DNA from: Psychroflexus salarius
GTDB lineage: Bacteria; Bacteroidota; Bacteroidia; Flavobacteriales; Flavobacteriaceae
Assembly (NCBI RefSeq): GCF_900129035.1
Contig: NZ_FQTW01000001.1
Location: 124,001-188,000 of the forward strand
Direction of reading: 5' to 3'
DNA length: 64,000 nucleotides
A program made the position numbers and the translations under genes. Numbering within the stretch: the stretch's first letter is position 1; every line of letters begins with the position of its first letter. Below the pieces are notes generated by a model that saw nothing but the letters and a program-made list of their open reading frames with translations, was not told the origin of the DNA and did not search any database. Shown one piece after another: positions 1-64,000 of this stretch.

Positions 1-1
1 C

Positions 2-1396
2 TTTTTAACAACCGAATTTTTTAACTCCTTGATTTCTTCGAGTTCTTTTTCAATTTCAATAATGCGTTGAGGAACATTTATGTTGGTCATATGAACTCGA
101 CTACCAGCTTCATCAAGAGCATCAATAGCTTTGTCTGGTAAAAATCGTTCTGTCATATAGCGATTAGTTAACTTTACACAGGCATCAATAGCCTCATCAG
201 TAAAAGTAACGCTGTGATGATCTTCGTATTTACTTTTGATATTGTTTAATATTTCTACCGTTTCATCGATTGAAGTTGGTTGAACAATAATTTTTTGAAA
301 ACGTCTTTCTAAAGCGCCATCTTTTTCAATGTGTTGTCTATATTCATCTAGGGTAGTGGCGCCAATGCATTGAATTTCGCCTCTAGCCAAAGCTGGCTTA
401 AACATATTACTAGCATCTAAACTACCAGTGGCTCCACCAGCACCAACAATGGTGTGAATTTCATCTATAAATAAAATGATGTCCTCATTTTTTTCAAGTT
501 CATTCATCACAGCTTTCATGCGTTCTTCAAACTGACCGCGGTATTTTGTTCCGGCTACTAGACTAGCAAGATCTAGTGTAACTAATCGTTTATCATATAA
601 TATTCTTGAAACCTTGCGATTAACAATACGAAGCGCTAAACCTTCAGCTATAGCAGATTTACCAACACCAGGTTCACCTATTAGTAAAGGGTTATTCTTT
701 TTTCTTCGACTTAGTATTTGTGAAACACGTTCAATTTCTGTTTCGCGACCAACTACAGGGTCAAGTTTACCTTCTTCAGCCATAGCTGTTAAATCTCGAC
801 CAAAGTTATCTAGAACAGGTGTTTTAGACTTCTTCGTTGATTTCGATTTACTAGAAGCGCTTCCAGAAAATGGATTTTTATCAGATTCACCTTCAGGAGA
901 AGATTCGCCTTGATAATTATCTGTTGGTAAATCTTGGTAATCTCCGTCTTGTGTCATCATTGATTTAAATTCTTCCTTAACATTATCATAATCAATATCG
1001 TACTTGTTTAGCAGTTTTGTTGTTGGGTCATTTTCATTTCTTAAAATGCACAATAATAAATGAGCTGTATTGATTAATGAACTTTGAAATAATTTTGCCT
1101 CTAAAAAAGTAGTTTTGAGTGCGCGCTCAGCTTGTCGCGTTAAATGAAGGTTCTTTTTATCTTTATTGAAATTAGTGTTTTCATGGTCTGAAGGATTTAA
1201 AATTTCAACTTTTCTACGAATTAATTCTAAATCTATACTTAAAGCGCCAAGAATATTTACAGCTTTACTAGAGCCATCACGTAATAAGCCTAGCATTAAA
1301 TGCTCGGTTCCAATAAAATCATGGCCTAATCTTAAGGCTTCTTCTTTACTCGAAGCGATTACGTCTTTTACTTTTGGTGAAAAGTTATCATCCATA
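2..1396 (-). CDS. clpC: ATP-dependent Clp protease ATP-binding subunit ClpC (3' part off the left edge)
   Basis: The first 465 codons are visible; the gene runs out of the window at base 1. The product is an AAA+ unfoldase that feeds substrates to ClpP in the cytoplasm. I chose the ATG at 1396 because it gives [13 protein letters not shown], a start typical of flavobacterial ClpC. The N-terminal Clp repeat domain covers residues 1-145 ([15 protein letters not shown]), followed by a low-complexity Ser/Gly/Lys linker at about 150-190. The first AAA+ module has Walker [10 protein letters not shown] near residue 239 and Walker B ILFIDEIH near 306. The UVR motif and second ATPase module expected of ClpC lie outside, so ClpC rather than ClpA/B rests on the linker and N-domain. 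It is divergent from gyrA across about 206 bp. Confidence 0.93.
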
Positions 1397-1602
1397 ATAT
1401 CATTTTTCAATTAATCATCAATTATAGTACCAATAAAAAAGTAGTGCTAATTAATAAGACTCTAATTAACTTAAACTGAAAAAATGACAGTTGTTAATAA
1501 CTTAGCGCCTTTGATTGATGATTAGGTTTGTTATATTGCTAAATTAGTTATTATTTTATGTAAATTAGCAACTTTCAAATTTAATTTAATAAATTTTAAT
1601 AT

Positions 1603-4122
1603 ATGACTGAAGGAGAACAGTTAATTCCTATTAATATCGAAGATGAAATGAAAACAGCTTACATTGATTATTCAATGTCTGTTATCGTTTCTAGAGCACT
1701 TCCAGATGTTAGGGATGGTTTGAAACCCGTGCATAGACGTGTGCTTTTTGGTATGCATGAACTTGGTGTATTGTCAAATAAATCACACAAGAAATCAGCA
1801 AGAATTGTTGGAGAAGTTCTTGGTAAATATCACCCACATGGAGATACCTCTGTTTATGATACCATGGTTAGGATGGCTCAAAGCTGGAGCTTGCGCTATC
1901 AATTAGTCGATGGTCAAGGTAATTTTGGCTCAGTAGATGGCGACAGCCCAGCTGCAATGCGTTATACTGAAGCTAGAATGCAGAAAATTAGCGAAGAAAT
2001 GCTGTCTGACATCGACAAAGAAACCGTAGATTACTCGCTTAACTTTGATGATACTTTAGAAGAACCTACCGTTTTACCAACTCGAATTCCTAATTTATTA
2101 GTTAATGGTGCTAGCGGAATTGCCGTTGGTATGGCAACTAATATGCCACCTCATAATTTAACTGAAGTTATTGATGGCACCACAGCTTACATTAACGATA
2201 ATTCTATTGAAGTTGAAGGCTTAATGGAGTATATAAAGGCGCCTGACTTTCCAACTGGTGGAATTATTTATGGGTATGAAGGCGTCAGAGAAGCCTTTAA
2301 AACAGGTCGTGGTCGTGTGGTTATGCGCGCTAAAACTCATTTTGAAGAAGTTAATGGTAAAGAATGTATCATTGTAACTGAAATTCCCTATCAGGTTAAC
2401 AAAGCAGACATGATTAAGAAAACTGCTGATATGGTTAACGACAAAAAGATTGAAGGGATTTCTTTAATAAGAGACGAGTCTGACCGTAATGGTATGCGTA
2501 TTGTCTATTTCTTAAAACGCGATGCCGTTCCTAACGTTGTCTTAAACACATTATTCAAACATACGGCATTACAAACTTCATTTAGTGTTAATAATATCGC
2601 ACTAGTAAATGGTAGACCTGAACAATTAAATTTAAAAGACCTCATTGTTCATTTTGTTAACCATAGGCATGATGTCGTGATTAGAAGAACAAAGTATCTC
2701 TTAAAAAAAGCTGAAGAACGCGCTCATATTTTAGAAGGACTAATCATTGCATCAGACAATATAGATGAAGTTATTGCACTAATCAGAGGTTCAAAAAATG
2801 CTGAAGAAGCTAGAAATAAATTAATTGAACGCTTTAGCTTAACTGAAATTCAAGCAAAAGCAATTGTTGAGATGCGTTTGCGTCAGCTAACTGGACTAGA
2901 ACAAGATAAACTTCGTTCAGAATACGAAGAACTCATGAAAACCATCGATGATTTGAAAGATATTCTTGCTAATGAAGATCGCAGAATGCAAATCATAAAA
3001 GATGAACTTCTTGAAATTAAAGAAAAATACGGTGACGAAAGACGCTCAATTATCAATTTAGCAGGCGGCGATGTCAGTATTGAAGATATGATTCCTAATG
3101 AAAGCGTTGTTTTAACAATTTCACATGCGGGTTATATCAAACGTACACCATTAGCCGAATACAAAACCCAAAGTCGAGGTGGCGTTGGGCAAAAAGCATC
3201 AACAACACGAGATGAGGATTTTCTAGAATATATTTTTGCTGGAACTAATCATCAATATATGCTATTCTTTACTCAAAAAGGAAAATGCTTTTGGATGAGA
3301 GTTTATGAAATTCCTGAAGGTAGTAAAGCCTCTAAAGGCCGAGCAATTCAAAATTTAATCAGTATTGAGCCTGATGACAAGATCAATGCTTTCATTTGTG
3401 TTGAAGACTTGAATGACGAAGCGTTTATCAATAATCATTATGTGGTTATGGCCACGAAAAAAGGCCAAATCAAGAAAACAGTTTTAGAACAATATTCTCG
3501 TCCACGAAGCAACGGTATTAATGCTATTACTATTAAAGATGGTGACGAATTACTTTCGGCAGCTTTAACAACTGGTGATAGCCATGTAATGCTTGCCGTT
3601 AAAAGTGGTAAAGCCATTCGCTTTGAAGAAGATAAAACAAGACCAATGGGTAGAAATGCCTCAGGAGTTCGTGGCATAAAACTTGCAGATGATAAAGACG
3701 AAGTTGTAGGAATGGTTACAGTTAATAATCCTAAAGAAGAAACTATTTTAGTGGTTTCAGAAAATGGTTATGGTAAACGAACTTTTATAGATGATGAAGA
3801 TGGAGAACAAATTTACCGTATCACTAATCGTGGAGGTAAAGGTGTAAAAACCATCACTATATCTGAGAAAACTGGTTCACTTGTGGCCATGAAAAGTGTA
3901 ACAGATGATGAAGATTTAATGATTATTAAAAAATCTGGCGTTGCTATAAGAATGTCCGTAAATGAGTTACGAGTTATGGGTAGAGCTACACAAGGCGTAA
4001 AACTCATCAACTTAAAAGATGGCGACTCTATTGCGGCTGTTGCTAAAATAGCAAAGCAAGATGATGAAGAAAATATTGAAATTGAATCTTCTGAAGAAAA
4101 CAATAATTCAACTGAAAATTAA
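1603..4122 (+). CDS. gyrA: DNA gyrase subunit A
   Basis: GyrA, 839 aa, is the DNA breakage-reunion subunit of the A2B2 gyrase that introduces negative supercoils. The catalytic tyrosine is Y121 in [10 protein letters not shown]. The quinolone-resistance region reads [10 protein letters not shown] at residues 77-86, so the position equivalent to E. coli Ser83 is Thr82, while the Asp87 equivalent (D86) is kept. The C-terminal beta-pinwheel carries NRGGKG at 742-747, a divergent form of the QRRGGKG GyrA box, which supports GyrA over ParC. The acidic, Ser/Asn-rich tail is normal for the group. A TPR protein gene follows 36 bp downstream, probably in the same transcript. No clear Shine-Dalgarno sequence is present. 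Confidence 0.97.
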
Positions 4123-4158
4123 TAATTAAATAAAAACAAACTTAAGTTTACAAACGAC

Positions 4159-5421
4159 ATGAAAAAGACAGTATTTAGTTTAGCCCTTTTAGCTACTTCC
4201 CTAATTTTTGCTCAAAAAAGTGAAGTAAAAGATGCTGAAGACGCCTTAGAAGTTAATGATTTTGGAACAGCCATAACTTTACTAAAAAAAGCTGAGCCCT
4301 TGAAATCTGAGTTAAATAATAGATGGTTGTCAGAATTCTATTTACTAAAAGGTAAAGCTTATGAAATGAGAGCTTTTGCAGGTAATAATACACTAGAGGA
4401 TATTGACATTGCCGCAAAGGCATACAATAATGCAATAGAACTAGGTAGAGATGTAGATGAAGCCAGTAAAAAGCTTAAGGTTATGAAGCAAAACCTTGTG
4501 AGTAGCGCAATTAAAGACCAAAATAAAGGTGAAAATGTAATTGCTTCAGATAAACTTTACAAGAGTTATACACTCAACAAGAAAGATACCATGTATTTGT
4601 ACTACGCAGCTTCTGCAGCTGTTCAAGCACAAAACTATGATAAAGCAATTAATTACTACAGTAAGCTTATGGACTTAGGCTACAGAGGGATTAAAACACA
4701 ATATATCGCAACCAACGTTGAAACTGGTAAAGAAGAATCATTTCAAACACAAGATATGAGAGATTTTTCAGTTAAATCAGGTAAATACGTTAATCCAAAG
4801 GATGAAGTTTCTAAATCAGTTCGCGGTGAAATTGCCAAGAATATGACCTTGATTTACATTCAACAGGATGAAACAGAAAAAGCGCTTGAAGCTATTGCTG
4901 AAGCTAAAAAAGAAAGTCCTGAGGATTTAGAAATTCTTCAAGCAGAAGCAGATTTATATTATAGGTTAGGTAATATTGAAAAATATAATCAAATCATGAA
5001 ACAAGTCGTTAATGAAGATCCTGATAATCCTACCCTATATTATAATTTAGGCGTTAGCGCAGAGCAACTGGGTGATTTAAAAGGTGCTCGTGAGTATTAC
5101 GAGAAAGCAATTGAACTTGATCCTGAATTAGAAAATGCTTACGTTAATTTAGCAACGGCAACATTAGCAAAAGAAAAAGAACTTGTTGAGCAAATGAATA
5201 AATTAGGAACGTCTCCTGCGGAAAATAAAAAATATCAGGAACTCAATAAAAAACGTAAAAAGTATTATCGCGAAGCTTTGCCTTATTTAGAAAAGGTTGT
5301 TGAAATCAATCCAAAAAATTTAGATGCTTTGAGAACTCTATTGAATATATATTATCAGCTAGCTGAAGATGAAAAAGCTAAAAAAATCAATAGTCAAATT
5401 AAAGAGTTAACTGGTGAATAA
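4159..5421 (+). CDS. Secreted tetratricopeptide repeat protein
   Basis: A 420-aa protein with a signal peptide (MKKTVFSLALLATSLIFA, cleavage probably before Q19) and TPR units. The clearest repeat pair is at about residues 285-330 (NPTLYYNLGVSAEQLGDLKG, then a KAIELDPELENAYVNLA-type helix). A further repeat near the C-terminus contains YLEKVVEINPKNLDALRTLL. TPR solenoids bind protein partners; this one should act in the periplasm or at the envelope. It sits 36 bp behind gyrA, an arrangement I recall from other Flavobacteriaceae, and ends in a bidirectional terminator shared with rpoD. Its specific role is unknown. Confidence 0.85.
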   Translation: MKKTVFSLALLATSLIFAQKSEVKDAEDALEVNDFGTAITLLKKAEPLKSELNNRWLSEFYLLKGKAYEMRAFAGNNTLEDIDIAAKAYNNAIELGRDVDEASKKLKVMKQNLVSSAIKDQNKGENVIASDKLYKSYTLNKKDTMYLYYAASAAVQAQNYDKAINYYSKLMDLGYRGIKTQYIATNVETGKEESFQTQDMRDFSVKSGKYVNPKDEVSKSVRGEIAKNMTLIYIQQDETEKALEAIAEAKKESPEDLEILQAEADLYYRLGNIEKYNQIMKQVVNEDPDNPTLYYNLGVSAEQLGDLKGAREYYEKAIELDPELENAYVNLATATLAKEKELVEQMNKLGTSPAENKKYQELNKKRKKYYREALPYLEKVVEINPKNLDALRTLLNIYYQLAEDEKAKKINSQIKELTGE

Positions 5422-5443
5422 TTAAGTTTAGTTTACCTACAAT

Positions 5444-5477
5444 AAAAAAAAGCGGTCCAAAATGAACCGCTTTTTTT
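5444..5477. terminator. Bidirectional intrinsic terminator between the TPR gene and rpoD
   Basis: A-tract, GCGGT/ACCGC stem with a short loop, then T-tract. The A/T arms make it work on both strands, and the two flanking genes converge on it. Confidence 0.85.
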
Positions 5478-5480
5478 ATG

Positions 5481-6347
5481 TTAACCTAAATATTTTTTAA
5501 GTATTTTATTTTTTGATTGATGCTTAAGGCGTCTTATGCCTTTTTCTCTAATTTGTCTTACACGTTCACGACTTAAATCAAAAGTATCACCAATTTCTTG
5601 AAGTGTCATAGCTGGTTGATTACCAATACCATAATTTAATCTGATTACATCAGCTTCACGCTGAGATAAGGTGTCAAGAGCCCTATTAATTTCAACACTG
5701 AGAGAATCTCTCATTAACTGATCATCAGGAGTAGGAGATTCTGCCGAACTTAAAACATCATATAAATTAGAATCATTTTCACCTTCTTTAAAAGGCGCAT
5801 CCATCGATAAATGACGTCCTGAATTTTTAAGTGCAACCTTCACTTGTGATTCGCTCATTTCAAGTTCTTTGGCTATTTCAGAAGCTGAAGGCGGTCTTTC
5901 ATTAACTTGTTCTAAATGTGAAAAAGTCTTATTAATCTTATTTATGACACCTATTTTATTAAGTGGTAATCTTACAACACGAGATTGTTCGGCAAGCGCT
6001 TGTAAAATTGACTGCCTAATCCACCAAACAGCATAAGAAATAAACTTGAAACCACGTGTTTCATCAAAACGTTTAGCAGCTTTAACTAAACCGACGTTTC
6101 CTTCATTAATTAAATCAGGAAGTTTTAAACCTTGATTTTGGTACTGCTTAGCTACAGAAACCACAAAACGCAAGTTGGCATTTGTTAATTTTTCAAGGGC
6201 AACTTGGTCGCCTTCTCGAATTCGTTGAGCTAATTCAACTTCTTCTTCAGCAGTTATTAAGTCAACTTTGCTAATATCTTGTAAATATTTATCTAAGGAT
6301 TTTGATTCACGATTGGTAACTTGTTTAGTTATCTTTAATTGTCTCAT
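5481..6347 (-). CDS. rpoD: Primary RNA polymerase sigma factor (sigma-70 family, Bacteroidota type)
   Basis: 288 aa, typical of the short Bacteroidota housekeeping sigma factor that lacks region 1.1. Region 1.2 is near the start ([20 protein letters not shown]). Region 2 contains [18 protein letters not shown] and [10 protein letters not shown], the core-binding and -7 recognition helices. Region 3 follows at about 130-200. Region 4 holds a helix-turn-helix ([20 protein letters not shown]) that reads the -33 element. It recognises the TTTG/TAnnTTTG promoters seen elsewhere in this window (family knowledge). A matching -7 element lies upstream at 6416-6423. Confidence 0.95.
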
Positions 6348-6415
6348 ATATGGTAAATAATATTAAAGCATTAATACTGAAATCTCGCTAAGATAGTGAT
6401 TTAAAAGTAAATATC

Positions 6416-6423
6416 CAAATTTA
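6416..6423 (-). promoter_or_regulatory. -7 element of the probable rpoD promoter
   Basis: On the minus strand this reads TAAATTTG, an exact match to the Bacteroidota -7 consensus TAnnTTTG. The -33 side is weaker: a TTG about 21 bp upstream. A start a few bases downstream would give a leader of roughly 60 nt before rpoD. Confidence 0.5.
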
Positions 6424-6441
6424 TATTTGATTATCAATCAT

Positions 6442-6849
6442 TTACAATTCTAGTAGGCTTAAGAGAACGATAAAAAGCCAGATAATGGTTCTTAGCCAAT
6501 TATAATTAATCAAGTTTTTTAGGTTTTGAGTTGTAAATTGCTTGGATTCAATTTTTTGATGTAATGGAACGAAATATAAAAATGTAATTAACCAAACTGA
6601 GGCAATTAATATAGTTTGAATAACTTGTAGATAGCTAAAGCTAAATATTAATGTATATGCATGTAAGGCAACTTGAGCAATCATTAATGGAGCAACTATA
6701 GTTGTAATTTTTGGCGTATACGATTGGTGCCATTTTATTAAATTAGTTTTAGAAAAATGTAAAAATGAAGGGTAAACAATAACTTGAACCATTAAAATGA
6801 GTACAAGTAAACCAAAATCAACACAAAATTTAAAAACTTCTATAATCAT
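6442..6849 (-). CDS. Small four-helix inner-membrane protein of unknown function
   Basis: 135 aa, almost entirely hydrophobic, with about four membrane helices (residues 7-25, 50-70, 75-95 and 115-133). Short charged loops carry HWHQ-like and HQKIESKQ segments (KWHQSYTPK, LHQKIESKQF). I do not recognise the family with certainty; the layout resembles small DUF1772-like membrane proteins. It stands alone between rpoD and an FKBP gene, with no visible partner. Confidence 0.6.
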   Translation of the reverse strand: MIIEVFKFCVDFGLLVLILMVQVIVYPSFLHFSKTNLIKWHQSYTPKITTIVAPLMIAQVALHAYTLIFSFSYLQVIQTILIASVWLITFLYFVPLHQKIESKQFTTQNLKNLINYNWLRTIIWLFIVLLSLLEL

Positions 6850-6935
6850 TATTTCTAATTATTTAGCTTTTTATTAAATTTTACAAAAATAGGGCAGAGT
6901 GAATTCAAGAAATGCTAAAAACTTATTAAACTAAA

Positions 6936-6962
6936 AAAGCCATCTTGAGGTAAGATGGCTTT
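6936..6962 (-). terminator. Intrinsic terminator of the FKBP gene
   Basis: A perfect 11-bp stem (AAAGCCATCTT / AAGATGGCTTT) with a 5-nt loop, followed on the minus strand by TTT. It lies 24 bp past the FKBP stop. Confidence 0.85.
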
Positions 6963-6985
6963 AAAAATAAATTTTTGCTCTTTAA

Positions 6986-7417
6986 TTACTTGATTTCAAC
7001 TAATTCAAGATCAAAAGTTAAGTCGTGTCCAGCTAATGGGTGATTAGCATCTACAACAATATGGTCATCATTAACTTCAGCTACACGAAGTTGACGTTCT
7101 GTACCATCTGGGTTTTGAGAAACTAATCCCATTCCAACTTTAGGTTCGATTTCTTTTGGTAATTGTGCTTTATCTACTTTTTGAAAAAGCTCTTCACGAA
7201 CATCGCCATAAGCTTCATCTTTTTTGATATTGATTGTTTTCTTTTCGTTGACTTTCATATCAATAACACCTTTTTCAAAACCAGGAATTAGCATGCCTTC
7301 ACCTAATGTAAACTCTAATGGTTCGCGCTCAAGTGAGCTATCAAATACTTCTCCATTTGAAGCTAATTTTCCTGTGTAATGTACTTTAATGGTGTCTTTC
7401 TCTTTTACTTGACTCAT
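6986..7417 (-). CDS. FKBP-type peptidyl-prolyl cis-trans isomerase, SlyD-like
   Basis: 143 aa from the ATG at 7417 (MSQVKEKDTIKVHYTGKL). An upstream in-frame extension to 7492 crosses the -7 element at 7450-7457 and is not homologous, so I rejected it. The FKBP fold is shown by YTGKLASNGEVFDSS, the GEGMLIPGFEKGV segment and an inserted IF (chaperone) domain at about 70-125 containing AYGDVREELFQKV and DANHPLAGHDLTFDLELV, the SlyD signature. It catalyses prolyl isomerisation and acts as a folding chaperone in the cytoplasm (no signal peptide). It lacks the His-rich metal-binding tail of E. coli SlyD. Confidence 0.92.
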   Translation of the reverse strand: MSQVKEKDTIKVHYTGKLASNGEVFDSSLEREPLEFTLGEGMLIPGFEKGVIDMKVNEKKTINIKKDEAYGDVREELFQKVDKAQLPKEIEPKVGMGLVSQNPDGTERQLRVAEVNDDHIVVDANHPLAGHDLTFDLELVEIK

Positions 7418-7449
7418 AAAAATGTAATTTACTGATTTAAAATTATTTG

Positions 7450-7457
7450 CAAAACTA
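7450..7457 (-). promoter_or_regulatory. -7 element of the probable FKBP promoter
   Basis: The minus strand reads TAGTTTTG, matching TAnnTTTG. It places the transcription start near 7445, about 28 nt before the chosen ATG, and it falls inside the longer alternative reading frame. No good -33 TTTG is seen at the right spacing. Confidence 0.45.
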
Positions 7458-7593
7458 TGGTTTCTTACACGCATTACCATAAAAAAGAACAACTAATTAC
7501 CTAATTAGCTGTATTAGACACCAATTTTATTAATATTTTCAAAAAATAAGATGTCTAAACTTGAGTTAGTTTTAATTTGGTTTAAAAAATTGA

Positions 7594-8010
7594 ATGTCTG
7601 AAAAATCTAAAAAACCAGATCAAGTTGTTTTTAACCCTAAAACCGAGAAATATAATGCAGGCGTTTTACCTTATGGAACCAATTCTAGTGCGCCTAAAAT
7701 TACACCAACAGATTTAACCGGTTGGAAAAACTCTAATGTTTCTAAAGTTAACCATCAAATTAATACAGAGTATGAAAATTTAAAGTCTCAGTTTGAAAAT
7801 TTGATGGAAAAATTTAAATACAATAATTTAATTTATAGCGCTAAGTTTAATTTTGAACCTATAGTTGGTAAAATCTACCATTTATATCGTGACAAAAATG
7901 AAGACTTATTTCTTTCACTCATTTCACCAAGCGAGTGTAATTTTAATTACCAAGGTAGCTTCAAACTTAATGAAGATAAGGTTTGGATTAAAGTAGATGA
8001 ATTGAAATAA
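7594..8010 (+). CDS. DUF2452-family protein
   Basis: 138 aa, soluble, no signal peptide or membrane helix. The N-terminal half (KPDQVVFNPKTEKYNAG, LPYGTNSSAPKI, WKNSNVSKVNHQ) matches my memory of DUF2452, a family found mostly in Bacteroidota. The C-terminal half has a conserved aromatic segment (GKIYHLYRDKNEDLFLSLIS). The function is unknown. It is monocistronic, flanked by an inversely oriented FKBP gene and a terminator. Confidence 0.75.
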   Translation: MSEKSKKPDQVVFNPKTEKYNAGVLPYGTNSSAPKITPTDLTGWKNSNVSKVNHQINTEYENLKSQFENLMEKFKYNNLIYSAKFNFEPIVGKIYHLYRDKNEDLFLSLISPSECNFNYQGSFKLNEDKVWIKVDELK

Positions 8011-8092
8011 GCTTAGTTAATTATTATTACAGATCTGAAGTAATATTACTACTTATAGTTCTTCAAATACATTTGCAAATTTTAGGTATTAA

Positions 8093-8120
8093 AAAAGCCA
8101 ATTTAATTAAATTGGCTTTT
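8093..8120. terminator. Bidirectional intrinsic terminator (DUF2452 gene / OmpA-like gene)
   Basis: Perfect 12-bp palindromic stem (AAAAGCCAATTT / AAATTGGCTTTT) with a 4-nt loop, A- and T-rich on both sides, between convergent genes. Confidence 0.85.
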
Positions 8121-8145
8121 AAATTTATTGTTCAAATATTTTATA

Positions 8146-8991
8146 TTAATCCAGTACGGACTCAAATTCTTTCAAATTAGGGACTAACTTAATAGTTACA
8201 CGTCTGTTTTTAGCTCGTCCTTCAACAGTAGAATTATCAGCTATTGGTTGATATTCACTAGCGCCACTAACTAAAACCCTTTCAAGATTTACATCAAACT
8301 TTTCATTTAAAATTCTTGCTACAGATGCAGCACGTTTTAAACTTAGCTCGATATTATCTTTAACAAAATTGTTAGGTGTAACCTTTATGTTATCGGTATG
8401 ACCGACAACACTTACTTTAACATTAGGCTTTAAATTAATAGTATTTGCAATATTTTCAATTAAATCATAAATAGAAAGTTTCACAAAAGCACTACCTGAC
8501 TCAAACAAAATAGCGTTAGATAAATCAATTTCAACCAAAGCTTGGTTGACATTTACATTTAAGAAACCAGCATTTTCAGTTGTTGAACCATCATTCATTT
8601 TGCTTGCTAAAGAAGATTTAATATTTTCAGCTATAGCGATATTAAGTGAATCTTTAAAGTCTTTAGCAGATCCTAATTTAGATTCATCTACATTTTGCAA
8701 AATTCTATCAACTTTTTGGCGTGTTTCTGGTAAAATCATTGTGCCATCTTCAGTCATTGTTAACTTATTTTCATTATCATCTTGTAAGTTTTCCACTTGA
8801 GCCTGATAAGCAAATATTTTATCTTCTATAGCTTCAACCTGATTTTTAATTGAATCATTTTCTTTTCTTAATTCAGAGATTTCTTCAGATTTGAGTTGAA
8901 GTTGATTTTCGGCTTGTGTGAGTTTTTTTTTCGAAACACAACTAGATAATAGAACTGTTAAAACAGTTAACTTAATTAAATTTTTTTTCAT
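8146..8991 (-). CDS. OmpA-family peptidoglycan-binding lipoprotein
   Basis: 281 aa from the ATG at 8991 (MKKNLIKLTVLTVLLSSC); an adjacent ATG at 8994 is equally possible, and a longer start at 9015 would overlap upp. The LLSSC lipobox marks a lipoprotein. Residues about 20-75 are predicted coiled coil (QLQLKSEEISELRKENDSIK). The C-terminal third is an OmpA/MotB domain with VVGHTDNIKV, LSLKRAASVARIL and RAKNRRVTIKL, which holds the conserved Asp and Arg that bind meso-diaminopimelate in peptidoglycan. It probably tethers the outer membrane to the wall. The gene starts 7 bp after the upp stop and so is likely co-transcribed with it. Confidence 0.88.
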   Translation of the reverse strand: MKKNLIKLTVLTVLLSSCVSKKKLTQAENQLQLKSEEISELRKENDSIKNQVEAIEDKIFAYQAQVENLQDDNENKLTMTEDGTMILPETRQKVDRILQNVDESKLGSAKDFKDSLNIAIAENIKSSLASKMNDGSTTENAGFLNVNVNQALVEIDLSNAILFESGSAFVKLSIYDLIENIANTINLKPNVKVSVVGHTDNIKVTPNNFVKDNIELSLKRAASVARILNEKFDVNLERVLVSGASEYQPIADNSTVEGRAKNRRVTIKLVPNLKEFESVLD

Positions 8992-8998
8992 CATTATT

Positions 8999-9649
8999 TT
9001 ATTGTTTTGTACCATAAGCTAAATCTCCTGCATCTCCAAGACCAGGAACGATGTAGGCTTTTTCATTTAATTGTTTATCCTTTGAGGCTACCCAAAGTGT
9101 AATTGGTAAGTTATTAAATTTTTGTTTTAAATAATCAACTCCTTCAGGTGCGGCTACAACTGTTGCGATGTGTACATGAGTAGGTGAGTGGTTACTTAAT
9201 AATTGTTGTAAGCTTTCAACCATTGAGTGACCAGTTGCCAACATCGGGTCTGCAATAATTAAAGTTTTATGGTTAATATTTGGCAAAGATTTGTAGGCCA
9301 ATTCAATTGATATTTCACCATTCTTGTTAATTCTATTTGCTGAAATAAAACCATTCTCAGCGTGGTCAAAGTAATTTAAAAAACCTTGATGTAATGCAAG
9401 TCCTGCTCTAAGAATTGAAATAATGACCGGCTGACATAAAAAATCTACGGAATCTTTTTTACCGAGAACAGTTGTTATCGTTTTTGGCTCAAAAACTAAA
9501 GATTTACTTATCTCATAAGCCATAACTTCACCAATTCGTTTTAAATTATTTCTAAAAAGATGATTGTTTTTTTGGTAATCATCATCCCGGATTTCGTTTA
9601 AAAATTGATGTAAAATTGAAGGCGTTTGATCTAGTATTTTAACCTGCAT
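8999..9649 (-). CDS. upp: Uracil phosphoribosyltransferase
   Basis: 216 aa, UMP-forming pyrimidine salvage enzyme: uracil + PRPP gives UMP + PPi. The PRPP-binding loop is visible as LIIADPMLATGHSM (about residues 130-144). The uracil-contacting C-terminal segment is VPGLGDAGDLAYGTK. It is preceded by a 36-bp gap with a consensus-like -7 element and followed closely by the OmpA-like lipoprotein gene, an odd functional pairing. Confidence 0.95.
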   Translation of the reverse strand: MQVKILDQTPSILHQFLNEIRDDDYQKNNHLFRNNLKRIGEVMAYEISKSLVFEPKTITTVLGKKDSVDFLCQPVIISILRAGLALHQGFLNYFDHAENGFISANRINKNGEISIELAYKSLPNINHKTLIIADPMLATGHSMVESLQQLLSNHSPTHVHIATVVAAPEGVDYLKQKFNNLPITLWVASKDKQLNEKAYIVPGLGDAGDLAYGTKQ

Positions 9650-9663
9650 GATTAAATTTTATA

Positions 9664-9671
9664 CAAACATA
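9664..9671 (-). promoter_or_regulatory. Possible -7 element upstream of upp
   Basis: The minus strand reads TATGTTTG (TAnnTTTG); an overlapping TAATTTTG lies just upstream. No TTTG is seen at -33, so this is only a candidate. Confidence 0.35.
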
Positions 9672-9685
9672 CAAAATTATAGTAC

Positions 9686-10108
9686 TTATGGAATTTTTAC
9701 ATCTCCAGAATCACTTTCCTGAAGCTGCATTAAATCGTTTATTTGCGTTATAAAAAGTGCATGTTCTCCACGAACTGCGATACCATGTTTAAGAACCGCT
9801 TGATTTTGGCTCAATAATTTTAGAAGTTGATTAGGTTCAACATCAATATTTTTGCCGAGCTTAGAAGTTATAATATCATGATTAAAATTAACTAATTCAT
9901 GCACTTTAACATTAAGTAAATCTGCCAAATCAGCCCATTGTGTCTCAGTAAGTTGTACTTCATTTAAATTAACTACTTTCGTAATGGCTTTTGAGGCCTC
10001 AGCCACAGCGATACTTTGCTTTGCCAACCGATTGTCTGTATGAATATATAATGTTATTTCGCTATTATTTGTAGATATAACTCCCATATTTTTGTTATTA
10101 TTAGACAT
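9686..10108 (-). CDS. ArsC/Spx-like thioredoxin-fold protein without catalytic cysteine
   Basis: 140 aa. The order of segments (ITLYIHTDNRLAKQSIAVAEA, TETQWADLADLLNVKVHELV, LLSQNQAVLKHGIAVRGEHA) resembles arsenate reductase family proteins: strand, helix, a 'bounded' helix, then the cis-Pro-like I-A-V-R region. However the whole protein has no cysteine, so it cannot carry out ArsC redox chemistry. Two starts are possible: 10108 or the internal Met at 10087 (MGVISTNN), which matches my memory of relatives better. Function unknown. Confidence 0.6.
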   Translation of the reverse strand: MSNNNKNMGVISTNNSEITLYIHTDNRLAKQSIAVAEASKAITKVVNLNEVQLTETQWADLADLLNVKVHELVNFNHDIITSKLGKNIDVEPNQLLKLLSQNQAVLKHGIAVRGEHALFITQINDLMQLQESDSGDVKIP

Positions 10109-10187
10109 ATTTTTTGTTGTAATGTATTAAAACTTTTAGCTTCGAAATTCAATTTAATAAAACTTTATAAACAATTGATAAAAATTT

Positions 10188-11426
10188 ATGGATAAACCTA
10201 AAATTGCCATTATTGGTGCAGGTGTAAGTGGCCTTGTTGCGGGAATCAATTTAAAAAATGCTGGTTACAATTTTGATATATTCGATGCAGCAGACCGTGT
10301 TGGTGGCCGCGTAAAAACAGATTATAGGGAAGGTTTTAAGTTTGATCATGGTTTTCAAGTATTACTAACAGCCTATCCAGCTGCTAAAAAATATTTAGAT
10401 TTTGATTTACTTGACTTAAAATACTTTAAACCTGGCGCTAAAATATTTAAAAATGGAAAGCCACAGTCTATCGGAGATCCATTAAGAGATATAAGTTTAT
10501 TAATACCGACAATTATTTCAAACATCGGAAGCTTAAGTGATAAACTTAAAATATTAAAATTACGGACGCATTTACAAAAACAATCTTTTGATTCGATTTT
10601 CAGAAAAGATGAAGTCACAACACTTGAATATCTAAAAGAATTTGGTTTTTCAGACCAAGTTATCCATGATTTTTTTAAACCATTTTTTACAGGAATCTTT
10701 TTAGAAACAGAACTTAAAACATCGTCACGTAAATTTGAATTTGTCTATAAAATGTTTACAGAAGGCTATGCTACAGTACCAAAAAAAGGCATTCAAGCCA
10801 TTTCTAATCAATTAGCAGCAAAGCTAGATAAGTCAAATTTTCACTTTAATACAGCTATAGAAAACGTTAATAATCAAACTATTAGGTTTTCTGATGGAAA
10901 AACTTCAACTTATGACTATGTTATCATTGCAACTGAAGCCTCTCAACTTATCACAAACCTTAATAATCAAGAAATCGAGTGGAAGTCTGTCGAAAACCTA
11001 TACTTTAAAACAACTTCAAATTTAAGTCCAAGTTTAATTAATTTAATTGCTGATGACCAAGCATTAATCAATAATTTTCATACAGAACACCAAAATAATC
11101 AACCCATTATTTCTGTCAGTATAGTTAAAGAACATGATTTTACTAAAGAACAATTAATTGAACATGTTAAGCAAGAACTTAAAGATTTATGCCATATTGA
11201 AGTTTTTGAGTGTATAAAATATTTTTCAATTAAAAAAGCATTACCAATCATGGTATCAGTTAACTACATGTTACCAAAATCAGAAACTCAATTAAAAGAC
11301 CATATTTTTTTAGCTGGAGATCATTTAGCAAACGGTTCATTAAACGCTGCAATGCTTAATGGAGAATCTGCTGCACAAGCTGTAATTGAAAAAATTGAAA
11401 ACGGAATTATTAACATAGAAGGTTAA
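10188..11426 (+). CDS. FAD-dependent amine-oxidase/protoporphyrinogen-oxidase-like oxidoreductase
   Basis: 412 aa, with an N-terminal Rossmann dinucleotide-binding motif (IAIIGAGVSGLVAGINL) and the amine-oxidase family follow-on DAADRVGGRVKTD. The C-terminal FAD-contact motif IFLAGDHLANGSLNAAMLNGESAA is also intact. These features place it in the NAD(P)/FAD-dependent oxidase superfamily that includes HemG/HemY, phytoene desaturase and amine oxidases. The substrate cannot be read from the sequence. It has no signal peptide. A DUF4251 lipoprotein gene follows 35 bp later. Confidence 0.82.
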   Translation: MDKPKIAIIGAGVSGLVAGINLKNAGYNFDIFDAADRVGGRVKTDYREGFKFDHGFQVLLTAYPAAKKYLDFDLLDLKYFKPGAKIFKNGKPQSIGDPLRDISLLIPTIISNIGSLSDKLKILKLRTHLQKQSFDSIFRKDEVTTLEYLKEFGFSDQVIHDFFKPFFTGIFLETELKTSSRKFEFVYKMFTEGYATVPKKGIQAISNQLAAKLDKSNFHFNTAIENVNNQTIRFSDGKTSTYDYVIIATEASQLITNLNNQEIEWKSVENLYFKTTSNLSPSLINLIADDQALINNFHTEHQNNQPIISVSIVKEHDFTKEQLIEHVKQELKDLCHIEVFECIKYFSIKKALPIMVSVNYMLPKSETQLKDHIFLAGDHLANGSLNAAMLNGESAAQAVIEKIENGIINIEG

Positions 11427-11461
11427 AGTTTGAATTAAATCACTGATGATGTGTATATTAG

Positions 11462-12025
11462 ATGAAATTTAAAGTAATGAAGCAGTTGAAGTTTATAGTT
11501 GTATTAATTATGCTAGGATTATTTCAAGCATGTGTCAGTTCTTCAGTTGTAGCAACAGAGGAGCAAAAAGCAAAGCTTGAGCTAATGATGAATGATAAAT
11601 CTTTTAATATAGAATCACAAGTTGCATATCCGATGTCATCATCAGGAATGAATGCTGTTAGTAATTTAAATTTATTACCTATTGGAAGTTCAGCTTCTAG
11701 AATAGATATTTCAAAGACTGCTAATCATATAAAGTTAATGAATGATTCTATAAATATTAATTTACCTTATTATGGTGAGCGACAAATGGGAAGTGGTTAT
11801 TCAGAAAAGCAAGGAATAGATATTCAGGGAAAACCCGAAAATGTATTGATAACATATAACGAGAATAAAAAAATGTATCGTATTAAGTTTGACGCTCAAA
11901 ACAAAACAGAATCTTTTAATTTTGATATTTCAATTTATAGTAACTTAAAAGCTTCAGTACGCATTAACAGTTCTGATCGTACTAGTATTCGTTTTGATGG
12001 TGATGTAAAAATGTTAGAGGATTAA
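11462..12025 (+). CDS. DUF4251-like lipoprotein
   Basis: 187 aa, or 182 from the internal Met at 11477 (MKQLKFIVV). A lipoprotein signal ends in GLFQACVSS (Cys at residue 24 of the long form). The mature part is rich in Ser/Asn and beta-strand-like; segments such as DKSFNIESQVAYPM, INLPYYGERQMGSGY and NFDISIYSNLKASVRINS are typical of the DUF4251 family as I remember it. Function unknown. It ends before a bidirectional terminator. Confidence 0.7.
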   Translation: MKFKVMKQLKFIVVLIMLGLFQACVSSSVVATEEQKAKLELMMNDKSFNIESQVAYPMSSSGMNAVSNLNLLPIGSSASRIDISKTANHIKLMNDSININLPYYGERQMGSGYSEKQGIDIQGKPENVLITYNENKKMYRIKFDAQNKTESFNFDISIYSNLKASVRINSSDRTSIRFDGDVKMLED

Positions 12026-12096
12026 AATATAAGCTGTTGTTTTTAAAAATTCTATTTTACATAATATAAATTATAAGACAATAGTAATATCTAAAA

Positions 12097-12129
12097 AAAA
12101 AGCCGAATTAAATTAAAATTCGGCTTTTT
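12097..12129. terminator. Bidirectional intrinsic terminator
   Basis: Stem AGCCGAATT / AATTCGGCT with A- and T-tract flanks, between the convergent DUF4251 and alcohol dehydrogenase genes. Confidence 0.85.
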
Positions 12130-12152
12130 AAATTATTTAAACATCATTTTTA

Positions 12153-13196
12153 TCATAACGACTTCATATCAATAACAAATCTGTACTTAACATCTGAACT
12201 AGTTACACGTTCATAAGCTTCATTAATAGTTTGCATTTTAATCATTTCAACATCACAAGTTATGTTATGTTCACCACAAAAATCTAACATTTCTTGAGTT
12301 TCTTTAATTCCGCCAATTAATGAGCCTGATACACGTTTACGGCCTAAAATTACAGATGCGCCATGCATTGGTTCTAAAGGTTCAATGGCACCTACTAAGC
12401 ACATCGTTTTATCTCGTTTTAATAAACTTAAATAAGGATTCATGTCATGTTTTACAGGAATTGTGTTCAATAAAAAGTCAAAACTATTCATGTGTTTCTT
12501 CATTTCGCTTTGATCTTTAGAAATTAAAACTTCATGAGCTCCTAATTTTTTAGCATCTTGTGCTTTATTTTCAGATCTGGTGATCATCACAACATGAGCG
12601 CCAAGTGCATTCGCAAATTTAATTCCCATGTGACCTAAACCACCTAAACCAATCACACCAACTTTATCACTTTTTTTAACATTCCAATGGCGTAATGGCG
12701 ACCATGTTGTAATACCAGCGCATAATAATGGTGCTGTAGCTTTTAAGTCTAAATTTTCAGGAACATTTAAAACGAAATGTTCATCAACAACAATTTGCTG
12801 AGAATAACCGCCAAATGTATGGCCGCCTAAATGTTTATCTTTACCATTATATGTGCCAACCATACCTTCTTCACAAAATTGCTCTAAATCATGTTGACAC
12901 GATGGACAACTTCTGCATGAGTCAACCATACAACCTACACCAACTGTTTGACCAACTTTAAATGCGCTTACATCTTCACCAACAGCTTCAACTCTACCAA
13001 TAATTTCATGACCTGGAATAACAGGATATTTACTGCCACCCCAATCATTTCTAACTGTGTGTATATCACTATGACAAACGCCACAATAATCTATTGATAT
13101 TTTTACATCTTTTGGATTTAAATCTCTTCGTTCTATTTGGAGTTCTTCTAATGCTGCATCTGATGATTTTGCGCCGTAAGCTTTAATTGTTGCCAT
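12153..13196 (-). CDS. Zinc-dependent NADP(H) alcohol dehydrogenase / aldehyde reductase, YahK-like
   Basis: 347 aa from the ATG at 13196; an upstream TTG at 13211 adds five residues and is less likely. It closely follows E. coli YahK along its length. It has the catalytic zinc site YCGVCHSDIH (about 37-46) with the PGHEIIGRVE ligand segment. The structural zinc site has four cysteines (CMVDSCRSCPSCQHDLEQFC). The cofactor motif is VIGLGGLGHMGIKFA, followed by GSLIGGIKETQEMLDFC. Family members reduce a broad range of aldehydes with NADPH. It is monocistronic. Confidence 0.9.
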   Translation of the reverse strand: MATIKAYGAKSSDAALEELQIERRDLNPKDVKISIDYCGVCHSDIHTVRNDWGGSKYPVIPGHEIIGRVEAVGEDVSAFKVGQTVGVGCMVDSCRSCPSCQHDLEQFCEEGMVGTYNGKDKHLGGHTFGGYSQQIVVDEHFVLNVPENLDLKATAPLLCAGITTWSPLRHWNVKKSDKVGVIGLGGLGHMGIKFANALGAHVVMITRSENKAQDAKKLGAHEVLISKDQSEMKKHMNSFDFLLNTIPVKHDMNPYLSLLKRDKTMCLVGAIEPLEPMHGASVILGRKRVSGSLIGGIKETQEMLDFCGEHNITCDVEMIKMQTINEAYERVTSSDVKYRFVIDMKSL

Positions 13197-13313
13197 ATCT
13201 TTTTGACTCAAATCTAAGGTTTATGAGGACTTGTAAAACAAAAATATAGAGTTTTGATATTTATTTAACTTTAATATTGAAGTCATTTTTAATCAAATGT
13301 TCAACTTTACATT

Positions 13314-13658
13314 ATGATTTACAATAGTATTGTTTTATTAAATGCGTTTGCCTTTTTAGTTTATGGAATTAGCTGCTTGTCAACAACTAAAATGAAAGAT
13401 GAATTTAAACGTTTTGGGATACCTCAATTTAGAGTTCTTACAGGGCTTTTACAAGTGTTTGGTGGTATTGGTTGTATAATTGGTTATGTGTGGCTAGATG
13501 AACTACTTTTCCTGTCAGCAGCTGGCTTATCTATTTTAATGTTTAGCGGATTTATTGTTCGCTTAAAAATAAAAGACCCCTTTTTTGCGGCGATGCCAGC
13601 TTTAACTTTTTTTATTTTAAATTTAATTATTGCCTACAAGACACTTATTCTATTCTAA
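13314..13658 (+). CDS. DoxX-like small membrane protein
   Basis: 114 aa with four membrane helices. The segment FKRFGIPQFRVLTGLLQVFGGIG resembles the first half of the DoxX/DoxD-like family. Function unknown. It is divergent from the alcohol dehydrogenase gene (117 bp between the starts) and its stop is only 3 bp from that of the convergent pseudouridine synthase gene, with no terminator between them. Confidence 0.65.
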   Translation: MIYNSIVLLNAFAFLVYGISCLSTTKMKDEFKRFGIPQFRVLTGLLQVFGGIGCIIGYVWLDELLFLSAAGLSILMFSGFIVRLKIKDPFFAAMPALTFFILNLIIAYKTLILF

Positions 13659-13661
13659 AAA

Positions 13662-14699
13662 TTAATTGGCGTTAATACTATTTTTAGCATAATTATGCCA
13701 TTTTTGAATACACTGCTGCATATCTTGCGGTAAATCAGCTTCAAATTTTAAAAACTCGCCAGTTGTTGGATGTTCAAAACCTAGGGTTTTAGCATGCAAA
13801 GCTTGTCGTGGTAAAACTTTAAAGCAATTGTCTACAAATTGTTTGTATTTAGTAAAAGTAGTTCCTTTTAAAATTTTATCACCACCATAACGATCATCGT
13901 TAAATAAAGTATGACCGATATGTTTCATGTGTACACGAATTTGGTGTGTACGTCCAGTTTCTAATTGACAACTCACTAAGCTTACATAACCTAAGCGTTC
14001 AATAACCTTATAATGCGTAACAGCTGACTTACCTTTATCAGCTTCATCTCCTTCAAAAACAATATTTTGTAAGCGATTTTTAGGATTTCGACCAATATTA
14101 CCTTCTACTCGACCTTCGTCTTCATTTACATTTCCCCATACAATAGCAACGTACTCACGTTCACTTGTTTTATTAAAAAACTGTTTTGACAAATGCGTCA
14201 TCGCTTTTTCCGTTTTTGCAACAACAAGCAAACCACTAGTATCTTTATCAATTCTATGAACTAAGCCAGGACGATCACTGGAATTATTAGGTAAATTTTC
14301 AAAATGGTAAACCAAGGCGTTAATTAAAGTTCCCGAGTAATTGCCATGACCTGGATGTACAACCATGCCAGCTTGTTTGTTAACTACTAGTAAATCATCA
14401 TCTTCATAAACTATATCAAGCGGAATATTTTCTGGGGTAAGTAAGTTTTCATAAGGTGGATAACTCAACAAAACTTTAACTTCATCAAAAGCTTTTACTT
14501 TGTAGTTCTGTTTAACTGGTGTGCCATTGACAAAAATATTGCCTTCTTTTGCTGCAGCTTGAATTTTATTTCGGGTCGCATTTTCAATAAAATTCATTAA
14601 AAACTTATCAACACGAAGCGGCTCTTGGCCTGATGCAGCTGTAAAACTATGGTGCTCAAATAAATCGTCGCTATCAGTAACTTGATCGTCGTTTTGCAT
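13662..14699 (-). CDS. RluA-family 23S rRNA/tRNA pseudouridine synthase (RluD-like)
   Basis: 345 aa. An S4 RNA-binding domain sits at about residues 25-85 (LRVDKFLMNFIENATRNKIQ). The RluA catalytic motif HRIDKDTSGLLVVAK holds the nucleophilic Asp. The conserved ETGRTHQIRVHMKHIGH and GDDRYGG-like (FNDDRYGG) motifs follow. An S4-domain RluA enzyme of this size most resembles RluD, which modifies helix 69 of 23S rRNA, but the site specificity is inferred. The PASTA gene lies 6 bp upstream on the same strand, so the two are probably co-transcribed. Confidence 0.92.
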   Translation of the reverse strand: MQNDDQVTDSDDLFEHHSFTAASGQEPLRVDKFLMNFIENATRNKIQAAAKEGNIFVNGTPVKQNYKVKAFDEVKVLLSYPPYENLLTPENIPLDIVYEDDDLLVVNKQAGMVVHPGHGNYSGTLINALVYHFENLPNNSSDRPGLVHRIDKDTSGLLVVAKTEKAMTHLSKQFFNKTSEREYVAIVWGNVNEDEGRVEGNIGRNPKNRLQNIVFEGDEADKGKSAVTHYKVIERLGYVSLVSCQLETGRTHQIRVHMKHIGHTLFNDDRYGGDKILKGTTFTKYKQFVDNCFKVLPRQALHAKTLGFEHPTTGEFLKFEADLPQDMQQCIQKWHNYAKNSINAN

Positions 14700-14705
14700 A
14701 TTTGA

Positions 14706-15317
14706 CTAGGGGTTTACAGTGTTTTTATTTAAGTCTTTAGCTTCATCAGTATTCTGACCGTATTTTAAACTTCCATCGCCAATAACTATATCAACAACAC
14801 TTGTTTTAGGAAGTTTATCTCCAGGTTTTAAAATTTGACCTTTATGTTGTAATTCTAAAACAGCACCTTTAGCCATGTCTGGTTCTTCAATGGTATCGCC
14901 AATTTTAAATCCTCTAGCTAATAAACTAGGCTGAACTTGACGTAAGGTTTTTCTAATTAAGTTATCTGGAATTTCAACTTCAGCATAACCTGATGGATTC
15001 ACTGTAAGATATATTTTTCTTTGCTCTTTTACTTTTTTACCTGGTAGCGGCGTTTGATCTAGTACTGAAAATGGTGGGTATTCCGGATTAAAACTAGCTG
15101 AATCTAAAACTGTGTAGCGTAAATTCATTTCATCTAACTTTTTATCTACAATATCGAGTGATAATTTTGATAAGTTAGGAACTGTAATAGTTTCACTGTG
15201 ATTAGTTGTATATTTTAACCATTGTAAAGTACCAAATACAATAATTACAAGTGCTACAATGGCGATGCCTATTTGTATAAGAAATTGTTTACTGAAAATG
15301 AATTTTAGCAGAGACAT
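14706..15317 (-). CDS. Membrane-anchored PASTA-domain protein
   Basis: 203 aa from the ATG at 15317 (MSLLKFIFSK); a TTG at 15335 would extend it by six residues. A single N-terminal membrane helix (about residues 12-32) is followed by periplasmic PASTA domains (ITVPNLSKLSLDIVDKKLDE; then VEIPDNLIRKTLRQVQPSLLARG; then a third partial unit). PASTA units bind muropeptide or beta-lactam-like ligands in other proteins. There is no kinase or transpeptidase domain, so its role is open. A wall-related function is inference. Confidence 0.83.
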   Translation of the reverse strand: MSLLKFIFSKQFLIQIGIAIVALVIIVFGTLQWLKYTTNHSETITVPNLSKLSLDIVDKKLDEMNLRYTVLDSASFNPEYPPFSVLDQTPLPGKKVKEQRKIYLTVNPSGYAEVEIPDNLIRKTLRQVQPSLLARGFKIGDTIEEPDMAKGAVLELQHKGQILKPGDKLPKTSVVDIVIGDGSLKYGQNTDEAKDLNKNTVNP

Positions 15318-15360
15318 TAAATAATTTTTAAGCAAATATACATATTAAAAAAGCATAAAA

Positions 15361-15391
15361 AAATCGGTAAAATATAAGGTTTTACCGATTT
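15361..15391 (-). terminator. Intrinsic terminator downstream of the ferredoxin gene
   Basis: Perfect 12-bp stem (AAATCGGTAAAA / TTTTACCGATTT), 7-nt loop, followed on the minus strand by a T-rich run. Confidence 0.85.
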
Positions 15392-15414
15392 ATCTTAAAT
15401 TAAATCAAGTTTGT

Positions 15415-15771
<357 letters not shown>

Positions 15772-15780
15772 TTATTTAAG

Positions 15781-15788
15781 TAGTTTTG
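15781..15788 (+). promoter_or_regulatory. -7 element of the acyl-CoA reductase/serC/serA promoter
   Basis: Reads TAGTTTTG (TAnnTTTG). An upstream TTTG is 23 bp away, slightly long. The predicted start near 15792 gives a leader of about 35 nt. Confidence 0.45.
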
Positions 15789-15790
15789 TT

Positions 15791-15822
15791 CAAAAATAAT
15801 CACAAACAAGGTGAAAAACAAA
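15791..15822 (-). promoter_or_regulatory. Ferredoxin promoter (-33 TTTG, -7 TATTTTTG)
   Basis: On the minus strand TTTG (15822-15819) is followed after 20 bp by TATTTTTG (15798-15791), a full Bacteroidota promoter. It overlaps the divergent promoter, so the two should compete or be co-regulated. Confidence 0.65.
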
Positions 15823-15826
15823 CTCT

Positions 15827-16870
15827 ATGTCTTTAGATGATAAAAAAAAGGCGTTAATTGATTTAAGTCAGTTTCTTCAAAATCATATCAATGAAGTTAA
15901 AAATAACTCTGAAATTGATTTACATCATAAGTTAAATGAAGCAATTGAGCTCAGCCAACAACACAACGCTTGGTTTACTAAGTCTTTTATTTACAAATCT
16001 TTAAACAATTGGTCTAAAGCTTTAAATGAAGATGGTTTAACGTCTTGGTTTTCTAGTTATGACGTTGAAAGTCTAAATTTAAATACTAAAACTATTGCCA
16101 TTATTTGCGCTGGTAATATTCCACTTGTTGGTTTTCATGATTGTTTATGCGGGTTAATTACTGGTCATAATTTAATTATAAAATATTCTAGTAAAGACCA
16201 GTTTTTACTTCGGTTTATGGTTGATTTTTTAATCAACACAGGAGCGTTTTCTTCTCAGGTTAAATTTACTGATGGCCAATTAAATAATTTTGATGCTGTA
16301 ATTGCGACGGGAAGCAACAATACATCGCGTTATTTTGAATATTATTTTAGAAATAAAGCCAGCATTATTCGTAAAAATAGAAATTCAGCTGCTGTAATCA
16401 CTGGTGAAGAAACTTCAACTGAATTACAACAATTAGGTCATGATGTTTTTTCATATTTTGGTTTAGGTTGTCGTAATGTTTCAAAATTATATGTGCCAAA
16501 AAACTACGATTTCAAGCATTTTTTCGAATCGATTTACCCGTTTTCTGATGTCATTAATCACCATAAATATGCTAATAATTATGACTACAATAAAGCCGTG
16601 TATTTAATGAGTGATATTAAATTATTTGATAATAATTTTTTAATATTAAAACATGATACTGGCTTAAGCTCACCTATTGCTTGCTTGTTTTATGAATACT
16701 ATTCCGATAAAAATCAACTCATAGAGGAACTCACACAAAAAGAAAGTCAGTTGCAATGTGTGGTCGGAAACACAACATCTTGCAATGTAAAATTTGGAGA
16801 AACACAATGTCCAGAATTATGGGATTATGCCGATGGCATCGATACGATGAATTTTTTACTAAATTTATAG
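15827..16870 (+). CDS. LuxC-like acyl-CoA reductase
   Basis: 347 aa, related to LuxC-type acyl-CoA/acyl-ACP reductases of the aldehyde dehydrogenase superfamily. Evidence is the segment IAIICAGNIPLVGFHD (nucleotide binding), the motif YFGLGCRNVSKLYVP, whose Cys is the expected thioester nucleophile, and VIATGSNNTSRYF. It would reduce an acyl thioester to an aldehyde with NADPH; the physiological acyl group is unknown. It is the first gene of a run with serC and serA, 21 bp before serC. Proteins of this type sit beside serC in many Bacteroidota (recalled), for unexplained reasons. Confidence 0.82.
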   Translation: MSLDDKKKALIDLSQFLQNHINEVKNNSEIDLHHKLNEAIELSQQHNAWFTKSFIYKSLNNWSKALNEDGLTSWFSSYDVESLNLNTKTIAIICAGNIPLVGFHDCLCGLITGHNLIIKYSSKDQFLLRFMVDFLINTGAFSSQVKFTDGQLNNFDAVIATGSNNTSRYFEYYFRNKASIIRKNRNSAAVITGEETSTELQQLGHDVFSYFGLGCRNVSKLYVPKNYDFKHFFESIYPFSDVINHHKYANNYDYNKAVYLMSDIKLFDNNFLILKHDTGLSSPIACLFYEYYSDKNQLIEELTQKESQLQCVVGNTTSCNVKFGETQCPELWDYADGIDTMNFLLNL

Positions 16871-16891
16871 GCTCAAAGAAACAAACATATT

Positions 16892-17959
16892 ATGAACAGA
16901 CCTCACAACTTTAGTGCTGGACCTTGTATATTACCGCTTGAGGTATTTGAAAAGGCCTCACAATCCGTTATTGATTTAGACCTTTCTGGCTTATCTATTC
17001 TTGAAATTTCACATCGTAGTCCTGCTTTTGTTAAAATTATGGAACGTGCTCAAGATTTGGCATTATCGCTTACTGGACTTCAAAATAAAGGTTATAAAGC
17101 TTTATTCTTGCAAGGTGGTGCAAGCCTTCAGTTTTTAATGACAGCATATAATTTGCTTGAGAAAAAAGCTGCTTATCTTGATACAGGAACTTGGTCTACA
17201 AAAGCCATAAAAGAAGCTAAGCTTTTTGGAGAAATTGAAGTCATTGCCAGCTCGAAGGATAAAAATTACAACTATATTCCTAAAGACTATAAAGTTACTG
17301 AAAACTTTGATTATGTGCATTGCACGAGCAACAACACAATCTTTGGTACACAAATTAAACACTTCCCTTCTACTTCATCACCATTGGTTTGTGATATGAG
17401 TAGTGACATTTTTTCTCGTGAAATTGATTTTTCTGCTTTTGATTTAATTTATGCTGGGGCTCAAAAAAATATGGGACCTGCTGGCGCAACTTTAGTCTTG
17501 GTTAAAGAATCTATTTTAGGGAAAGTAACACGTCAAATTCCTTCTATGCTCGATTACCAAACTATGATTAAAAAAGATAGTATGTTTAACACACCGCCTG
17601 TATTTTCGGTCTATGTTTCAATGCTCAATTTAGAGTGGCTTGAACGTAATGGCGGAATTAAAGCTATAGAAGAAAAAAATAAGGTGAAAGCCGAAATGAT
17701 TTATACTGAAATAGACCGAAACCCTTTATTTAAAGGTTTTGCTGAAGTTGAAGATCGTTCGATGATGAACGCAACTTTTAACTTAACCGATGATAAATTA
17801 AAGTCTAAATTTGATGACTTAGCCCAAAAACATCAATTAAATGGCATCAATGGCCACAGAAGTGTTGGCGGATACCGCGCCTCAATGTATAACGCTTTAC
17901 CTTTAGAAAGTGTTGAAGCCTTAGTAAATAGCATGAAAACATTAGAAAAAATAGCTTAA
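16892..17959 (+). CDS. serC: 3-phosphoserine aminotransferase
   Basis: 355 aa PLP-dependent class V aminotransferase of serine biosynthesis (3-phosphohydroxypyruvate + glutamate to phosphoserine). The start MNRPHNFSAGPCILPLEV is the SerC hallmark. The PLP lysine lies in IYAGAQKNMGPAG. Substrate-binding residues fall in NGHRSVGGYRASMYNALP near the C-terminus. It is followed by serA after 28 bp. No phosphoserine phosphatase gene is visible here. Confidence 0.96.
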   Translation: MNRPHNFSAGPCILPLEVFEKASQSVIDLDLSGLSILEISHRSPAFVKIMERAQDLALSLTGLQNKGYKALFLQGGASLQFLMTAYNLLEKKAAYLDTGTWSTKAIKEAKLFGEIEVIASSKDKNYNYIPKDYKVTENFDYVHCTSNNTIFGTQIKHFPSTSSPLVCDMSSDIFSREIDFSAFDLIYAGAQKNMGPAGATLVLVKESILGKVTRQIPSMLDYQTMIKKDSMFNTPPVFSVYVSMLNLEWLERNGGIKAIEEKNKVKAEMIYTEIDRNPLFKGFAEVEDRSMMNATFNLTDDKLKSKFDDLAQKHQLNGINGHRSVGGYRASMYNALPLESVEALVNSMKTLEKIA

Positions 17960-17987
17960 CAGCTTTAAAAGATTATAAACATAATTT

Positions 17988-18953
17988 ATGCATATGAATA
18001 TATTAGCCAATGACGGCATTTCACAATCTGGCGTCGATAAACTTGAAGCTAACAATTTTAAAGTCTTTCAAACAAAAGTTGCTCAAGAACAGTTAGCTAA
18101 CTTTATTAATAACAATAATATTGAAGTTATTTTAGTAAGAAGTGCAACAAAAGTTCGTAAAGAATTAATTGACCAGTGCCCTAACCTTAAAATTATTGGG
18201 CGTGGTGGCGTTGGCTTAGACAATATTGATGTTGATTATGCCAAATCAAAAGCTATTAAAGTTATTAATACGCCAGCAGCTTCTTCAGAGAGTGTTGCCG
18301 AGCTTGTTATTGGTCATGCTTTAAGCTGTTTACGCTTTTTAAAGGATGCCAATCGAGCCATGCCACTTGAAGGTGATCAGAATTTTAAAGCCTTGAAAAA
18401 AAATTATGCTGGCGGACTAGAATTAAAAGGCAAAACAATGGGAATTATTGGTTTTGGCAGAATTGGTCAAACTGTTGCTAAAAAAGCCATAGGTCTTGGC
18501 ATGAATGTAATGGCTTTTGATAAATTTATAGAAGAAGCCAACATTAAAATTGACTTCTTCGATGGGCAATCACTTGATTTTAACATTAAAACCTCAAGTT
18601 TTGAAGAGCTTTTAAAATCTTCTGATGTTATAACGCTTCATGTACCATCTCAAAACGATTATATTTTAGGAAAAGCTGAATTCAAACAAATGAAGCCAAC
18701 CTCTGGAATTATTAACACAGCTCGTGGCGGCGTTATAGATGAAGTTGCTTTAGTTGAAGCCTTAAATAATTCTACCATTGCATTTGCCGCTTTAGATGTA
18801 TTTGAAAAAGAGCCAACACCAGAAATTGCTTTATTGATGCAAGATAAATTATCCTTAAGTCCACATATTGGTGGTGCTACAATTGAAGCGCAATCAAGAA
18901 TTGGTGAAGAGTTAGCAGAACAAATCATTGAAATTTATAATTCAAAAAAATGA
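17988..18953 (+). CDS. serA: D-3-phosphoglycerate dehydrogenase (short, ACT-less form)
   Basis: 321 aa D-2-hydroxyacid dehydrogenase, first enzyme of serine synthesis, assigned to SerA by its position behind serC. The NAD motif is MGIIGFGRIGQTVAKKA. Catalytic Arg lies in INTARGGVIDE, Glu in FEKEPTPE and His in LSPHIGGATIEAQ. The GRGGVGLDNIDVDYA segment is also typical. There is no C-terminal ACT domain, so serine feedback through that domain is not expected. Starts at 17988 and 17994 are both possible (MHMN). The stop overlaps the rlpA start by 4 nt (ATGA). Confidence 0.9.
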   Translation: MHMNILANDGISQSGVDKLEANNFKVFQTKVAQEQLANFINNNNIEVILVRSATKVRKELIDQCPNLKIIGRGGVGLDNIDVDYAKSKAIKVINTPAASSESVAELVIGHALSCLRFLKDANRAMPLEGDQNFKALKKNYAGGLELKGKTMGIIGFGRIGQTVAKKAIGLGMNVMAFDKFIEEANIKIDFFDGQSLDFNIKTSSFEELLKSSDVITLHVPSQNDYILGKAEFKQMKPTSGIINTARGGVIDEVALVEALNNSTIAFAALDVFEKEPTPEIALLMQDKLSLSPHIGGATIEAQSRIGEELAEQIIEIYNSKK

Positions 18954-19678
18954 AGCAAATAACTATCATTTTATGCTTTGCTTTGTTTCAAATTGGTTTT
19001 TCTCAAATTCAAACGGGCAAAGCTTCATTTTACGCAGATAAATTTGAAGGTCGTCAAACAGCAAGTGGTGAAATTTACAAACACAATAAAGCAACAGCAG
19101 CTCATCGAAAATTAGATTTCGGCACGAAAGTTCGTGTTACCAATTTAGCTAACAATAAAAGTGTTGTTGTAGTTATCAACGATCGCGGACCATTTATACG
19201 TGGACGAATTATAGATTTATCAAAATCTGCCGCACAAGTTTTAGGCTTTGTTGGTAGTGGTGTAACTGATGTTAAGATCGAAGTTTTAGGCAATAATGCT
19301 TCAACAACTCAAATCGATGCAAGTGTTCAATCAAGTCCTTCAACTTCAGTTGATACTACAACTCCAAGCTCTGTAGATTCAACTTCTCCTAATAATTATG
19401 GTGAATCTAAATTTTATGAACTTAAAGTCAATCAAATTCAACCTGACTTTATTGGGGTTCAAATTGGGAGTTTTAGAGAAATGACAAACTTAATTAGAAT
19501 GGCTGATCAATTAAAATTAAGCTATAATGAATCTGTAACAGTACAAGTTAAAACTCTAAACAAAACCCGTATATATGCACTGATTTTAGGGAAGTTTGGC
19601 AATCGATTAGCAGCAGAACGCTTTATAAAAAAAATCAGTAAAGATTATCCAGATGCGTTTATTGTAGATATGCAGTAA
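18950..19678 (+). CDS. rlpA: RlpA-like septal-ring lytic transglycosylase with SPOR domain
   Basis: 242 aa. Signal peptide at residues 1-18 (LCFALFQIGFSQ). The RlpA double-psi beta-barrel spans about 22-105 (GKASFYADKFEGRQTASGE, RVTNLANNKSVVVVINDRGPF), with the catalytic Asp in NDRGPF. A Ser/Thr-rich linker (about 115-150) leads to a C-terminal SPOR domain (GVQIGSFREMTNLIRMADQL) that binds denuded septal glycan. It is translationally coupled to serA by a 4-nt overlap, although the functions are unrelated. Confidence 0.9.
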   Translation: MKQITIILCFALFQIGFSQIQTGKASFYADKFEGRQTASGEIYKHNKATAAHRKLDFGTKVRVTNLANNKSVVVVINDRGPFIRGRIIDLSKSAAQVLGFVGSGVTDVKIEVLGNNASTTQIDASVQSSPSTSVDTTTPSSVDSTSPNNYGESKFYELKVNQIQPDFIGVQIGSFREMTNLIRMADQLKLSYNESVTVQVKTLNKTRIYALILGKFGNRLAAERFIKKISKDYPDAFIVDMQ

Positions 19679-19731
19679 ACCAAATGATGAATAATTGCGT
19701 ATATGATGATGAATTTTTACTTTAGTTATTT

Positions 19732-20046
19732 ATGAAAAAGTTAAAAGAAAAATGGGGAATCAACTCTAATTTTCAGTTTATAATGATATTGATTGGTTTT
19801 TCAATCACTGGCTCTTTATCAGCCTATTTAGCAGGCCCAATTTTAAACTACATCGGTTTACAAAAATCAAACTTCTCAACATTTACACTTGGCATTGTGT
19901 TATATTACATTTTACGCATCTTGTTTATTTTTCCAGTGTATCAAGTTTTACTCGTTGTTGTAGGAACAGTTATTGGCCAGTTTAGATTTTTTTGGGATTT
20001 TGAAAAGAAAATGCTCTGCCGTTTAGGTCTAAAACATTTTTGTTAA
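19732..20046 (+). CDS. Small membrane protein, DUF6787-like
   Basis: 104 aa with two to three membrane helices. Motifs: WGINSNFQFIMILIGFSITGS near the start and FPVYQVLLVVVGTVIGQFRFF before a short basic tail (WDFEKKMLCRLGL). I recall this pattern from small Bacteroidota membrane proteins annotated DUF6787, often near rlpA. The family name is from memory. Function unknown. Confidence 0.6.
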   Translation: MKKLKEKWGINSNFQFIMILIGFSITGSLSAYLAGPILNYIGLQKSNFSTFTLGIVLYYILRILFIFPVYQVLLVVVGTVIGQFRFFWDFEKKMLCRLGLKHFC

Positions 20047-20106
20047 TAAGTGATTAATTTTATTGTACTCATGTAACTTTTTACTAAGATTGTAGTCATA
20101 TCATTG

Positions 20107-20415
20107 ATGAGTATAAGTAAATTTACATATTCAATTATCTTTGTTTTATTGCTAATTTCTAGCAGTACAAATTTTCATGCCTTATCTCATTTATTCGATA
20201 ATGATGATTTAGATAAGATTGAACATTGTGACACTTGTGATGAATTTATTAGCTCACAAGTTGAAAAAATCGCCATCACTTCACCTTCAGCTGAAGTAAA
20301 CTCGCCAACTATTTTGGCTTCAACTTCGGTTGATTTCTTTTTAAATTCTTCAATACAGCTTAGTTTAAAACCTTTCGGTCAATTCTATAATAAACCGCCG
20401 CCAGCTATTAGTTAA
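20107..20415 (+). CDS. Small secreted Cys/His protein preceding a TonB receptor
   Basis: 102 aa from the ATG at 20107. The N-terminal hydrophobic stretch (residues 5-22, SIIFVLLLISSSTNF) is a signal peptide or anchor. The mature part opens with a metal-ligand-like cluster HALSHLFDNDDLDKIEHCDTC: three His, several Asp and a CxxC. A Ser/Pro-rich middle follows, and the tail is FYNKPPPAIS. The family is not firmly recognised. Its position 51 bp before a TonB-dependent receptor and its ligand cluster suggest a role in metal sensing or capture (inference). Confidence 0.6.
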   Translation: MSISKFTYSIIFVLLLISSSTNFHALSHLFDNDDLDKIEHCDTCDEFISSQVEKIAITSPSAEVNSPTILASTSVDFFLNSSIQLSLKPFGQFYNKPPPAIS

Positions 20416-20466
20416 ACCACGCCGACCTAGTGTCAAATCTTCAATGTGTTTTAATTATAAGTTGTA

Positions 20467-22851
20467 ATGAGAATCAAATATATAAGTTTATTATATTTTT
20501 TACTGTTTTCCTTTTTTGGCTTTAGTCAAGATAAATGTGACTATTCTATTAAGCTTAAGTTGGTTAATGCTTCAGATTTAACGCCTATTTATGGTGTTGT
20601 TGTTAAATTTATTGAAATTGATAAGACCTATTTATCTAATCAGCAAGGTTATTTAATTATTGAAAACGCTTGTGAGCCATTAGCTCATTTAGAAATAATG
20701 AGTCAATTTTATAAAGCAAAAACAATTAAAGTTGATTTAAGAAAACAGTCTAACCTAAGCATTAAATTAGAAGAATTACAACAAGAACTAGCTGAAGTAA
20801 TTGTACAAAATAAGCTTGTTCCTAAGCAACAAGTCAATCAACTTAATGCTACTCAAATAGAATCTCAATTTTCAGGTTCGCTTGCTAAGTCTTTAGATGA
20901 AATTCCAGGTGTAAACTCAATTGAAATTGGTGCTGGCTCTTCAAAACCAACCATTAGAGGTTTCAGTTTTAACCGTGTATTAGTAACAGAAAACGGTATG
21001 CGTCATGAAGGACAACAATGGGGTTCAGACCATGGTTTAGAAGTAGATGCGCTTTCAGTAGAAGATGTTGAAGTTATTAAAAGTGCTAGTGCATTAGCTT
21101 ATGGTAGTGATGCAATTGGTGGTGTTATTAAACTCAACACAAATAAAGCGCCTCAAGACGAAGGCTTAACAGGTAGTTATAAATTATTTTTAAGAAGTAT
21201 CAATAACACGTTAACCAACAATATTAATTTGGCTTATAAAAATGAGAATTGGTTTGCTAAATTTAAAGGTACCTTGACAGATTATGGTGATTATAATCTC
21301 CCTACCGACACTATCAACTACTTGAGTGTTAATATGCCCGTAGAAAATAGACGATTAAAAAACACAGCTGGGAAAGAACGTAATATAATGTTTACTGGTG
21401 GTTTTGTTTCTGATAAATTTAATAGCGCTTTATCAATAAGTCGAAATTATTTTAAAGCTGGTTTCTTTCCTGGTGCGCATGGTGTTCCTAGTGTTACTAG
21501 AGTTGTTGATGACGGTGATAGACGTAATATAGAATTACCATTTCAGAATTCAACACATTTTAAAGTTACTAGCCAGAATACATGGATTTTTAAAAATGCT
21601 AACTTAAAATTAAACCTTAGCTATCAAAATAATCTGAGACAAGAATGGAGTGATTTTAATACGCATTATTCGAGCCAAGAACCACCAGAGACCAACGCAG
21701 ATTTAGAATTAGAATTTGATTTAAACACTTATGAAATTAATCTAGAACATAATTATTACCATTCAAAAAAGCACAACCTCACAACTGGATTACAATTACA
21801 AGCACAAAAAAATGCGATTAAAGGTTTTAACTTTCTACTTCCTAACTACGATCGCCAAATGTTAGGCGCTTTTGCCATACATTCTATTGAACTTAATAAA
21901 AAATTAGAAATCGACTACGGTGTAAGGCTTGATATAGCTCAGCTTAATACTGAAGCTCTTTTTGATCAACGCTTGTTTAATTACCTCCTTTTTAGAAATA
22001 ATAGTGAAGAAGTTGCGATTGAAAATGCCCAACGAAGCGAAACGATTAATCGTGATTTTAATAACTTTAATTTTAACCTTAGTAGCAACTATAAACTAAA
22101 CAACAAACTTAATTTTGAACTTAACTTAGGAACAAATTTTAGGTTACCTACGGCAATTGAGTTATCCTCAAATGGCATTCATCATGGGTCATTTCGGCAT
22201 GAACGTGGAAATCCAGAGTTAAATCCAGAAAAAGGATATATTATCGATGGTTCAGCAAATTTCAATAATGATCAAGTCAATATTAGTTTTAGTCCTTACC
22301 TTTATTATTTCACAAATTATATATATTTAAATCCAAGTGGGATTTTTTCAAAATTGCCTCATGGTGGTCAAATTAACCAATACACAGAGTCTAAAGCCTT
22401 ATTAACTGGTTTTGAGCTTTATTATAAGCATCAAATAACTAAACGTTTTAGTAGTAGCATCAGTTTAGAATATTTATGGAATACACAATTAAGAGATGAA
22501 ACTGAAGGCAATTTTGCCTTACCATTTTCACCACCTAATAATGCTCTAATTAAACTTAACTACGATATAAAAGACTATAAATATTTAAAAGATACAAACC
22601 TATCATTCATAACCGAAATTGCTGCTGCTCAAAACAGAACTGCACAAAATGAAGAAGCCACGCCAGGCTATGAAATTTTTGGACTCAATTTAGCCTCAAG
22701 GCTTCAGTTAAGAAATTTTACAGCAAACGTTAATCTAAGAGTGATGAATATGTTTGATACCAAATATTTCAATCATACCAATTTTTATAGAGCACTTGAA
22801 ATTCCTGAAATGGGTCGAAATATTCAATTAATGCTAAGTATACCATTTTAA
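20467..22851 (+). CDS. TonB-dependent outer-membrane receptor, probable metal uptake
   Basis: 794 aa. Signal peptide at residues 1-20 (LLFSFFGFSQ). A carboxypeptidase-regulatory-like domain covers about 25-110. The plug domain covers about 115-225 (SLDEIPGVNSIEIGAGSSKP, RGFSFNRVLVTENGMRHEGQ, SASALAYGSDAIGGVIKL). The remainder is a 22-strand-type barrel ending in Phe (LSIPF). It lacks the SusC-type features of glycan importers and has no SusD partner. Several His-containing loops stand out: WGSDHGLEVD in the plug, and GIHHGSFRHERGNP and FFPGAHGVP in the barrel. Together with the His-rich neighbours this suggests Zn, Cu or another metal complex as substrate (inference). Confidence 0.85.
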   Translation: MRIKYISLLYFLLFSFFGFSQDKCDYSIKLKLVNASDLTPIYGVVVKFIEIDKTYLSNQQGYLIIENACEPLAHLEIMSQFYKAKTIKVDLRKQSNLSIKLEELQQELAEVIVQNKLVPKQQVNQLNATQIESQFSGSLAKSLDEIPGVNSIEIGAGSSKPTIRGFSFNRVLVTENGMRHEGQQWGSDHGLEVDALSVEDVEVIKSASALAYGSDAIGGVIKLNTNKAPQDEGLTGSYKLFLRSINNTLTNNINLAYKNENWFAKFKGTLTDYGDYNLPTDTINYLSVNMPVENRRLKNTAGKERNIMFTGGFVSDKFNSALSISRNYFKAGFFPGAHGVPSVTRVVDDGDRRNIELPFQNSTHFKVTSQNTWIFKNANLKLNLSYQNNLRQEWSDFNTHYSSQEPPETNADLELEFDLNTYEINLEHNYYHSKKHNLTTGLQLQAQKNAIKGFNFLLPNYDRQMLGAFAIHSIELNKKLEIDYGVRLDIAQLNTEALFDQRLFNYLLFRNNSEEVAIENAQRSETINRDFNNFNFNLSSNYKLNNKLNFELNLGTNFRLPTAIELSSNGIHHGSFRHERGNPELNPEKGYIIDGSANFNNDQVNISFSPYLYYFTNYIYLNPSGIFSKLPHGGQINQYTESKALLTGFELYYKHQITKRFSSSISLEYLWNTQLRDETEGNFALPFSPPNNALIKLNYDIKDYKYLKDTNLSFITEIAAAQNRTAQNEEATPGYEIFGLNLASRLQLRNFTANVNLRVMNMFDTKYFNHTNFYRALEIPEMGRNIQLMLSIPF

Positions 22852-22853
22852 TA

Positions 22854-23171
22854 ATGAGACTATTTAAATTACATATCAGTCTATTCTTAGCAAGTTTAAT
22901 GCTTTTCTTAACAAGTTTTAGCTTAACTCACCTAATTATCTATAAACACGAGTATAAGTTAAAGTCCACTTCTGAAACAACTTATACAAAACACACGCTC
23001 AATCATTATTGTAGTCATTTTATTTACAATGCATTATCTGATATTTCAGTTGAAGTTTTTGAATTTAAAAACCTTGCAAATTATGCATTGAAAATACCGA
23101 ATTTAAAAGAAAATAAACGGGCAAAAACTTTCAAAAAATCACACTACGGTCGAGATCCGCCACATTTATAA
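22854..23171 (+). CDS. Small secreted or anchored protein with HYC motif and Pro-Pro tail
   Basis: 105 aa beginning 2 bp after the TonB receptor stop. The hydrophobic N-terminus (residues 5-30) is followed by a short ectodomain with LNHYCSHFIYN and a C-terminal tail HYGRDPPHL. The combination of an N-terminal helix, an HYC segment and a Pro-Pro tail recalls the 'HYC_CC_PP' small proteins of Bacteroidota, but the CC pair is absent here. It was probably translated with the receptor gene. Function unknown. Confidence 0.55.
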   Translation: MRLFKLHISLFLASLMLFLTSFSLTHLIIYKHEYKLKSTSETTYTKHTLNHYCSHFIYNALSDISVEVFEFKNLANYALKIPNLKENKRAKTFKKSHYGRDPPHL

Positions 23172-23230
23172 TAATCTACAACTACCCTAAACAGTAAACA
23201 ATTAAACAACTCAATAATAAATATAAAGAA

Positions 23231-23728
23231 ATGAAAAATTTAAATAAAATATTATCACTTGCACTTATCGCTATGCTAACTTTTGCATGTTCAGATGATG
23301 ACGATGCACTTGATGCACAAGCGCCTGTTATAGAACTTATGGAGCCAGCCTTAAATTCAGAGTTTGAACCTGGTGATATGCTTCACATCCATGCAGAAAT
23401 TACTGACGATGTACAATTGTCATCGTATAGAATTGATATTCACTTTGGTGGTGATGGTCATTCGCACCGACCAGTTGCCAATGCAGAAGGTGAACACATG
23501 GAATGGAGTTATGATGAGACTGGAACTATTTCAGGAACAGCACATTCTTTAGAAAAAGATATCGAAATTCCACATCACATCATGCATGATGGCGTTGAAC
23601 ATGAAATAGAAGCTGGAGATTACCACATCGGTATATTTATTATCGATGCAACAGGAAATGAAACAGAACTTTTCAGAACTATTGAAGTTCACAACCATGC
23701 TGAAGGTGGTGGCCATGATCATGGATAA
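23231..23728 (+). CDS. Histidine-rich DUF4625-type lipoprotein
   Basis: 165 aa. Lipoprotein signal with LTFACSDDDD (Cys20) and an acidic post-Cys stretch, which in this phylum favours surface display. The body is an Ig-like DUF4625 domain (QAPVIELMEPALNSEFEPGD, EITDDVQLSSYRIDIHFGG, AGDYHIGIFIIDATGNETE). Sixteen of 165 residues are His, in pairs and triplets such as LHIH, GHSH and PHHIMHD, ending HNHAEGGGHDHG. This is a strong metal-binding composition. As the last gene behind the TonB receptor it may be a surface metallophore-like capture protein (inference). Confidence 0.8.
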   Translation: MKNLNKILSLALIAMLTFACSDDDDALDAQAPVIELMEPALNSEFEPGDMLHIHAEITDDVQLSSYRIDIHFGGDGHSHRPVANAEGEHMEWSYDETGTISGTAHSLEKDIEIPHHIMHDGVEHEIEAGDYHIGIFIIDATGNETELFRTIEVHNHAEGGGHDHG

Positions 23729-23751
23729 AAAATAGTCAACCATGATACATC

Positions 23752-23780
23752 AAACGAGGTAATGCATCATTACCTCGTTT
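23752..23780. terminator. Bidirectional intrinsic terminator closing the metal locus
   Basis: Perfect 13-bp stem (AAACGAGGTAATG / CATTACCTCGTTT) with a 3-nt loop and a T-run. It lies between the convergent DUF4625 and aldehyde dehydrogenase genes. Confidence 0.9.
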
Positions 23781-23781
23781 T

Positions 23782-25134
23782 TTATTTGATATAGACTGTT
23801 TTTTTATTTACAAATTCTAAAATACCTTCATCTGATAATTCTCGACCATAGCCAGAGCGTTTTGTGCCGCCAAAAGGCAACCTAGGATCACTTTTTACTA
23901 GCTCATTAACAAATACAGCGCCGTCTTCAAATTGAGGTATTAAATCATTTATCAACTTATCATTTTCTGTAAAAACAGAAACACCCAAACCAAATTTAGA
24001 TCCGTTAACAAGTTCTACGGCTTCGTTTGCCTTTGAAAATCTTGTAATGGCCAATACAGGTCCAAAAGTTTCCTCTTGAAATATTGGCATTTCTGAAGTA
24101 ACGTTTTCAACTAAACATGGCTCAAAAAAAGCTTGATTTCGCTTCCCTCCTAACCTAATTTTAGCGCCTTTTATAACAGAAGTATTTAGTTGCTCCTCAA
24201 GTTCTTCAGCTAAATCTTCTCTAGCCATAACGCTAATATAGGTGTCAGTACCTTGGGGATGACCTTCTTTTAAATCTTTAACTTGAGTTATTAATTCTGC
24301 TATAAAATCATCATAAATACTATCTTGAATTAAAAGGCGTTTGCCCGCGATACAACTTTGACCATTATTTTGAAATCTAGCTTGTACACAAGTCTTTACG
24401 GTTGCTTCAAGGTTACAATCATCAAAGACCACTAAAGCATTGTTACCACCTAGCTCTAAAACCGACTTTTTTAGAGCTTGACCAGCTTGACTAGCAACGG
24501 CTTGACCTGCTTTTTCACTTCCAGTTAAGGTCACTGCTTTAACATGTTGATGCTTAATCGCTTCTTCAACTTTTTGACTTGATATTTGTAGGTTTTGAAA
24601 ACAACTCTCTGGAAAACCAACAAGCCTAAGACATTCTTCTATGGCTCTTGCAGAAAGTTGCACATTACTGGCATGCTTAAGCAAACCAACATTTCCAGCC
24701 ATTAAATTAGGTGCTAAAAACCGAAAGACTTGCCAAAATGGATAATTCCAAGGCATAACAGCTAATATTACACCCAAAGGCTCATAACTTACATAAGAAG
24801 ATTGAGCGTCAGTTGTAATGTTTTTTTGTTGAAGTTGAACTTCAGCGTTTTCAGCATAATACTCGCAAACCCAAGCACATTTTTCAATTTCAGCAATAGA
24901 CTGCGAAATGGGTTTACCGATTTCTTTGGTTATAATTGAAGCTAAATCTGTTGCATTCTTTTTAAGATGATTAGATAGTTGAAGCATTAAAGACGCTCGT
25001 TCATTAAATGAGGTTCTTCGCCATGTTTTAAAAACATTTTGAGCAGCTTCTATTTTGTGGTTAACTTCAGCTGAAGTTATAGACTTAAAGCTATAAATTT
25101 CTTCTTGTGTATATGGATTAATTCCTTTTAGCAT
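23782..25134 (-). CDS. NAD(P)-dependent aldehyde dehydrogenase, succinate-semialdehyde type
   Basis: 450 aa. Catalytic Cys in FQNNGQSCIAGKR, general-base Glu in LELGGNNALVVFDD, and the conserved ALDH motifs MPWNYPFWQVFRFLAP, TLTGSEKAG, EETFGPVLAI and LPFGGTKRSGYGRE. It is at the short end for the family. The overall pattern is closest to the short GabD/Sad-like succinate-semialdehyde dehydrogenases; the true substrate is not fixed by sequence. There is no GABA transaminase nearby. Monocistronic. Confidence 0.88.
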   Translation of the reverse strand: MLKGINPYTQEEIYSFKSITSAEVNHKIEAAQNVFKTWRRTSFNERASLMLQLSNHLKKNATDLASIITKEIGKPISQSIAEIEKCAWVCEYYAENAEVQLQQKNITTDAQSSYVSYEPLGVILAVMPWNYPFWQVFRFLAPNLMAGNVGLLKHASNVQLSARAIEECLRLVGFPESCFQNLQISSQKVEEAIKHQHVKAVTLTGSEKAGQAVASQAGQALKKSVLELGGNNALVVFDDCNLEATVKTCVQARFQNNGQSCIAGKRLLIQDSIYDDFIAELITQVKDLKEGHPQGTDTYISVMAREDLAEELEEQLNTSVIKGAKIRLGGKRNQAFFEPCLVENVTSEMPIFQEETFGPVLAITRFSKANEAVELVNGSKFGLGVSVFTENDKLINDLIPQFEDGAVFVNELVKSDPRLPFGGTKRSGYGRELSDEGILEFVNKKTVYIK

Positions 25135-25197
25135 TTTTTATTTAAATATAAAATTAAGTTTACAAAAGAATAATTACATTCGGTAAAATTTAAGATA

Positions 25198-25593
25198 ATG
25201 CTAGACCGAGACCAAGCAATTCAGTCAATCCGAATTAAACTTCCAAATGCAAAAGTTTATGATACCACTCAAGACTTAGAGCGATTTCAAAATGAAAGTT
25301 TACGGCCTATTGCAAAATTTCAAAATATGATATTACTTGAAATTTTTAAAAATTACATAGAGCGGTATAAAAATGTTTATCATAAATATGACTTAAGCGG
25401 AAAAACTGCTTATATTGAACAGGCTGTAAAAAAGGACTCGAAACTTAAAAATTTAATTAGAGGATTATTTTTAGGTCATTTTACAGCCGATGAATATCAA
25501 TTTTATAGTCAAAATGCAAGTGCCGTTAATAAACGAATTATTAATTTAGTTAAAGAACGTTTATCAAGTCAAATACAATATTTTGAAGTCTAA
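25198..25593 (+). CDS. Conserved hypothetical protein upstream of corA
   Basis: 131 aa, soluble, mostly helical. Motifs include FQNESLRPIAKFQNMILLEIFKNY, KLKNLIRGLFLGHFTADEYQFY and NKRIINLVKERL. Similar Bacteroidota proteins are sometimes labelled 'glyoxalase' (recalled), but no vicinal-oxygen-chelate metal motif is visible, so I do not adopt that name. The gene overlaps the corA start by 11 nt, implying translational coupling. Confidence 0.6.
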   Translation: MLDRDQAIQSIRIKLPNAKVYDTTQDLERFQNESLRPIAKFQNMILLEIFKNYIERYKNVYHKYDLSGKTAYIEQAVKKDSKLKNLIRGLFLGHFTADEYQFYSQNASAVNKRIINLVKERLSSQIQYFEV

Positions 25594-26686
25594 ATTAAAA
25601 TCTACTTTTCAGCAATTTACAAAACCAATTCAGTTTCAAAAGAAATCTAAGGTTCAAAACTTAGTGCCTGGTGAAGTAACTTATGTTGGTGATAATGACC
25701 ATGTTTCAACTGAAATTGATCTACTCAGTTATAATGCTGATGATTGTGAAACATCAACTAATTTGTCGGTTTCAGAAATCAAGGCATTAGTTGATGCTGA
25801 ACCCGAATCTATTCACTGGATTAGTTTTACAGGCTTAAAAGATGTTAATCAACTTACTGAATTAGGAGATGTTTTTAAAATTCACCCTTTAGTGCTTGAA
25901 GATATTGCCAACACAAAACAACGACCAAAGTTAGATGAATTTAAAGACTATATATTTTTTACATTAAAAATGATTTATCACAACAATAGTCTTGTTAAAG
26001 AACATTTTGCACTTATTGTCGGTGATAATTATGTAATAAGCTTTCAGGAAAACAGATATGATGATGTACTTAAGTTTCTTCGTGAACGTATTTTTTTGAA
26101 AAAAGGTAGAATTAGAGATGCTGGTTCAGACTACCTATTTTACGCTATTGTAGATGCTATTGTTGATAATTATTATAATATCGCTGAAACCATAGAGTTA
26201 CAAACAGAAGCTTTAGAAGATATTATTTTAAATCACACAGAAAATACTTCTCCACAGGATATCCAAATTCTTAAACGACAAATATTAAGTGTGAGAAAAT
26301 CGGTTGCACCGACTAAAGAACTTATTAACCGTTTGCACCAAACCGATCATAAATTATTTAAATTGAAGACCAAACGCTTCTTAAACGATTTATATGATCA
26401 TATTTTGCAAGTGACAGAAAATATTGATATTTATCGTGATATTGTTTGGGGTTTAATGGACATGTATATGAGTAGTACAAGTAATAACATGAACCAAGTG
26501 ATGAAAGTTTTAACCATCATGTCTACTATATTTATCCCACTAACGTTTATTGTTGGTGTATACGGAATGAACTTTACATATATGCCAGAGCTTGATTTGA
26601 AATCTGCTTATTATATTGTCTGGACAATAATGATTGTAATTGCATTAGTTTTAGTCATTTACTTTAAACGCAAAAAATGGTTTTAA
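25583..26686 (+). CDS. corA: CorA-family magnesium/cobalt channel
   Basis: 367 aa. A large N-terminal cytoplasmic domain precedes two C-terminal membrane helices with the signature YGMNF (GMN at 328-330) closing the first helix, then a basic tail (KRKKW). The conserved LEDIANTKQRPKLDEF motif is present. It forms homopentameric Mg2+ channels in the inner membrane. The start codon is TTG at 25583, inside the upstream gene; no in-frame ATG lies near enough to preserve the domain. It converges with truA, overlapping it by 4 nt. Confidence 0.92.
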   Translation: MKSKLKSTFQQFTKPIQFQKKSKVQNLVPGEVTYVGDNDHVSTEIDLLSYNADDCETSTNLSVSEIKALVDAEPESIHWISFTGLKDVNQLTELGDVFKIHPLVLEDIANTKQRPKLDEFKDYIFFTLKMIYHNNSLVKEHFALIVGDNYVISFQENRYDDVLKFLRERIFLKKGRIRDAGSDYLFYAIVDAIVDNYYNIAETIELQTEALEDIILNHTENTSPQDIQILKRQILSVRKSVAPTKELINRLHQTDHKLFKLKTKRFLNDLYDHILQVTENIDIYRDIVWGLMDMYMSSTSNNMNQVMKVLTIMSTIFIPLTFIVGVYGMNFTYMPELDLKSAYYIVWTIMIVIALVLVIYFKRKKWF

Positions 26687-27462
26687 ACAAGTTCTACTTT
26701 GTGTAATACAAGACCTGAAGCAGGTGCAACATGACTTAACTTTATACGGTTTTTACCATCAATTAGTTGTTTAAAATAATCTAGTGTTATTTTGTGTTGT
26801 CCTAAATCGATTAGCGCACCCATCATTAACCTGATCTGCTGACGTTTAAAGCCTTTACCTTTTACTTTAAGAACATAAGATTGCTCTGGAAAAAAATTGG
26901 CTTGTAATACCTTATTTTTCTCAATCGAACAAGATGTTATTTCACCTTTAAATTTTGTTGAATTGTTTGGTCGGAAAGTAAATGAATAAAAATCAGTCAT
27001 TTGTGAAAACAAATGAGCTCCAGAAATCATCAAATCTAAATCCAAATTATCACGAATATTTAACATGAAAGGCGCTGAAAATGGATGCATTTTTTGAGCA
27101 TAACAGAAATAATAATGGTAGGTCTTTAACTTGGCATGTTGAATAATATTAAAATCTTTAGAAGTTTCTGAAATGTCTAAGACTCTAATATCCTGCGGTA
27201 AGTTATAATTGAAAAGCTCTAAAAATCCATCTAGCTGAAGTGGTTCATCATATAAAAATAACTCGATATAAGTTTGATTAACTGATACCATAGCGTCCGT
27301 TCTGCCAGCAGCAATGCATTTAAAACGTTTGCCTTCTAAAATATAATTAAGCGTTTTATTAAGCATAAGCTCTACAGTTTTTACGTCTGGCTGTTTTTGC
27401 CAGCCATGATACCTAAATCCTAGATATTGAAGATTAACTAAGTAATAATATTTTTGTTGCAT
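26683..27462 (-). CDS. truA: tRNA pseudouridine synthase A
   Basis: 259 aa enzyme forming pseudouridine at positions 38-40 of tRNA anticodon stems. The catalytic Asp is in AAGRTDAMVSVNQT. Other TruA motifs are YLGFRYHGWQKQP at the start and FKRQQIRLMMGALIDLG near the end. It is the last gene of the histidine operon: its start overlaps the hisIE stop by 1 nt. The stop overlaps that of corA by 4 nt. Confidence 0.93.
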   Translation of the reverse strand: MQQKYYYLVNLQYLGFRYHGWQKQPDVKTVELMLNKTLNYILEGKRFKCIAAGRTDAMVSVNQTYIELFLYDEPLQLDGFLELFNYNLPQDIRVLDISETSKDFNIIQHAKLKTYHYYFCYAQKMHPFSAPFMLNIRDNLDLDLMISGAHLFSQMTDFYSFTFRPNNSTKFKGEITSCSIEKNKVLQANFFPEQSYVLKVKGKGFKRQQIRLMMGALIDLGQHKITLDYFKQLIDGKNRIKLSHVAPASGLVLHKVELV

Positions 27463-28097
27463 TAATTAGATTTGCGGCGGTTATTTAAAACTTGAACTAC
27501 GTCTGCTAATTTAAAACCTTTCGCTTGAAGTAAAATGAGATAATGAAAAAGCAAATCAGCACTTTCATTTAAAAACAACTCATCATTTTCATCTTTAGCT
27601 TCAATCACCACTTCAACCGCTTCTTCACCTACTTTTTGAGCAATTTTATTAATACCTTCATTAAACAAAGAAGTGACATAACTTTTCGGTAAGTTCTCTG
27701 ATTGATGAGATTTTTTAGAAGCTGTTTTTCGTTCTGTAATGGTTTGCTCAAGCTCAGTTAAAAACCCAAAATTAGCGGTATTAGCTTCAGCCCAACAAGT
27801 GTCAGTTCCCTTGTGACAGGTTGGGCCACTTGGAGTTACTTGAATTAACAAGGCATCTTGATCACAGTCAAGTTTTAGATCTTTTAAGTGTAAATAGTTG
27901 CCACTTTCTTCGCCTTTAGTCCAAAGTCGTTGTTTACTTCTACTAAAAAAAGTGACTTGTTTTAAATCTATTGTTTTTTTAAGTGCCTCTTGATTCATGT
28001 AACCTAACATAAGAACGTTTTTGGTAGTTGCATCTTGAATAATGGCTGGCACTAATTGATCTGGATATTTTGAAAAGTTAACTTGGTTTAGAATCAT
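27462..28097 (-). CDS. hisIE: Bifunctional phosphoribosyl-AMP cyclohydrolase / phosphoribosyl-ATP pyrophosphatase
   Basis: 211 aa fusion catalysing steps 2 and 3 of histidine synthesis. The HisI half (1 to about 105) has [32 protein letters not shown] and the zinc/magnesium ligands in [12 protein letters not shown] and CHKGTDTCW. The HisE half (about 115-211) has [20 protein letters not shown] and [11 protein letters not shown]. It overlaps hisF by 4 nt and truA by 1 nt. Confidence 0.96.
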
Positions 28098-28849
28098 AAT
28101 CTTACAGGAATTTTAGAATTTAATAGATAAGTTTTTAAATCTTTTATTTGAATTTCTTTAAAGTGAAAAACACTAGCAGCTAAAGCAGCATCAGCTTGAC
28201 CTAGAATAAAGGTATCTTTAAAATGTTGCTTAGTACCTGCACCACCAGAAGCAATTACAGGAATATTGACTATACTTGATAGTTTAGCCAAAGCTTCATT
28301 CGCAAAACCATTTTTAGTGCCATCATGATTCATAGATGTAAATAAAATTTCACCAGCGCCAAGACTTTCGACTTGTTTTGCCCATTCAAATAAATTAAGA
28401 CTTGTGGCTTGTTTGCCACCAACTAAATGAACTTTCCATTCATTATCTATTTGCTTAGCATCAATAGCCACTACGCAACATTGAGAACCAAATTGCGATG
28501 CAATTTCAGTTATTAAGGATGGCTTTTTAACTGCTGCTGAATTAATAGAGACTTTATCAGCACCATGCTTCAAAAGTAATTCTACATCCTTGACTGAAGC
28601 TATTCCTCCACCAACTGTAAACGGAATATTAATGTGTTGAGCGATGTCTTCAACAAGTTTAGCTAAAGTTTTTCGGCGTTCTTCAGTTGCTGATATATCA
28701 AGAAAAACTAACTCATCAGCTAAGTTTTCAGCATAATGAATGGCAAGTTCTACAGGATCACCAGCATCTTTTAAGTCAACAAAATTAACACCTTTAACTG
28801 TGCGACCATTTTTTATATCTAGACAGGGAATAATTCTTTTTGTCAGCAT
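28094..28849 (-). CDS. hisF: Imidazole glycerol phosphate synthase, cyclase subunit
   Basis: 251 aa (beta/alpha)8 barrel making IGP and AICAR from PRFAR and ammonia supplied by HisH. The catalytic Asp pair is in [15 protein letters not shown] (D11) and VVAIDAKQ (about D130). Phosphate-binding loops are GGGIAS and ASGGAG. It starts 29 bp after hisA and overlaps hisIE by 4 nt. Confidence 0.97.
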
Positions 28850-28878
28850 TTAGCAATTAATTAAATATTAATTTGAAT

Positions 28879-29610
28879 TTATGAAGTTTGACTTACAATG
28901 TAATTTTCAAGATCTTTTAAAGAAATCTTATTTTCATATATGGCTTTACCAATAATAATCCCTTCGCAACCTATTTCATTTGCATGATGTAGATCGTCTA
29001 TACCAGCTACGCCACCTGAGGCAATCAGTTTAATTTTTGGGTGTTGTTGTAGGATATTTTTATACAAGTCAATAGCTGTGCCTTCAAGAGTTCCATCTTT
29101 AGATATATCGGTGGCAATAACATAATTAACCCCTTTTTTTACAAAACTTTGAATAAAACTTAAAATATCAAAGTCTGAATCTTCTAACCAACCTGTAGTG
29201 GCAATTTTACCATTTTTAGCATCAGCTCCTAAAATTATTTTATCATTACCGTAGGTTTTGAGCCATTTCATAAATAAATCTTCATTTTTAACGGCAATGC
29301 TTCCGCCAGTGATTTGATGCGCACCAGATTCGAAAGCAATTCGTAAATCTTCATCAGACTTTAAGCCTCCGCCAAAATCAATTTGTAAATCGGTTTTAGA
29401 TGCGATGCGTTCTAAAACTTTATAATTAACAATATGTTGAGATTTTGCACCATCAAGGTCAACTAAGTGCAAATGCTTTATCCCATGATCTTCAAATGTC
29501 ATGGCTATTTCAAGCGGGTCTTCATTATATACTTTTTGAGTGCTATAATCGCCTTTGGTTAGACGAACGCATTTACCCTCAATTATATCTATAGCTGGTA
29601 TGATTCTCAT
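28879..29610 (-). CDS. hisA: ProFAR isomerase
   Basis: 243 aa (beta/alpha)8 barrel performing the Amadori rearrangement of ProFAR to PRFAR. The catalytic Asp is D8 in [14 protein letters not shown] and the second is in [12 protein letters not shown]. Phosphate loops are FGGGLKS and ASGGVAG. It shares barrel ancestry with HisF. It is preceded by a 56-bp AT-rich gap after hisH, the widest in the operon, with no clear promoter. Confidence 0.97.
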
Positions 29611-29666
29611 TTTTATTTATTTTTAATATTTAAATCATTTATTATCAATATATATATGTTATTTAC

Positions 29667-30257
29667 TTAAACTTTTAGTTTAATAAAATTTTCAAGTAGC
29701 TGCTCACCTGCTCGACCACTTTTTTCTGGATGAAATTGTACGCCATAAAAATTTTGATGTTGAAGGGCAACTGTATAATCATTACCGTAGTTAGATAATG
29801 CAATAGCTTCAACATATTTTGGGACATAATATGAGTGAACCAAATACATAAATTCACCTTCTGAAATTCCATTAAATAAATCACCTTTTAATGAGTGAAT
29901 TGCATTCCACCCAACTTGTGGTACTTTAAGATCTGAGTTTGAGAATTTAATTACATCTACATCAAAAATACCTAAGGCATTGGTGTTTCCTTCAGTAGTT
30001 TTATGACACATCAGTTGCATCCCTAAACAAATACCCAATACAGGCTGTTTTAAGTTTGGTATCAATTGATCTAAGCCTGTAGATTGTAATTTTTGCATCG
30101 CTGAGCTTGCTTCACCAACACCAGGGAAAATAATTTTGTCTGAATTGATAAGTTCTTCTGGACTGTTAGTCAATTGCGCTTTGATGCCCAAACGCTGAAA
30201 TGCAAACTGAATACTCTTAATATTTCCTGCACCGTAATCTATAATTGAAAGCTTCAC
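29667..30257 (-). CDS. hisH: Imidazole glycerol phosphate synthase, glutaminase subunit
   Basis: 196 aa class I glutamine amidotransferase that releases ammonia for HisF. The triad Cys is in VLGICLGMQLMC; the His-Glu pair is in GVQFHPEKSG. The oxyanion and glycine-rich loop is IDYGAGNIKSI. It starts 28 bp after hisB. Confidence 0.97.
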   Translation of the reverse strand: MKLSIIDYGAGNIKSIQFAFQRLGIKAQLTNSPEELINSDKIIFPGVGEASSAMQKLQSTGLDQLIPNLKQPVLGICLGMQLMCHKTTEGNTNALGIFDVDVIKFSNSDLKVPQVGWNAIHSLKGDLFNGISEGEFMYLVHSYYVPKYVEAIALSNYGNDYTVALQHQNFYGVQFHPEKSGRAGEQLLENFIKLKV

Positions 30258-30285
30258 GTTAAGATAATTTAAGTTTGGTTAATGC

Positions 30286-31419
30286 TTATAAAGTTCCTTT
30301 AGTACTTGGTAAAATCATTTTATCGGGGTCGCGTTTAACCGCCATTTTAATGGCTTTTGCAAAAGCTTTAAAAATCGCTTCGATTTTGTGATGCTCATTT
30401 TGACCTTCAGCTTTAATATTAAGATTAGCTTTTGCTGCATCTGAAAAGGATTTAAAAAAGTGCATAAACATTTCAGTAGGCATTTTACCAATCATTTCAC
30501 GCTTAAAATCGGCTTCCCAGACTAGCCAATTTCTACCGCCAAAGTCAATAGCCACTTGCGCTAGACAGTCGTCCATTGGTAAACAAAACCCGTAACGCTC
30601 TACACCTATTTTATCTCCAATAGCTTGGGCAAATGCTTCTCCTAAGGCTAAAGCTGTATCTTCTATGGTATGATGCTCATCGACCTCAAGGTCGCCTTTG
30701 GTGCTTATCTCTAAATCTATTAAGCCATGTTTTGAAATTTGATCTAACATATGGTCGAAAAATGCTAAACCTGTAGAAATATGACTTTTTCCAGTACCGT
30801 CTAAATTGACTTCAACTGAGATTTTAGTTTCTTTGGTGTTACGACTAATTGAAGCTTTACGTGAAGGCCAACATAAAAAATTTTTAATATCATTCCAATC
30901 TTGAGTTTCGAGCACTATGTTTTGCTGAAGTTGTTCTACTTCATCAGACACCTCTTCATTTCCTAATTGACGTTGGTTATTTATGTAGATTGCTTTAGCG
31001 CCCAAGTTTTGGGCTAGTTTCACATCAGTAAGTCGGTCACCAATCACAAAAGATTTTTTTAAATCATAATTATCTTTAAAATATTTACCTAGCAAACCCG
31101 TATTAGGTTTTCGGTTGGGTGAATTATCTTTTGCAAAGCTTTTATCTATAAAAATTTCTGAAAACGAAATACCTTCGGACGCAAGCGTGTCAACAATGAA
31201 GTTTTGGATAGGCCAGAAATCTTTTTCAAGATATTGTTCGGTACCTAAACCATCTTGATTTGTGATCATTACCAATTCAAAATTAGTTGATTGTGCTATT
31301 TTTTGCAAGGCTGTAATCACATGAGGTAAAAATTCAAGTTTAGAAAAAACGTCGACTTGTTCGTCTTTTGGCTCAGCGATAATTGTACCGTCACGGTCTA
31401 TAAATAAAACGGTTTTCAT
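30286..31419 (-). CDS. hisB: Bifunctional histidinol-phosphatase / imidazoleglycerol-phosphate dehydratase
   Basis: 377 aa fusion. The N-terminal HAD phosphatase (1 to about 165) has the DxDxT motif FIDRDGTII and [14 protein letters not shown]. The C-terminal IGPD domain (about 185-377) has the manganese-binding histidine clusters [18 protein letters not shown] and [16 protein letters not shown]. The fusion covers steps 6 and 8 and is usual for Bacteroidota and Enterobacteria. It overlaps hisC by 4 nt. Confidence 0.97.
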
Positions 31420-32468
31420 TGGTCTAATTGATTTAAAATAAGCATTAGTTTTTTGTTTTGTTCAGGCGTTCCTACACTAATTCGCAAGCAATTTTCACAG
31501 CCAACTTCTTGGGTTCTATTTCTTACAATTACACCTAAATCAATTAACTGTTGGTAACGCTTATTAGCATCATCAACACGACATAAGAGGAAGTTTGCAT
31601 CGCTTGGAAATACTTGTTTTATAAAAGAAACTTCATTAAACTGTTTTGCTAAAAGCTGACGTTCTGAAGTTGTGATTTTCACTTGAAAATTCACAGTATC
31701 ATAGTTTTTGATCACTTCTAAGGCCTTCTTTTGCGTTAATTGATTAACATTATAAGGTGGTTTTATCTTCTCTAAAACATTAATAATTGAAGGATGTGCA
31801 AAACATACTCCAAGCCTAATTGCCGCATGGCCCAATGCTTTAGAGAAAGTTTGTGTTACAATTAAGTTGTCATAAATTTGTAATTCACTTATAAATGAGC
31901 TTGTTGAGCTAAAGTCAATATAAGCTTCATCAATCACTACCAAACCTTTAAACTGCTCTAATAATAGTTTAATGCTATTAATTTGCATCACATTTCCTGA
32001 AGGATTATTAGGAGAAGATATAAAAATAAGTTTTGTTGCAGATGTAATTTCGTCTAGCACCGCTGAGGTATTTATCTGAAATCCTTCAGTAAGGTTGACA
32101 TTTACCACTTCTACAGCATTTAAATTTGCTAAAACTTGGTACATGCCATAAGTTGGTGGCATTGTAATGACTTGGTTTTGATGAGGTTCACAAAAAGCTC
32201 TAAAGATTAAATCTAAAACTTCATCACTGCCATTACCAAGCATTAACTGTGTTGCAGAAACCGACTTTAGGCTGGCAAGTTCTTCTTTAAGCTCAAGTTG
32301 ATATGGGTCTGGATAACGATTGAAGTTATTGTCAAACGGACTTTCATTAGCGTCTAGAAAAGTTAAATTGTCGTGAGATGAAGTAAATTCGTCTCTAGCT
32401 GAAGAATAAGCCTTCATAGCTTTTACATTCTCTCGAACTAAATGGCTTAAATTAAATTGATTTTTCAT
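31416..32468 (-). CDS. hisC: Histidinol-phosphate aminotransferase
   Basis: 350 aa fold-type I PLP enzyme converting imidazole acetol phosphate to histidinol phosphate. The PLP lysine lies in [16 protein letters not shown]. Cofactor contacts include [11 protein letters not shown] and SSPNNPSGN; the C-terminal Arg is in [12 protein letters not shown]. It overlaps hisD and hisB by 4 nt each (ATGA), indicating tight translational coupling. Confidence 0.96.
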
Positions 32469-33766
32469 GATTTCACACTTTCTTTTATGGCTTCTAATCT
32501 TTTAGACATTGCATTTTTATGTGCTTGAAGTCCTTCAGCTTCTGCCATTAATTCAACAGCTACACCAATGTTTTTAATACCTGTTTGGTTAATTTCTTGA
32601 TAGGTAATTGTCTTCATAAATGCGTCTAGGTTAACACCACTATATTGTTTGGCATAAGCATTTGTTGGCAGTGTGTGATTAGTTCCAGATGCGTAATCGC
32701 CTGCGCTTTCTGGTGTAAAATCACCAATAAACACCGAGCCTGCATTATGAATATGATCTATAAAAAAATTGTTATCCTTTGTGGCGACTATAAAATGTTC
32801 AGGAGCATAATTATTAATAAGTTCAGCTGCTTCATTAAATGAATTTACAAGTATAAATTTTGAATTACTGATTGCAGCCTCAGCAATTTCAACTCTAGGT
32901 AAAACTTCAATTTGGGCTTCAATTTCTAATTTTACAGCTTCAATAAAAGAATTGTCTGTTGAAACTAAAATCACTTGAGAATCTTTTCCATGTTCAGCTT
33001 GACTTAATAAATCAGACGCAACAAATGAAGGCTTAGCAGTTTCATCGGCCATAACTAGTAATTCAGACGGACCTGCAGGCATATCGATAGCGACATCAAA
33101 AGTTGTTGCCACTTGTTTAGCAACTGTTACATATTGATTTCCAGGCCCGAAAATTTTATAGGCTTTTGGAATGCTATCGGTACCAAAAGTAAAGCCAGCA
33201 ATAGCTTGAATTCCACCAACCTTCACCACTGTTTTAATACCGCATAAATGAGCTGTATATAAAATCGCTGGATGAATTGAGCCATCTTTTTGTGGTGGTG
33301 TTGCTAAGGTAATGGTTTTGCAACCAGCAATTTTTGCAGGAATGGCTAACATCAAAATACTCGAAAATAAAGGCGCACTGCCACCAGGAATATATAATCC
33401 AACACTGTCAATCGGTTTCTTAGCTTGCCAACAAATAACGCCAGGTTGTGTCTCAACTTTAGCCAAATTATTTGATTTTTGGGCTTCGTGAAATTTATAA
33501 ATGTTGTTGTAAGCCAGTTTGATGGCTTCTTTTAAACCAGTAGAAACTAAATCTGATGCCGCTTCAAACTCGTTAGAACTAACAACACTATTTGAAATCT
33601 TAACACCATCAAACATTTCGGTGTATTTTTGAATAGCTTTATCTCCGTGAGATTGAATATCTTTAAAAATAGATTTTACGCTTTGCTCTAAATCGTTATA
33701 AGATTGTGTGGGTCTTTTTAATATTTGAGCCCAATCTTGTTTGGGAGGAAACTTGATGGTATTCAT
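32465..33766 (-). CDS. hisD: Histidinol dehydrogenase
   Basis: 433 aa zinc enzyme oxidising histidinol to histidine with two NAD+. Zinc and catalytic residues sit in LLSQAEHGKDSQVILV, APEHFIVAT and ASGTNHTLPTNAYAKQYSGV. The VGLYIPGGSAPLFSSILMLA segment is the HisD signature. Its start overlaps the hisG stop by 1 nt. Confidence 0.97.
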   Translation of the reverse strand: MNTIKFPPKQDWAQILKRPTQSYNDLEQSVKSIFKDIQSHGDKAIQKYTEMFDGVKISNSVVSSNEFEAASDLVSTGLKEAIKLAYNNIYKFHEAQKSNNLAKVETQPGVICWQAKKPIDSVGLYIPGGSAPLFSSILMLAIPAKIAGCKTITLATPPQKDGSIHPAILYTAHLCGIKTVVKVGGIQAIAGFTFGTDSIPKAYKIFGPGNQYVTVAKQVATTFDVAIDMPAGPSELLVMADETAKPSFVASDLLSQAEHGKDSQVILVSTDNSFIEAVKLEIEAQIEVLPRVEIAEAAISNSKFILVNSFNEAAELINNYAPEHFIVATKDNNFFIDHIHNAGSVFIGDFTPESAGDYASGTNHTLPTNAYAKQYSGVNLDAFMKTITYQEINQTGIKNIGVAVELMAEAEGLQAHKNAMSKRLEAIKESVKS

Positions 33767-34626
33767 TATAAAATCATTTTTTCAATAGGATTAACTAAAA
33801 TGCTTTCAGCGCCAGCAGCTTTCAACTCGTCTATGATGTCCCAAAATTTTTCTTGGTTAATCACCGTGTGTAATGAACTCCAATTCTTTTCAGCTAAAGG
33901 CATAACCGTTGGACTTTTCATCCCTGGTAAAATTTTTATGATTTGATCAATTTTATCATTTGGTGCGTTAAGCAAAACATATTTAGCGTCTTTAGCTTTT
34001 AAAACCGCATCAATCCTGAATAAAAGCTTGTTTAATATTTCTTTTTTATCAGGATTTAAATGAGGTGATTTAACTAAAACTGCCTCACTTTTAGTAATTT
34101 CTTCAACCTCTTTTAAATTGTTTTTGAATAATGTACTACCGCTTGAAACGATATCGCAAACCGCATCGGCTAAACCAATACTTGGCGCAATTTCAACTGA
34201 ACCGTTTATGAGGTGAATTTCGGCTTTTATTTGATGTTGATCTAGAAATTTTTGAAGTGTATTTGGGTAAGATGTTGCAATTTGTTTACCATTTAAATCT
34301 TTTGGCGATTGATAATCAACTTGATTAGGTATGGCTATTGAAACGCGACATTTTGAGAAGCCCAAAGATTTTAAAATAGGTAAATCTTCCCCTTTTTCTA
34401 AACATAAATTTTCACCAATAATGGCAGCATCAACCACTTCATCACGTAAATATTGTGGAATATCACCATTTCTAAGGTATAAGATTTCTATCGGAAAATT
34501 TGAAGCACTGACCTTTAGCTGGTCTTTTCCATTATTAATTGATATGCCACAATCTTTTAATATTTGAAGCGAGTCATCATGTAAACGACCAGATTTTTGA
34601 ATTGCAATTTTTAGTTTTTCTTTCAT
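33766..34626 (-). CDS. hisG: ATP phosphoribosyltransferase (long form)
   Basis: 286 aa, first committed enzyme: ATP + PRPP gives phosphoribosyl-ATP. The start KLKIAIQKSGRLHDDSLQIL and the PRPP loop SSGSTLFKNNLKEVE mark HisG. The length and a C-terminal ACT-like regulatory domain (about 205-286, containing ILPGMKSPTVMPL) make it the long, self-regulated form that needs no HisZ and is inhibited by histidine. It is preceded by the leader peptide and attenuator at 34642-34759. Confidence 0.97.
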   Translation of the reverse strand: MKEKLKIAIQKSGRLHDDSLQILKDCGISINNGKDQLKVSASNFPIEILYLRNGDIPQYLRDEVVDAAIIGENLCLEKGEDLPILKSLGFSKCRVSIAIPNQVDYQSPKDLNGKQIATSYPNTLQKFLDQHQIKAEIHLINGSVEIAPSIGLADAVCDIVSSGSTLFKNNLKEVEEITKSEAVLVKSPHLNPDKKEILNKLLFRIDAVLKAKDAKYVLLNAPNDKIDQIIKILPGMKSPTVMPLAEKNWSSLHTVINQEKFWDIIDELKAAGAESILVNPIEKMIL

Positions 34627-34641
34627 AGCTTTAAATTAAAA

Positions 34642-34671
34642 AACCCGTTTAAACAAATGCTTAAACGGGTT
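34642..34671 (-). terminator. his operon attenuator (intrinsic terminator between leader peptide and hisG)
   Basis: On the minus strand, an 11-bp stem AACCCGTTTAA / TTAAACGGGTT with an 8-nt loop GCATTTGT is followed by four further T residues. It lies 22 bp after the leader stop and 15 bp before hisG. The loop side (GCATTTGTT, 34660-34652) is exactly complementary to AACAAATGC at 34710-34702 inside the leader reading frame, giving a mutually exclusive antiterminator. Confidence 0.85.
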
Positions 34672-34693
34672 ATGTGTTATAGTTTAACTTACA

Positions 34694-34759
34694 TCAACGC
34701 TGCATTTGTTCGTGATTTAACGAATACCAAACATGATGATGTAAATGTGTTATTTTCAT
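34694..34759 (-). CDS. His operon leader peptide (21 aa)
   Basis: The reading frame starts MKITHLHHHVWYSL and continues with one further His before the TGA at 34696-34694. Five of 21 codons are His, at positions 5, 7, 8, 9 and 16, against about 2% expected. It sits between a full promoter and the attenuator. By analogy with the enterobacterial his leader, ribosome stalling at codons 5-9 when charged tRNA-His is scarce would free the segment AACAAATGC (codons 17-20) to block the terminator. At sufficient His the ribosome reaches the stop, covers that segment and lets the terminator form. Confidence 0.85.
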   Translation of the reverse strand: MKITHLHHHVWYSLNHEQMQR

Positions 34760-34765
34760 ATAATG

Positions 34766-34796
34766 CAAATTTAACTATAAGTCTAACTTCTACAAA
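34766..34796 (-). promoter_or_regulatory. his operon promoter (-33 TTTG, -7 TAAATTTG)
   Basis: On the minus strand TTTG (34796-34793) and TAAATTTG (34773-34766) are separated by 19 bp, a perfect Bacteroidota housekeeping promoter. Its -7 box ends only 6 nt before the leader ATG, so the leader peptide would be translated from a nearly leaderless mRNA. Confidence 0.8.
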
Positions 34797-34820
34797 TTAT
34801 TTTTAGGTTTTAAGATATTT

Positions 34821-35636
34821 TTAATTGTTACCTAATATAACTGGTAAACCTTCATCACCTGAGCCAATAACAATGACTTTAGAGTTAGAAGAATTTGAGA
34901 GTTCTAATGTTGCTTGAATTCCTTTTTCTCTTAAAATCTTATCGGTTAAAGAAGCACTTAATATTTCATTCGCTGCAGCTTTACCTTCAGCTTCAATACG
35001 CTGTCTTTGTTTTTCTTTTTCGGCTTTTTCTAGACGGTATTGATATTCTAAAGATTCTTGTTCTTGCTTTAGTTTACGCTCAATAGCTGTTTTAATAGTT
35101 GGAGGCAACGACACATCACGCACTAAAATTCTATTAACCAAAACGTATTGGTCTCTTAGAAGTTGCTCTGTTTCTTCATACATTTCTTTTTGAATTGACT
35201 CACGCTTTTGAGCATATAGTTCTTCAGGCTTGTAACGTCCTACAACCGTTCTTGTTGCTGATCTCACAGCTGGCTGAATTAAACGTCTTATATAATCTTC
35301 ACCTCGTTCTTTATGTAATAGACCTAATCTATCATAATCTGGTTCAAACCAAATTGTGGCATCTAGTTTTATATCTAAACCATTGGAAGACAGAACCGTC
35401 ATTTTTTCATCGATTGTTTGTTGTCTTACTTCATAGACAAATACATCATTCCAAGGTGCAACGATATGAAATCCTTCACTTAGTGGTGGTTCATCAGTTA
35501 CAACACCACCGCCGAATCGTTTAAACAAAACGCCCGCTTCACCTGAACTAATATTTACTGTTGAATTTGAAATAAAGATAATACCGATAATCACAACAAT
35601 TATTATTGGTACTATTGATTTTGGTAATTTTTCCAT
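34821..35636 (-). CDS. Prohibitin-family (SPFH/band 7) membrane protein
   Basis: 271 aa. One N-terminal membrane helix (about residues 8-25, IVPIIIVVIIGIIFIS) is followed by an SPFH domain (VNISSGEAGVLFKRFGGGV, GFHIVAPWNDVFVYEVRQQ, RRLIQPAVRSATRTVVGRY). A long helical, coiled-coil-prone segment (about 165-235, KLKQEQESLEYQYRLEKAE) precedes the C-terminus. Such proteins oligomerise at the membrane and often control FtsH-type proteases. Last gene of the fabG operon, 11 bp after the VWA-like gene. Confidence 0.9.
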   Translation of the reverse strand: MEKLPKSIVPIIIVVIIGIIFISNSTVNISSGEAGVLFKRFGGGVVTDEPPLSEGFHIVAPWNDVFVYEVRQQTIDEKMTVLSSNGLDIKLDATIWFEPDYDRLGLLHKERGEDYIRRLIQPAVRSATRTVVGRYKPEELYAQKRESIQKEMYEETEQLLRDQYVLVNRILVRDVSLPPTIKTAIERKLKQEQESLEYQYRLEKAEKEKQRQRIEAEGKAAANEILSASLTDKILREKGIQATLELSNSSNSKVIVIGSGDEGLPVILGNN

Positions 35637-35647
35637 TATTATTTATT

Positions 35648-37654
35648 TTAGGTTAATCCTCGATATTTTCTGAGTATCCACTCGAATCCCAAAGTTAAGA
35701 TTAATAAACCAAGTAAATACTTAATTTCAATAAAACCCAGCTTTTTTACGAAAGATTTTTGAATTGCTTTAGGTTTTTTATTTAATATAGAATTTATTAA
35801 ATCTGCATTATTTTTTTGCAAGTATATTTGCTCTTTTTGTAAAGCTGAAGCTAAAAATTTGTAATTGGCTTGTTGATCTTGAAGTTCACGATTAAAATCG
35901 ATTATACTAAAATCTCCAGTTTTTGAAAATGCTTCTGCAGTGATTTTATATGAATAATCACCAGTTGGCAAACTAGAAATTGAAGATGAAAATTGATTGG
36001 CATCGCGTGCCATACTAATTGTATTTACAGTATTAGTTTTAAGGTTGGTTATGGTTAAATTTAATTTAGCATCAGATTTAAAGTTATAATTAGCATCATA
36101 AAACTTTGCTGAAATTTTGCCAGCTTCACCTCTATTGTAAAAGTTTTTTGCCTCTACAGTTAAACGTTCGCGACGCTTTTTATTAGATAAAAACTGAATA
36201 TGTTGATCGATAAATCGGTCAAATTCTTTGAAGTTTCCAAATGATTGATAGGCTTTAGAACGCCACATCCAAATATTTTCTCCAAACAAAACACTAAGCT
36301 TATGATTATTAACATTTTTAACGATCCAAAGCGGGTTACCATCCTTAAAACCATTTACTTTTTGATCAAGTAGTGTTTGAAAGTTATCAGTTAGCTCTAC
36401 GCGACTCAATTGGTTTTTTAATGGCGGATAATCTTGAAATTTTAAGTTTTCAGTTTCGTAAAATGAATATGAGTTTGAAAACTCAGCTTGAATATCTTCA
36501 ATTAAAGACGTATTTTTTTTTGAAAAACCAAAGTCAAGATCTGTTAATAAATCATAATCGGTTGAAGTACCTCCGATAATAAATAAGCTTTGTTTTGAAG
36601 TTTTAACTTGAGTTAGTAAAGGCTTAAATATTGGCGTTGGTTGATAAGCAATAACCAAGTTATACTTAGATAAATCATTAACATCTTGCGGTTTTTTAAA
36701 TGTAAACTTGTATTGATTTGAAGCTGAAATGGAAGACTTTAAAGCGCTAATATCTGGATGAATAATTTCTGAAACCAATAAAATATTGTAGCGATTGTCT
36801 ATAACTTCAATACCAAATGATTTTGTATTGTTAATGATATTTTTCTCATTTTTTAATGCATCAACTACAATTTTATAAGTTTGTTTACCAATTTGCTTTG
36901 CTTTTATTTCAAATTTAAATTGTCCTGTTGCATTTGGTGATAAGTTGATATTTTGTTGTGAGATGAGCTGATTATTTTGTAACAGTTTGAGATTTGTTTT
37001 AGTTGCTGAATTGCTGTTATTCTCTACAAAAACTTCAACAGGAAAATTATTATCTAAAAAAGCATAGGCGTTATGATTGGTTCGACTCAAATTTAAGTCG
37101 TCAACTTGTGTAGTATCACCAATAATAATTCCGTAATTTCTATTTTTTAGCGACTGCGATAAACTATAATCGATTGACTGTCCAAAGTTTTGATTAGCAT
37201 CAGTAATAGTAACAAATTGGGCGTTATTGTCTTTTAAATTGGTATAGAAATCAAATAAACTGCTGAGGTTGGTGTAGTTTTGATTAAAACTTAAAGAATC
37301 TAAAACTTCAACCTTGCTCCCAAATTTCAGTAAGTTAATATCAAAAACTTCATTAAGTTCTGGATGATCTTCTAAAGTTTTAATGAGTTGAGTTACTTCA
37401 GTAGAATCACTTAAATAGTTTATCGATTTACTATCATCAACACCAATATATAGTTTTGGCTTTTGTGTACTAACTTGCGTTAATTCCGTAGAAAAATCAA
37501 ATAAAAGCGTAATTACAATAAAAAAGGATAAAAACCTGAGACCGATTAATAGCCACTTGCTTTTATCCTTTAGGTAATTTTTGTAAAATAATAGACTAAG
37601 ACCAAATGAAACTACGCTGTTAAGCAAGATAAAAATAATGGTCTCGTTTGTCAT
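35648..37654 (-). CDS. Membrane-anchored VWA-like protein of unknown function
   Basis: 668 aa. Two membrane helices at the N-terminus (about 7-25 and 35-57) and one near the C-terminus (about 643-660, FIEIKYLLGLLILTLGFEWIL) enclose a large periplasmic region. The first part resembles a von Willebrand factor A domain: YIGVDDSKSINYL contains a DxSxS metal-site motif, and FVTITDANQNFG a later Asp. Beta-sandwich regions follow. The layout recalls BatA/BatB-like and CHU-type VWA membrane proteins in Bacteroidota. It lies between fabG (4 bp) and a prohibitin gene (11 bp). Confidence 0.7.
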   Translation of the reverse strand: MTNETIIFILLNSVVSFGLSLLFYKNYLKDKSKWLLIGLRFLSFFIVITLLFDFSTELTQVSTQKPKLYIGVDDSKSINYLSDSTEVTQLIKTLEDHPELNEVFDINLLKFGSKVEVLDSLSFNQNYTNLSSLFDFYTNLKDNNAQFVTITDANQNFGQSIDYSLSQSLKNRNYGIIIGDTTQVDDLNLSRTNHNAYAFLDNNFPVEVFVENNSNSATKTNLKLLQNNQLISQQNINLSPNATGQFKFEIKAKQIGKQTYKIVVDALKNEKNIINNTKSFGIEVIDNRYNILLVSEIIHPDISALKSSISASNQYKFTFKKPQDVNDLSKYNLVIAYQPTPIFKPLLTQVKTSKQSLFIIGGTSTDYDLLTDLDFGFSKKNTSLIEDIQAEFSNSYSFYETENLKFQDYPPLKNQLSRVELTDNFQTLLDQKVNGFKDGNPLWIVKNVNNHKLSVLFGENIWMWRSKAYQSFGNFKEFDRFIDQHIQFLSNKKRRERLTVEAKNFYNRGEAGKISAKFYDANYNFKSDAKLNLTITNLKTNTVNTISMARDANQFSSSISSLPTGDYSYKITAEAFSKTGDFSIIDFNRELQDQQANYKFLASALQKEQIYLQKNNADLINSILNKKPKAIQKSFVKKLGFIEIKYLLGLLILTLGFEWILRKYRGLT

Positions 37655-37658
37655 AGAA

Positions 37659-38405
37659 TTAAGTTAGCATTCCACCATCAACACTGAGCGTTTGACCTGT
37701 AATATAAGTACTCATGTCACTTGCCAAAAATACACATGCATTGGCAATATCAGTTGGTGTGCCGCCTCGTTTAAGCGGAATAGCTTGTCGCCATGAGTCG
37801 ACTGTAGCTTCGTCAAGTTTAGCTGTCATTTCGGTTTCAATAAAACCTGGCGCTATAACATTAGATCTAATATTTCTTGAACCCAATTCTAAAGCAACAG
37901 ATTTTGAGAACCCAATAATTCCAGCTTTTGAAGCAGAATAATTAGCTTGTCCTGCGTTTCCTTTAATACCAACTACAGAACTCATATTAATAATACTACC
38001 ATGACGCTGTTTTAACATAGGCCGTAGAACAGCTTTAGTTAAGTTAAAAACGGAATTCAAATTAACTTCAATAACTTTATTAAAATCTTCTTCAGACATG
38101 CGCATAAGAAGATTATCTTTAGTAATTCCGGCATTATTGATTAATACATCAACACTCCCAAAATCTTTTATCACATCGCTTGCTAACTGCTGTGCCTGAT
38201 CAAAATCTGAAGCATCTGATTGATAAGCCTTAGCTTTAATACCTAGTTTTTCTAAGTCCTTTGCTAATGTCTCAGCAGCTTCTTTAGAAGAATTATAGGT
38301 AAAGGCTACATTTGCACCATGCTGAGCAAAAACTTCAGCAATGCCTTTACCGATACCTCGACTACCACCAGTAATAATGACATTTTTATTTTCTAATAAT
38401 TTCAT
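37659..38405 (-). CDS. fabG: 3-oxoacyl-[ACP] reductase
   Basis: 248 aa short-chain dehydrogenase. NADPH motif TGGSRGIGKGIAEVF, NNAG motif LINNAGITKDNLLMRMSEEDF, and the Ser-Tyr-Lys active site in INMSSVVGIKGNAGQANYSASKAG. The sequence has the FabG hallmarks ITKDNLLMRM and TGQTLSVDGGM, so fatty-acid elongation is the expected role. First gene of a three-gene run with a VWA-like protein and a prohibitin. Confidence 0.93.
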   Translation of the reverse strand: MKLLENKNVIITGGSRGIGKGIAEVFAQHGANVAFTYNSSKEAAETLAKDLEKLGIKAKAYQSDASDFDQAQQLASDVIKDFGSVDVLINNAGITKDNLLMRMSEEDFNKVIEVNLNSVFNLTKAVLRPMLKQRHGSIINMSSVVGIKGNAGQANYSASKAGIIGFSKSVALELGSRNIRSNVIAPGFIETEMTAKLDEATVDSWRQAIPLKRGGTPTDIANACVFLASDMSTYITGQTLSVDGGMLT

Positions 38406-38420
38406 TGTATTAATATTTTA

Positions 38421-38460
38421 AAAAAACAAAAACCTCCTAGTTAAGAGGTTTTTGTTTTTT
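38421..38460 (-). terminator. Intrinsic terminator of sucD
   Basis: Long stem (A6CA5CCTC / GAGGT5GT6) around an 8-nt loop, 11 bp after the sucD stop; T-rich on the minus strand. Confidence 0.85.
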
Positions 38461-38470
38461 AAATTAGAGT

Positions 38471-39343
38471 TTAGCCTAACACTTCACTCACTTTTTTACC
38501 GATTTCAGCAGGTGAATTTACCACGTGAATACCGCAATCTTTTAAAATTTCTTTTTTAGCTTGAGCTGTATCTTCACTACCACCAACAATAGCGCCAGCA
38601 TGTCCCATTGTGCGTCCAGCAGGAGCAGTTTCTCCAGCAATAAAACCAACGACTGGTTTTTTACTTCCACTGTTCTTATACCAATTAGCAGCTTCAGCCT
38701 CTAATTGACCACCAATTTCACCGATCATTACAACGCATTCTGTTTCAGGATCATTAACTAAAAGCTCAACAGCTTCTTTAGTAGTCGTACCTATAATTGG
38801 GTCGCCACCAATACCGATGGCCGTTGTAATACCTAAACCTTCTTTTACCACTTGGTCAGCGGCTTCATAAGTTAAAGTTCCTGATTTAGAAACAATACCA
38901 ACTTTTCCTTTTTTGAAAACAAAGCCAGGCATAATACCAACTTTAGCTTCTTCAGGCGTAATAACACCAGGACAGTTTGGACCTATTAAACGACAATCTT
39001 TATCTTTTATATAATTTGAGGCTTTGATCATATCAGCAACAGGAATACCTTCAGTAATTGCAATAATCACTTTAATTCCAGCATCGGCTGCTTCCATTAT
39101 GGCATCTGCAGCAAAAGCTGGCGGTACAAAAATAATTGAAGTATCGGCCCCAGCATTTTCAACAGCATCTGAAACTGTATTAAAAACAGGTTTACCTAGA
39201 TGTTCAGTACCACCTTTTCCTGGTGTTACACCTCCGACAACATTAGTGCCATAGTCTATCATTTGACCAGCATGGAAGGTGCCTTCACTACCTGTAAAAC
39301 CTTGGACTATAATTTTTGAATTTTTATTTACTAAAACGCTCAT
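38471..39343 (-). CDS. sucD: Succinate-CoA ligase, alpha subunit
   Basis: 290 aa TCA-cycle enzyme. The CoA-binding motif [21 protein letters not shown] and the phosphohistidine region [19 protein letters not shown] are intact. The [20 protein letters not shown] segment is also diagnostic. The beta subunit gene sucC is not adjacent here. It has its own -7 element upstream and its own terminator, so it appears to be monocistronic even though the lipid A cluster lies upstream in the same direction. Confidence 0.96.
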
Positions 39344-39365
39344 AAGATTTGTGATTTTTCTTTAA

Positions 39366-39373
39366 CAAAAGTA
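39366..39373 (-). promoter_or_regulatory. -7 element of the probable sucD promoter
   Basis: The minus strand reads TACTTTTG (TAnnTTTG), placing the start about 20 nt before sucD. No TTTG at -33. Confidence 0.45.
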
Positions 39374-39418
39374 ATTTATTAGGATGAACCTAAAAAGTTT
39401 ATAGGCTTAAAAATAGGT

Positions 39419-39811
39419 TCAAATTTGTTTTTTAACTTCAATTTCATCTTCAGCTGGCATACTCATAATTTCAGCCTTGATAATCTTGGCGTCTTCTAAT
39501 TTCCAAATGGCCATAAAGTGGGCTAAAGCATGTAATTCCTCAGATTCTATTGATTCAACAAAATAGGTAAAATGTGTAACTACTGAGTGATGAGTTGTTA
39601 TAACATCGTGAAATTCAGCTGTCATATTTAAAAATGATTTGCCCATTTTCGTAGTCAATTCACCAAACCCTTTTAAATCTAGTTCATAAAATGCTTCAGA
39701 ACTTCGCCAGTGAATGATGGCATCTTCATGAAAATATTGGTTTAAAACATTACTATCTTTAAAATAATCAGACTCTAAAAAATCGACTACTTTATTTGTT
39801 TCTTGTAACAT
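39419..39811 (-). CDS. NTF2/SnoaL-like protein
   Basis: 130 aa. The cone-fold NTF2-like pattern is seen in VVDFLESDYFKDSNVLNQYFHEDAIIHW, LKGFGELTTKMGKSFLNMTAE and HDVITTHHSVVTHFTYF, the type with no obvious catalytic signature. It overlaps the upstream lpxD-like gene by 20 nt and so is translated from the lipid A cluster transcript. Function unknown. Confidence 0.7.
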   Translation of the reverse strand: MLQETNKVVDFLESDYFKDSNVLNQYFHEDAIIHWRSSEAFYELDLKGFGELTTKMGKSFLNMTAEFHDVITTHHSVVTHFTYFVESIESEELHALAHFMAIWKLEDAKIIKAEIMSMPAEDEIEVKKQI

Positions 39812-40739
39812 CGTTAAGTTGTTTTACGAGTTTTGGTAAATTGGCGATATGCGCCATTTCTCTATATTTCTTTTTGATATCACTTGCTGGTGTCCCAAAA
39901 TAGGTTTTGTTGGCATCAAGACTCTTAGAAACTCCAGATTGCGCTAAAATAATGGCATTTTCACCAATATTTAGTCCACTTGAAACGCCAACTTGTCCCC
40001 AAATTGTCACATCATCTTCAATGATACAACAGCCAGCTATTCCTGTGTGTGCAGCAATTAAAACTTTTTTACCAATAACAGTATCATGACCAATTTGAAC
40101 TAAATTATCAATTTTTGTTCCTGTTTTGATTAAAGTTGACCCTGAAACTCCTTTATCTATGGTTGTTGAAGCACCAATTTCGACATCATTTTCAATAACG
40201 ACATTCCCGCCAGATTTTAATTTATCATAGCCTTCAGGTCTGTTTTTATAATAAAAAGCGTCAGCACCAATAATAGAACCGCTGTGAATAATCACATTAT
40301 CGCCTATTTCACATGAATCATAAATGGAAACATTAGAATGAATGATACAATTTTTGCCAATTTTTACATCGTTTCCAATAAATACATTGGGCTGAATAGT
40401 GGCTGACTTATCGATAATAGCTGAAGGTGAAATGGTCTGTTTAGAAGGTTTAAAGGGTTTAAAAAAAGAAGTGAGTTTATTAAAATCAGAAAACGGATCC
40501 TTAGAAATCAATAATGCTTTACCCTCTGGACAGTTAACTTCCTTATTAATTAAAATAACACTTGCAGCCGAATTTAAGGCTTTATCATAATATTTTGGGT
40601 GATCAACAAATACGATATCACCTTTTTCTACAACATGAATCTCATTGGCACCATAAACTTGATAATCATCTTCACCGACATAAGAACAATCAAGAATATC
40701 AGCAATTGATTTTAATGCGTAAGGTTTTGGAAACTTCAT
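39792..40739 (-). CDS. Second LpxD-like hexapeptide N-acyltransferase
   Basis: 315 aa. Left-handed beta-helix hexapeptide repeats from about residue 105 to 270 (VFIGNDVKIGKNCIIHSNVSI and similar), with an N-terminal LpxD-type nucleotide-binding domain (IADILDCSYVGEDDYQVYGA). The catalytic-His equivalent is in VQIGHDTVIGKKVLIAAHTG. It is a paralogue of the 345-aa LpxD encoded at 43494-44531, separated from it by lpxC/fabZ, lpxA and efp. It may acylate a different sugar position or use a different acyl chain; this is inference. Confidence 0.8.
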   Translation of the reverse strand: MKFPKPYALKSIADILDCSYVGEDDYQVYGANEIHVVEKGDIVFVDHPKYYDKALNSAASVILINKEVNCPEGKALLISKDPFSDFNKLTSFFKPFKPSKQTISPSAIIDKSATIQPNVFIGNDVKIGKNCIIHSNVSIYDSCEIGDNVIIHSGSIIGADAFYYKNRPEGYDKLKSGGNVVIENDVEIGASTTIDKGVSGSTLIKTGTKIDNLVQIGHDTVIGKKVLIAAHTGIAGCCIIEDDVTIWGQVGVSSGLNIGENAIILAQSGVSKSLDANKTYFGTPASDIKKKYREMAHIANLPKLVKQLNDVTRNK

Positions 40740-40745
40740 ACAGGA

Positions 40746-41309
40746 CTATTTCACACGTTCTTTGTATGTTCCTTTCTCGGTTTCAATTTTAACTTTATCA
40801 CCTTCATTAATAAACAATGGCACGTTAATCTCTGCTCCTGTTTCAACTGTGGCAGGTTTTGTAGCATTAGTAGCCGTATTTCCTTTAACACCTGGTTCTG
40901 TATGGGTAACCTCAAGCTCTACGTGTGGCGGCATATCTACAGATAGTGGTGCATCATCTTCAGTATTAATTAAAATCGAAACCACTTCACCTTCTTTTAA
41001 AAGCTTTGGCATATCTAGCGCCGCTTCAACTAACCTAATTTGGGTATAGTCATCGGTGTGCATAAAGTGATAAAATTCACCTTCTTGATATAAAAATTGG
41101 TACTTATGGGTTTCAACCCTTACATCATCAATTTTATGACCCGCTGAAAATGTATTTTCTACAACCTTTCCAGTAGTAACACTTTTTAATTTTGTTCTTA
41201 CAAATGCTGGACCTTTACCAGGCTTAACATGTAAAAACTCAATTATTTTATAAATATCATGATTATATCTGATACATAATCCGTTTCTAATATCACTTGT
41301 TGATGCCAT
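40746..41309 (-). CDS. efp: Elongation factor P
   Basis: 187 aa, three beta-barrel domains. It rescues ribosomes stalled on polyproline. The loop HVKPGKGPAFVRTK carries Lys32, the usual site for post-translational modification. The C-terminal domain has PLFINEGDKVKIETEKGTY. It lies inside the lipid A cluster, 6-12 bp from its neighbours, as often in Bacteroidota. Confidence 0.96.
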   Translation of the reverse strand: MASTSDIRNGLCIRYNHDIYKIIEFLHVKPGKGPAFVRTKLKSVTTGKVVENTFSAGHKIDDVRVETHKYQFLYQEGEFYHFMHTDDYTQIRLVEAALDMPKLLKEGEVVSILINTEDDAPLSVDMPPHVELEVTHTEPGVKGNTATNATKPATVETGAEINVPLFINEGDKVKIETEKGTYKERVK

Positions 41310-41321
41310 ATATTTACTTTT

Positions 41322-42104
41322 TTAGTTAGAAAAATAGCCTTTCATGATTCCACGTTGAGAATCCTTTACAAACTGAATTATTTCATCGCGTTCTGGAGTT
41401 GCTTCCATTTCAGCTTCTAATATTGAAAGTGCTTGAGAGTTATTATAGTTTTTTTGATATAAAATGCGGTAAATATTTTGTATTTCGCGAATTTTATCGG
41501 TTTCGTAACCACGACGACGAAGACCAACTGAATTTATGCCTACGTAAGAAAGTGGTTCTCTAGCTGCTTTAACAAATGGAGGAACGTCTTTTCTTACCAA
41601 AGAGCCACCTGTTACAAAAGCATGGCGACCAATGCTGCAAAACTGCTGAACTGCCGCCATACCTGCTAGTATGGCGTAATCTCCAACTGTAATATGACCG
41701 GCTAAGGTTGAATTATTTGAAAAAACACAATTATCACCAACAATACAGTCATGTGCAATATGGCAATAGGCCATGATCCAGCAATTTTTACCTATTTTAG
41801 TTTTCATTCGATCTGAAGTACCACGATTAATGGTTACACATTCTCTGATGGTTGTATTATCTCCAATTTCAGTAGTTGTATCTTCATCGTCAAATTTTTT
41901 ATCCTGCGGTATCGCAGAAATTACTGCTCCAGGAAAAATGCTCACATTTTTGCCAATGCGGGCACCTTCCATGATAGTGACATTTGAACCTATCCAAGAG
42001 CCTTCACCAATTTCAACATTGCTGTGAATAGTTGTAAAAGGTTCAATGACTACATTTTTGGCAATTTTTGCTCCTGGATGTACATATGCTAAGGGTTGAT
42101 TCAT
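41322..42104 (-). CDS. lpxA: UDP-N-acetylglucosamine O-acyltransferase
   Basis: 260 aa, first enzyme of lipid A synthesis, transferring a 3-hydroxyacyl chain from ACP to UDP-GlcNAc. The beta-helix begins at VHPGAKIAKNVVIEPF; the catalytic His is in MAYCHIAHDCIVGDN. The helical C-terminal domain starts near NSVGLRRRGYETDKI. It lies 5 bp from lpxC/fabZ. Confidence 0.96.
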   Translation of the reverse strand: MNQPLAYVHPGAKIAKNVVIEPFTTIHSNVEIGEGSWIGSNVTIMEGARIGKNVSIFPGAVISAIPQDKKFDDEDTTTEIGDNTTIRECVTINRGTSDRMKTKIGKNCWIMAYCHIAHDCIVGDNCVFSNNSTLAGHITVGDYAILAGMAAVQQFCSIGRHAFVTGGSLVRKDVPPFVKAAREPLSYVGINSVGLRRRGYETDKIREIQNIYRILYQKNYNNSQALSILEAEMEATPERDEIIQFVKDSQRGIMKGYFSN

Positions 42105-42109
42105 AAACT

Positions 42110-43510
42110 TTATTTTGCTTTAACAATTTGCGCCATCAATTCGGCTTCACAAGCTAACTTTCCATTGGTGTAAGCATAAGCTTGCATGTGGCATATACCA
42201 CGTCTTATAGGAGTAATTAACTCTAATTTAAAAATTAAAGTATCACCTGGTACAACTTGTTGTTTAAATTTCACATTATTAATTTTCATGAAATAAGTCA
42301 AGTAATTTTCTGGATCAGGAACTGAACTTAAGGCTAAAATACCACCTGTTTGTGCCATAGCCTCAACTTGAAGAACGCCTGGCATTACAGGTTTTCCTGG
42401 AAAATGTCCCACAAAAAAAGGTTCATTCATGGTAACATTTTTTGATCCTATTACAGAAGATTCAGTTAGCTCATAAATTTTATCGACTAATAAAAAAGGA
42501 GGCCGATGTGGCAACTTATTCATGATTTCAGTAACGTCATAAAGTGGTTTTTCATTTAAGTCTATTTGAGGTACTTTATTACGCTTTTCAGACTTGATAA
42601 TTTTGGCTAGTTTCTTAGCAAATTGCGTATTGATACCATGCCCAGGTTTGTTGGCAATAACTTTACCTCTTATGTAGGTACCAACTAAGGCTAAATCACC
42701 CAAAACATCAAGCAGTTTATGACGTGCCGCTTCATTAGGGTGATGCAAGGTTAAATTATCTAAAATGCCGTTTGGTTTAACTTTAATATCATCTTTACCA
42801 AAGGCAACTTTAAGCTTGTCCATGGTTTCTTGAGACAATTCTTTATCTACATAAACAATAGCATTATTGAGGTCACCACCTTTAATTAAACCGTGTTCAA
42901 GTAAAGCTTCAAGTTCATGCAAGAAGCTAAATGTACGTGAACAAGAGATTTTTTCTTTGAAATCTTTTAAAGTTTTCAGAGAAGCATTTTGAGTACCTAA
43001 GACTTTGGTTTCAAAATCAACCATTGTCGTTACTTGATATTCATTAGCTGGCATCACTAATATTTCAGAGCCAGTTTCTTCATCAGAAAATGAAATCACG
43101 TCTTTAACGATAAATTCATCACGGTCAGCATCAAGTTCAACAATTTCAGCTTGTTCAAGCGCTTCAACAAAAAACTTTGAAGAACCATCCATTATTGGCG
43201 GTTCAGAAGCATTTAATTCAATGATGATATTGTCAATTTCAAGACCAACACATGCCGCTAAAACGTGCTCAGAAGTTTGAATTAACACGCCATTTTTTTC
43301 TAAGGTGGTTCCGCGTTTAGTATCTGTTACATAGTTGGCGTCTGCTGGAATAATAGGATGACCTTCTAAATCAATTCGCTTAAAAGCATAACCGGAATTA
43401 GCTTCTGCTGGTTTAAAGTTTAAGGTCACTTCTTGGCCTGTATGAAGTCCGACACCTTTTAGCTGAACTTCATTAGCAATGGTAGTTTGTTTCTTAGGAT
43501 TTAGACTCAT
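42110..43510 (-). CDS. lpxC: Bifunctional UDP-3-O-acyl-GlcNAc deacetylase / 3-hydroxyacyl-ACP dehydratase
   Basis: 466 aa LpxC-FabZ fusion typical of Bacteroidota. The LpxC part (1 to about 305) has [18 protein letters not shown] and the zinc ligands in [12 protein letters not shown]. The FabZ part (about 320-466) has [13 protein letters not shown] and the catalytic pair in [20 protein letters not shown]. It links lipid A and fatty-acid synthesis, which compete for hydroxyacyl-ACP. Its start overlaps the lpxD stop by 17 nt. Confidence 0.97.
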
Positions 43511-44531
43511 TTTTGCGAATTGTTTTTTCTAATGAATTTAAACGTTTTATGGTTTCTGGTAAATTTTTAAAGTGAACATAAGATTTGTTAAAATCGTTAT
43601 ATCCCAAAGCAGGTGAGCCTTGTATAGCTTCTTTGTCTTTTACATTACGGCCAACACCCGTTTGAGCTTGAATTTTAACATAGTTACCTATTTGTACGTG
43701 ACCAACTATACCAACTTGCCCGCCAATTAAGCAATGTTCTCCTATTTTAGTAGAACCCGCAATACCGGTTTGTGCTGCGATAGCTGTATGTTTACCAATT
43801 TCAACGTTATGAGCAATTTGAATTTGATTATCTAGCTTAACGCCTTCATGAATAACAGTTGAGCCTAAAGTAGCACGATCGATGGTTGTACCTGCGCCAA
43901 CATCAACATCATCTTTAATGATGACGTTACCTATTTGTGGTACTTTTTTGTAAATCCCTTGATCATCTGGTGAAAAGCCAAAACCATCAGCACCAATAAT
44001 TGCACCGCCATGAATTACGCAATTTTCTCCAATTATGGATTCTGAATAAACTTTGCAACCTGGAAATAAAATACTGTTATTTCCTATTTCTACATTATCG
44101 CCAATGTAAACATTTGGATATATCTTAACATTATCGCCAATCTTTACATTTTCACCTAAATAGCTAAAGGCACCAATGTAGCAGTCTTGACCTAATGAAA
44201 CTGAATCACTCATAAAACTAGGTGACTCAATTCCAGATTTGCTGAGTTTGATTTGATTATAATATTCAAGTAATTTAGAAAAGGCTTCATAAGAGTCATC
44301 GACTCTAATTAAGGTCGTTGTTAATTCAACTTCGCTTTTAAAGTCCTTATTAACAATACAAATGCTTGCATTTGTTGATTGAATATAATTGGTATATTTT
44401 GGGTTAGATAAAAACGTCAACGATTCTTTTTCGCCTTCTTCAATTTTAGATAATTTAGAAACTGTGGCTTCTGGATTACCTTCAATATCGCCGTTTAATA
44501 TCTCTGCTATTTGTCGTGCTGTAAATTTCAT
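43494..44531 (-). CDS. lpxD: UDP-3-O-(3-hydroxyacyl)glucosamine N-acyltransferase
   Basis: 345 aa, third enzyme of lipid A synthesis. N-terminal domain [20 protein letters not shown]; long hexapeptide beta-helix from about residue 108; catalytic His in [20 protein letters not shown]. It ends in a helical tail. First gene of the cluster; the HD gene upstream is separated by 24 bp. Confidence 0.95.
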
Positions 44532-44555
44532 TCTGGCAAAAATAGAAAAAAAGTG

Positions 44556-45785
44556 TTAATAATTGTTTTTGGGATAACAGAAGTAGTGTTTAGTGACCAA
44601 TTTTGATAAAGCTTTAAGGTTTAATTGGTCTGAAGCTTTTGAAACATCCTTCAATTTTCCGTTTTTATATAATATTTTAATGGGTTGTGAATTTAATTTG
44701 TAAGCTAAGTTTTGGGTTTCTCCTGTAAATACAAAATAAGAGGCTTCATGATTGGTAAGCTGATGTTTTTTTATAATATGAGCTAACTTCGCTTCTACCT
44801 TTTCATGAGGTATTGGCTTGTTTTTTAGTTTAACTTTTGGCAAGCGGCGTTCTAATATCATTTGCGCTAAATTTCTTAAAACAAAATCAGACGAGCTTGA
44901 CCATTGTTTGATGGCATAAATAACATCATAATCATCTAATTGAGCAAACATCTGCAAGGCTTCTTGATTAAATAATTGACAATTAATTTGGTGTTTTAAA
45001 AAATAACCTAATTCATCACTGCAATATATGGCCTTACCTTCAAGCAATAGCTCTTTTGCCCTTAAAATTATTTTGACCAACAATTGCTCAGCACACAAAC
45101 CAGTTTTATGCAAGTAAACTTGCCAGTACATTAAGCGTCTGGCCACTAAAAACTTTTCAACGGAATAGATACCTTTCTCTTCAACCACAATTTGATCATC
45201 TTTAACATTTAACATGCTAATTAAGCGTTCACTATTAACATTGCCTTCAGCCACACCTGTATAAAAACTATCACGCTTTAAATAATCAAGTCGATCCATA
45301 TCTAGCTGACTAGATAGAAGCTGACATAAAAATTGCTTAGGGTAGTTGTCTGTAAAAATATCGATTGCGGTAGATAGTTCCCCTTCAAATTCTTCGTTAA
45401 GTGCTTTCATGAAACTTAAAGAAATATATTCATGAGAGACATCTTTTGCAAACATATGTTCTAAAGCGTGCGAAAAAGGCCCATGACCAATGTCGTGCAA
45501 TAAAATAGCAATAAGAAGCGCTTCCTCTTCTTCACTTGTAATTTCAACGCCTTTAAAACGTAAAACTTTAATCGCTTTTCCCATTAAATGTATACAACCT
45601 AAAGCATGATGAAATCTTGTGTGATGAGCACCAGGATAAACCAAATAAGACAATCCCATTTGGGAAATTCGGCGTAAACGCTGAAAATACTTATGCGCTA
45701 TCAAGTCAAAAATTAAAGGACTTGGAATGGTAATAAATCCATAAATTGGATCGTTTATAATTTTAAGTTTGTTATTTTGTTTCAC
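44556..45785 (-). CDS. HD-domain phosphohydrolase (dNTPase/SAMHD1-like)
   Basis: 409 aa if it starts at the GTG at 45785 (VKQNNKLKIINDPIYG). A TTG at 45788 is equally close; a farther TTG at 45809 lies inside the promoter -7 box and is unlikely. Metal-binding His/Asp residues are in HHTRFHHALGCIHLM, ILLHDIGHGPFSHALEH and SSQLDMDRLDYLKRD, the pattern of HD-superfamily dNTP triphosphohydrolase relatives. The substrate is not fixed by the sequence. It is divergent from porX. Confidence 0.85.
   Translation of the reverse strand: MKQNNKLKIINDPIYGFITIPSPLIFDLIAHKYFQRLRRISQMGLSYLVYPGAHHTRFHHALGCIHLMGKAIKVLRFKGVEITSEEEEALLIAILLHDIGHGPFSHALEHMFAKDVSHEYISLSFMKALNEEFEGELSTAIDIFTDNYPKQFLCQLLSSQLDMDRLDYLKRDSFYTGVAEGNVNSERLISMLNVKDDQIVVEEKGIYSVEKFLVARRLMYWQVYLHKTGLCAEQLLVKIILRAKELLLEGKAIYCSDELGYFLKHQINCQLFNQEALQMFAQLDDYDVIYAIKQWSSSSDFVLRNLAQMILERRLPKVKLKNKPIPHEKVEAKLAHIIKKHQLTNHEASYFVFTGETQNLAYKLNSQPIKILYKNGKLKDVSKASDQLNLKALSKLVTKHYFCYPKNNY
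45764..45771 (+). promoter_or_regulatory. Possible -7 element upstream of porX
   Basis: TAAGTTTG matches TAnnTTTG; the nearest TTG is only 15 bp upstream, short for this promoter class. It would give a leader of about 45 nt. Confidence 0.35.
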
Positions 45786-45806
45786 CAAGATTTTAATTAT
45801 AAAAAA

Positions 45807-45814
45807 CAAAGATA
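45807..45814 (-). promoter_or_regulatory. -7 element of the HD-hydrolase promoter
   Basis: The minus strand reads TATCTTTG (TAnnTTTG). It predicts a start near 45803, supporting GTG 45785 or TTG 45788 as the HD start and excluding TTG 45809. Confidence 0.45.
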
Positions 45815-45821
45815 CATATAT

Positions 45822-47372
45822 ATGACGAAGCTAAAAGTTTTATGGGTAGATGATGAAATTGATTTACTCAAACCACATATTATTTTTCTTGAACAAAAAA
45901 ACTATGAAGTTAGCACTTGTCAAAGTGGTGCTGAAGCAATTGAATTATTAGGTAATGAGAATTTTGATATTGTTTTTTTAGATGAAAATATGCCAGGATT
46001 AACAGGTTTAGAGACACTAGCTGAAATTAAAGCCATTAGAGACCAACTTCCTGTTGTTATGATTACAAAAAGTGAAGAAGAATATATTATGGAGGAAGCG
46101 ATTGGCTCAAAAATTACAGATTACCTGATTAAACCAGTTAATCCCAATCAAATTCTGCTAAGCTTAAAGAAAAATTTAGACCACTCTCGCCTCGTTACTG
46201 AAAAAACAACCTCGAACTATCAACAAGAGTTTCGTAAAATAGCGATGGATCTTATGCAAACCAACACATATCAGGATTGGGTAAATTTATACTTAAAGCT
46301 TATTTATTGGGAGCTAGAGCTTGAAAATATTGATGATGTTGGCATGAATGAGATTTTAGAATCTCAAAAAAATGAAGCTAATATTGAGTTTGGGAAATTT
46401 ATAGAACGTCATTACGCCAATTGGTTTAACAAGAATTCTGAAGCACCAGAATTATCACACACTTTATTTAAAAATAAAATTGCCCCAGAATTAAGTAAAG
46501 AACAACCTACCTTATTAGTGGTGATAGATAACTTAAGGTACGATCAGTTTAAAGCATTTGAAACAACCTTAAACGCTTATTATAAAAAAAGCCTTGAAGA
46601 AGCCTTTTACAGTATCTTACCAACCGCAACTCAATATGCCAGAAACGCTATTTTTTCTGGTTTGATGCCAGCAGATATGGAAAAGATTTACCCTGAATAC
46701 TGGAAAAACGATACTGATGAAGGTGGAAAAAATTTACACGAAGCCGATTTTTTACAAACTCAATTAGCGCGTTTAGGGCTAGATTATAAATATTCCTATC
46801 ACAAAATAACCAATGTTAACTCAGGCCGTAAACTAGCAGACAATTTTAAGCAAGAGAAATCTAATGATTTATGTGTGGTTGTTTACAATTTTGTAGATAT
46901 GTTATCACACTCAAAAACAGAGCTTGAAGTGATAAAGGAACTAGCTTCTAACGACAAGTCTTACAGATCCTTAACACAAAGCTGGTTTAAAAATTCGCCA
47001 TTATTGCAAATCATACAACAGGCCAAAAACATGGACTTTAAATTGATTATCACAACTGATCATGGAACCATTAATGTAAAAAACCCTTCAAAAGTTATTG
47101 GTGATAAAAACACAAGTCTCAATTTACGCTATAAAACAGGAAAAAGCCTTACCTACAATTCTAAAGATGTGATAGCTGTTAAAAACCCTAAAGACTTTCA
47201 TCTACCAAGCATCAATATGTCAAGTTCTTACATTTTTGCTAAAAGTAACTATTTCTTAGCTTATCCTAATAACTATAACTATTACGCTAATTATTTTAAA
47301 CAAACCTACCAACATGGAGGTGTTTCTTTAGAAGAAATGATTATTCCTTTTGCTGTATTTAATCCTAAATAA
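45822..47372 (+). CDS. porX: PorX: response regulator with PglZ domain, T9SS regulator
   Basis: 516 aa from the ATG at 45822 (MTKLKVLWVDDEIDLL); an in-frame extension to 45777 is not homologous. The receiver domain (1 to about 125) has acidic residues D10/D11 and the phosphorylation site D54 in FLDENMPG. The rest is a PglZ alkaline-phosphatase-superfamily domain (VVIDNLRYDQFKAFE, IITTDHGT). PorX of Porphyromonas acts with the sensor PorY and a sigma factor to control type IX secretion genes. PorY is not in the window, but two T9SS cargo genes are, at 57-64 kb. Confidence 0.93.
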   Translation: MTKLKVLWVDDEIDLLKPHIIFLEQKNYEVSTCQSGAEAIELLGNENFDIVFLDENMPGLTGLETLAEIKAIRDQLPVVMITKSEEEYIMEEAIGSKITDYLIKPVNPNQILLSLKKNLDHSRLVTEKTTSNYQQEFRKIAMDLMQTNTYQDWVNLYLKLIYWELELENIDDVGMNEILESQKNEANIEFGKFIERHYANWFNKNSEAPELSHTLFKNKIAPELSKEQPTLLVVIDNLRYDQFKAFETTLNAYYKKSLEEAFYSILPTATQYARNAIFSGLMPADMEKIYPEYWKNDTDEGGKNLHEADFLQTQLARLGLDYKYSYHKITNVNSGRKLADNFKQEKSNDLCVVVYNFVDMLSHSKTELEVIKELASNDKSYRSLTQSWFKNSPLLQIIQQAKNMDFKLIITTDHGTINVKNPSKVIGDKNTSLNLRYKTGKSLTYNSKDVIAVKNPKDFHLPSINMSSSYIFAKSNYFLAYPNNYNYYANYFKQTYQHGGVSLEEMIIPFAVFNPK

Positions 47373-47779
47373 TGAAGATTACCAATTATAATTTAGATGA
47401 TTTAAACCAAATTGCAACAAAAATTATAGCAAAATCATCACACAAAATCATCAGCTTTCAAGGCGACTTAGGCGCTGGAAAAACAACTTTAATTAAAAAT
47501 TTAGTCAAAACACTTGGCAGTAAAGATCATGTTTCAAGCCCTAGTTTTTCATTAGTAAACGAATATCAAACCGAGAATGTAAAAATTTTTCATTTCGACT
47601 TTTACAGAATCAACTCAATTGAAGAAGTTTATGACATCGGTTTCGAAGATTATCTTAATCAAGAGGCTTGGATTTTTATTGAATGGCCAGAAAAAATTGA
47701 ACAAATAATTGATTTTGAACATCATAAAATAAAAATTCAGTTTAATGAATTACTTCAACGTGAATTAACATTTATGTAG
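47372..47779 (+). CDS. tsaE: tRNA threonylcarbamoyladenosine biosynthesis ATPase
   Basis: 135 aa P-loop ATPase needed for t6A37 modification of ANN-decoding tRNAs, acting with TsaB and TsaD. Walker A is GDLGAGKTT (31-39). The segment VSSPSFSLVNEY and the aromatic HFDFYRI motif are typical. Its start overlaps the porX stop by 1 nt (TAATG). Confidence 0.94.
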   Translation: MKITNYNLDDLNQIATKIIAKSSHKIISFQGDLGAGKTTLIKNLVKTLGSKDHVSSPSFSLVNEYQTENVKIFHFDFYRINSIEEVYDIGFEDYLNQEAWIFIEWPEKIEQIIDFEHHKIKIQFNELLQRELTFM

Positions 47780-47808
47780 TCCAAGATTTAAAATTAGTGA
47801 ATTTCAAT

Positions 47809-47816
47809 TATATTTG
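47809..47816 (+). promoter_or_regulatory. ald promoter -7 element
   Basis: TATATTTG (TAnnTTTG), with a TTTA in place of TTTG 18 bp upstream (47787-47790). It ends 5 nt before the ald ATG, so transcription should begin at or next to the start codon. Confidence 0.55.
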
Positions 47817-47821
47817 AAATT

Positions 47822-49021
47822 ATGAATCAACCTACATCACCGTTTTCAGTTTCTGAATTACTTCCGCAAGAAGAAATGCTTGAAATTAAAAAAGCTAAAG
47901 GTCAGTTATTTATTGGTTTACCTAAAGAAATCAGCTATCAAGAAAAGCGGGTTTGCCTAACGCCAGATGCCGTCAACGCATTAACAGCAAACGGTCACCG
48001 CGTACTCATTGAAAAAAAAGCGGGTGAACACGCGAATTTTAGCGATCGTGATTATACAGAAGCTGGTGGCGAAGTAACAAATGACCGGAATAAAATCTTT
48101 TCTTGCCCTATTATTTTGAAAGTAGCACCTTTAACGCATGATGAAGTTGATTTAATTCATCCACAATCTATTTTAATTTCTGCTTTACAACTTAAAACAC
48201 GCCAAAAATCTTATTTTCAAAAATTAGCTGAAAAACGCGTGACGGCTTTAGCGTTTGAGTTTATTAAGGATGAATTTGATAATTATCCGATTGTTAAAGC
48301 ATTAAGCGAAATTGCTGGTACATCTTCAGTACTAATCGCCGCTGAATTATTGTCTAATGTTTTTGATGGCAACGGGCTAATGTTTGGAAATGTCAGTGGT
48401 GTTCCACCTATTGAAGTAGTTGTGATTGGCGCTGGTACTGTTGGTGAATACGCCACTAAATCAGCCGTTGGCTTAGGCGCTAATGTCAAAGTATTTGACA
48501 GTTCACTGACGCGCCTGCGTGACCTTAAAAGTTTAGTTGGTCATAATTTATTCACCTCAACCATACAACCAAAAACATTGGTTAAAGCTTTAAAACGTGC
48601 CGACGTTGTCATTGGTGCCGTTCGTGGTAAAAACCGATCGCCTATTTTGGTAACTGAAGCGATGGTTAAACAAATGAAAACTGGGGCTGTGATGATTGAT
48701 GTAAGTATTGATATGGGTGGTTGTATTGAAACTTCAGAGGTAACAAGCCATTCTAAGCCAACAATTATTAAACACGATGTTTTGCATTATGGTGTACCAA
48801 ATATACCTTCACGCTACGCCCGTACATCATCTTTAACGCTAAGTAATATTTTTACACCTTATTTACTTCATATTGCTGAAGAAGGCGGCTTAGAAAATAC
48901 AATTCGGTATGAAAAAGGCTTGAGAAATGGTTTATATTTGTACCACGGGATTTTATCAAATAAATCAGTTGCCGATTGGTTTGACTTAGATTATAAAGAT
49001 CCTAATTTATTAATTTTTTAA
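47822..49021 (+). CDS. ald: Alanine dehydrogenase
   Basis: 399 aa, about 30 residues longer than the common 370-aa form because of an N-terminal extension. It interconverts L-alanine and pyruvate with NAD. Substrate residues are in GLPKEISYQEKRVCLTPDAV. The NAD motif is VVVIGAGTVGEYATKSAVGLGA. The MIDVSIDMGGCIETSE motif near residue 300 is conserved. The promoter lies directly at the start codon. Confidence 0.92.
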   Translation: MNQPTSPFSVSELLPQEEMLEIKKAKGQLFIGLPKEISYQEKRVCLTPDAVNALTANGHRVLIEKKAGEHANFSDRDYTEAGGEVTNDRNKIFSCPIILKVAPLTHDEVDLIHPQSILISALQLKTRQKSYFQKLAEKRVTALAFEFIKDEFDNYPIVKALSEIAGTSSVLIAAELLSNVFDGNGLMFGNVSGVPPIEVVVIGAGTVGEYATKSAVGLGANVKVFDSSLTRLRDLKSLVGHNLFTSTIQPKTLVKALKRADVVIGAVRGKNRSPILVTEAMVKQMKTGAVMIDVSIDMGGCIETSEVTSHSKPTIIKHDVLHYGVPNIPSRYARTSSLTLSNIFTPYLLHIAEEGGLENTIRYEKGLRNGLYLYHGILSNKSVADWFDLDYKDPNLLIF

Positions 49022-49074
49022 TTGAAGCTTTACAGGTTATAGTTTTCACTTTTATTGACATTTAAACTTTTAGA

Positions 49075-49452
49075 ATGAAATTTGTTCATCGTTTAGGCTA
49101 CTATTTAGGCGGATTTATTATTGGTCTTATTATTTTAATGTTTTTTTTAAATGGGAAAAAAGCATCTTGCGCTTATGGATTAGACGCTCGGGTGAAAAAA
49201 AATATAGGATTAAAAAAAACGCAATATACCGCAACAGCACTAACTGAATTTAATACCTTAAAAATTGATACCGCAAGTTTTAAAACATTACTTCAAAAGG
49301 CTGATGTAAACTTTAGTGCTAGCCAAACCAAACTTGACTCCTGTAAGATTTATGCACTAGAAACTTCAACTGAAACACAAAATTTAAAACTTAAAGTTCA
49401 AAATTGCGACTCTATTGCGCATGTATTATCAATTAAATCAGTCCAAGATTAA
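49075..49452 (+). CDS. Small single-pass membrane protein, DUF4258-like
   Basis: 125 aa. One N-terminal membrane helix (about 9-25, YYLGGFIIGLIILMFF) is followed by a soluble domain with two Cys (ASCAYG, KLDSCKIY, VQNCDS gives a third). I recall similar proteins annotated DUF4258 next to ald in Flavobacteriaceae; the family name is uncertain. It is transcribed in the same direction 53 bp after ald. Confidence 0.55.
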   Translation: MKFVHRLGYYLGGFIIGLIILMFFLNGKKASCAYGLDARVKKNIGLKKTQYTATALTEFNTLKIDTASFKTLLQKADVNFSASQTKLDSCKIYALETSTETQNLKLKVQNCDSIAHVLSIKSVQD

Positions 49453-49526
49453 ATAAATTCACCTTAAAATGTTAAAGTTTAAGAACTGATTTATATAAAA
49501 TTCATATATTGGTTCAAATTCAATTT

Positions 49527-50954
49527 ATGAGATTTTTACTTATTGTATTTTTTGTAAGCTTTATTAGCTGTAAGAATTCATCAACAGACTCAAATAATAA
49601 AGATTCTAAGCAACAAATCATAGCTCAAAAAAGCCTTGAGGAGATTAAAAAAGATGGCAAATTAAAAGCCATAACCACCTATAGTGGCACGACCTATTTT
49701 TTGTATAAAGGTAAACCAATGGGTTTTGAATATGAACTTTTAGAAAGACTCGCAAAACACCTTGAACTTGAACTTGAAATGGTTATTGCTAAAGACGAAG
49801 ATAGTTTAATAGATATGCTAAATGAGGGTAAAGGCGATTTGATTGCTTATGGTTACACCATTACTGAAGACCGTAAAAAGAAAGTGTCTTTTACCAAACC
49901 TTTGTACACATCTCATCAAGTGTTAATCCAACGAAAGCCTGATTATTGGCGGCAAATGAAAATTCATGAGATTAATGAATATTTAGTTAAAGACCCCATT
50001 GAATTACTTGGCGATTCAGTTTCAGTAAAACTCAATTCTTCTTATGCCAAACGTATTAAAAACTTATCTGATGAACTTGGTGGCCAAATTTATATTGATC
50101 CTATACCTGGCGAAACATCGACCGATAGTATTATTAAAATGCTAGTTGATAAAAAAATTGATTATACCATAGCTGACCAAAACATTGCGTTTATCAATGC
50201 GTCTTATTATCCTATTTTAGACATTAGCACCAAAGTTAGCTTTGCACAACGTATAGCTTGGGCAACACGAACTAACAATCCTGAACTATTAGCAGAAATC
50301 AATAATTGGATTACCAACATTAAAAAAACAGTTGATTATCATGTAATTTATAATAAATACTATAAAAATAAACGCTTATACAAAAGACGGGTTGTTAGTG
50401 ACTTTTATAGCTTAAATGAAGGCAAAATAAGCCCTTATGACGATTTGATTAAAACCGAAGCTAAAAAATTAGGAATAGACTGGCGACTATTAACTTCTTT
50501 AATGTATCAAGAATCGCGATTTAAACCTAATGAAGAGTCTTGGGTCGGTGCACAAGGTTTAATGCAATTAATGCCAGCAACTGGACGTGAATTAGGCGTA
50601 AAACAACCCTTTAACCCAAAAGATAATATTCAAGGTGGCACAAAATATCTTGCACAACTACTTAAAGAATTTGAAGATGTTCCCGACAGTTTACAACGCC
50701 TAAAATTTGCTTTAGCATCTTATAATTCTGGTTTATATCACGTTAAAGATGCCCAACGCTTAGCAGAAATGGAAAACCAAAACCCTAATATATGGGACCA
50801 AAACGTTGAAGAAAGTATGCTGAAATTAAGCTCGCCAAAATATTATAACAAAAAAGGTATTAAATATGGTTATGTTCGTGGTCGAGAGCCTTACAACTAC
50901 GTTAAAGAAATTATGGCTAGGTATGAGCACTATAAACGATTTATAGAACAATAA
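49527..50954 (+). CDS. mltF: MltF-like membrane-bound lytic murein transglycosylase
   Basis: 475 aa from the ATG at 49527. Lipoprotein signal VFFVSFISC (Cys17). An N-terminal periplasmic solute-binding-protein domain (about 45-285, KAITTYSGTTYFLYKGKPMGFEYE) is joined to a C-terminal SLT domain (about 310-475). The catalytic Glu is in SLMYQESRFKPNEESWVGAQG, followed by LMQLMPATGRELGV. MltF cleaves peptidoglycan glycan strands from the inner face of the outer membrane. Confidence 0.9.
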   Translation: MRFLLIVFFVSFISCKNSSTDSNNKDSKQQIIAQKSLEEIKKDGKLKAITTYSGTTYFLYKGKPMGFEYELLERLAKHLELELEMVIAKDEDSLIDMLNEGKGDLIAYGYTITEDRKKKVSFTKPLYTSHQVLIQRKPDYWRQMKIHEINEYLVKDPIELLGDSVSVKLNSSYAKRIKNLSDELGGQIYIDPIPGETSTDSIIKMLVDKKIDYTIADQNIAFINASYYPILDISTKVSFAQRIAWATRTNNPELLAEINNWITNIKKTVDYHVIYNKYYKNKRLYKRRVVSDFYSLNEGKISPYDDLIKTEAKKLGIDWRLLTSLMYQESRFKPNEESWVGAQGLMQLMPATGRELGVKQPFNPKDNIQGGTKYLAQLLKEFEDVPDSLQRLKFALASYNSGLYHVKDAQRLAEMENQNPNIWDQNVEESMLKLSSPKYYNKKGIKYGYVRGREPYNYVKEIMARYEHYKRFIEQ

Positions 50955-50955
50955 T

Positions 50956-51414
50956 ATGGCAATTCCTCAAGTAAATATTCCGGCACCTGACCAAATTAAA
51001 TTAAAAGTTGAGCGTTATTTAAGACAGTATAATAAACTTTTAAAATTACTTCAAGACAAACCGCTTAAAACAGAAACGATAGATTTTATCACTAATCAGG
51101 TAAAATCAATTGAATCACTCAACCTTCAATTAAAAACTTCTAGTCGAAAAATTAAAAAATCTAAGCAGCAACTCCTTAGCTATCTTCAAAAAAATGAAGG
51201 TATTTACCCTAAAAATCATTTTATGACTTTATACATGGCAGTTGGTATGACAGCCATCGGCTTACCTGCTGGCATTTTATTAAGTTTTTTGATAGATAAT
51301 ACAGCTTTTATAGGTGTCGGGCTACCAATTGGTTTATCTATAGGATTAGCACTTGGTCACCAAAAAGACCTACAAATTAAAACCAAAGGAAAACAAATTA
51401 ACTACGCAGTTTAA
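50956..51414 (+). CDS. Conserved hypothetical membrane protein
   Basis: 152 aa. N-terminal half (1-85) is basic and coiled-coil-like (KLKVERYLRQYNKLLKLLQ). Two glycine-rich membrane helices follow at about 90-110 and 115-135 (VGMTAIGLPAGILLSFL, IGVGLPIGLSIGLALG). It starts 1 bp after mltF and its stop overlaps the convergent TrmH gene by 17 nt. I do not recognise the family. Confidence 0.55.
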   Translation: MAIPQVNIPAPDQIKLKVERYLRQYNKLLKLLQDKPLKTETIDFITNQVKSIESLNLQLKTSSRKIKKSKQQLLSYLQKNEGIYPKNHFMTLYMAVGMTAIGLPAGILLSFLIDNTAFIGVGLPIGLSIGLALGHQKDLQIKTKGKQINYAV

Positions 51415-51928
51415 GCTTTTGAAATATATCCCATAAACAAACGCCAACACTTACCGAGATATTTAAAGAGTGTTTGGTACCAAATTGAGGGATTTCAATT
51501 ACATCATCACAAGCATTAATCACTTTCTGTTTTACACCTTTTACTTCGTTGCCAAAGATTAAAGCAACTGGCTCATCAATTTTTGGTTGAAATTTATTAA
51601 GCATTGTAGCATTTTCGGTTTGTTCAATAGCAATTTTGCGATGCTGTTTTAAATACTCTAATGCACTAATCGTTTCTTCAAAATAGCGCCAATTTACCGA
51701 ATCTGTTGCTCCTAATGCAGTTTTAGTAATATCCTTATGCGGTGGTTGTGCTGTAATGCCACATAAAATAATTTCTTCGACTAAAAAGGCATCGGCTGTT
51801 CTAAATACCGAACCAATGTTATTTAAACTTCTAATATTATCTAGAACAAGGGTTATAGGTGTTTTTTCAGCTGCTTTATAGCTACTTGGGGTTAAACGAA
51901 CAAGCTCACTATTTTTTAATTTCCTCAT
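51398..51928 (-). CDS. TrmH-family (SpoU) RNA 2'-O-methyltransferase
   Basis: 176 aa SPOUT methyltransferase core. Motif 1 is LVLDNIRSLNNIGSVFRTAD; motif 2 is VALIFGNEVKGVKQKVINACD; motif 3 is IEIPQFGTKHSLNISVSVGV, the knot-forming SAM-binding site. It has only the catalytic domain, without an added RNA-binding domain, so the target (tRNA or rRNA) cannot be assigned. Confidence 0.9.
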   Translation of the reverse strand: MRKLKNSELVRLTPSSYKAAEKTPITLVLDNIRSLNNIGSVFRTADAFLVEEIILCGITAQPPHKDITKTALGATDSVNWRYFEETISALEYLKQHRKIAIEQTENATMLNKFQPKIDEPVALIFGNEVKGVKQKVINACDDVIEIPQFGTKHSLNISVSVGVCLWDIFQKLKLRS

Positions 51929-52005
51929 GATTTAATTTTTAAAAGCCTGACACATTTATATTCATTTAATTTGAGATATCTTATTTTAGCAAAAAATACA
52001 TCAAA

Positions 52006-54612
52006 TTGGGCAAGGCTAAAACTAAAACAGCAAAAATAACACCTTTAATGAAGCAATATAATGCTATAAAGGAAAAATATCCTGATGCCTTATTATTGTT
52101 TAGAGTTGGTGATTTTTACGAAACTTTTGGCGAAGATGCTGTAAAAACGGCTCGCATTTTAAATATTGTCTTAACCAATCGTAATAATGGTAGTGAACGG
52201 ACAGAATTAGCGGGTTTTCCGCATCATTCACTCAACACTTACTTACCAAAACTAGTGCGTGCTGGTGAACGTGTAGCGATATGTGACCAACTTGAAAATC
52301 CAAGTCAAACTAAAAAAATTGTGAAGCGTGGCGTTACCGAATTAGTCACTCCTGGTGTTTCTTACAACGATGAAGTTTTACAAAGTAAATCTAATAACTT
52401 TTTAGCAGCGATTTATTGGAGCAAAAACAACTACGGGATTGCTTTTCTAGATGCTTCAACTGGTGATTTTTTTACAGCTGAAGGTCAAAAAAATTATATA
52501 GATAAACTCTTGCAGAATTTTGAACCAAGTGAAGTTTTAATTCCAAAGCAATTCAAATCTGACCACTTTAACTTGTTCGATTCTAACTTAAACTTTTTCT
52601 TTTTAGATGATTGGGTGTTTAACTTCGATTATGCGCATGAAAGCCTTAATGAACATTTTCAAACTAAAAGTTTAAAAGGCTTCGGAATTAACGATTTTAC
52701 AAATGGCATTATTGCAGCTTCTGCAGTGCTTCATTACCTGAATGAAACTAGAAATCAGCACAAAAAACACATTAGTTCTATTAAACGTCTCGTACAAGAT
52801 GAATATGTGTGGATGGATCACTTCACCATTAAAAATTTAGAATTATATCAAGGCAATGCTAGTAATGCCATAGGTTTGGTTGATGTCATAGACCATACCA
52901 TTTCTGCTATGGGCAGCCGTATGCTTAAACGCTGGTTAGCGCTACCGCTTAAAATAAAATCTGCTATAGAGCAGCGCCATGATATTGTTCAAACCCTTTT
53001 ACTTGACCCTAATATTCATGAAAAAATTATAAATCAACTTCAACAAATCAATGATTTAGAGCGTTTAATTTCAAAAGTTTCTACCAATAAAATTACACCT
53101 CGCGAAACCTTACAGTTAAAAACTTCATTAAATGCAGTTGCCGAAATCAAAAATTTTTTAAGTCAACACCCACAAAAAGAACTCAAAACCATTGGCGACA
53201 CCTTAAACCCATGTGATGAGCTTCGCGAAACCATTACAAACGCCATTCATGAAGATGCACCTGTCAATATATCAAAAGGTAACGCTATTGCTACAGGTTA
53301 TTCAGATGAATTAGACGAGTTGCGGCATTTGGCCAATTCTGGAAAATCTTACCTCGACCAAATGCTCAAGCGGGAAACTGAAGAAACAGGAATTTCAAGC
53401 TTGAAGATTGCCAGCAATAATGTATTTGGCTATTATATTGAAGTTAGAAACACGCACAAGGATAAAGTTCCGGAAACTTGGACACGAAAACAAACCTTAG
53501 TCAATAGTGAGCGTTATATCACTGAAGAGCTTAAGAATTATGAAGCAAAGATTTTAGGTGCTGAAGAGAAAATACAGTTCTTAGAGGTTGAGCTATTTAA
53601 TCAACTAGTTGAGTGGATTCAAAACTACATAAAAGTGGTTCAAGAAAATGCACGAATTATTGGTCAACTAGATTGTTTATGTGGCTTTGCACACTTAGCC
53701 AAAACAGACCATTATACAAAACCAGAGCTTAACGAATCTTATGACTTAGAAATTACCGAAGGCCGACATCCTGTGATAGAAAAACAACTTCCCGTTGGTG
53801 AACAGTATATTAGTAACTCGATTATACTCAATCAAGACCACCAACAAATAATTATGATTACAGGGCCAAACATGAGTGGTAAATCGGCTATTTTAAGACA
53901 AACGGCATTAATTGTATTACTCGCACAAATTGGTTGTTTTGTTCCAGCCAAAGCCGCTAGAATTGGTATTATAGATAAACTATTTACACGCGTTGGTGCC
54001 AGTGATAATATTTCACAAGGCGAATCTACATTTATGGTCGAGATGAATGAAACAGCGAGCATTCTTAATAACTTATCAGATAGAAGCCTTATTATATTAG
54101 ATGAAATTGGTCGTGGTACCAGTACTTATGATGGTATATCTATTGCTTGGGCAATCAGTGAATTTTTACATGAACACCCTGCAAAACCTAAAACCCTTTT
54201 TGCAACGCATTACCACGAACTCAATCGCATGGCTGATCGTTTTGAACGCATTAAAAACTTTAATGTTTCGGTTAAAGAATTAAAAGACCAAGTCTTGTTT
54301 TTGCGGAAGCTAGTTGAAGGTGGCAGTGCACACAGTTTTGGGGTACATGTGGCTAAAATGGCTGGCATGCCCCAATTTGTATTACAAAAAGCCAATACCG
54401 TTTTAAAGAAGTTAGAAGAATCGCGCACGTCTGAAGATATGGAACAACAGCTTAATAATTTTCAAGATGAAGAACAACTCAGCTTTTTTAAACTGGACGA
54501 TCCTTTATTAGAAGACATCAGAACTGAAATTGTTGACTTAGATATTGACACCTTAACCCCAGTTGAAGCCTTGATGAAATTGAATGAAATTAAACGTAAA
54601 ATTTCTAACTAA
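52006..54612 (+). CDS. mutS: DNA mismatch repair protein MutS
   Basis: 868 aa. Start codon TTG at 52006 (MGKAKTKTAKITPLMKQYN), chosen because homologues have this short basic lead before TPLMKQYN. The mismatch-reading Phe-x-Glu is F37-Y-E39 in VGDFYETFGED. Walker A is GPNMSGKSA (620-628), Walker B region SLIILDEIGRGTSTYDGIS. The C-terminal segment EEQLSFFKLDDPLLEDIR and the final helix are intact. It recognises mismatches as a dimer and recruits MutL. Confidence 0.97.
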   Translation: MGKAKTKTAKITPLMKQYNAIKEKYPDALLLFRVGDFYETFGEDAVKTARILNIVLTNRNNGSERTELAGFPHHSLNTYLPKLVRAGERVAICDQLENPSQTKKIVKRGVTELVTPGVSYNDEVLQSKSNNFLAAIYWSKNNYGIAFLDASTGDFFTAEGQKNYIDKLLQNFEPSEVLIPKQFKSDHFNLFDSNLNFFFLDDWVFNFDYAHESLNEHFQTKSLKGFGINDFTNGIIAASAVLHYLNETRNQHKKHISSIKRLVQDEYVWMDHFTIKNLELYQGNASNAIGLVDVIDHTISAMGSRMLKRWLALPLKIKSAIEQRHDIVQTLLLDPNIHEKIINQLQQINDLERLISKVSTNKITPRETLQLKTSLNAVAEIKNFLSQHPQKELKTIGDTLNPCDELRETITNAIHEDAPVNISKGNAIATGYSDELDELRHLANSGKSYLDQMLKRETEETGISSLKIASNNVFGYYIEVRNTHKDKVPETWTRKQTLVNSERYITEELKNYEAKILGAEEKIQFLEVELFNQLVEWIQNYIKVVQENARIIGQLDCLCGFAHLAKTDHYTKPELNESYDLEITEGRHPVIEKQLPVGEQYISNSIILNQDHQQIIMITGPNMSGKSAILRQTALIVLLAQIGCFVPAKAARIGIIDKLFTRVGASDNISQGESTFMVEMNETASILNNLSDRSLIILDEIGRGTSTYDGISIAWAISEFLHEHPAKPKTLFATHYHELNRMADRFERIKNFNVSVKELKDQVLFLRKLVEGGSAHSFGVHVAKMAGMPQFVLQKANTVLKKLEESRTSEDMEQQLNNFQDEEQLSFFKLDDPLLEDIRTEIVDLDIDTLTPVEALMKLNEIKRKISN

Positions 54613-54891
54613 TCAGATTTTTTATTAAGATAATTAAATTAAAGACTTCATTGAAGTTAATTATTGTAAATGATTTTTACTTTTCAACAACATAGTGCTC
54701 GTTACCTACTTAAACGAATTCAAATAAAACTTAATTACTTCATCTAAGTTGATGCTACACTTTTAGAAATTACCTTCCTAAATTTTGTATCAAAAACTTC
54801 AATATCAGATTTAATTTGTATTATTGAAATCGTTCATGAAGTCTATATATTAACTACATGATTAAAACCCGTATTTCATTAATAACAACCT
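54613..54891. other. Intergenic region mutS - sugar porter, no gene seen
   Basis: 279 bp, AT-rich. I see no reading frame, tRNA or consensus promoter. A small imperfect hairpin (ACTTC/GAAGT at about 54642-54656) has no T-run, so no terminator is claimed. Confidence 0.6.
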
Positions 54892-56277
54892 ATGAATAAA
54901 AAAGCTTTTTTAATATTAATCACCAGTGTTTCGGCACTTGGTGGATTACTTTTTGGATATGACACCGGCGTGATTAACGGCGCCCAATTTTTTTTAAGTA
55001 AATATTTCGAGTTAGATCCTGGCATGAAAGGTTGGGTAGTAGCCAGCGCATTATTAGGCTGTTTAGTTGGTGCGTTATCCTCTGGATTTTTTAATACCTT
55101 ATTTGGCAGAAAATATACCCTAATTCTTTCAGCGGTTTTATTTACAATTTCGGCTTGGGGCTCTGGTATGCCTTCTATACTTCCAGAAAGTGTAAGTTTA
55201 TTGGTTGTTTTTAGAATTATAGGTGGTGTTGGTATCGGTTTAGCTTCTATGTCGGCACCGGTTTACATCGCAGAAATTGCGCCTTCAAAAAAACGTGGTA
55301 TTCTGGTAAGTTTTTATCAACTAGCCATTGTTATAGGCTTTTTTGTGGTCTTTCTCGTCACTTATTATATCGGTAAAGATTTAACCGAAGCTCAAAACAT
55401 TCAGTTTGGGTGGCGACAAATGTTTTGGTCAGAATTAATTCCTTGTGCCTTATTTTTAATGGCTTTGTTTTTTGTTCCTAAAAGTCCCCGATGGCTATAT
55501 TTAAAAGGTAAAGACCTAGAAGCTTTTAAAACCTTGACCAAAATTCATGGCGATATACTCGCCATAGATGAGCAACGAGAAATCAAAAAGTCGATTGAGA
55601 AGAATCAAAATCAAACCCAAAACGTAAATTACTTTTCTAAAACCATACTTGGCATCATCGTAATCGGGACAGTTTTTTCTATGCTACAGCAGTTCACCGG
55701 AATTAATGCAGTCTTATATTACGGCGCTGATATTTTTGAAAAAGCACTTGGCTTTGGTAAAGACGATGTCTTGGCTCAACAAATATTATTGGCTGGCGTT
55801 AACCTTGTCTTTACATTTATTGCCATGTTTTCTGTGGATAAGTTTGGCAGAAAACCATTAGTAATTATCGGTAGTATAGGGATGATTATCGGATTTTTAT
55901 TATTGGGCTTCAGCTTAAAAAATGATGCCGTAGGCGTGGTTTCTTTAATTGGTGTATTATTGTTTATCGCTTCGTTTGCAATGTCCATGGGACCTGTGGT
56001 TTGGGTGGTATTGTCTGAAATGTTTCCCAATCGAATTCGTAGTGTGGCTATGTCTGTCGCAGTTGCTGCACAATGGGGTGCAAATTATATTGTTTCACAG
56101 AGTTTTCCTGTTGTCATGGAAAGTGAACTTAACGAAAATGCATTCTGGAATGGTTCTCTGCCCTATTTTATCTTTATAGGATTCATGATTATTTCAATCA
56201 TTTTTATTTTAAAATATATTCCTGAAACCAAAGGTAAATCTCTAGAAGAACTAGAAAAAATTTGGGAGAAAAAGTGA
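54892..56277 (+). CDS. Sugar porter (MFS superfamily, XylE/GLUT type)
   Basis: 461 aa, 12 predicted membrane helices. Sugar-porter signatures: GYDTGVINGAQFF in helix 1, LFGRKYTL after helix 2, MSAPVYIAEIAPSKKRG, PKSPRWLYLKGK, DKFGRKPLV in the second half and PETKGKSLEELEKIW at the C-terminus. QQFTGINAVLYY in helix 7 contributes to sugar binding. A hexose or pentose/H+ symporter in the inner membrane is the likely role. Transcribed alone with no catabolic genes nearby. Confidence 0.9.
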   Translation: MNKKAFLILITSVSALGGLLFGYDTGVINGAQFFLSKYFELDPGMKGWVVASALLGCLVGALSSGFFNTLFGRKYTLILSAVLFTISAWGSGMPSILPESVSLLVVFRIIGGVGIGLASMSAPVYIAEIAPSKKRGILVSFYQLAIVIGFFVVFLVTYYIGKDLTEAQNIQFGWRQMFWSELIPCALFLMALFFVPKSPRWLYLKGKDLEAFKTLTKIHGDILAIDEQREIKKSIEKNQNQTQNVNYFSKTILGIIVIGTVFSMLQQFTGINAVLYYGADIFEKALGFGKDDVLAQQILLAGVNLVFTFIAMFSVDKFGRKPLVIIGSIGMIIGFLLLGFSLKNDAVGVVSLIGVLLFIASFAMSMGPVVWVVLSEMFPNRIRSVAMSVAVAAQWGANYIVSQSFPVVMESELNENAFWNGSLPYFIFIGFMIISIIFILKYIPETKGKSLEELEKIWEKK

Positions 56278-56507
56278 TAAGCCATCTCAACACCCTACTA
56301 GGAAATTATTTTTCTCGGCAGTTTTTAAAGTTCAAACCTCTACCAGCTAACTAGTTTAAACTTGAGATTTTATTATACTGTCTATAGTTGAAGGCAGTTG
56401 ATGATTTGTATTAAACCGATCTTAAAACTTTATAATAAGCTAAGTTATTTTTAATCAAATAGATAGCATTTAAGTTGAAATTAAGTGATATTTTTTTGTC
56501 AGAATAC

Positions 56508-56537
56508 TTTGAAAAATGAAATAAAGGCTTAAATTTG
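56508..56537 (+). promoter_or_regulatory. tRNA operon promoter (-33 TTTG, -7 TAAATTTG)
   Basis: TTTG (56508-56511), 18-bp spacer, TAAATTTG (56530-56537): a textbook Bacteroidota housekeeping promoter. The expected start is about 24 nt before tRNA-Gly. Confidence 0.8.
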
Positions 56538-56564
56538 CACCCGCAATAAGTTCTTATAAATACT

Positions 56565-56636
56565 GCGAAAGTAGCTCAGGGGTAGAGCATCACCTTGCCA
56601 AGGTGAGGGTCGCGGGTTCAAATCCCGTCTTTCGCT
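56565..56636 (+). tRNA. tRNA-Gly (GCC)
   Basis: 72-nt cloverleaf. Acceptor stem GCGAAAG / CTTTCGC with discriminator T; D arm GCTCAGGGGTAGAGC; anticodon loop CTTGCCAAG with anticodon GCC; T arm GCGGGTTCAAATCCCGT. CCA is not encoded. tRNA-Leu follows after 8 bp in the same transcript. Confidence 0.97.
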
Positions 56637-56644
56637 CGATAATC

Positions 56645-56729
56645 GCTCGGATGGTGGAATTGGTAGACACGTTGGACTTAAAATCCAATGACCATTGCGG
56701 TCGTGCGGGTTCAAGTCCCGCTCCGAGTA
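56645..56729 (+). tRNA. tRNA-Leu (TAA)
   Basis: 85-nt class II tRNA. Acceptor GCTCGGA / TCCGAGT (one G-T pair at the first position), anticodon stem-loop TTGGACTTAAAATCCAA with anticodon TAA, a long variable arm (TGACCATTGCGGTCG), and a T arm GCGGGTTCAAGTCCCGC. CCA is not encoded. Confidence 0.97.
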
Positions 56730-56730
56730 C

Positions 56731-56760
56731 AAAAAGTCTGCATTTTATGCAGGCTTTTTT
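56731..56760 (+). terminator. Intrinsic terminator of the tRNA operon
   Basis: 13-bp stem AAAAAGTCTGCAT / ATGCAGGCTTTTT with a 3-nt loop, then T, beginning 1 bp after tRNA-Leu. Confidence 0.9.
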
Positions 56761-56817
56761 AGTTTATAAGCATTAATACTATTGATTTCTTTCATCAAAT
56801 ATCAATTTATCCACGCC

Positions 56818-56918
56818 TCCATTTGCTTTCTATTAACGATTTCTCTAATACTATTAAGCACGTATAGTGTTGGAGATGAGAAGACACCGTCATCGTTCTC
56901 CATCTGCTTATTCAAACC
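56818..56918. repeat. Diverged repeat, copy A (partner at 61762-61871)
   Basis: About 100 bp, partly conserved at 61762-61871 in the same orientation. Shared blocks: TCCATTTGCTT (56818-56828), CGATTTCTCT (56837-56846), a 22-bp core at 56863-56884 with 21 identities, and the final CCATCT...AAACC. The core forms a hairpin: AGATGAGAA (56874-56882) with TTCTCCATCT (56896-56905), 9 bp with one bulge. The rest of the 304-bp gap 56761-57064 has no gene. Confidence 0.65.
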
Positions 56919-57002
56919 TATATTATTTCCTAATTCTATTTAATAAAACTTTAGGTAGAACCTTACAACTATCAACTAAAATAAACTAGCATTGCACTCT
57001 AT

Positions 57003-57037
57003 AAAAAAAACGGGGCTCTCACCTGAGGGCCCGTTTA
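57003..57037 (-). terminator. Intrinsic terminator of the 1408-aa surface protein gene
   Basis: GC-rich stem AAACGGG / CCCGTTT with partly paired interior, followed by an eight-base T-run on the minus strand, 28 bp beyond the stop. Confidence 0.8.
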
Positions 57038-57064
57038 TCTATTGTATAATAATGATTGAAGCCT

Positions 57065-60000
57065 TTACTTTTTGATAAGACGTCTAATAACTTGACTAGT
57101 TTCAGACTTTAATACGACGATATAGGTGGCTGAAGCAAGTGGTGAGACATTTAACCTAATACTTGAAGCATTAGAATTCAAATTAACTTGCATCACTTGC
57201 CTTCCCCGAACATCATAGAGCATTATTTCTTTAAGTTCATGTTGTTGTGAATTATTTATAACCACAAGTTGATCGGCTGGATTAGGATATAAGCTTATAT
57301 CTCCAAGATCGACAGAACTTGTTCCTAAAGTTTCGTCAACAGTTAAAGTAAGGGAACAATTGGATGTGTTTCCAGAATCATCTGTTGCTGTAAAGCTAAT
57401 CGTATAAACGCCAGAAGCTAATGCAGTACCAGCTGCAGGAGTTTGTGTAATGGACGATACATTACAATTATCAGTAGCGGTAACATCAGCGTTAACTACA
57501 TAATCAGGTAGAGTATAATCAGATTGATCAGAAGATAAGGTAATAGTTTGATTACTTAAACAATTTAAAACTGGATCTTCTGCATCTTCAGCTGTAATTG
57601 TTGCAGAAGCCGTAGTTTCACAACCATTATCATCTGTGATAGTGACCGAATAAGTCCCTGATGCTAAGTTATCAATATCTTCGGTAATAGCCCCATTACT
57701 CCATAAGAAGGTATAAGGTGATGTTCCGCCTGTGATGCTTAAATCGAGTGCGCCATCGTTTTGACCTGGGCAAGTCTCATTAAACGTTTCAATGGAGGCC
57801 TGCAAATCACAATCTACAATAGTCACAATCACCTCTGTTGAATTTGGACAAGTGCCTGCTGTCGTATACGTCACGGTGTAAGTACCTGGTGTTGATGCGC
57901 TTACATCAATTGCACCTGTGCTTGGATCTATACTCAATCCTGCAGTTGAAGAAAAACTACCACCTGCTGTACCAGTCACCGTTGGTGTTGGATCAGCATC
58001 TGTTGAAAGATATGTAGAGGCCGAATAACTAAAACTCGGATCGTCTAGCTCTGTAGGGATAATGGTAATGCTTTCACAAACGTCTGGGTTCACACAACCA
58101 CCTTCACCTGAGACATAAAAGGTCGTTTCTTCCGTAATAGGGTTAGGAAAAGCAAAAGTTCCTGTGGTAGTCGTACCAATTTCAGTACCATCACAGGAGT
58201 CGGTATAAATACGCCAAGTAACAACATCAGTAAACGTGCCTGTAATGTTTAACGTAGCTATATCTCCATTACAAACTGTAGCTGGAGATACGCTTAATGT
58301 AGGAACTTCTGGTTGATTACAAAGGGTCTTGAAAAATAATGGGTCTGATGCTGAGCTAACACCAGTGAAACCACAATCTGAGCGAATAAAAGCTTTGTAA
58401 TTTGTATTTTCAGACAATCCAGAAATCAATACTGAATTTACTTCGAAGTTTATACTTCCGCTTACTACTGGTGGCGTGTTTTGCGGATCATCATCTTCAT
58501 TAAAAACAAACCAATTATAACCACTAATAGCGCTACCGATATTATCCCAAGATAATTCAACTGTACCAGATGTAACTTCAACAACTTCAAAATTTAAAGG
58601 CGGGAAACATCCATCAGGAGCATCACAATCTGAAGTAAATGTGCTTAGCGTGTTTCCTTGAGAACCCTCGCCAGGATTGTTTTGATATACTTCTTCATCA
58701 AAAGGATTGAAAACCGTAACGCCTACTTCACTAGCAAAATTACCTCCTGTGTTCCAGAATAATTCAACATTAACATTATTGCAAAGGTTTACTGTTTCTG
58801 TAAAATTATTTCCTGATGTAAAGCTTTCACCTAAAACAGCTACTTCTACTCCATTTTGAAAAACGGTCATGGTGTTTCCATTCCAACCATCTCCAAAACT
58901 ATCGAGCAACTCGAAGGTATAAGCACAAGTATCAGTAGCTTCACAAGTTAAAGTGCTAAAACTCACTAATTCAGAAAAATCACTAGCGTCGTTATCAGTA
59001 CAATTGGATACTACATACACGTCGTATGCTTGAGACGGTGATAGTCCTGAAACAGTGACATTAGTTGCATTTTGATCTACACTTTCAGTCAAAACGGGTG
59101 TTGAAGTTAATGGATTTACACCTGCATCGAAAATAAACCAAGTATAACCTGAACTTGCTTCTGGCTCTGCATTCCAGCTCAAATTTGCCGAATCCTGTTC
59201 TATATTGCTTACTTGGACGTTTGTTACTTCCGGACAGGTTGGTGGTGTACAAGTCGAGGTGAAACTAAAAATGGTACTTCCGACTAGGTTTTGAGAATCA
59301 AATCCTAATTCAAAAATTTGCTCATCAAATGAATTAACCACATTTAAACCAACTTCTTGAGGAAAACTTCCGCCATCTATCCAAATAAGCTCGATGAAAC
59401 TACCTGTACATAGTAAATGAGTTTCTGTAAAATTATCACCGCCATTCACAAAGCTTTCGCCTAAGTTTGCAACTAACTGACCATCCTGACGCAATTCAAT
59501 AATTGCCCCGTTCCAATCATCTCCAAAATCATCTATCAAATTAAACGTAAATTCACATTGTTCGCTAACCGGACAAGCAGCTGTTGTAAATTCTACTGGT
59601 CCTTCTAAGTCACTTAATCCATCTTGTGCACAATTACTTCTTATGTAAGCATCATAAGAAGTATTACTTGTTAGATTTGATACTTGGGTATTGTTACCGC
59701 TAATACTAGTAGAACTTTGTAAAACAGGTGTAGCAGTTTCTGGATTAGCACCAGCTGGATAAATTAACCAGTCTACTGGGTTAGATTGCTGGTTCCAATT
59801 AAGTTGTGCACTAGTCTCTCCTATTTGAGAAACAGATAAATTTGAAGGCTCCAAACAAACAGTAGCTTCACGAACTTCTATTAAGTCTAGTGCTATTACA
59901 GAGGAAAAGCCTGAGCCACGCGTAGCCGTAAAACGAATTTGAATTTTAGTGTTAGTATAGTTAGCAAGTTCTATTTCTTGTTCTAGCCAATTATCTGCTG

Positions 60001-61291
60001 CTGAATCTTGTTGTTCTCCAACTACACTAAAAATACTTTCCCAACTTTGGGTTCCGAATTCACGTACTTCAACTTCTAATGAAGCTATGTCTTCCCCAAA
60101 CATAAAATAATAAAAACTAACAGCAGGCGCATTAAGGTTGTCTGTGCTAATTATAGGTGAAATAAATTGAGCGTCATCGCCAGGATTTCCTGATGCCTTG
60201 GTATATATAAAATTATCGCCTTGAAAAGCATCATCAGGACCTGTTAAAAAATTTTGGGTAGAACTATCGCCAGTTCCCCAAGCATATACATTTTGTATAT
60301 TTTGTGGAATTCTTGTCCAACATTCATCGATACTATCGTCAATATTTTGAAATTGAGAACCAGGTTCCCAATTTTCTCCAGAAAAGTCTTCAAGAAACGG
60401 AGTTTGTGATGTGATACACTCACCTTCAAATGGTAGTTCTATTAATTCTCCACCTTCAGGTAAAGCAAGCCATAAACCAAATTCAGGTCCATTTTGATTA
60501 TTTGCACGATCAACAAATCCACTCGCTAATAATGTAACGGCCTTATTTTGTAGACCTAAATCAAGTAATGGTAAATCATAAGCTTCAAATTCTTCCTGAG
60601 TTGATGTTAATTTGGGTTGGATTGTATAATTGTTGGTAGCAATTTGAATATAATTATTATATGTGGAGTATGCTAAATTAGAAATGAAATTTGAAATTGG
60701 AATAGTAGTCTCATCTACATCTACATTAGCCAAATCTGTCGCTCCATGATGCACTAAAATATCTGTATTTCCAGCAACTGCAATAGCTGTTTCTCTAGCA
60801 CCTTCAAATACATCTAAAGAAAATTGTATGTCTGTGTTTACTGAAGCATCAAAATTACTTGTGTTTTGAACTCCATTAGCAACTATGATGTATTTTTCTG
60901 TGTCTAATAAATTTACAGTCGTATTAAAAAATGCTTCAGAAGCATCTTGACTGGTTGATGGCGCAATTGCTATATCTAAATCTTCATTAGCAGGAACACT
61001 TGTAAATGCAGAAGCAGTTCTAAATTCAACATCATTCAGAAAAATAGTACCATTTACATAAATATCAACTGTCGCTAAATTAGGGTCTGGAGCATTATGT
61101 ATAAATTGCACATCGGTTGTTTCGTTTACAAAGAATGGCAAATAAGGGATTGTTCTCTCTTTTTCAGATAACAAACTATAACTGGAAGTTTCAGTATCAT
61201 AAAATGGTTTCGCTCCAATTGAATGAGATGTAAGAAGAAATAAAAAAAAGAATAAACTTATAAAAAATTGAGGTTGGTAATTTTTATGCAT
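57065..61291 (-). CDS. Large modular cell-surface protein with T9SS type A sorting domain
   Basis: 1408 aa. Signal peptide (1 to about 27, ending SHSIGA). A DUF4397-like region (about 57-290, VQFIHNAPDPNLATVDIYVNG) is followed by a MAM-like jelly-roll (about 305-480). Three fibronectin III-type modules (about 483-575, 693-785, 900-990) alternate with two copies of a roughly 105-aa domain with FGDDWNG (587) and FGDGWNG (797). Then come an Ig-like stretch, an SprB repeat (about 1160-1228, NETCPGQNDGALDLSITGG), an HYR module (about 1240-1315) and the sorting domain (about 1325-1408, LYPNPADQ, VRGRQVMQV). Expected to be exported by T9SS and displayed or released. DUF4397 and the modules suggest adhesion; this is inference. 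Confidence 0.88.
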   Translation of the reverse strand: MHKNYQPQFFISLFFFLFLLTSHSIGAKPFYDTETSSYSLLSEKERTIPYLPFFVNETTDVQFIHNAPDPNLATVDIYVNGTIFLNDVEFRTASAFTSVPANEDLDIAIAPSTSQDASEAFFNTTVNLLDTEKYIIVANGVQNTSNFDASVNTDIQFSLDVFEGARETAIAVAGNTDILVHHGATDLANVDVDETTIPISNFISNLAYSTYNNYIQIATNNYTIQPKLTSTQEEFEAYDLPLLDLGLQNKAVTLLASGFVDRANNQNGPEFGLWLALPEGGELIELPFEGECITSQTPFLEDFSGENWEPGSQFQNIDDSIDECWTRIPQNIQNVYAWGTGDSSTQNFLTGPDDAFQGDNFIYTKASGNPGDDAQFISPIISTDNLNAPAVSFYYFMFGEDIASLEVEVREFGTQSWESIFSVVGEQQDSAADNWLEQEIELANYTNTKIQIRFTATRGSGFSSVIALDLIEVREATVCLEPSNLSVSQIGETSAQLNWNQQSNPVDWLIYPAGANPETATPVLQSSTSISGNNTQVSNLTSNTSYDAYIRSNCAQDGLSDLEGPVEFTTAACPVSEQCEFTFNLIDDFGDDWNGAIIELRQDGQLVANLGESFVNGGDNFTETHLLCTGSFIELIWIDGGSFPQEVGLNVVNSFDEQIFELGFDSQNLVGSTIFSFTSTCTPPTCPEVTNVQVSNIEQDSANLSWNAEPEASSGYTWFIFDAGVNPLTSTPVLTESVDQNATNVTVSGLSPSQAYDVYVVSNCTDNDASDFSELVSFSTLTCEATDTCAYTFELLDSFGDGWNGNTMTVFQNGVEVAVLGESFTSGNNFTETVNLCNNVNVELFWNTGGNFASEVGVTVFNPFDEEVYQNNPGEGSQGNTLSTFTSDCDAPDGCFPPLNFEVVEVTSGTVELSWDNIGSAISGYNWFVFNEDDDPQNTPPVVSGSINFEVNSVLISGLSENTNYKAFIRSDCGFTGVSSASDPLFFKTLCNQPEVPTLSVSPATVCNGDIATLNITGTFTDVVTWRIYTDSCDGTEIGTTTTGTFAFPNPITEETTFYVSGEGGCVNPDVCESITIIPTELDDPSFSYSASTYLSTDADPTPTVTGTAGGSFSSTAGLSIDPSTGAIDVSASTPGTYTVTYTTAGTCPNSTEVIVTIVDCDLQASIETFNETCPGQNDGALDLSITGGTSPYTFLWSNGAITEDIDNLASGTYSVTITDDNGCETTASATITAEDAEDPVLNCLSNQTITLSSDQSDYTLPDYVVNADVTATDNCNVSSITQTPAAGTALASGVYTISFTATDDSGNTSNCSLTLTVDETLGTSSVDLGDISLYPNPADQLVVINNSQQHELKEIMLYDVRGRQVMQVNLNSNASSIRLNVSPLASATYIVVLKSETSQVIRRLIKK

Positions 61292-61761
61292 GGCTTTAGC
61301 TTTTGTTTAATAAAACATTATTTAAATATATAAAATTTATGAAGAATGAGGTTTTTATTTATTAATAATGGAAATAAATTTATATAATTAATTGTTTTTC
61401 TAAAATGATTACAATAGTATATTGTGATTTATTTAATACTCTGTTGCTGAATTAAATAACTTGAACTAAAACTGTTTTTATACTTCTAACTCAAAATTTA
61501 TTACACTAAGCCGTTACGTGAATTAAAGCTATTAGTTTGTTAAGCAAATTACATACGCACTTTGGTGTTGTTTAAGCGAATAAGTTTTAAAAGTAGGATA
61601 CTTATGAAAAACATGGACTTGAAGAATCAATAAAACTTGAATTTAGTTCCAAACATAATTAATTGTGTCAAATGAAATTTCAAACCCTATTTTGAATCGT
61701 TAGACTTTTGAATTTAGCGATGAATTGGTTCGAAAAAAGTCAATAGAGTGTACCAAAAGCT
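61292..61761. other. Long AT-rich intergenic region upstream of the surface protein gene
   Basis: No reading frame with coding character, no tRNA. On the minus strand, weak -7-like boxes (for example TAAATTTA) occur before the 57065-61291 gene, but no full promoter. Confidence 0.55.
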
Positions 61762-61871
61762 TCCATTTGCTTGATAGGGCTTAGTCTTAAAGCGATTTCT
61801 CTCTTGATATTTTTACACTTATAGTGTTGGAGATGGGAAGAAAACATAATCATTCACCATCTATTTAAACC
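61762..61871. repeat. Diverged repeat, copy B (partner at 56818-56918)
   Basis: Same blocks as copy A: TCCATTTGCTT (61762-61772), CGATTTCTCT (61793-61802), the 22-bp core at 61820-61841. Its hairpin pairs AGATGGGAA (61831-61839) with TTCACCATCT (61853-61862). Relative to copy A, one A-T pair has become G-C, so the pairing is preserved. The copies flank the 1408-aa gene. Confidence 0.65.
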
Positions 61872-61905
61872 CTTTTTGATCATCACAGGTGCTCATAATT
61901 ATGAA

Positions 61906-61934
61906 ATCCTCGACAAGGAAATCTTGTCAAGGAT
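61906..61934. repeat. Inverted repeat / hairpin
   Basis: ATCCT-C-GACAAG (61906-61917) pairs with CTTGTC-A-AGGAT (61923-61934) around a 5-nt loop; one mismatch in 12. There is no T-run, so it is not an ordinary terminator. It lies 34 bp past repeat copy B. Confidence 0.6.
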
Positions 61935-61980
61935 CTATTCTCAATATTCTATTAAAATTGAATGTATTATTTTTTAAAAA

Positions 61981-62017
61981 ACAAACCACCGCTAGAGATT
62001 ATCTAGCGGTGGTTTGT
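61981..62017 (-). terminator. Strong intrinsic terminator
   Basis: Perfect 16-bp stem (ACAAACCACCGCTAGA / TCTAGCGGTGGTTTGT) with a 5-nt loop, followed on the minus strand by a TTTTT run. It ends the two-gene T9SS cargo/small-protein transcript. Confidence 0.92.
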
Positions 62018-62033
62018 ATATAATAACTGGTGA

Positions 62034-62231
62034 TTACCTTAAACTGGGCTTTAAACAGGTGACCCCAACCATCACTCCAGCTATAATAGCTGAGTATATA
62101 TATGTGTTAATCGGTGCGGTAGGTTCGTCATCAACATCATCATCAAAGTCAAAGGGATCTGATTGACCGTAACTCAACCCTGTGAATAACATCAGCATTA
62201 CTATAGCTGAAGTATATCGTAATTGTTTCAT
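62034..62231 (-). CDS. 65-aa secreted peptide with C-terminal membrane anchor, PID-CTERM-like
   Basis: Three parts in 65 residues: a signal peptide (1 to about 22, MLMLFTGLSYGQ), a short acidic linker (DPFDFDDDVDDEPTAP), then PINTYIYSAIIAGVMVGVTC and a basic tail (LKPSLR). The linker-PI(N/D)-helix-basic design recalls the PID-CTERM sorting signals I remember from small Flavobacteria proteins. It starts 11 bp after the upstream T9SS cargo gene and shares its transcript. Function unknown. Confidence 0.7.
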   Translation of the reverse strand: MKQLRYTSAIVMLMLFTGLSYGQSDPFDFDDDVDDEPTAPINTYIYSAIIAGVMVGVTCLKPSLR

Positions 62232-62242
62232 GATTTATAAGT

Positions 62243-64000
62243 TTAATGTTTAATTAATTTCTCAACCACTTTATGGCCGGTTTTATCTTCAATCTCTAAG
62301 TGATATACCCCTGTTTTTAATTGATTCACTTCTAAAACTACACTTGAGTCACTCACTAGCTTGTCTGCTTGGTAGACCTCTTGCCCTAAGCTATTGTATA
62401 GCTTAAGCTTAAGCCACTCGCCATTTACAGCAATTGTATTGATGTGAACTTGAGTTGTTGCTGGGTTAGGAAATAAACGATAGCTTACAGCTGCTGTTTC
62501 ATCAAAACTTAAAGCCTCATTTCTAAAGACTAGCTTAAATCGTGAACTGCTTACCGAGGCCTCTATATTCGCATCTACGCTAAAGGAATAAACCTGACCA
62601 TCTACTAACAAGGTTTCGGTCTCTAAGTACTGGTCTAGTAAATACACCTGAGTATCCTCTAAGTTGCTCAAGTTAGCTACAAAACTGTAGTTTTCATTAC
62701 GCCAGTTGCTGGTAAATAATGGAGCCTCTTCCCCTGCTTCTGGATAGCTGCGATGCTCAATCGTAAACAATGTCCCATTATTAACAAGGGCTAAATTCTC
62801 GTCTATGTTTCCTAGTTTGGTGATATCTAAACCGTCTATACCGGGGTTACCCGATGGACTAAAACGAAGTCGCACACCATCAATCACCGCCTGATTGTCG
62901 TCTTGTAAGTTAAGTACTAGCTCTGAGGTGTTCGCTATACTTTCTGAAGATACGCTTAGGTCGGTGGTGACATCTTTAATACTTTCGGTAAAACTAAGAC
63001 TTGGATTGGTTACTGTGCTTTGTATAAAAAAGGATTGACCAGGTTCTATAAATTTAGTTGCTGCAGAGGTGTTTGGTGTAGCGGTACCATTACCTGTTGT
63101 TAAATCACTTACAGTTACAAAAGCACCACGGGTGTTTACCATTGGATCCCACACCCATAGTTGGTTATTGTTAGCGTTAGTATTAATACTTAATAACTCG
63201 CTCACATCGATTCTCGATTGATAAGGATTCGCTACAAAGGCATAGGTCGTACCTCCTGATGTCGCACTTGGAAACGTGAGATCGGTCGACCCTACGGCTA
63301 GTGCTCCTGTGGAAATTAAAGTCGTTGAGCCTTCAGAAGCGTTACTTCTTAAATCAATGCCGCGATCACCTCGCACCATTAAACGATAAGGAACACCGGC
63401 TTCTAAATTTGTGTTTTTAGTGTCAGTAATCGCTTCCCAGCCATTAGCCGTGCTAAATCGAAATAGCGAAGGGTTACCAGAAGCTGTATAATCAATGCCT
63501 GTCGTCGCATTATATTCACCTACAGTTCCGACTTCTCCTGTGATATGCGTCCCTAAACCAGCATCGTTTGCACCACTATTTTGCCAATTGTCAAATAAAC
63601 TACCGCCATCTACAGGACTTGATACTAATCTGAAAGCGCGTTTTAAAGGATAATACTTTTCTGTGATAACTGTTCCTGTACCAGAAATTGTTCCTGTAAA
63701 CACATCTAAATAAGCCTCACCTGTGGCATCACTTTTAAAAGTGATTTGACCGTTATTGGTAATATTACCGTTAATTTTTAGGCTCATTGTTGGTAAGACT
63801 ACTAGATTAGCTTCCTCATTTTCGATAAATAAGGAAGTGATTTCTAGGTTAGAATTTACCTCTAAGGTAGTGTTGTTTGAAGCAATTTTCGAAGGAATAC
63901 GAACTGTTGTTATGGATGTTGGCACTAAAGCTTCAGACCAATTAGTTGCTAAATTTAAGGCTGAAGAATTAATTCCTAACCAAATATTTTCAGAACTATG
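62243..64000 (-). CDS. T9SS-exported surface protein (5' part off the right edge)
   Basis: 585 residues visible; the frame stays open to base 64000 without a start, so the N-terminus lies outside. A GTG at 63925 is an internal Val (NWSEALVPTSITTV), not the start. This segment, with NWSEALVPTS and VRIPSKIA, is typical of repeated-module surface proteins. The middle is Gly/Ser/Thr-rich beta structure (DNWQNSGANDAGLGTHITG, TYAFVANPYQSRIDV). The C-terminal sorting domain begins near residue 505 (YRLFPNPATTQVHIN) and ends LEIEDKTGHKVVEKLIKH. Likely displayed or secreted by type IX secretion. Confidence 0.85.
   Translation of the reverse strand, partial: HSSENIWLGINSSALNLATNWSEALVPTSITTVRIPSKIASNNTTLEVNSNLEITSLFIENEEANLVVLPTMSLKINGNITNNGQITFKSDATGEAYLDVFTGTISGTGTVITEKYYPLKRAFRLVSSPVDGGSLFDNWQNSGANDAGLGTHITGEVGTVGEYNATTGIDYTASGNPSLFRFSTANGWEAITDTKNTNLEAGVPYRLMVRGDRGIDLRSNASEGSTTLISTGALAVGSTDLTFPSATSGGTTYAFVANPYQSRIDVSELLSINTNANNNQLWVWDPMVNTRGAFVTVSDLTTGNGTATPNTSAATKFIEPGQSFFIQSTVTNPSLSFTESIKDVTTDLSVSSESIANTSELVLNLQDDNQAVIDGVRLRFSPSGNPGIDGLDITKLGNIDENLALVNNGTLFTIEHRSYPEAGEEAPLFTSNWRNENYSFVANLSNLEDTQVYLLDQYLETETLLVDGQVYSFSVDANIEASVSSSRFKLVFRNEALSFDETAAVSYRLFPNPATTQVHINTIAVNGEWLKLKLYNSLGQEVYQADKLVSDSSVVLEVNQLKTGVYHLEIEDKTGHKVVEKLIKH

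Follow-up and report, generated by a model that had tools for sequence, protein, structure and literature searches.

The locus upstream of hisG in Psychroflexus salarius raises the question of whether a short, histidine-rich reading frame and the hairpin behind it control transcription of the histidine operon. In the window, i.e., the whole stretch of 64,000 nucleotides that was analysed, all of these elements lie on the minus strand. The answer favoured here, with high confidence, is that they form an attenuator through which a translating ribosome controls transcription of the his operon. Comparison supplies the parts, their conservation and their coevolution, and calculation supplies the folding states; we infer the start site, the stalling of the ribosome and the response to histidine. 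The original prediction had named the element a translational attenuator, for which the correct term is a transcription attenuator controlled by translation. The hallmarks of this class, namely a run of codons for the product of the pathway, a terminator before the first gene and a mutually exclusive antiterminator, are present at the locus. For Bacteroidota, the element represents a predicted and testable control of histidine synthesis.

Architecture of the his leader

The promoter originally described ahead of the leader, TTTG-N19-TAAATTTG, lies on the minus strand at 34796-34766. It comprises a -33 element, TTTG (34796-34793), read in the sequence, and, 19 nt from it, the -7 element TAAATTTG (34773-34766), which follows the sigmaA consensus TAnnTTTG. 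The leader frame, MKITHLHHHVWYSLNHEQMQR, runs from its ATG at 34759 to 34694, consists of 21 codons plus a stop, and is conserved before hisG. Five of these codons specify histidine (codons 5, 7, 8, 9 and 16), three of them adjacent, exactly as originally described. Codons 5-9 (34747-34733), the putative regulatory codons, carry His 5, 7, 8 and 9, and this His run is the part conserved in relatives. Further downstream, an intrinsic terminator hairpin (34671-34642; fold -16.8 kcal/mol) is followed by a T-run to 34638 and then by hisG, in agreement with the predicted order; its stem, thought to be 11 bp, folds instead as 13 bp with one G-U pair. The controlled gene, hisG (34626-33766, ATG at 34626), matches PF01634 (E 1.3e-48) and is the only match to this family in the genome. 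It is the first of eight his genes in a predicted operon that continues with hisD, hisC, hisB, hisH, hisA, hisF and hisIE (33766-27462), co-directional frames named from the look of their proteins rather than by family search.

The geometry of the leader also bears on a different possibility, that the frame serves as a translational enhancer (a reinitiation "antenna") or controls translation of hisG and not its transcription. Leader genes near structural genes have been proposed to aid reinitiation, and a section of that report gives a peak distance of 11-14 bp for Bacteroidetes (PMC4833913), whereas here 67 nt separate the leader stop from hisG, the terminator stands in between and the hisG start is outside the stem. 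We regard such a role as very unlikely.

The antiterminator strand, GAACAAATGC plus AGCG, occupies leader codons 17-21 (34711-34698) and is conserved and covarying in relatives. The exact 9-nt complementarity proposed between AACAAATGC (codons 17-20) and GCATTTGTT at 34660-34652 exists and forms the core of the pairing, but the best duplex is longer: GAACAAATGC pairs with GCATTTGTTT, and AGCG pairs with CGTT across a 3-nt bulge. The loop and the 3' arm of the terminator are involved, as had been supposed (34660-34651, the loop and part of the 3' arm), but part of the 5' arm is taken as well (34667-34664).

Two features had been overlooked, a predicted near-leaderless start of the mRNA and a leader hairpin that joins the His codons to the stop-codon region. 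This hairpin, H0, is formed in folding calculations by ATTTACATCA over the His codons (34746-34737) and TGATGTAAGT from the stop codon on (34696-34687). It has 10 bp with a mean pair probability of 0.93 without a ribosome, is also part of the minimum-energy fold, and encloses the antiterminator strand. An inner hairpin, P1 (TTCGT-TAAATC-ACGAA, 34724-34709), has five pairs in the sequence; in the RNA, UUCGU-UAAAUC-ACGAA reaches a probability of 0.59-0.66 without a ribosome, and the minimum-energy fold takes another register. Because P1 overlaps the antiterminator strand by only three bases, the outer helix H0 is the better candidate for hiding it.

Conservation and coevolution before hisG

With hisG as bait, the loci of 80 relatives, mostly Flavobacteriaceae by record title, were collected, followed by genus, order, class and phylum searches. 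Order, class and phylum loci are no random sample, as each of these searches kept the 30 hisG copies that scored best. A leader was counted when an ATG frame of 10-32 codons contained three His within six codons and its ATG lay 60-270 nt before the gene. By this rule, 76 of 81 loci (the window and the 80 relatives) and 14 of 20 same-genus loci have a His-run leader before hisG. Among best-scoring copies, it was found in 15/15 order-search loci (600-kb genomes set aside), 25/30 class-search loci and 18/26 new phylum-search loci. Locally shuffled copies yielded a mean of 0.05-0.35 leaders per set (0.35 for the 81-region set), and among 30 control regions upstream of trpE none had a His run and 27 had a Trp run. 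The locus sets overlap, so that the 138 leaders from the window and L002-L161 represent 131 distinct ones, and in the set L102-L161 five loci (L116, L122, L126, L128 and L131) belong to the same family as the window.

Within the genus, some leader peptides are identical (L084 and L004, P. halocasei; L085 and L007, P. salis). Same-genus leaders L092 and L095 have only two adjacent His, L101 has no adjacent His pair, and no leader was found at L094; decay or altered control within the genus is possible at these four loci. A family of 600-kb genomes has hisG in all 15 fetched loci and a His leader in none of them (L107-L109, L112, L113, L115, L117, L118, L120, L123-L125, L127, L129 and L130). A size of 600 kb is that of insect endosymbiont genomes, and his control seems to have been lost along with genome reduction in this family.

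The original prediction expected the His codons and the pairing to be conserved in relatives, and these do retain the His run and the terminator as well as the pairing between leader and terminator. A terminator below -8 kcal/mol stands behind 135 of the 138 leaders, in a scan run without a shuffled control. For closer comparison, the 111 rows were reduced to 56 non-redundant ones, of which 50 were aligned; L046, L079, L102, L103, L104 and L106 were dropped as ill-fitting or divergent. RNAalifold recovered the terminator alone from these 50 rows; the antiterminator and P1 were therefore tested as specified structures. In the terminator, 98.5% of cells are paired and six pairs are changed on both sides. 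In the antiterminator, 91.5% of cells are paired, compared with 49.8% in the best slid control, and seven cells are changed on both sides, compared with 2.0 in shuffles, none of 500 shuffles reaching seven.

The manner of pairing varies among lineages. For most relatives, the partner of the antiterminator strand is the terminator's 5' arm, and the loop-centred register of the window is a local variant common to its sister L099. Many of the 80 relatives have a leader ending in QAR, encoded by CTCAAGCGAG or near variants, which is complementary to the 5' arm CCCGTTTGAG. Other families have GGGCTTACC or a near equivalent in the terminator, and GGTGAGC, GGTAAGC or the like as the last codons of the leader. 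Where terminators differ between lineages, the last leader codons tend to differ to match. A leader pairs better with its own terminator than with those of other species in 68/96 cases (window, L002-L101) and 33/39 cases (L102-L161), and better than shuffled leaders do in 96/96 and 36/39, although these duplex tests and their P values ignore common descent. Contiguous antiterminator helices average 7.7 bp in the set of 96 and 7.6 bp in the set of 39, and just 38/96 and 16/39 of them surpass every one of 30 shuffles. In 84/96 and 20/39 leaders, 11-14 nt lie between the His run and the start of the strand; in 55/96, its end is 3 nt short of the stop codon.

This pattern also speaks to the role of the neighbouring gene. 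An SPFH-like gene (35636-34821, minus strand) lies upstream of the leader in the same orientation and ends 24 nt before the -33 element, so that the hairpin could be its terminator and the short frame a chance or unrelated small ORF. Against this stand the retention of His-run leader and terminator in many relatives, the coevolution of leader codons with the terminator, and the promoter between the SPFH-like gene and the hairpin, which together make the explanation highly improbable. A double role of the hairpin, as attenuator and as terminator of the SPFH-like gene, is possible.

The leader hairpins were compared in the same sets. In 84/96 and 28/39 cases, the leader segment has a better fold than its shuffles. 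For H0, the own spacer performs better than the spacers of other species in 60 of 84 distinct rows (window, L002-L101); in L102-L161 it does so in 23/37, which is not clear (P 0.14). Against shuffled spacers, the corresponding counts are 72/84 and 29/37, and H0 is more likely than not to form without a ribosome in 41/84 and 23/37. The presence of P1 in relatives is moderately supported, with 61.8% of cells paired against 51.2% in the best slid control and two of five measures at chance. In many relatives the inner hairpin reads CUUGCU-CUCA-AGCGAG, and its outer pair in the 50 rows is C-G in 30, U-G in 6, A-U in 4 and U-A in 1.

Judged by these comparative signs in sequence, the same attenuator design is widespread in the class. 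At phylum-search loci inside the class, a terminator below -8 kcal/mol was found at 4/6. Outside the class, 12/20 best-scoring phylum-search loci carry a leader, with such a terminator behind five of these 12 and none found by the scan behind the other seven. As terminators outside the class are few, the full switch is supported within the class, and beyond it mainly the leader; a phylum-wide full switch was considered and dropped on these counts. Loci L168, L171-L173, L176, L188 and L189, all outside the class, have very His-rich leaders, e.g., MKQTLLYISHLHLDVHHAHHGHHHIHVQ, and no terminator by scan. Perhaps these leaders reflect another use of the sensor; if so, they would represent an additional and distinct variant of it.

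Folding states and the proposed switch

The effect of a ribosome on the leader was calculated by barring ribosome-covered bases from pairing. In the window, folding of the whole terminator at equilibrium lets the terminator win in every state (0.97-0.98), which means that the switch must be kinetic. Since full-length equilibrium folding cannot reveal such a switch, shortened transcripts were used, ended 6 nt before the end of the stem. With a ribosome on the run's final His codon, the antiterminator exceeds a probability of 0.5 in 81/96 leaders (window, L002-L101) and 22/39 leaders (L102-L161); without a ribosome it does so in 19/96 and 3/39, and with a ribosome at the stop in 0/96 and 0/39. 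This outcome persists for footprints of 9-15 nt and stalls at the first or last His, the weakest case being a 15-nt footprint at the last His, with the antiterminator in 53/89 and 13/39 distinct leaders.

For the window, the antiterminator reaches 1.0 with a ribosome stalled at the last His, 0.15 without a ribosome and 0.0 at the stop on the transcript 6 nt short. In a separate run, stalls at codons 5, 7, 8 and 9 gave 0.91, 0.87, 0.89 and 0.98, respectively, and a ribosome at codon 16 or at the stop gave 0. When the transcript was only 3 nt short of the stem end, the values for the same four codons were 0.01, 0.15, 0.34 and 0.70, so that only a stall at codon 9 still sustains the antiterminator. 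Without a ribosome, it still reaches 0.46 at one transcript length. The choice between antiterminator and terminator, governed by a stalled ribosome or one at the stop codon, had been put forward in the original prediction and is supported by the coevolution together with these masked folding states.

The proposed mechanism would proceed as follows. Transcription would start a few nucleotides before the leader ATG, allowing a ribosome to load near the 5' end at once. When charged His-tRNA is available, the ribosome would reach the stop codon and cover the last leader codons; because these hold the antiterminator strand, the terminator is proposed to form and hisG to stay silent. When His-tRNA is short, the ribosome would halt at codons 5-9 and leave the last codons free to pair with the emerging loop and 5' side of the terminator, which would then form too late, and the operon would be read. 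Without any ribosome, H0 and the inner pairs would enclose the antiterminator strand, and the default is therefore proposed to be mostly off. The net effect would be expression of the his genes only when histidine runs short.

Leader start and relation to known attenuators

Bacteroidota have unusual promoters and lack Shine-Dalgarno sequences, as stated in the consulted part of PMC9723704. That part also places the -7 box of F. psychrophilum at -12 to -5 and gives a median 5' leader of 24 nt and 5.5% leaderless mRNAs (PMC9723704), and in a section on B. thetaiotaomicron 3.7% of 5' UTRs are shorter than 10 nt (PMC7366714). Applied to the window, the F. psychrophilum box position predicts a transcript start near 34761 and a 5' leader of 2 nt; a gap of 7 nt between box and ATG would give one of about 3 nt. 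Of 138 leaders, 52 have an exact TAnnTTTG box 5-10 nt ahead of their ATG, most often at precisely 7 nt (35 leaders), whereas shuffles average 0.9 such strict boxes. A relaxed box at 5-10 nt is present in 88; a second class of 20 has a relaxed box at 16-21 nt, and 30 belong to neither. Counted over the 131 distinct leaders, 45 strict and 81 relaxed boxes lie at 5-10 nt. Of the window's 55 ATG frames of at least 120 aa, many of which are spurious or lie within operons, two have a box at 4-10 nt. The his leader mRNA may accordingly be placed, on sequence grounds, among almost leaderless transcripts; if this were true, leaderless initiation would be coupled to attenuation in a phylum where leaderless mRNAs are rare. 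In a Maribacter-Zobellia-like group (L016, L021, L031, L052, L070 and L076), the His frame is open upstream, to 37 codons, and a strict -7 box precedes the inner ATG by 57 nt and another in-frame ATG, upstream of the inner one, by 27 nt. A relaxed box is also found close to the inner ATG, and the leader start is ambiguous in this group, given the longer frame and the strict box 57 nt upstream.

Attenuation by a histidine leader is best known from enterobacteria, where His codons, a stalled ribosome and a choice of antiterminator or terminator precede hisG. The enterobacterial leader (RF00514) shares this logic with the window's leader, which differs in holding its antiterminator strand within the last leader codons and in its predicted near-leaderless start. 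The RF00514 model gave no match in the window at its gathering score, and it did not hit the leader even with E values of up to 10 allowed. More broadly, no Rfam 15 family matches the his leader at gathering score, and sub-gathering hits (best Trp_leader, 26.8 bits against 41) were rejected as memberships; the ilvD and pheA families have no match in this genome. Attenuation upstream of hisG in enterobacteria receives a single mention in the part consulted of a 2021 survey of superphylum his genes (PMC8305728). In F. psychrophilum, passages of PMC9723704 describe strong indications that amino-acid biosynthesis operons are attenuated by leader peptides; the word "histidine" is absent from the main text of that paper, and his may be in its supplement. 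In the literature searched, no description of a his leader was found for Bacteroidota, and Lopatovskaya et al. 2010 may already predict one. Another likeness, by description and not by sequence, is the trpL of Sinorhizobium meliloti, a leader-peptide attenuator whose RNA 5' end is the trpL ATG according to part of PMC7298713, although it concerns Trp and an alphaproteobacterium.

The closest counterpart is Bacteroid-trp (RF01692), found before trpE in the same genome (L162, 1301-1426; 59.9 bits). Like the his leader, it has TAnnTTTG, 7 nt, an ATG, a short frame (18 codons, MKNIILNNWWWLNLRQAS, with WWW) and a terminator; it differs in having Trp instead of His codons and in its terminator sequence. 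Unlike Bacteroid-trp, the window's leader has one Trp codon only and precedes a his operon. The RF01692 model matched neither this leader nor the his loci of seven relatives (L013, L067, L116, L136, L153, L134 and L142). The kind of attenuator is known, and the his member, sister in design to Bacteroid-trp, appears to be new. The present analysis adds the position of the leader ATG, often about 7 nt behind the -7 box, and the same layout in the trp attenuator of the same genome. An old his/trp attenuator type of Bacteroidota, with a leader ORF near the 5' end, no Shine-Dalgarno sequence, 70S loading and an antiterminator in the last codons, is a tentative proposal whose chances we put somewhat below even; the few terminators outside the class lowered them slightly, from just short of even. 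If such a type existed, reading to the stop codon would itself be the off signal.

That the His-rich peptide is a functional small protein, for instance a metal binder, is scarcely credible: the run is conserved as protein, the trpL peptide acts in trans in Sinorhizobium (according to part of PMC7298713), and the seven terminator-less leaders outside the class would fit, but the trpE sister leader has Trp at the same place, so that the residue follows the operon, and the common QAR ending is explained by the antiterminator strand. As an attenuator, the his leader forms a counterpart to Bacteroid-trp, which is already known, and a rule for such elements would help annotators to mark their leader genes. 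A minor observation concerns the trp leader of the same genome, in which the stop-codon region (GTCGTGA) can pair with the loop and 3' arm of the terminator (TCACGAC).
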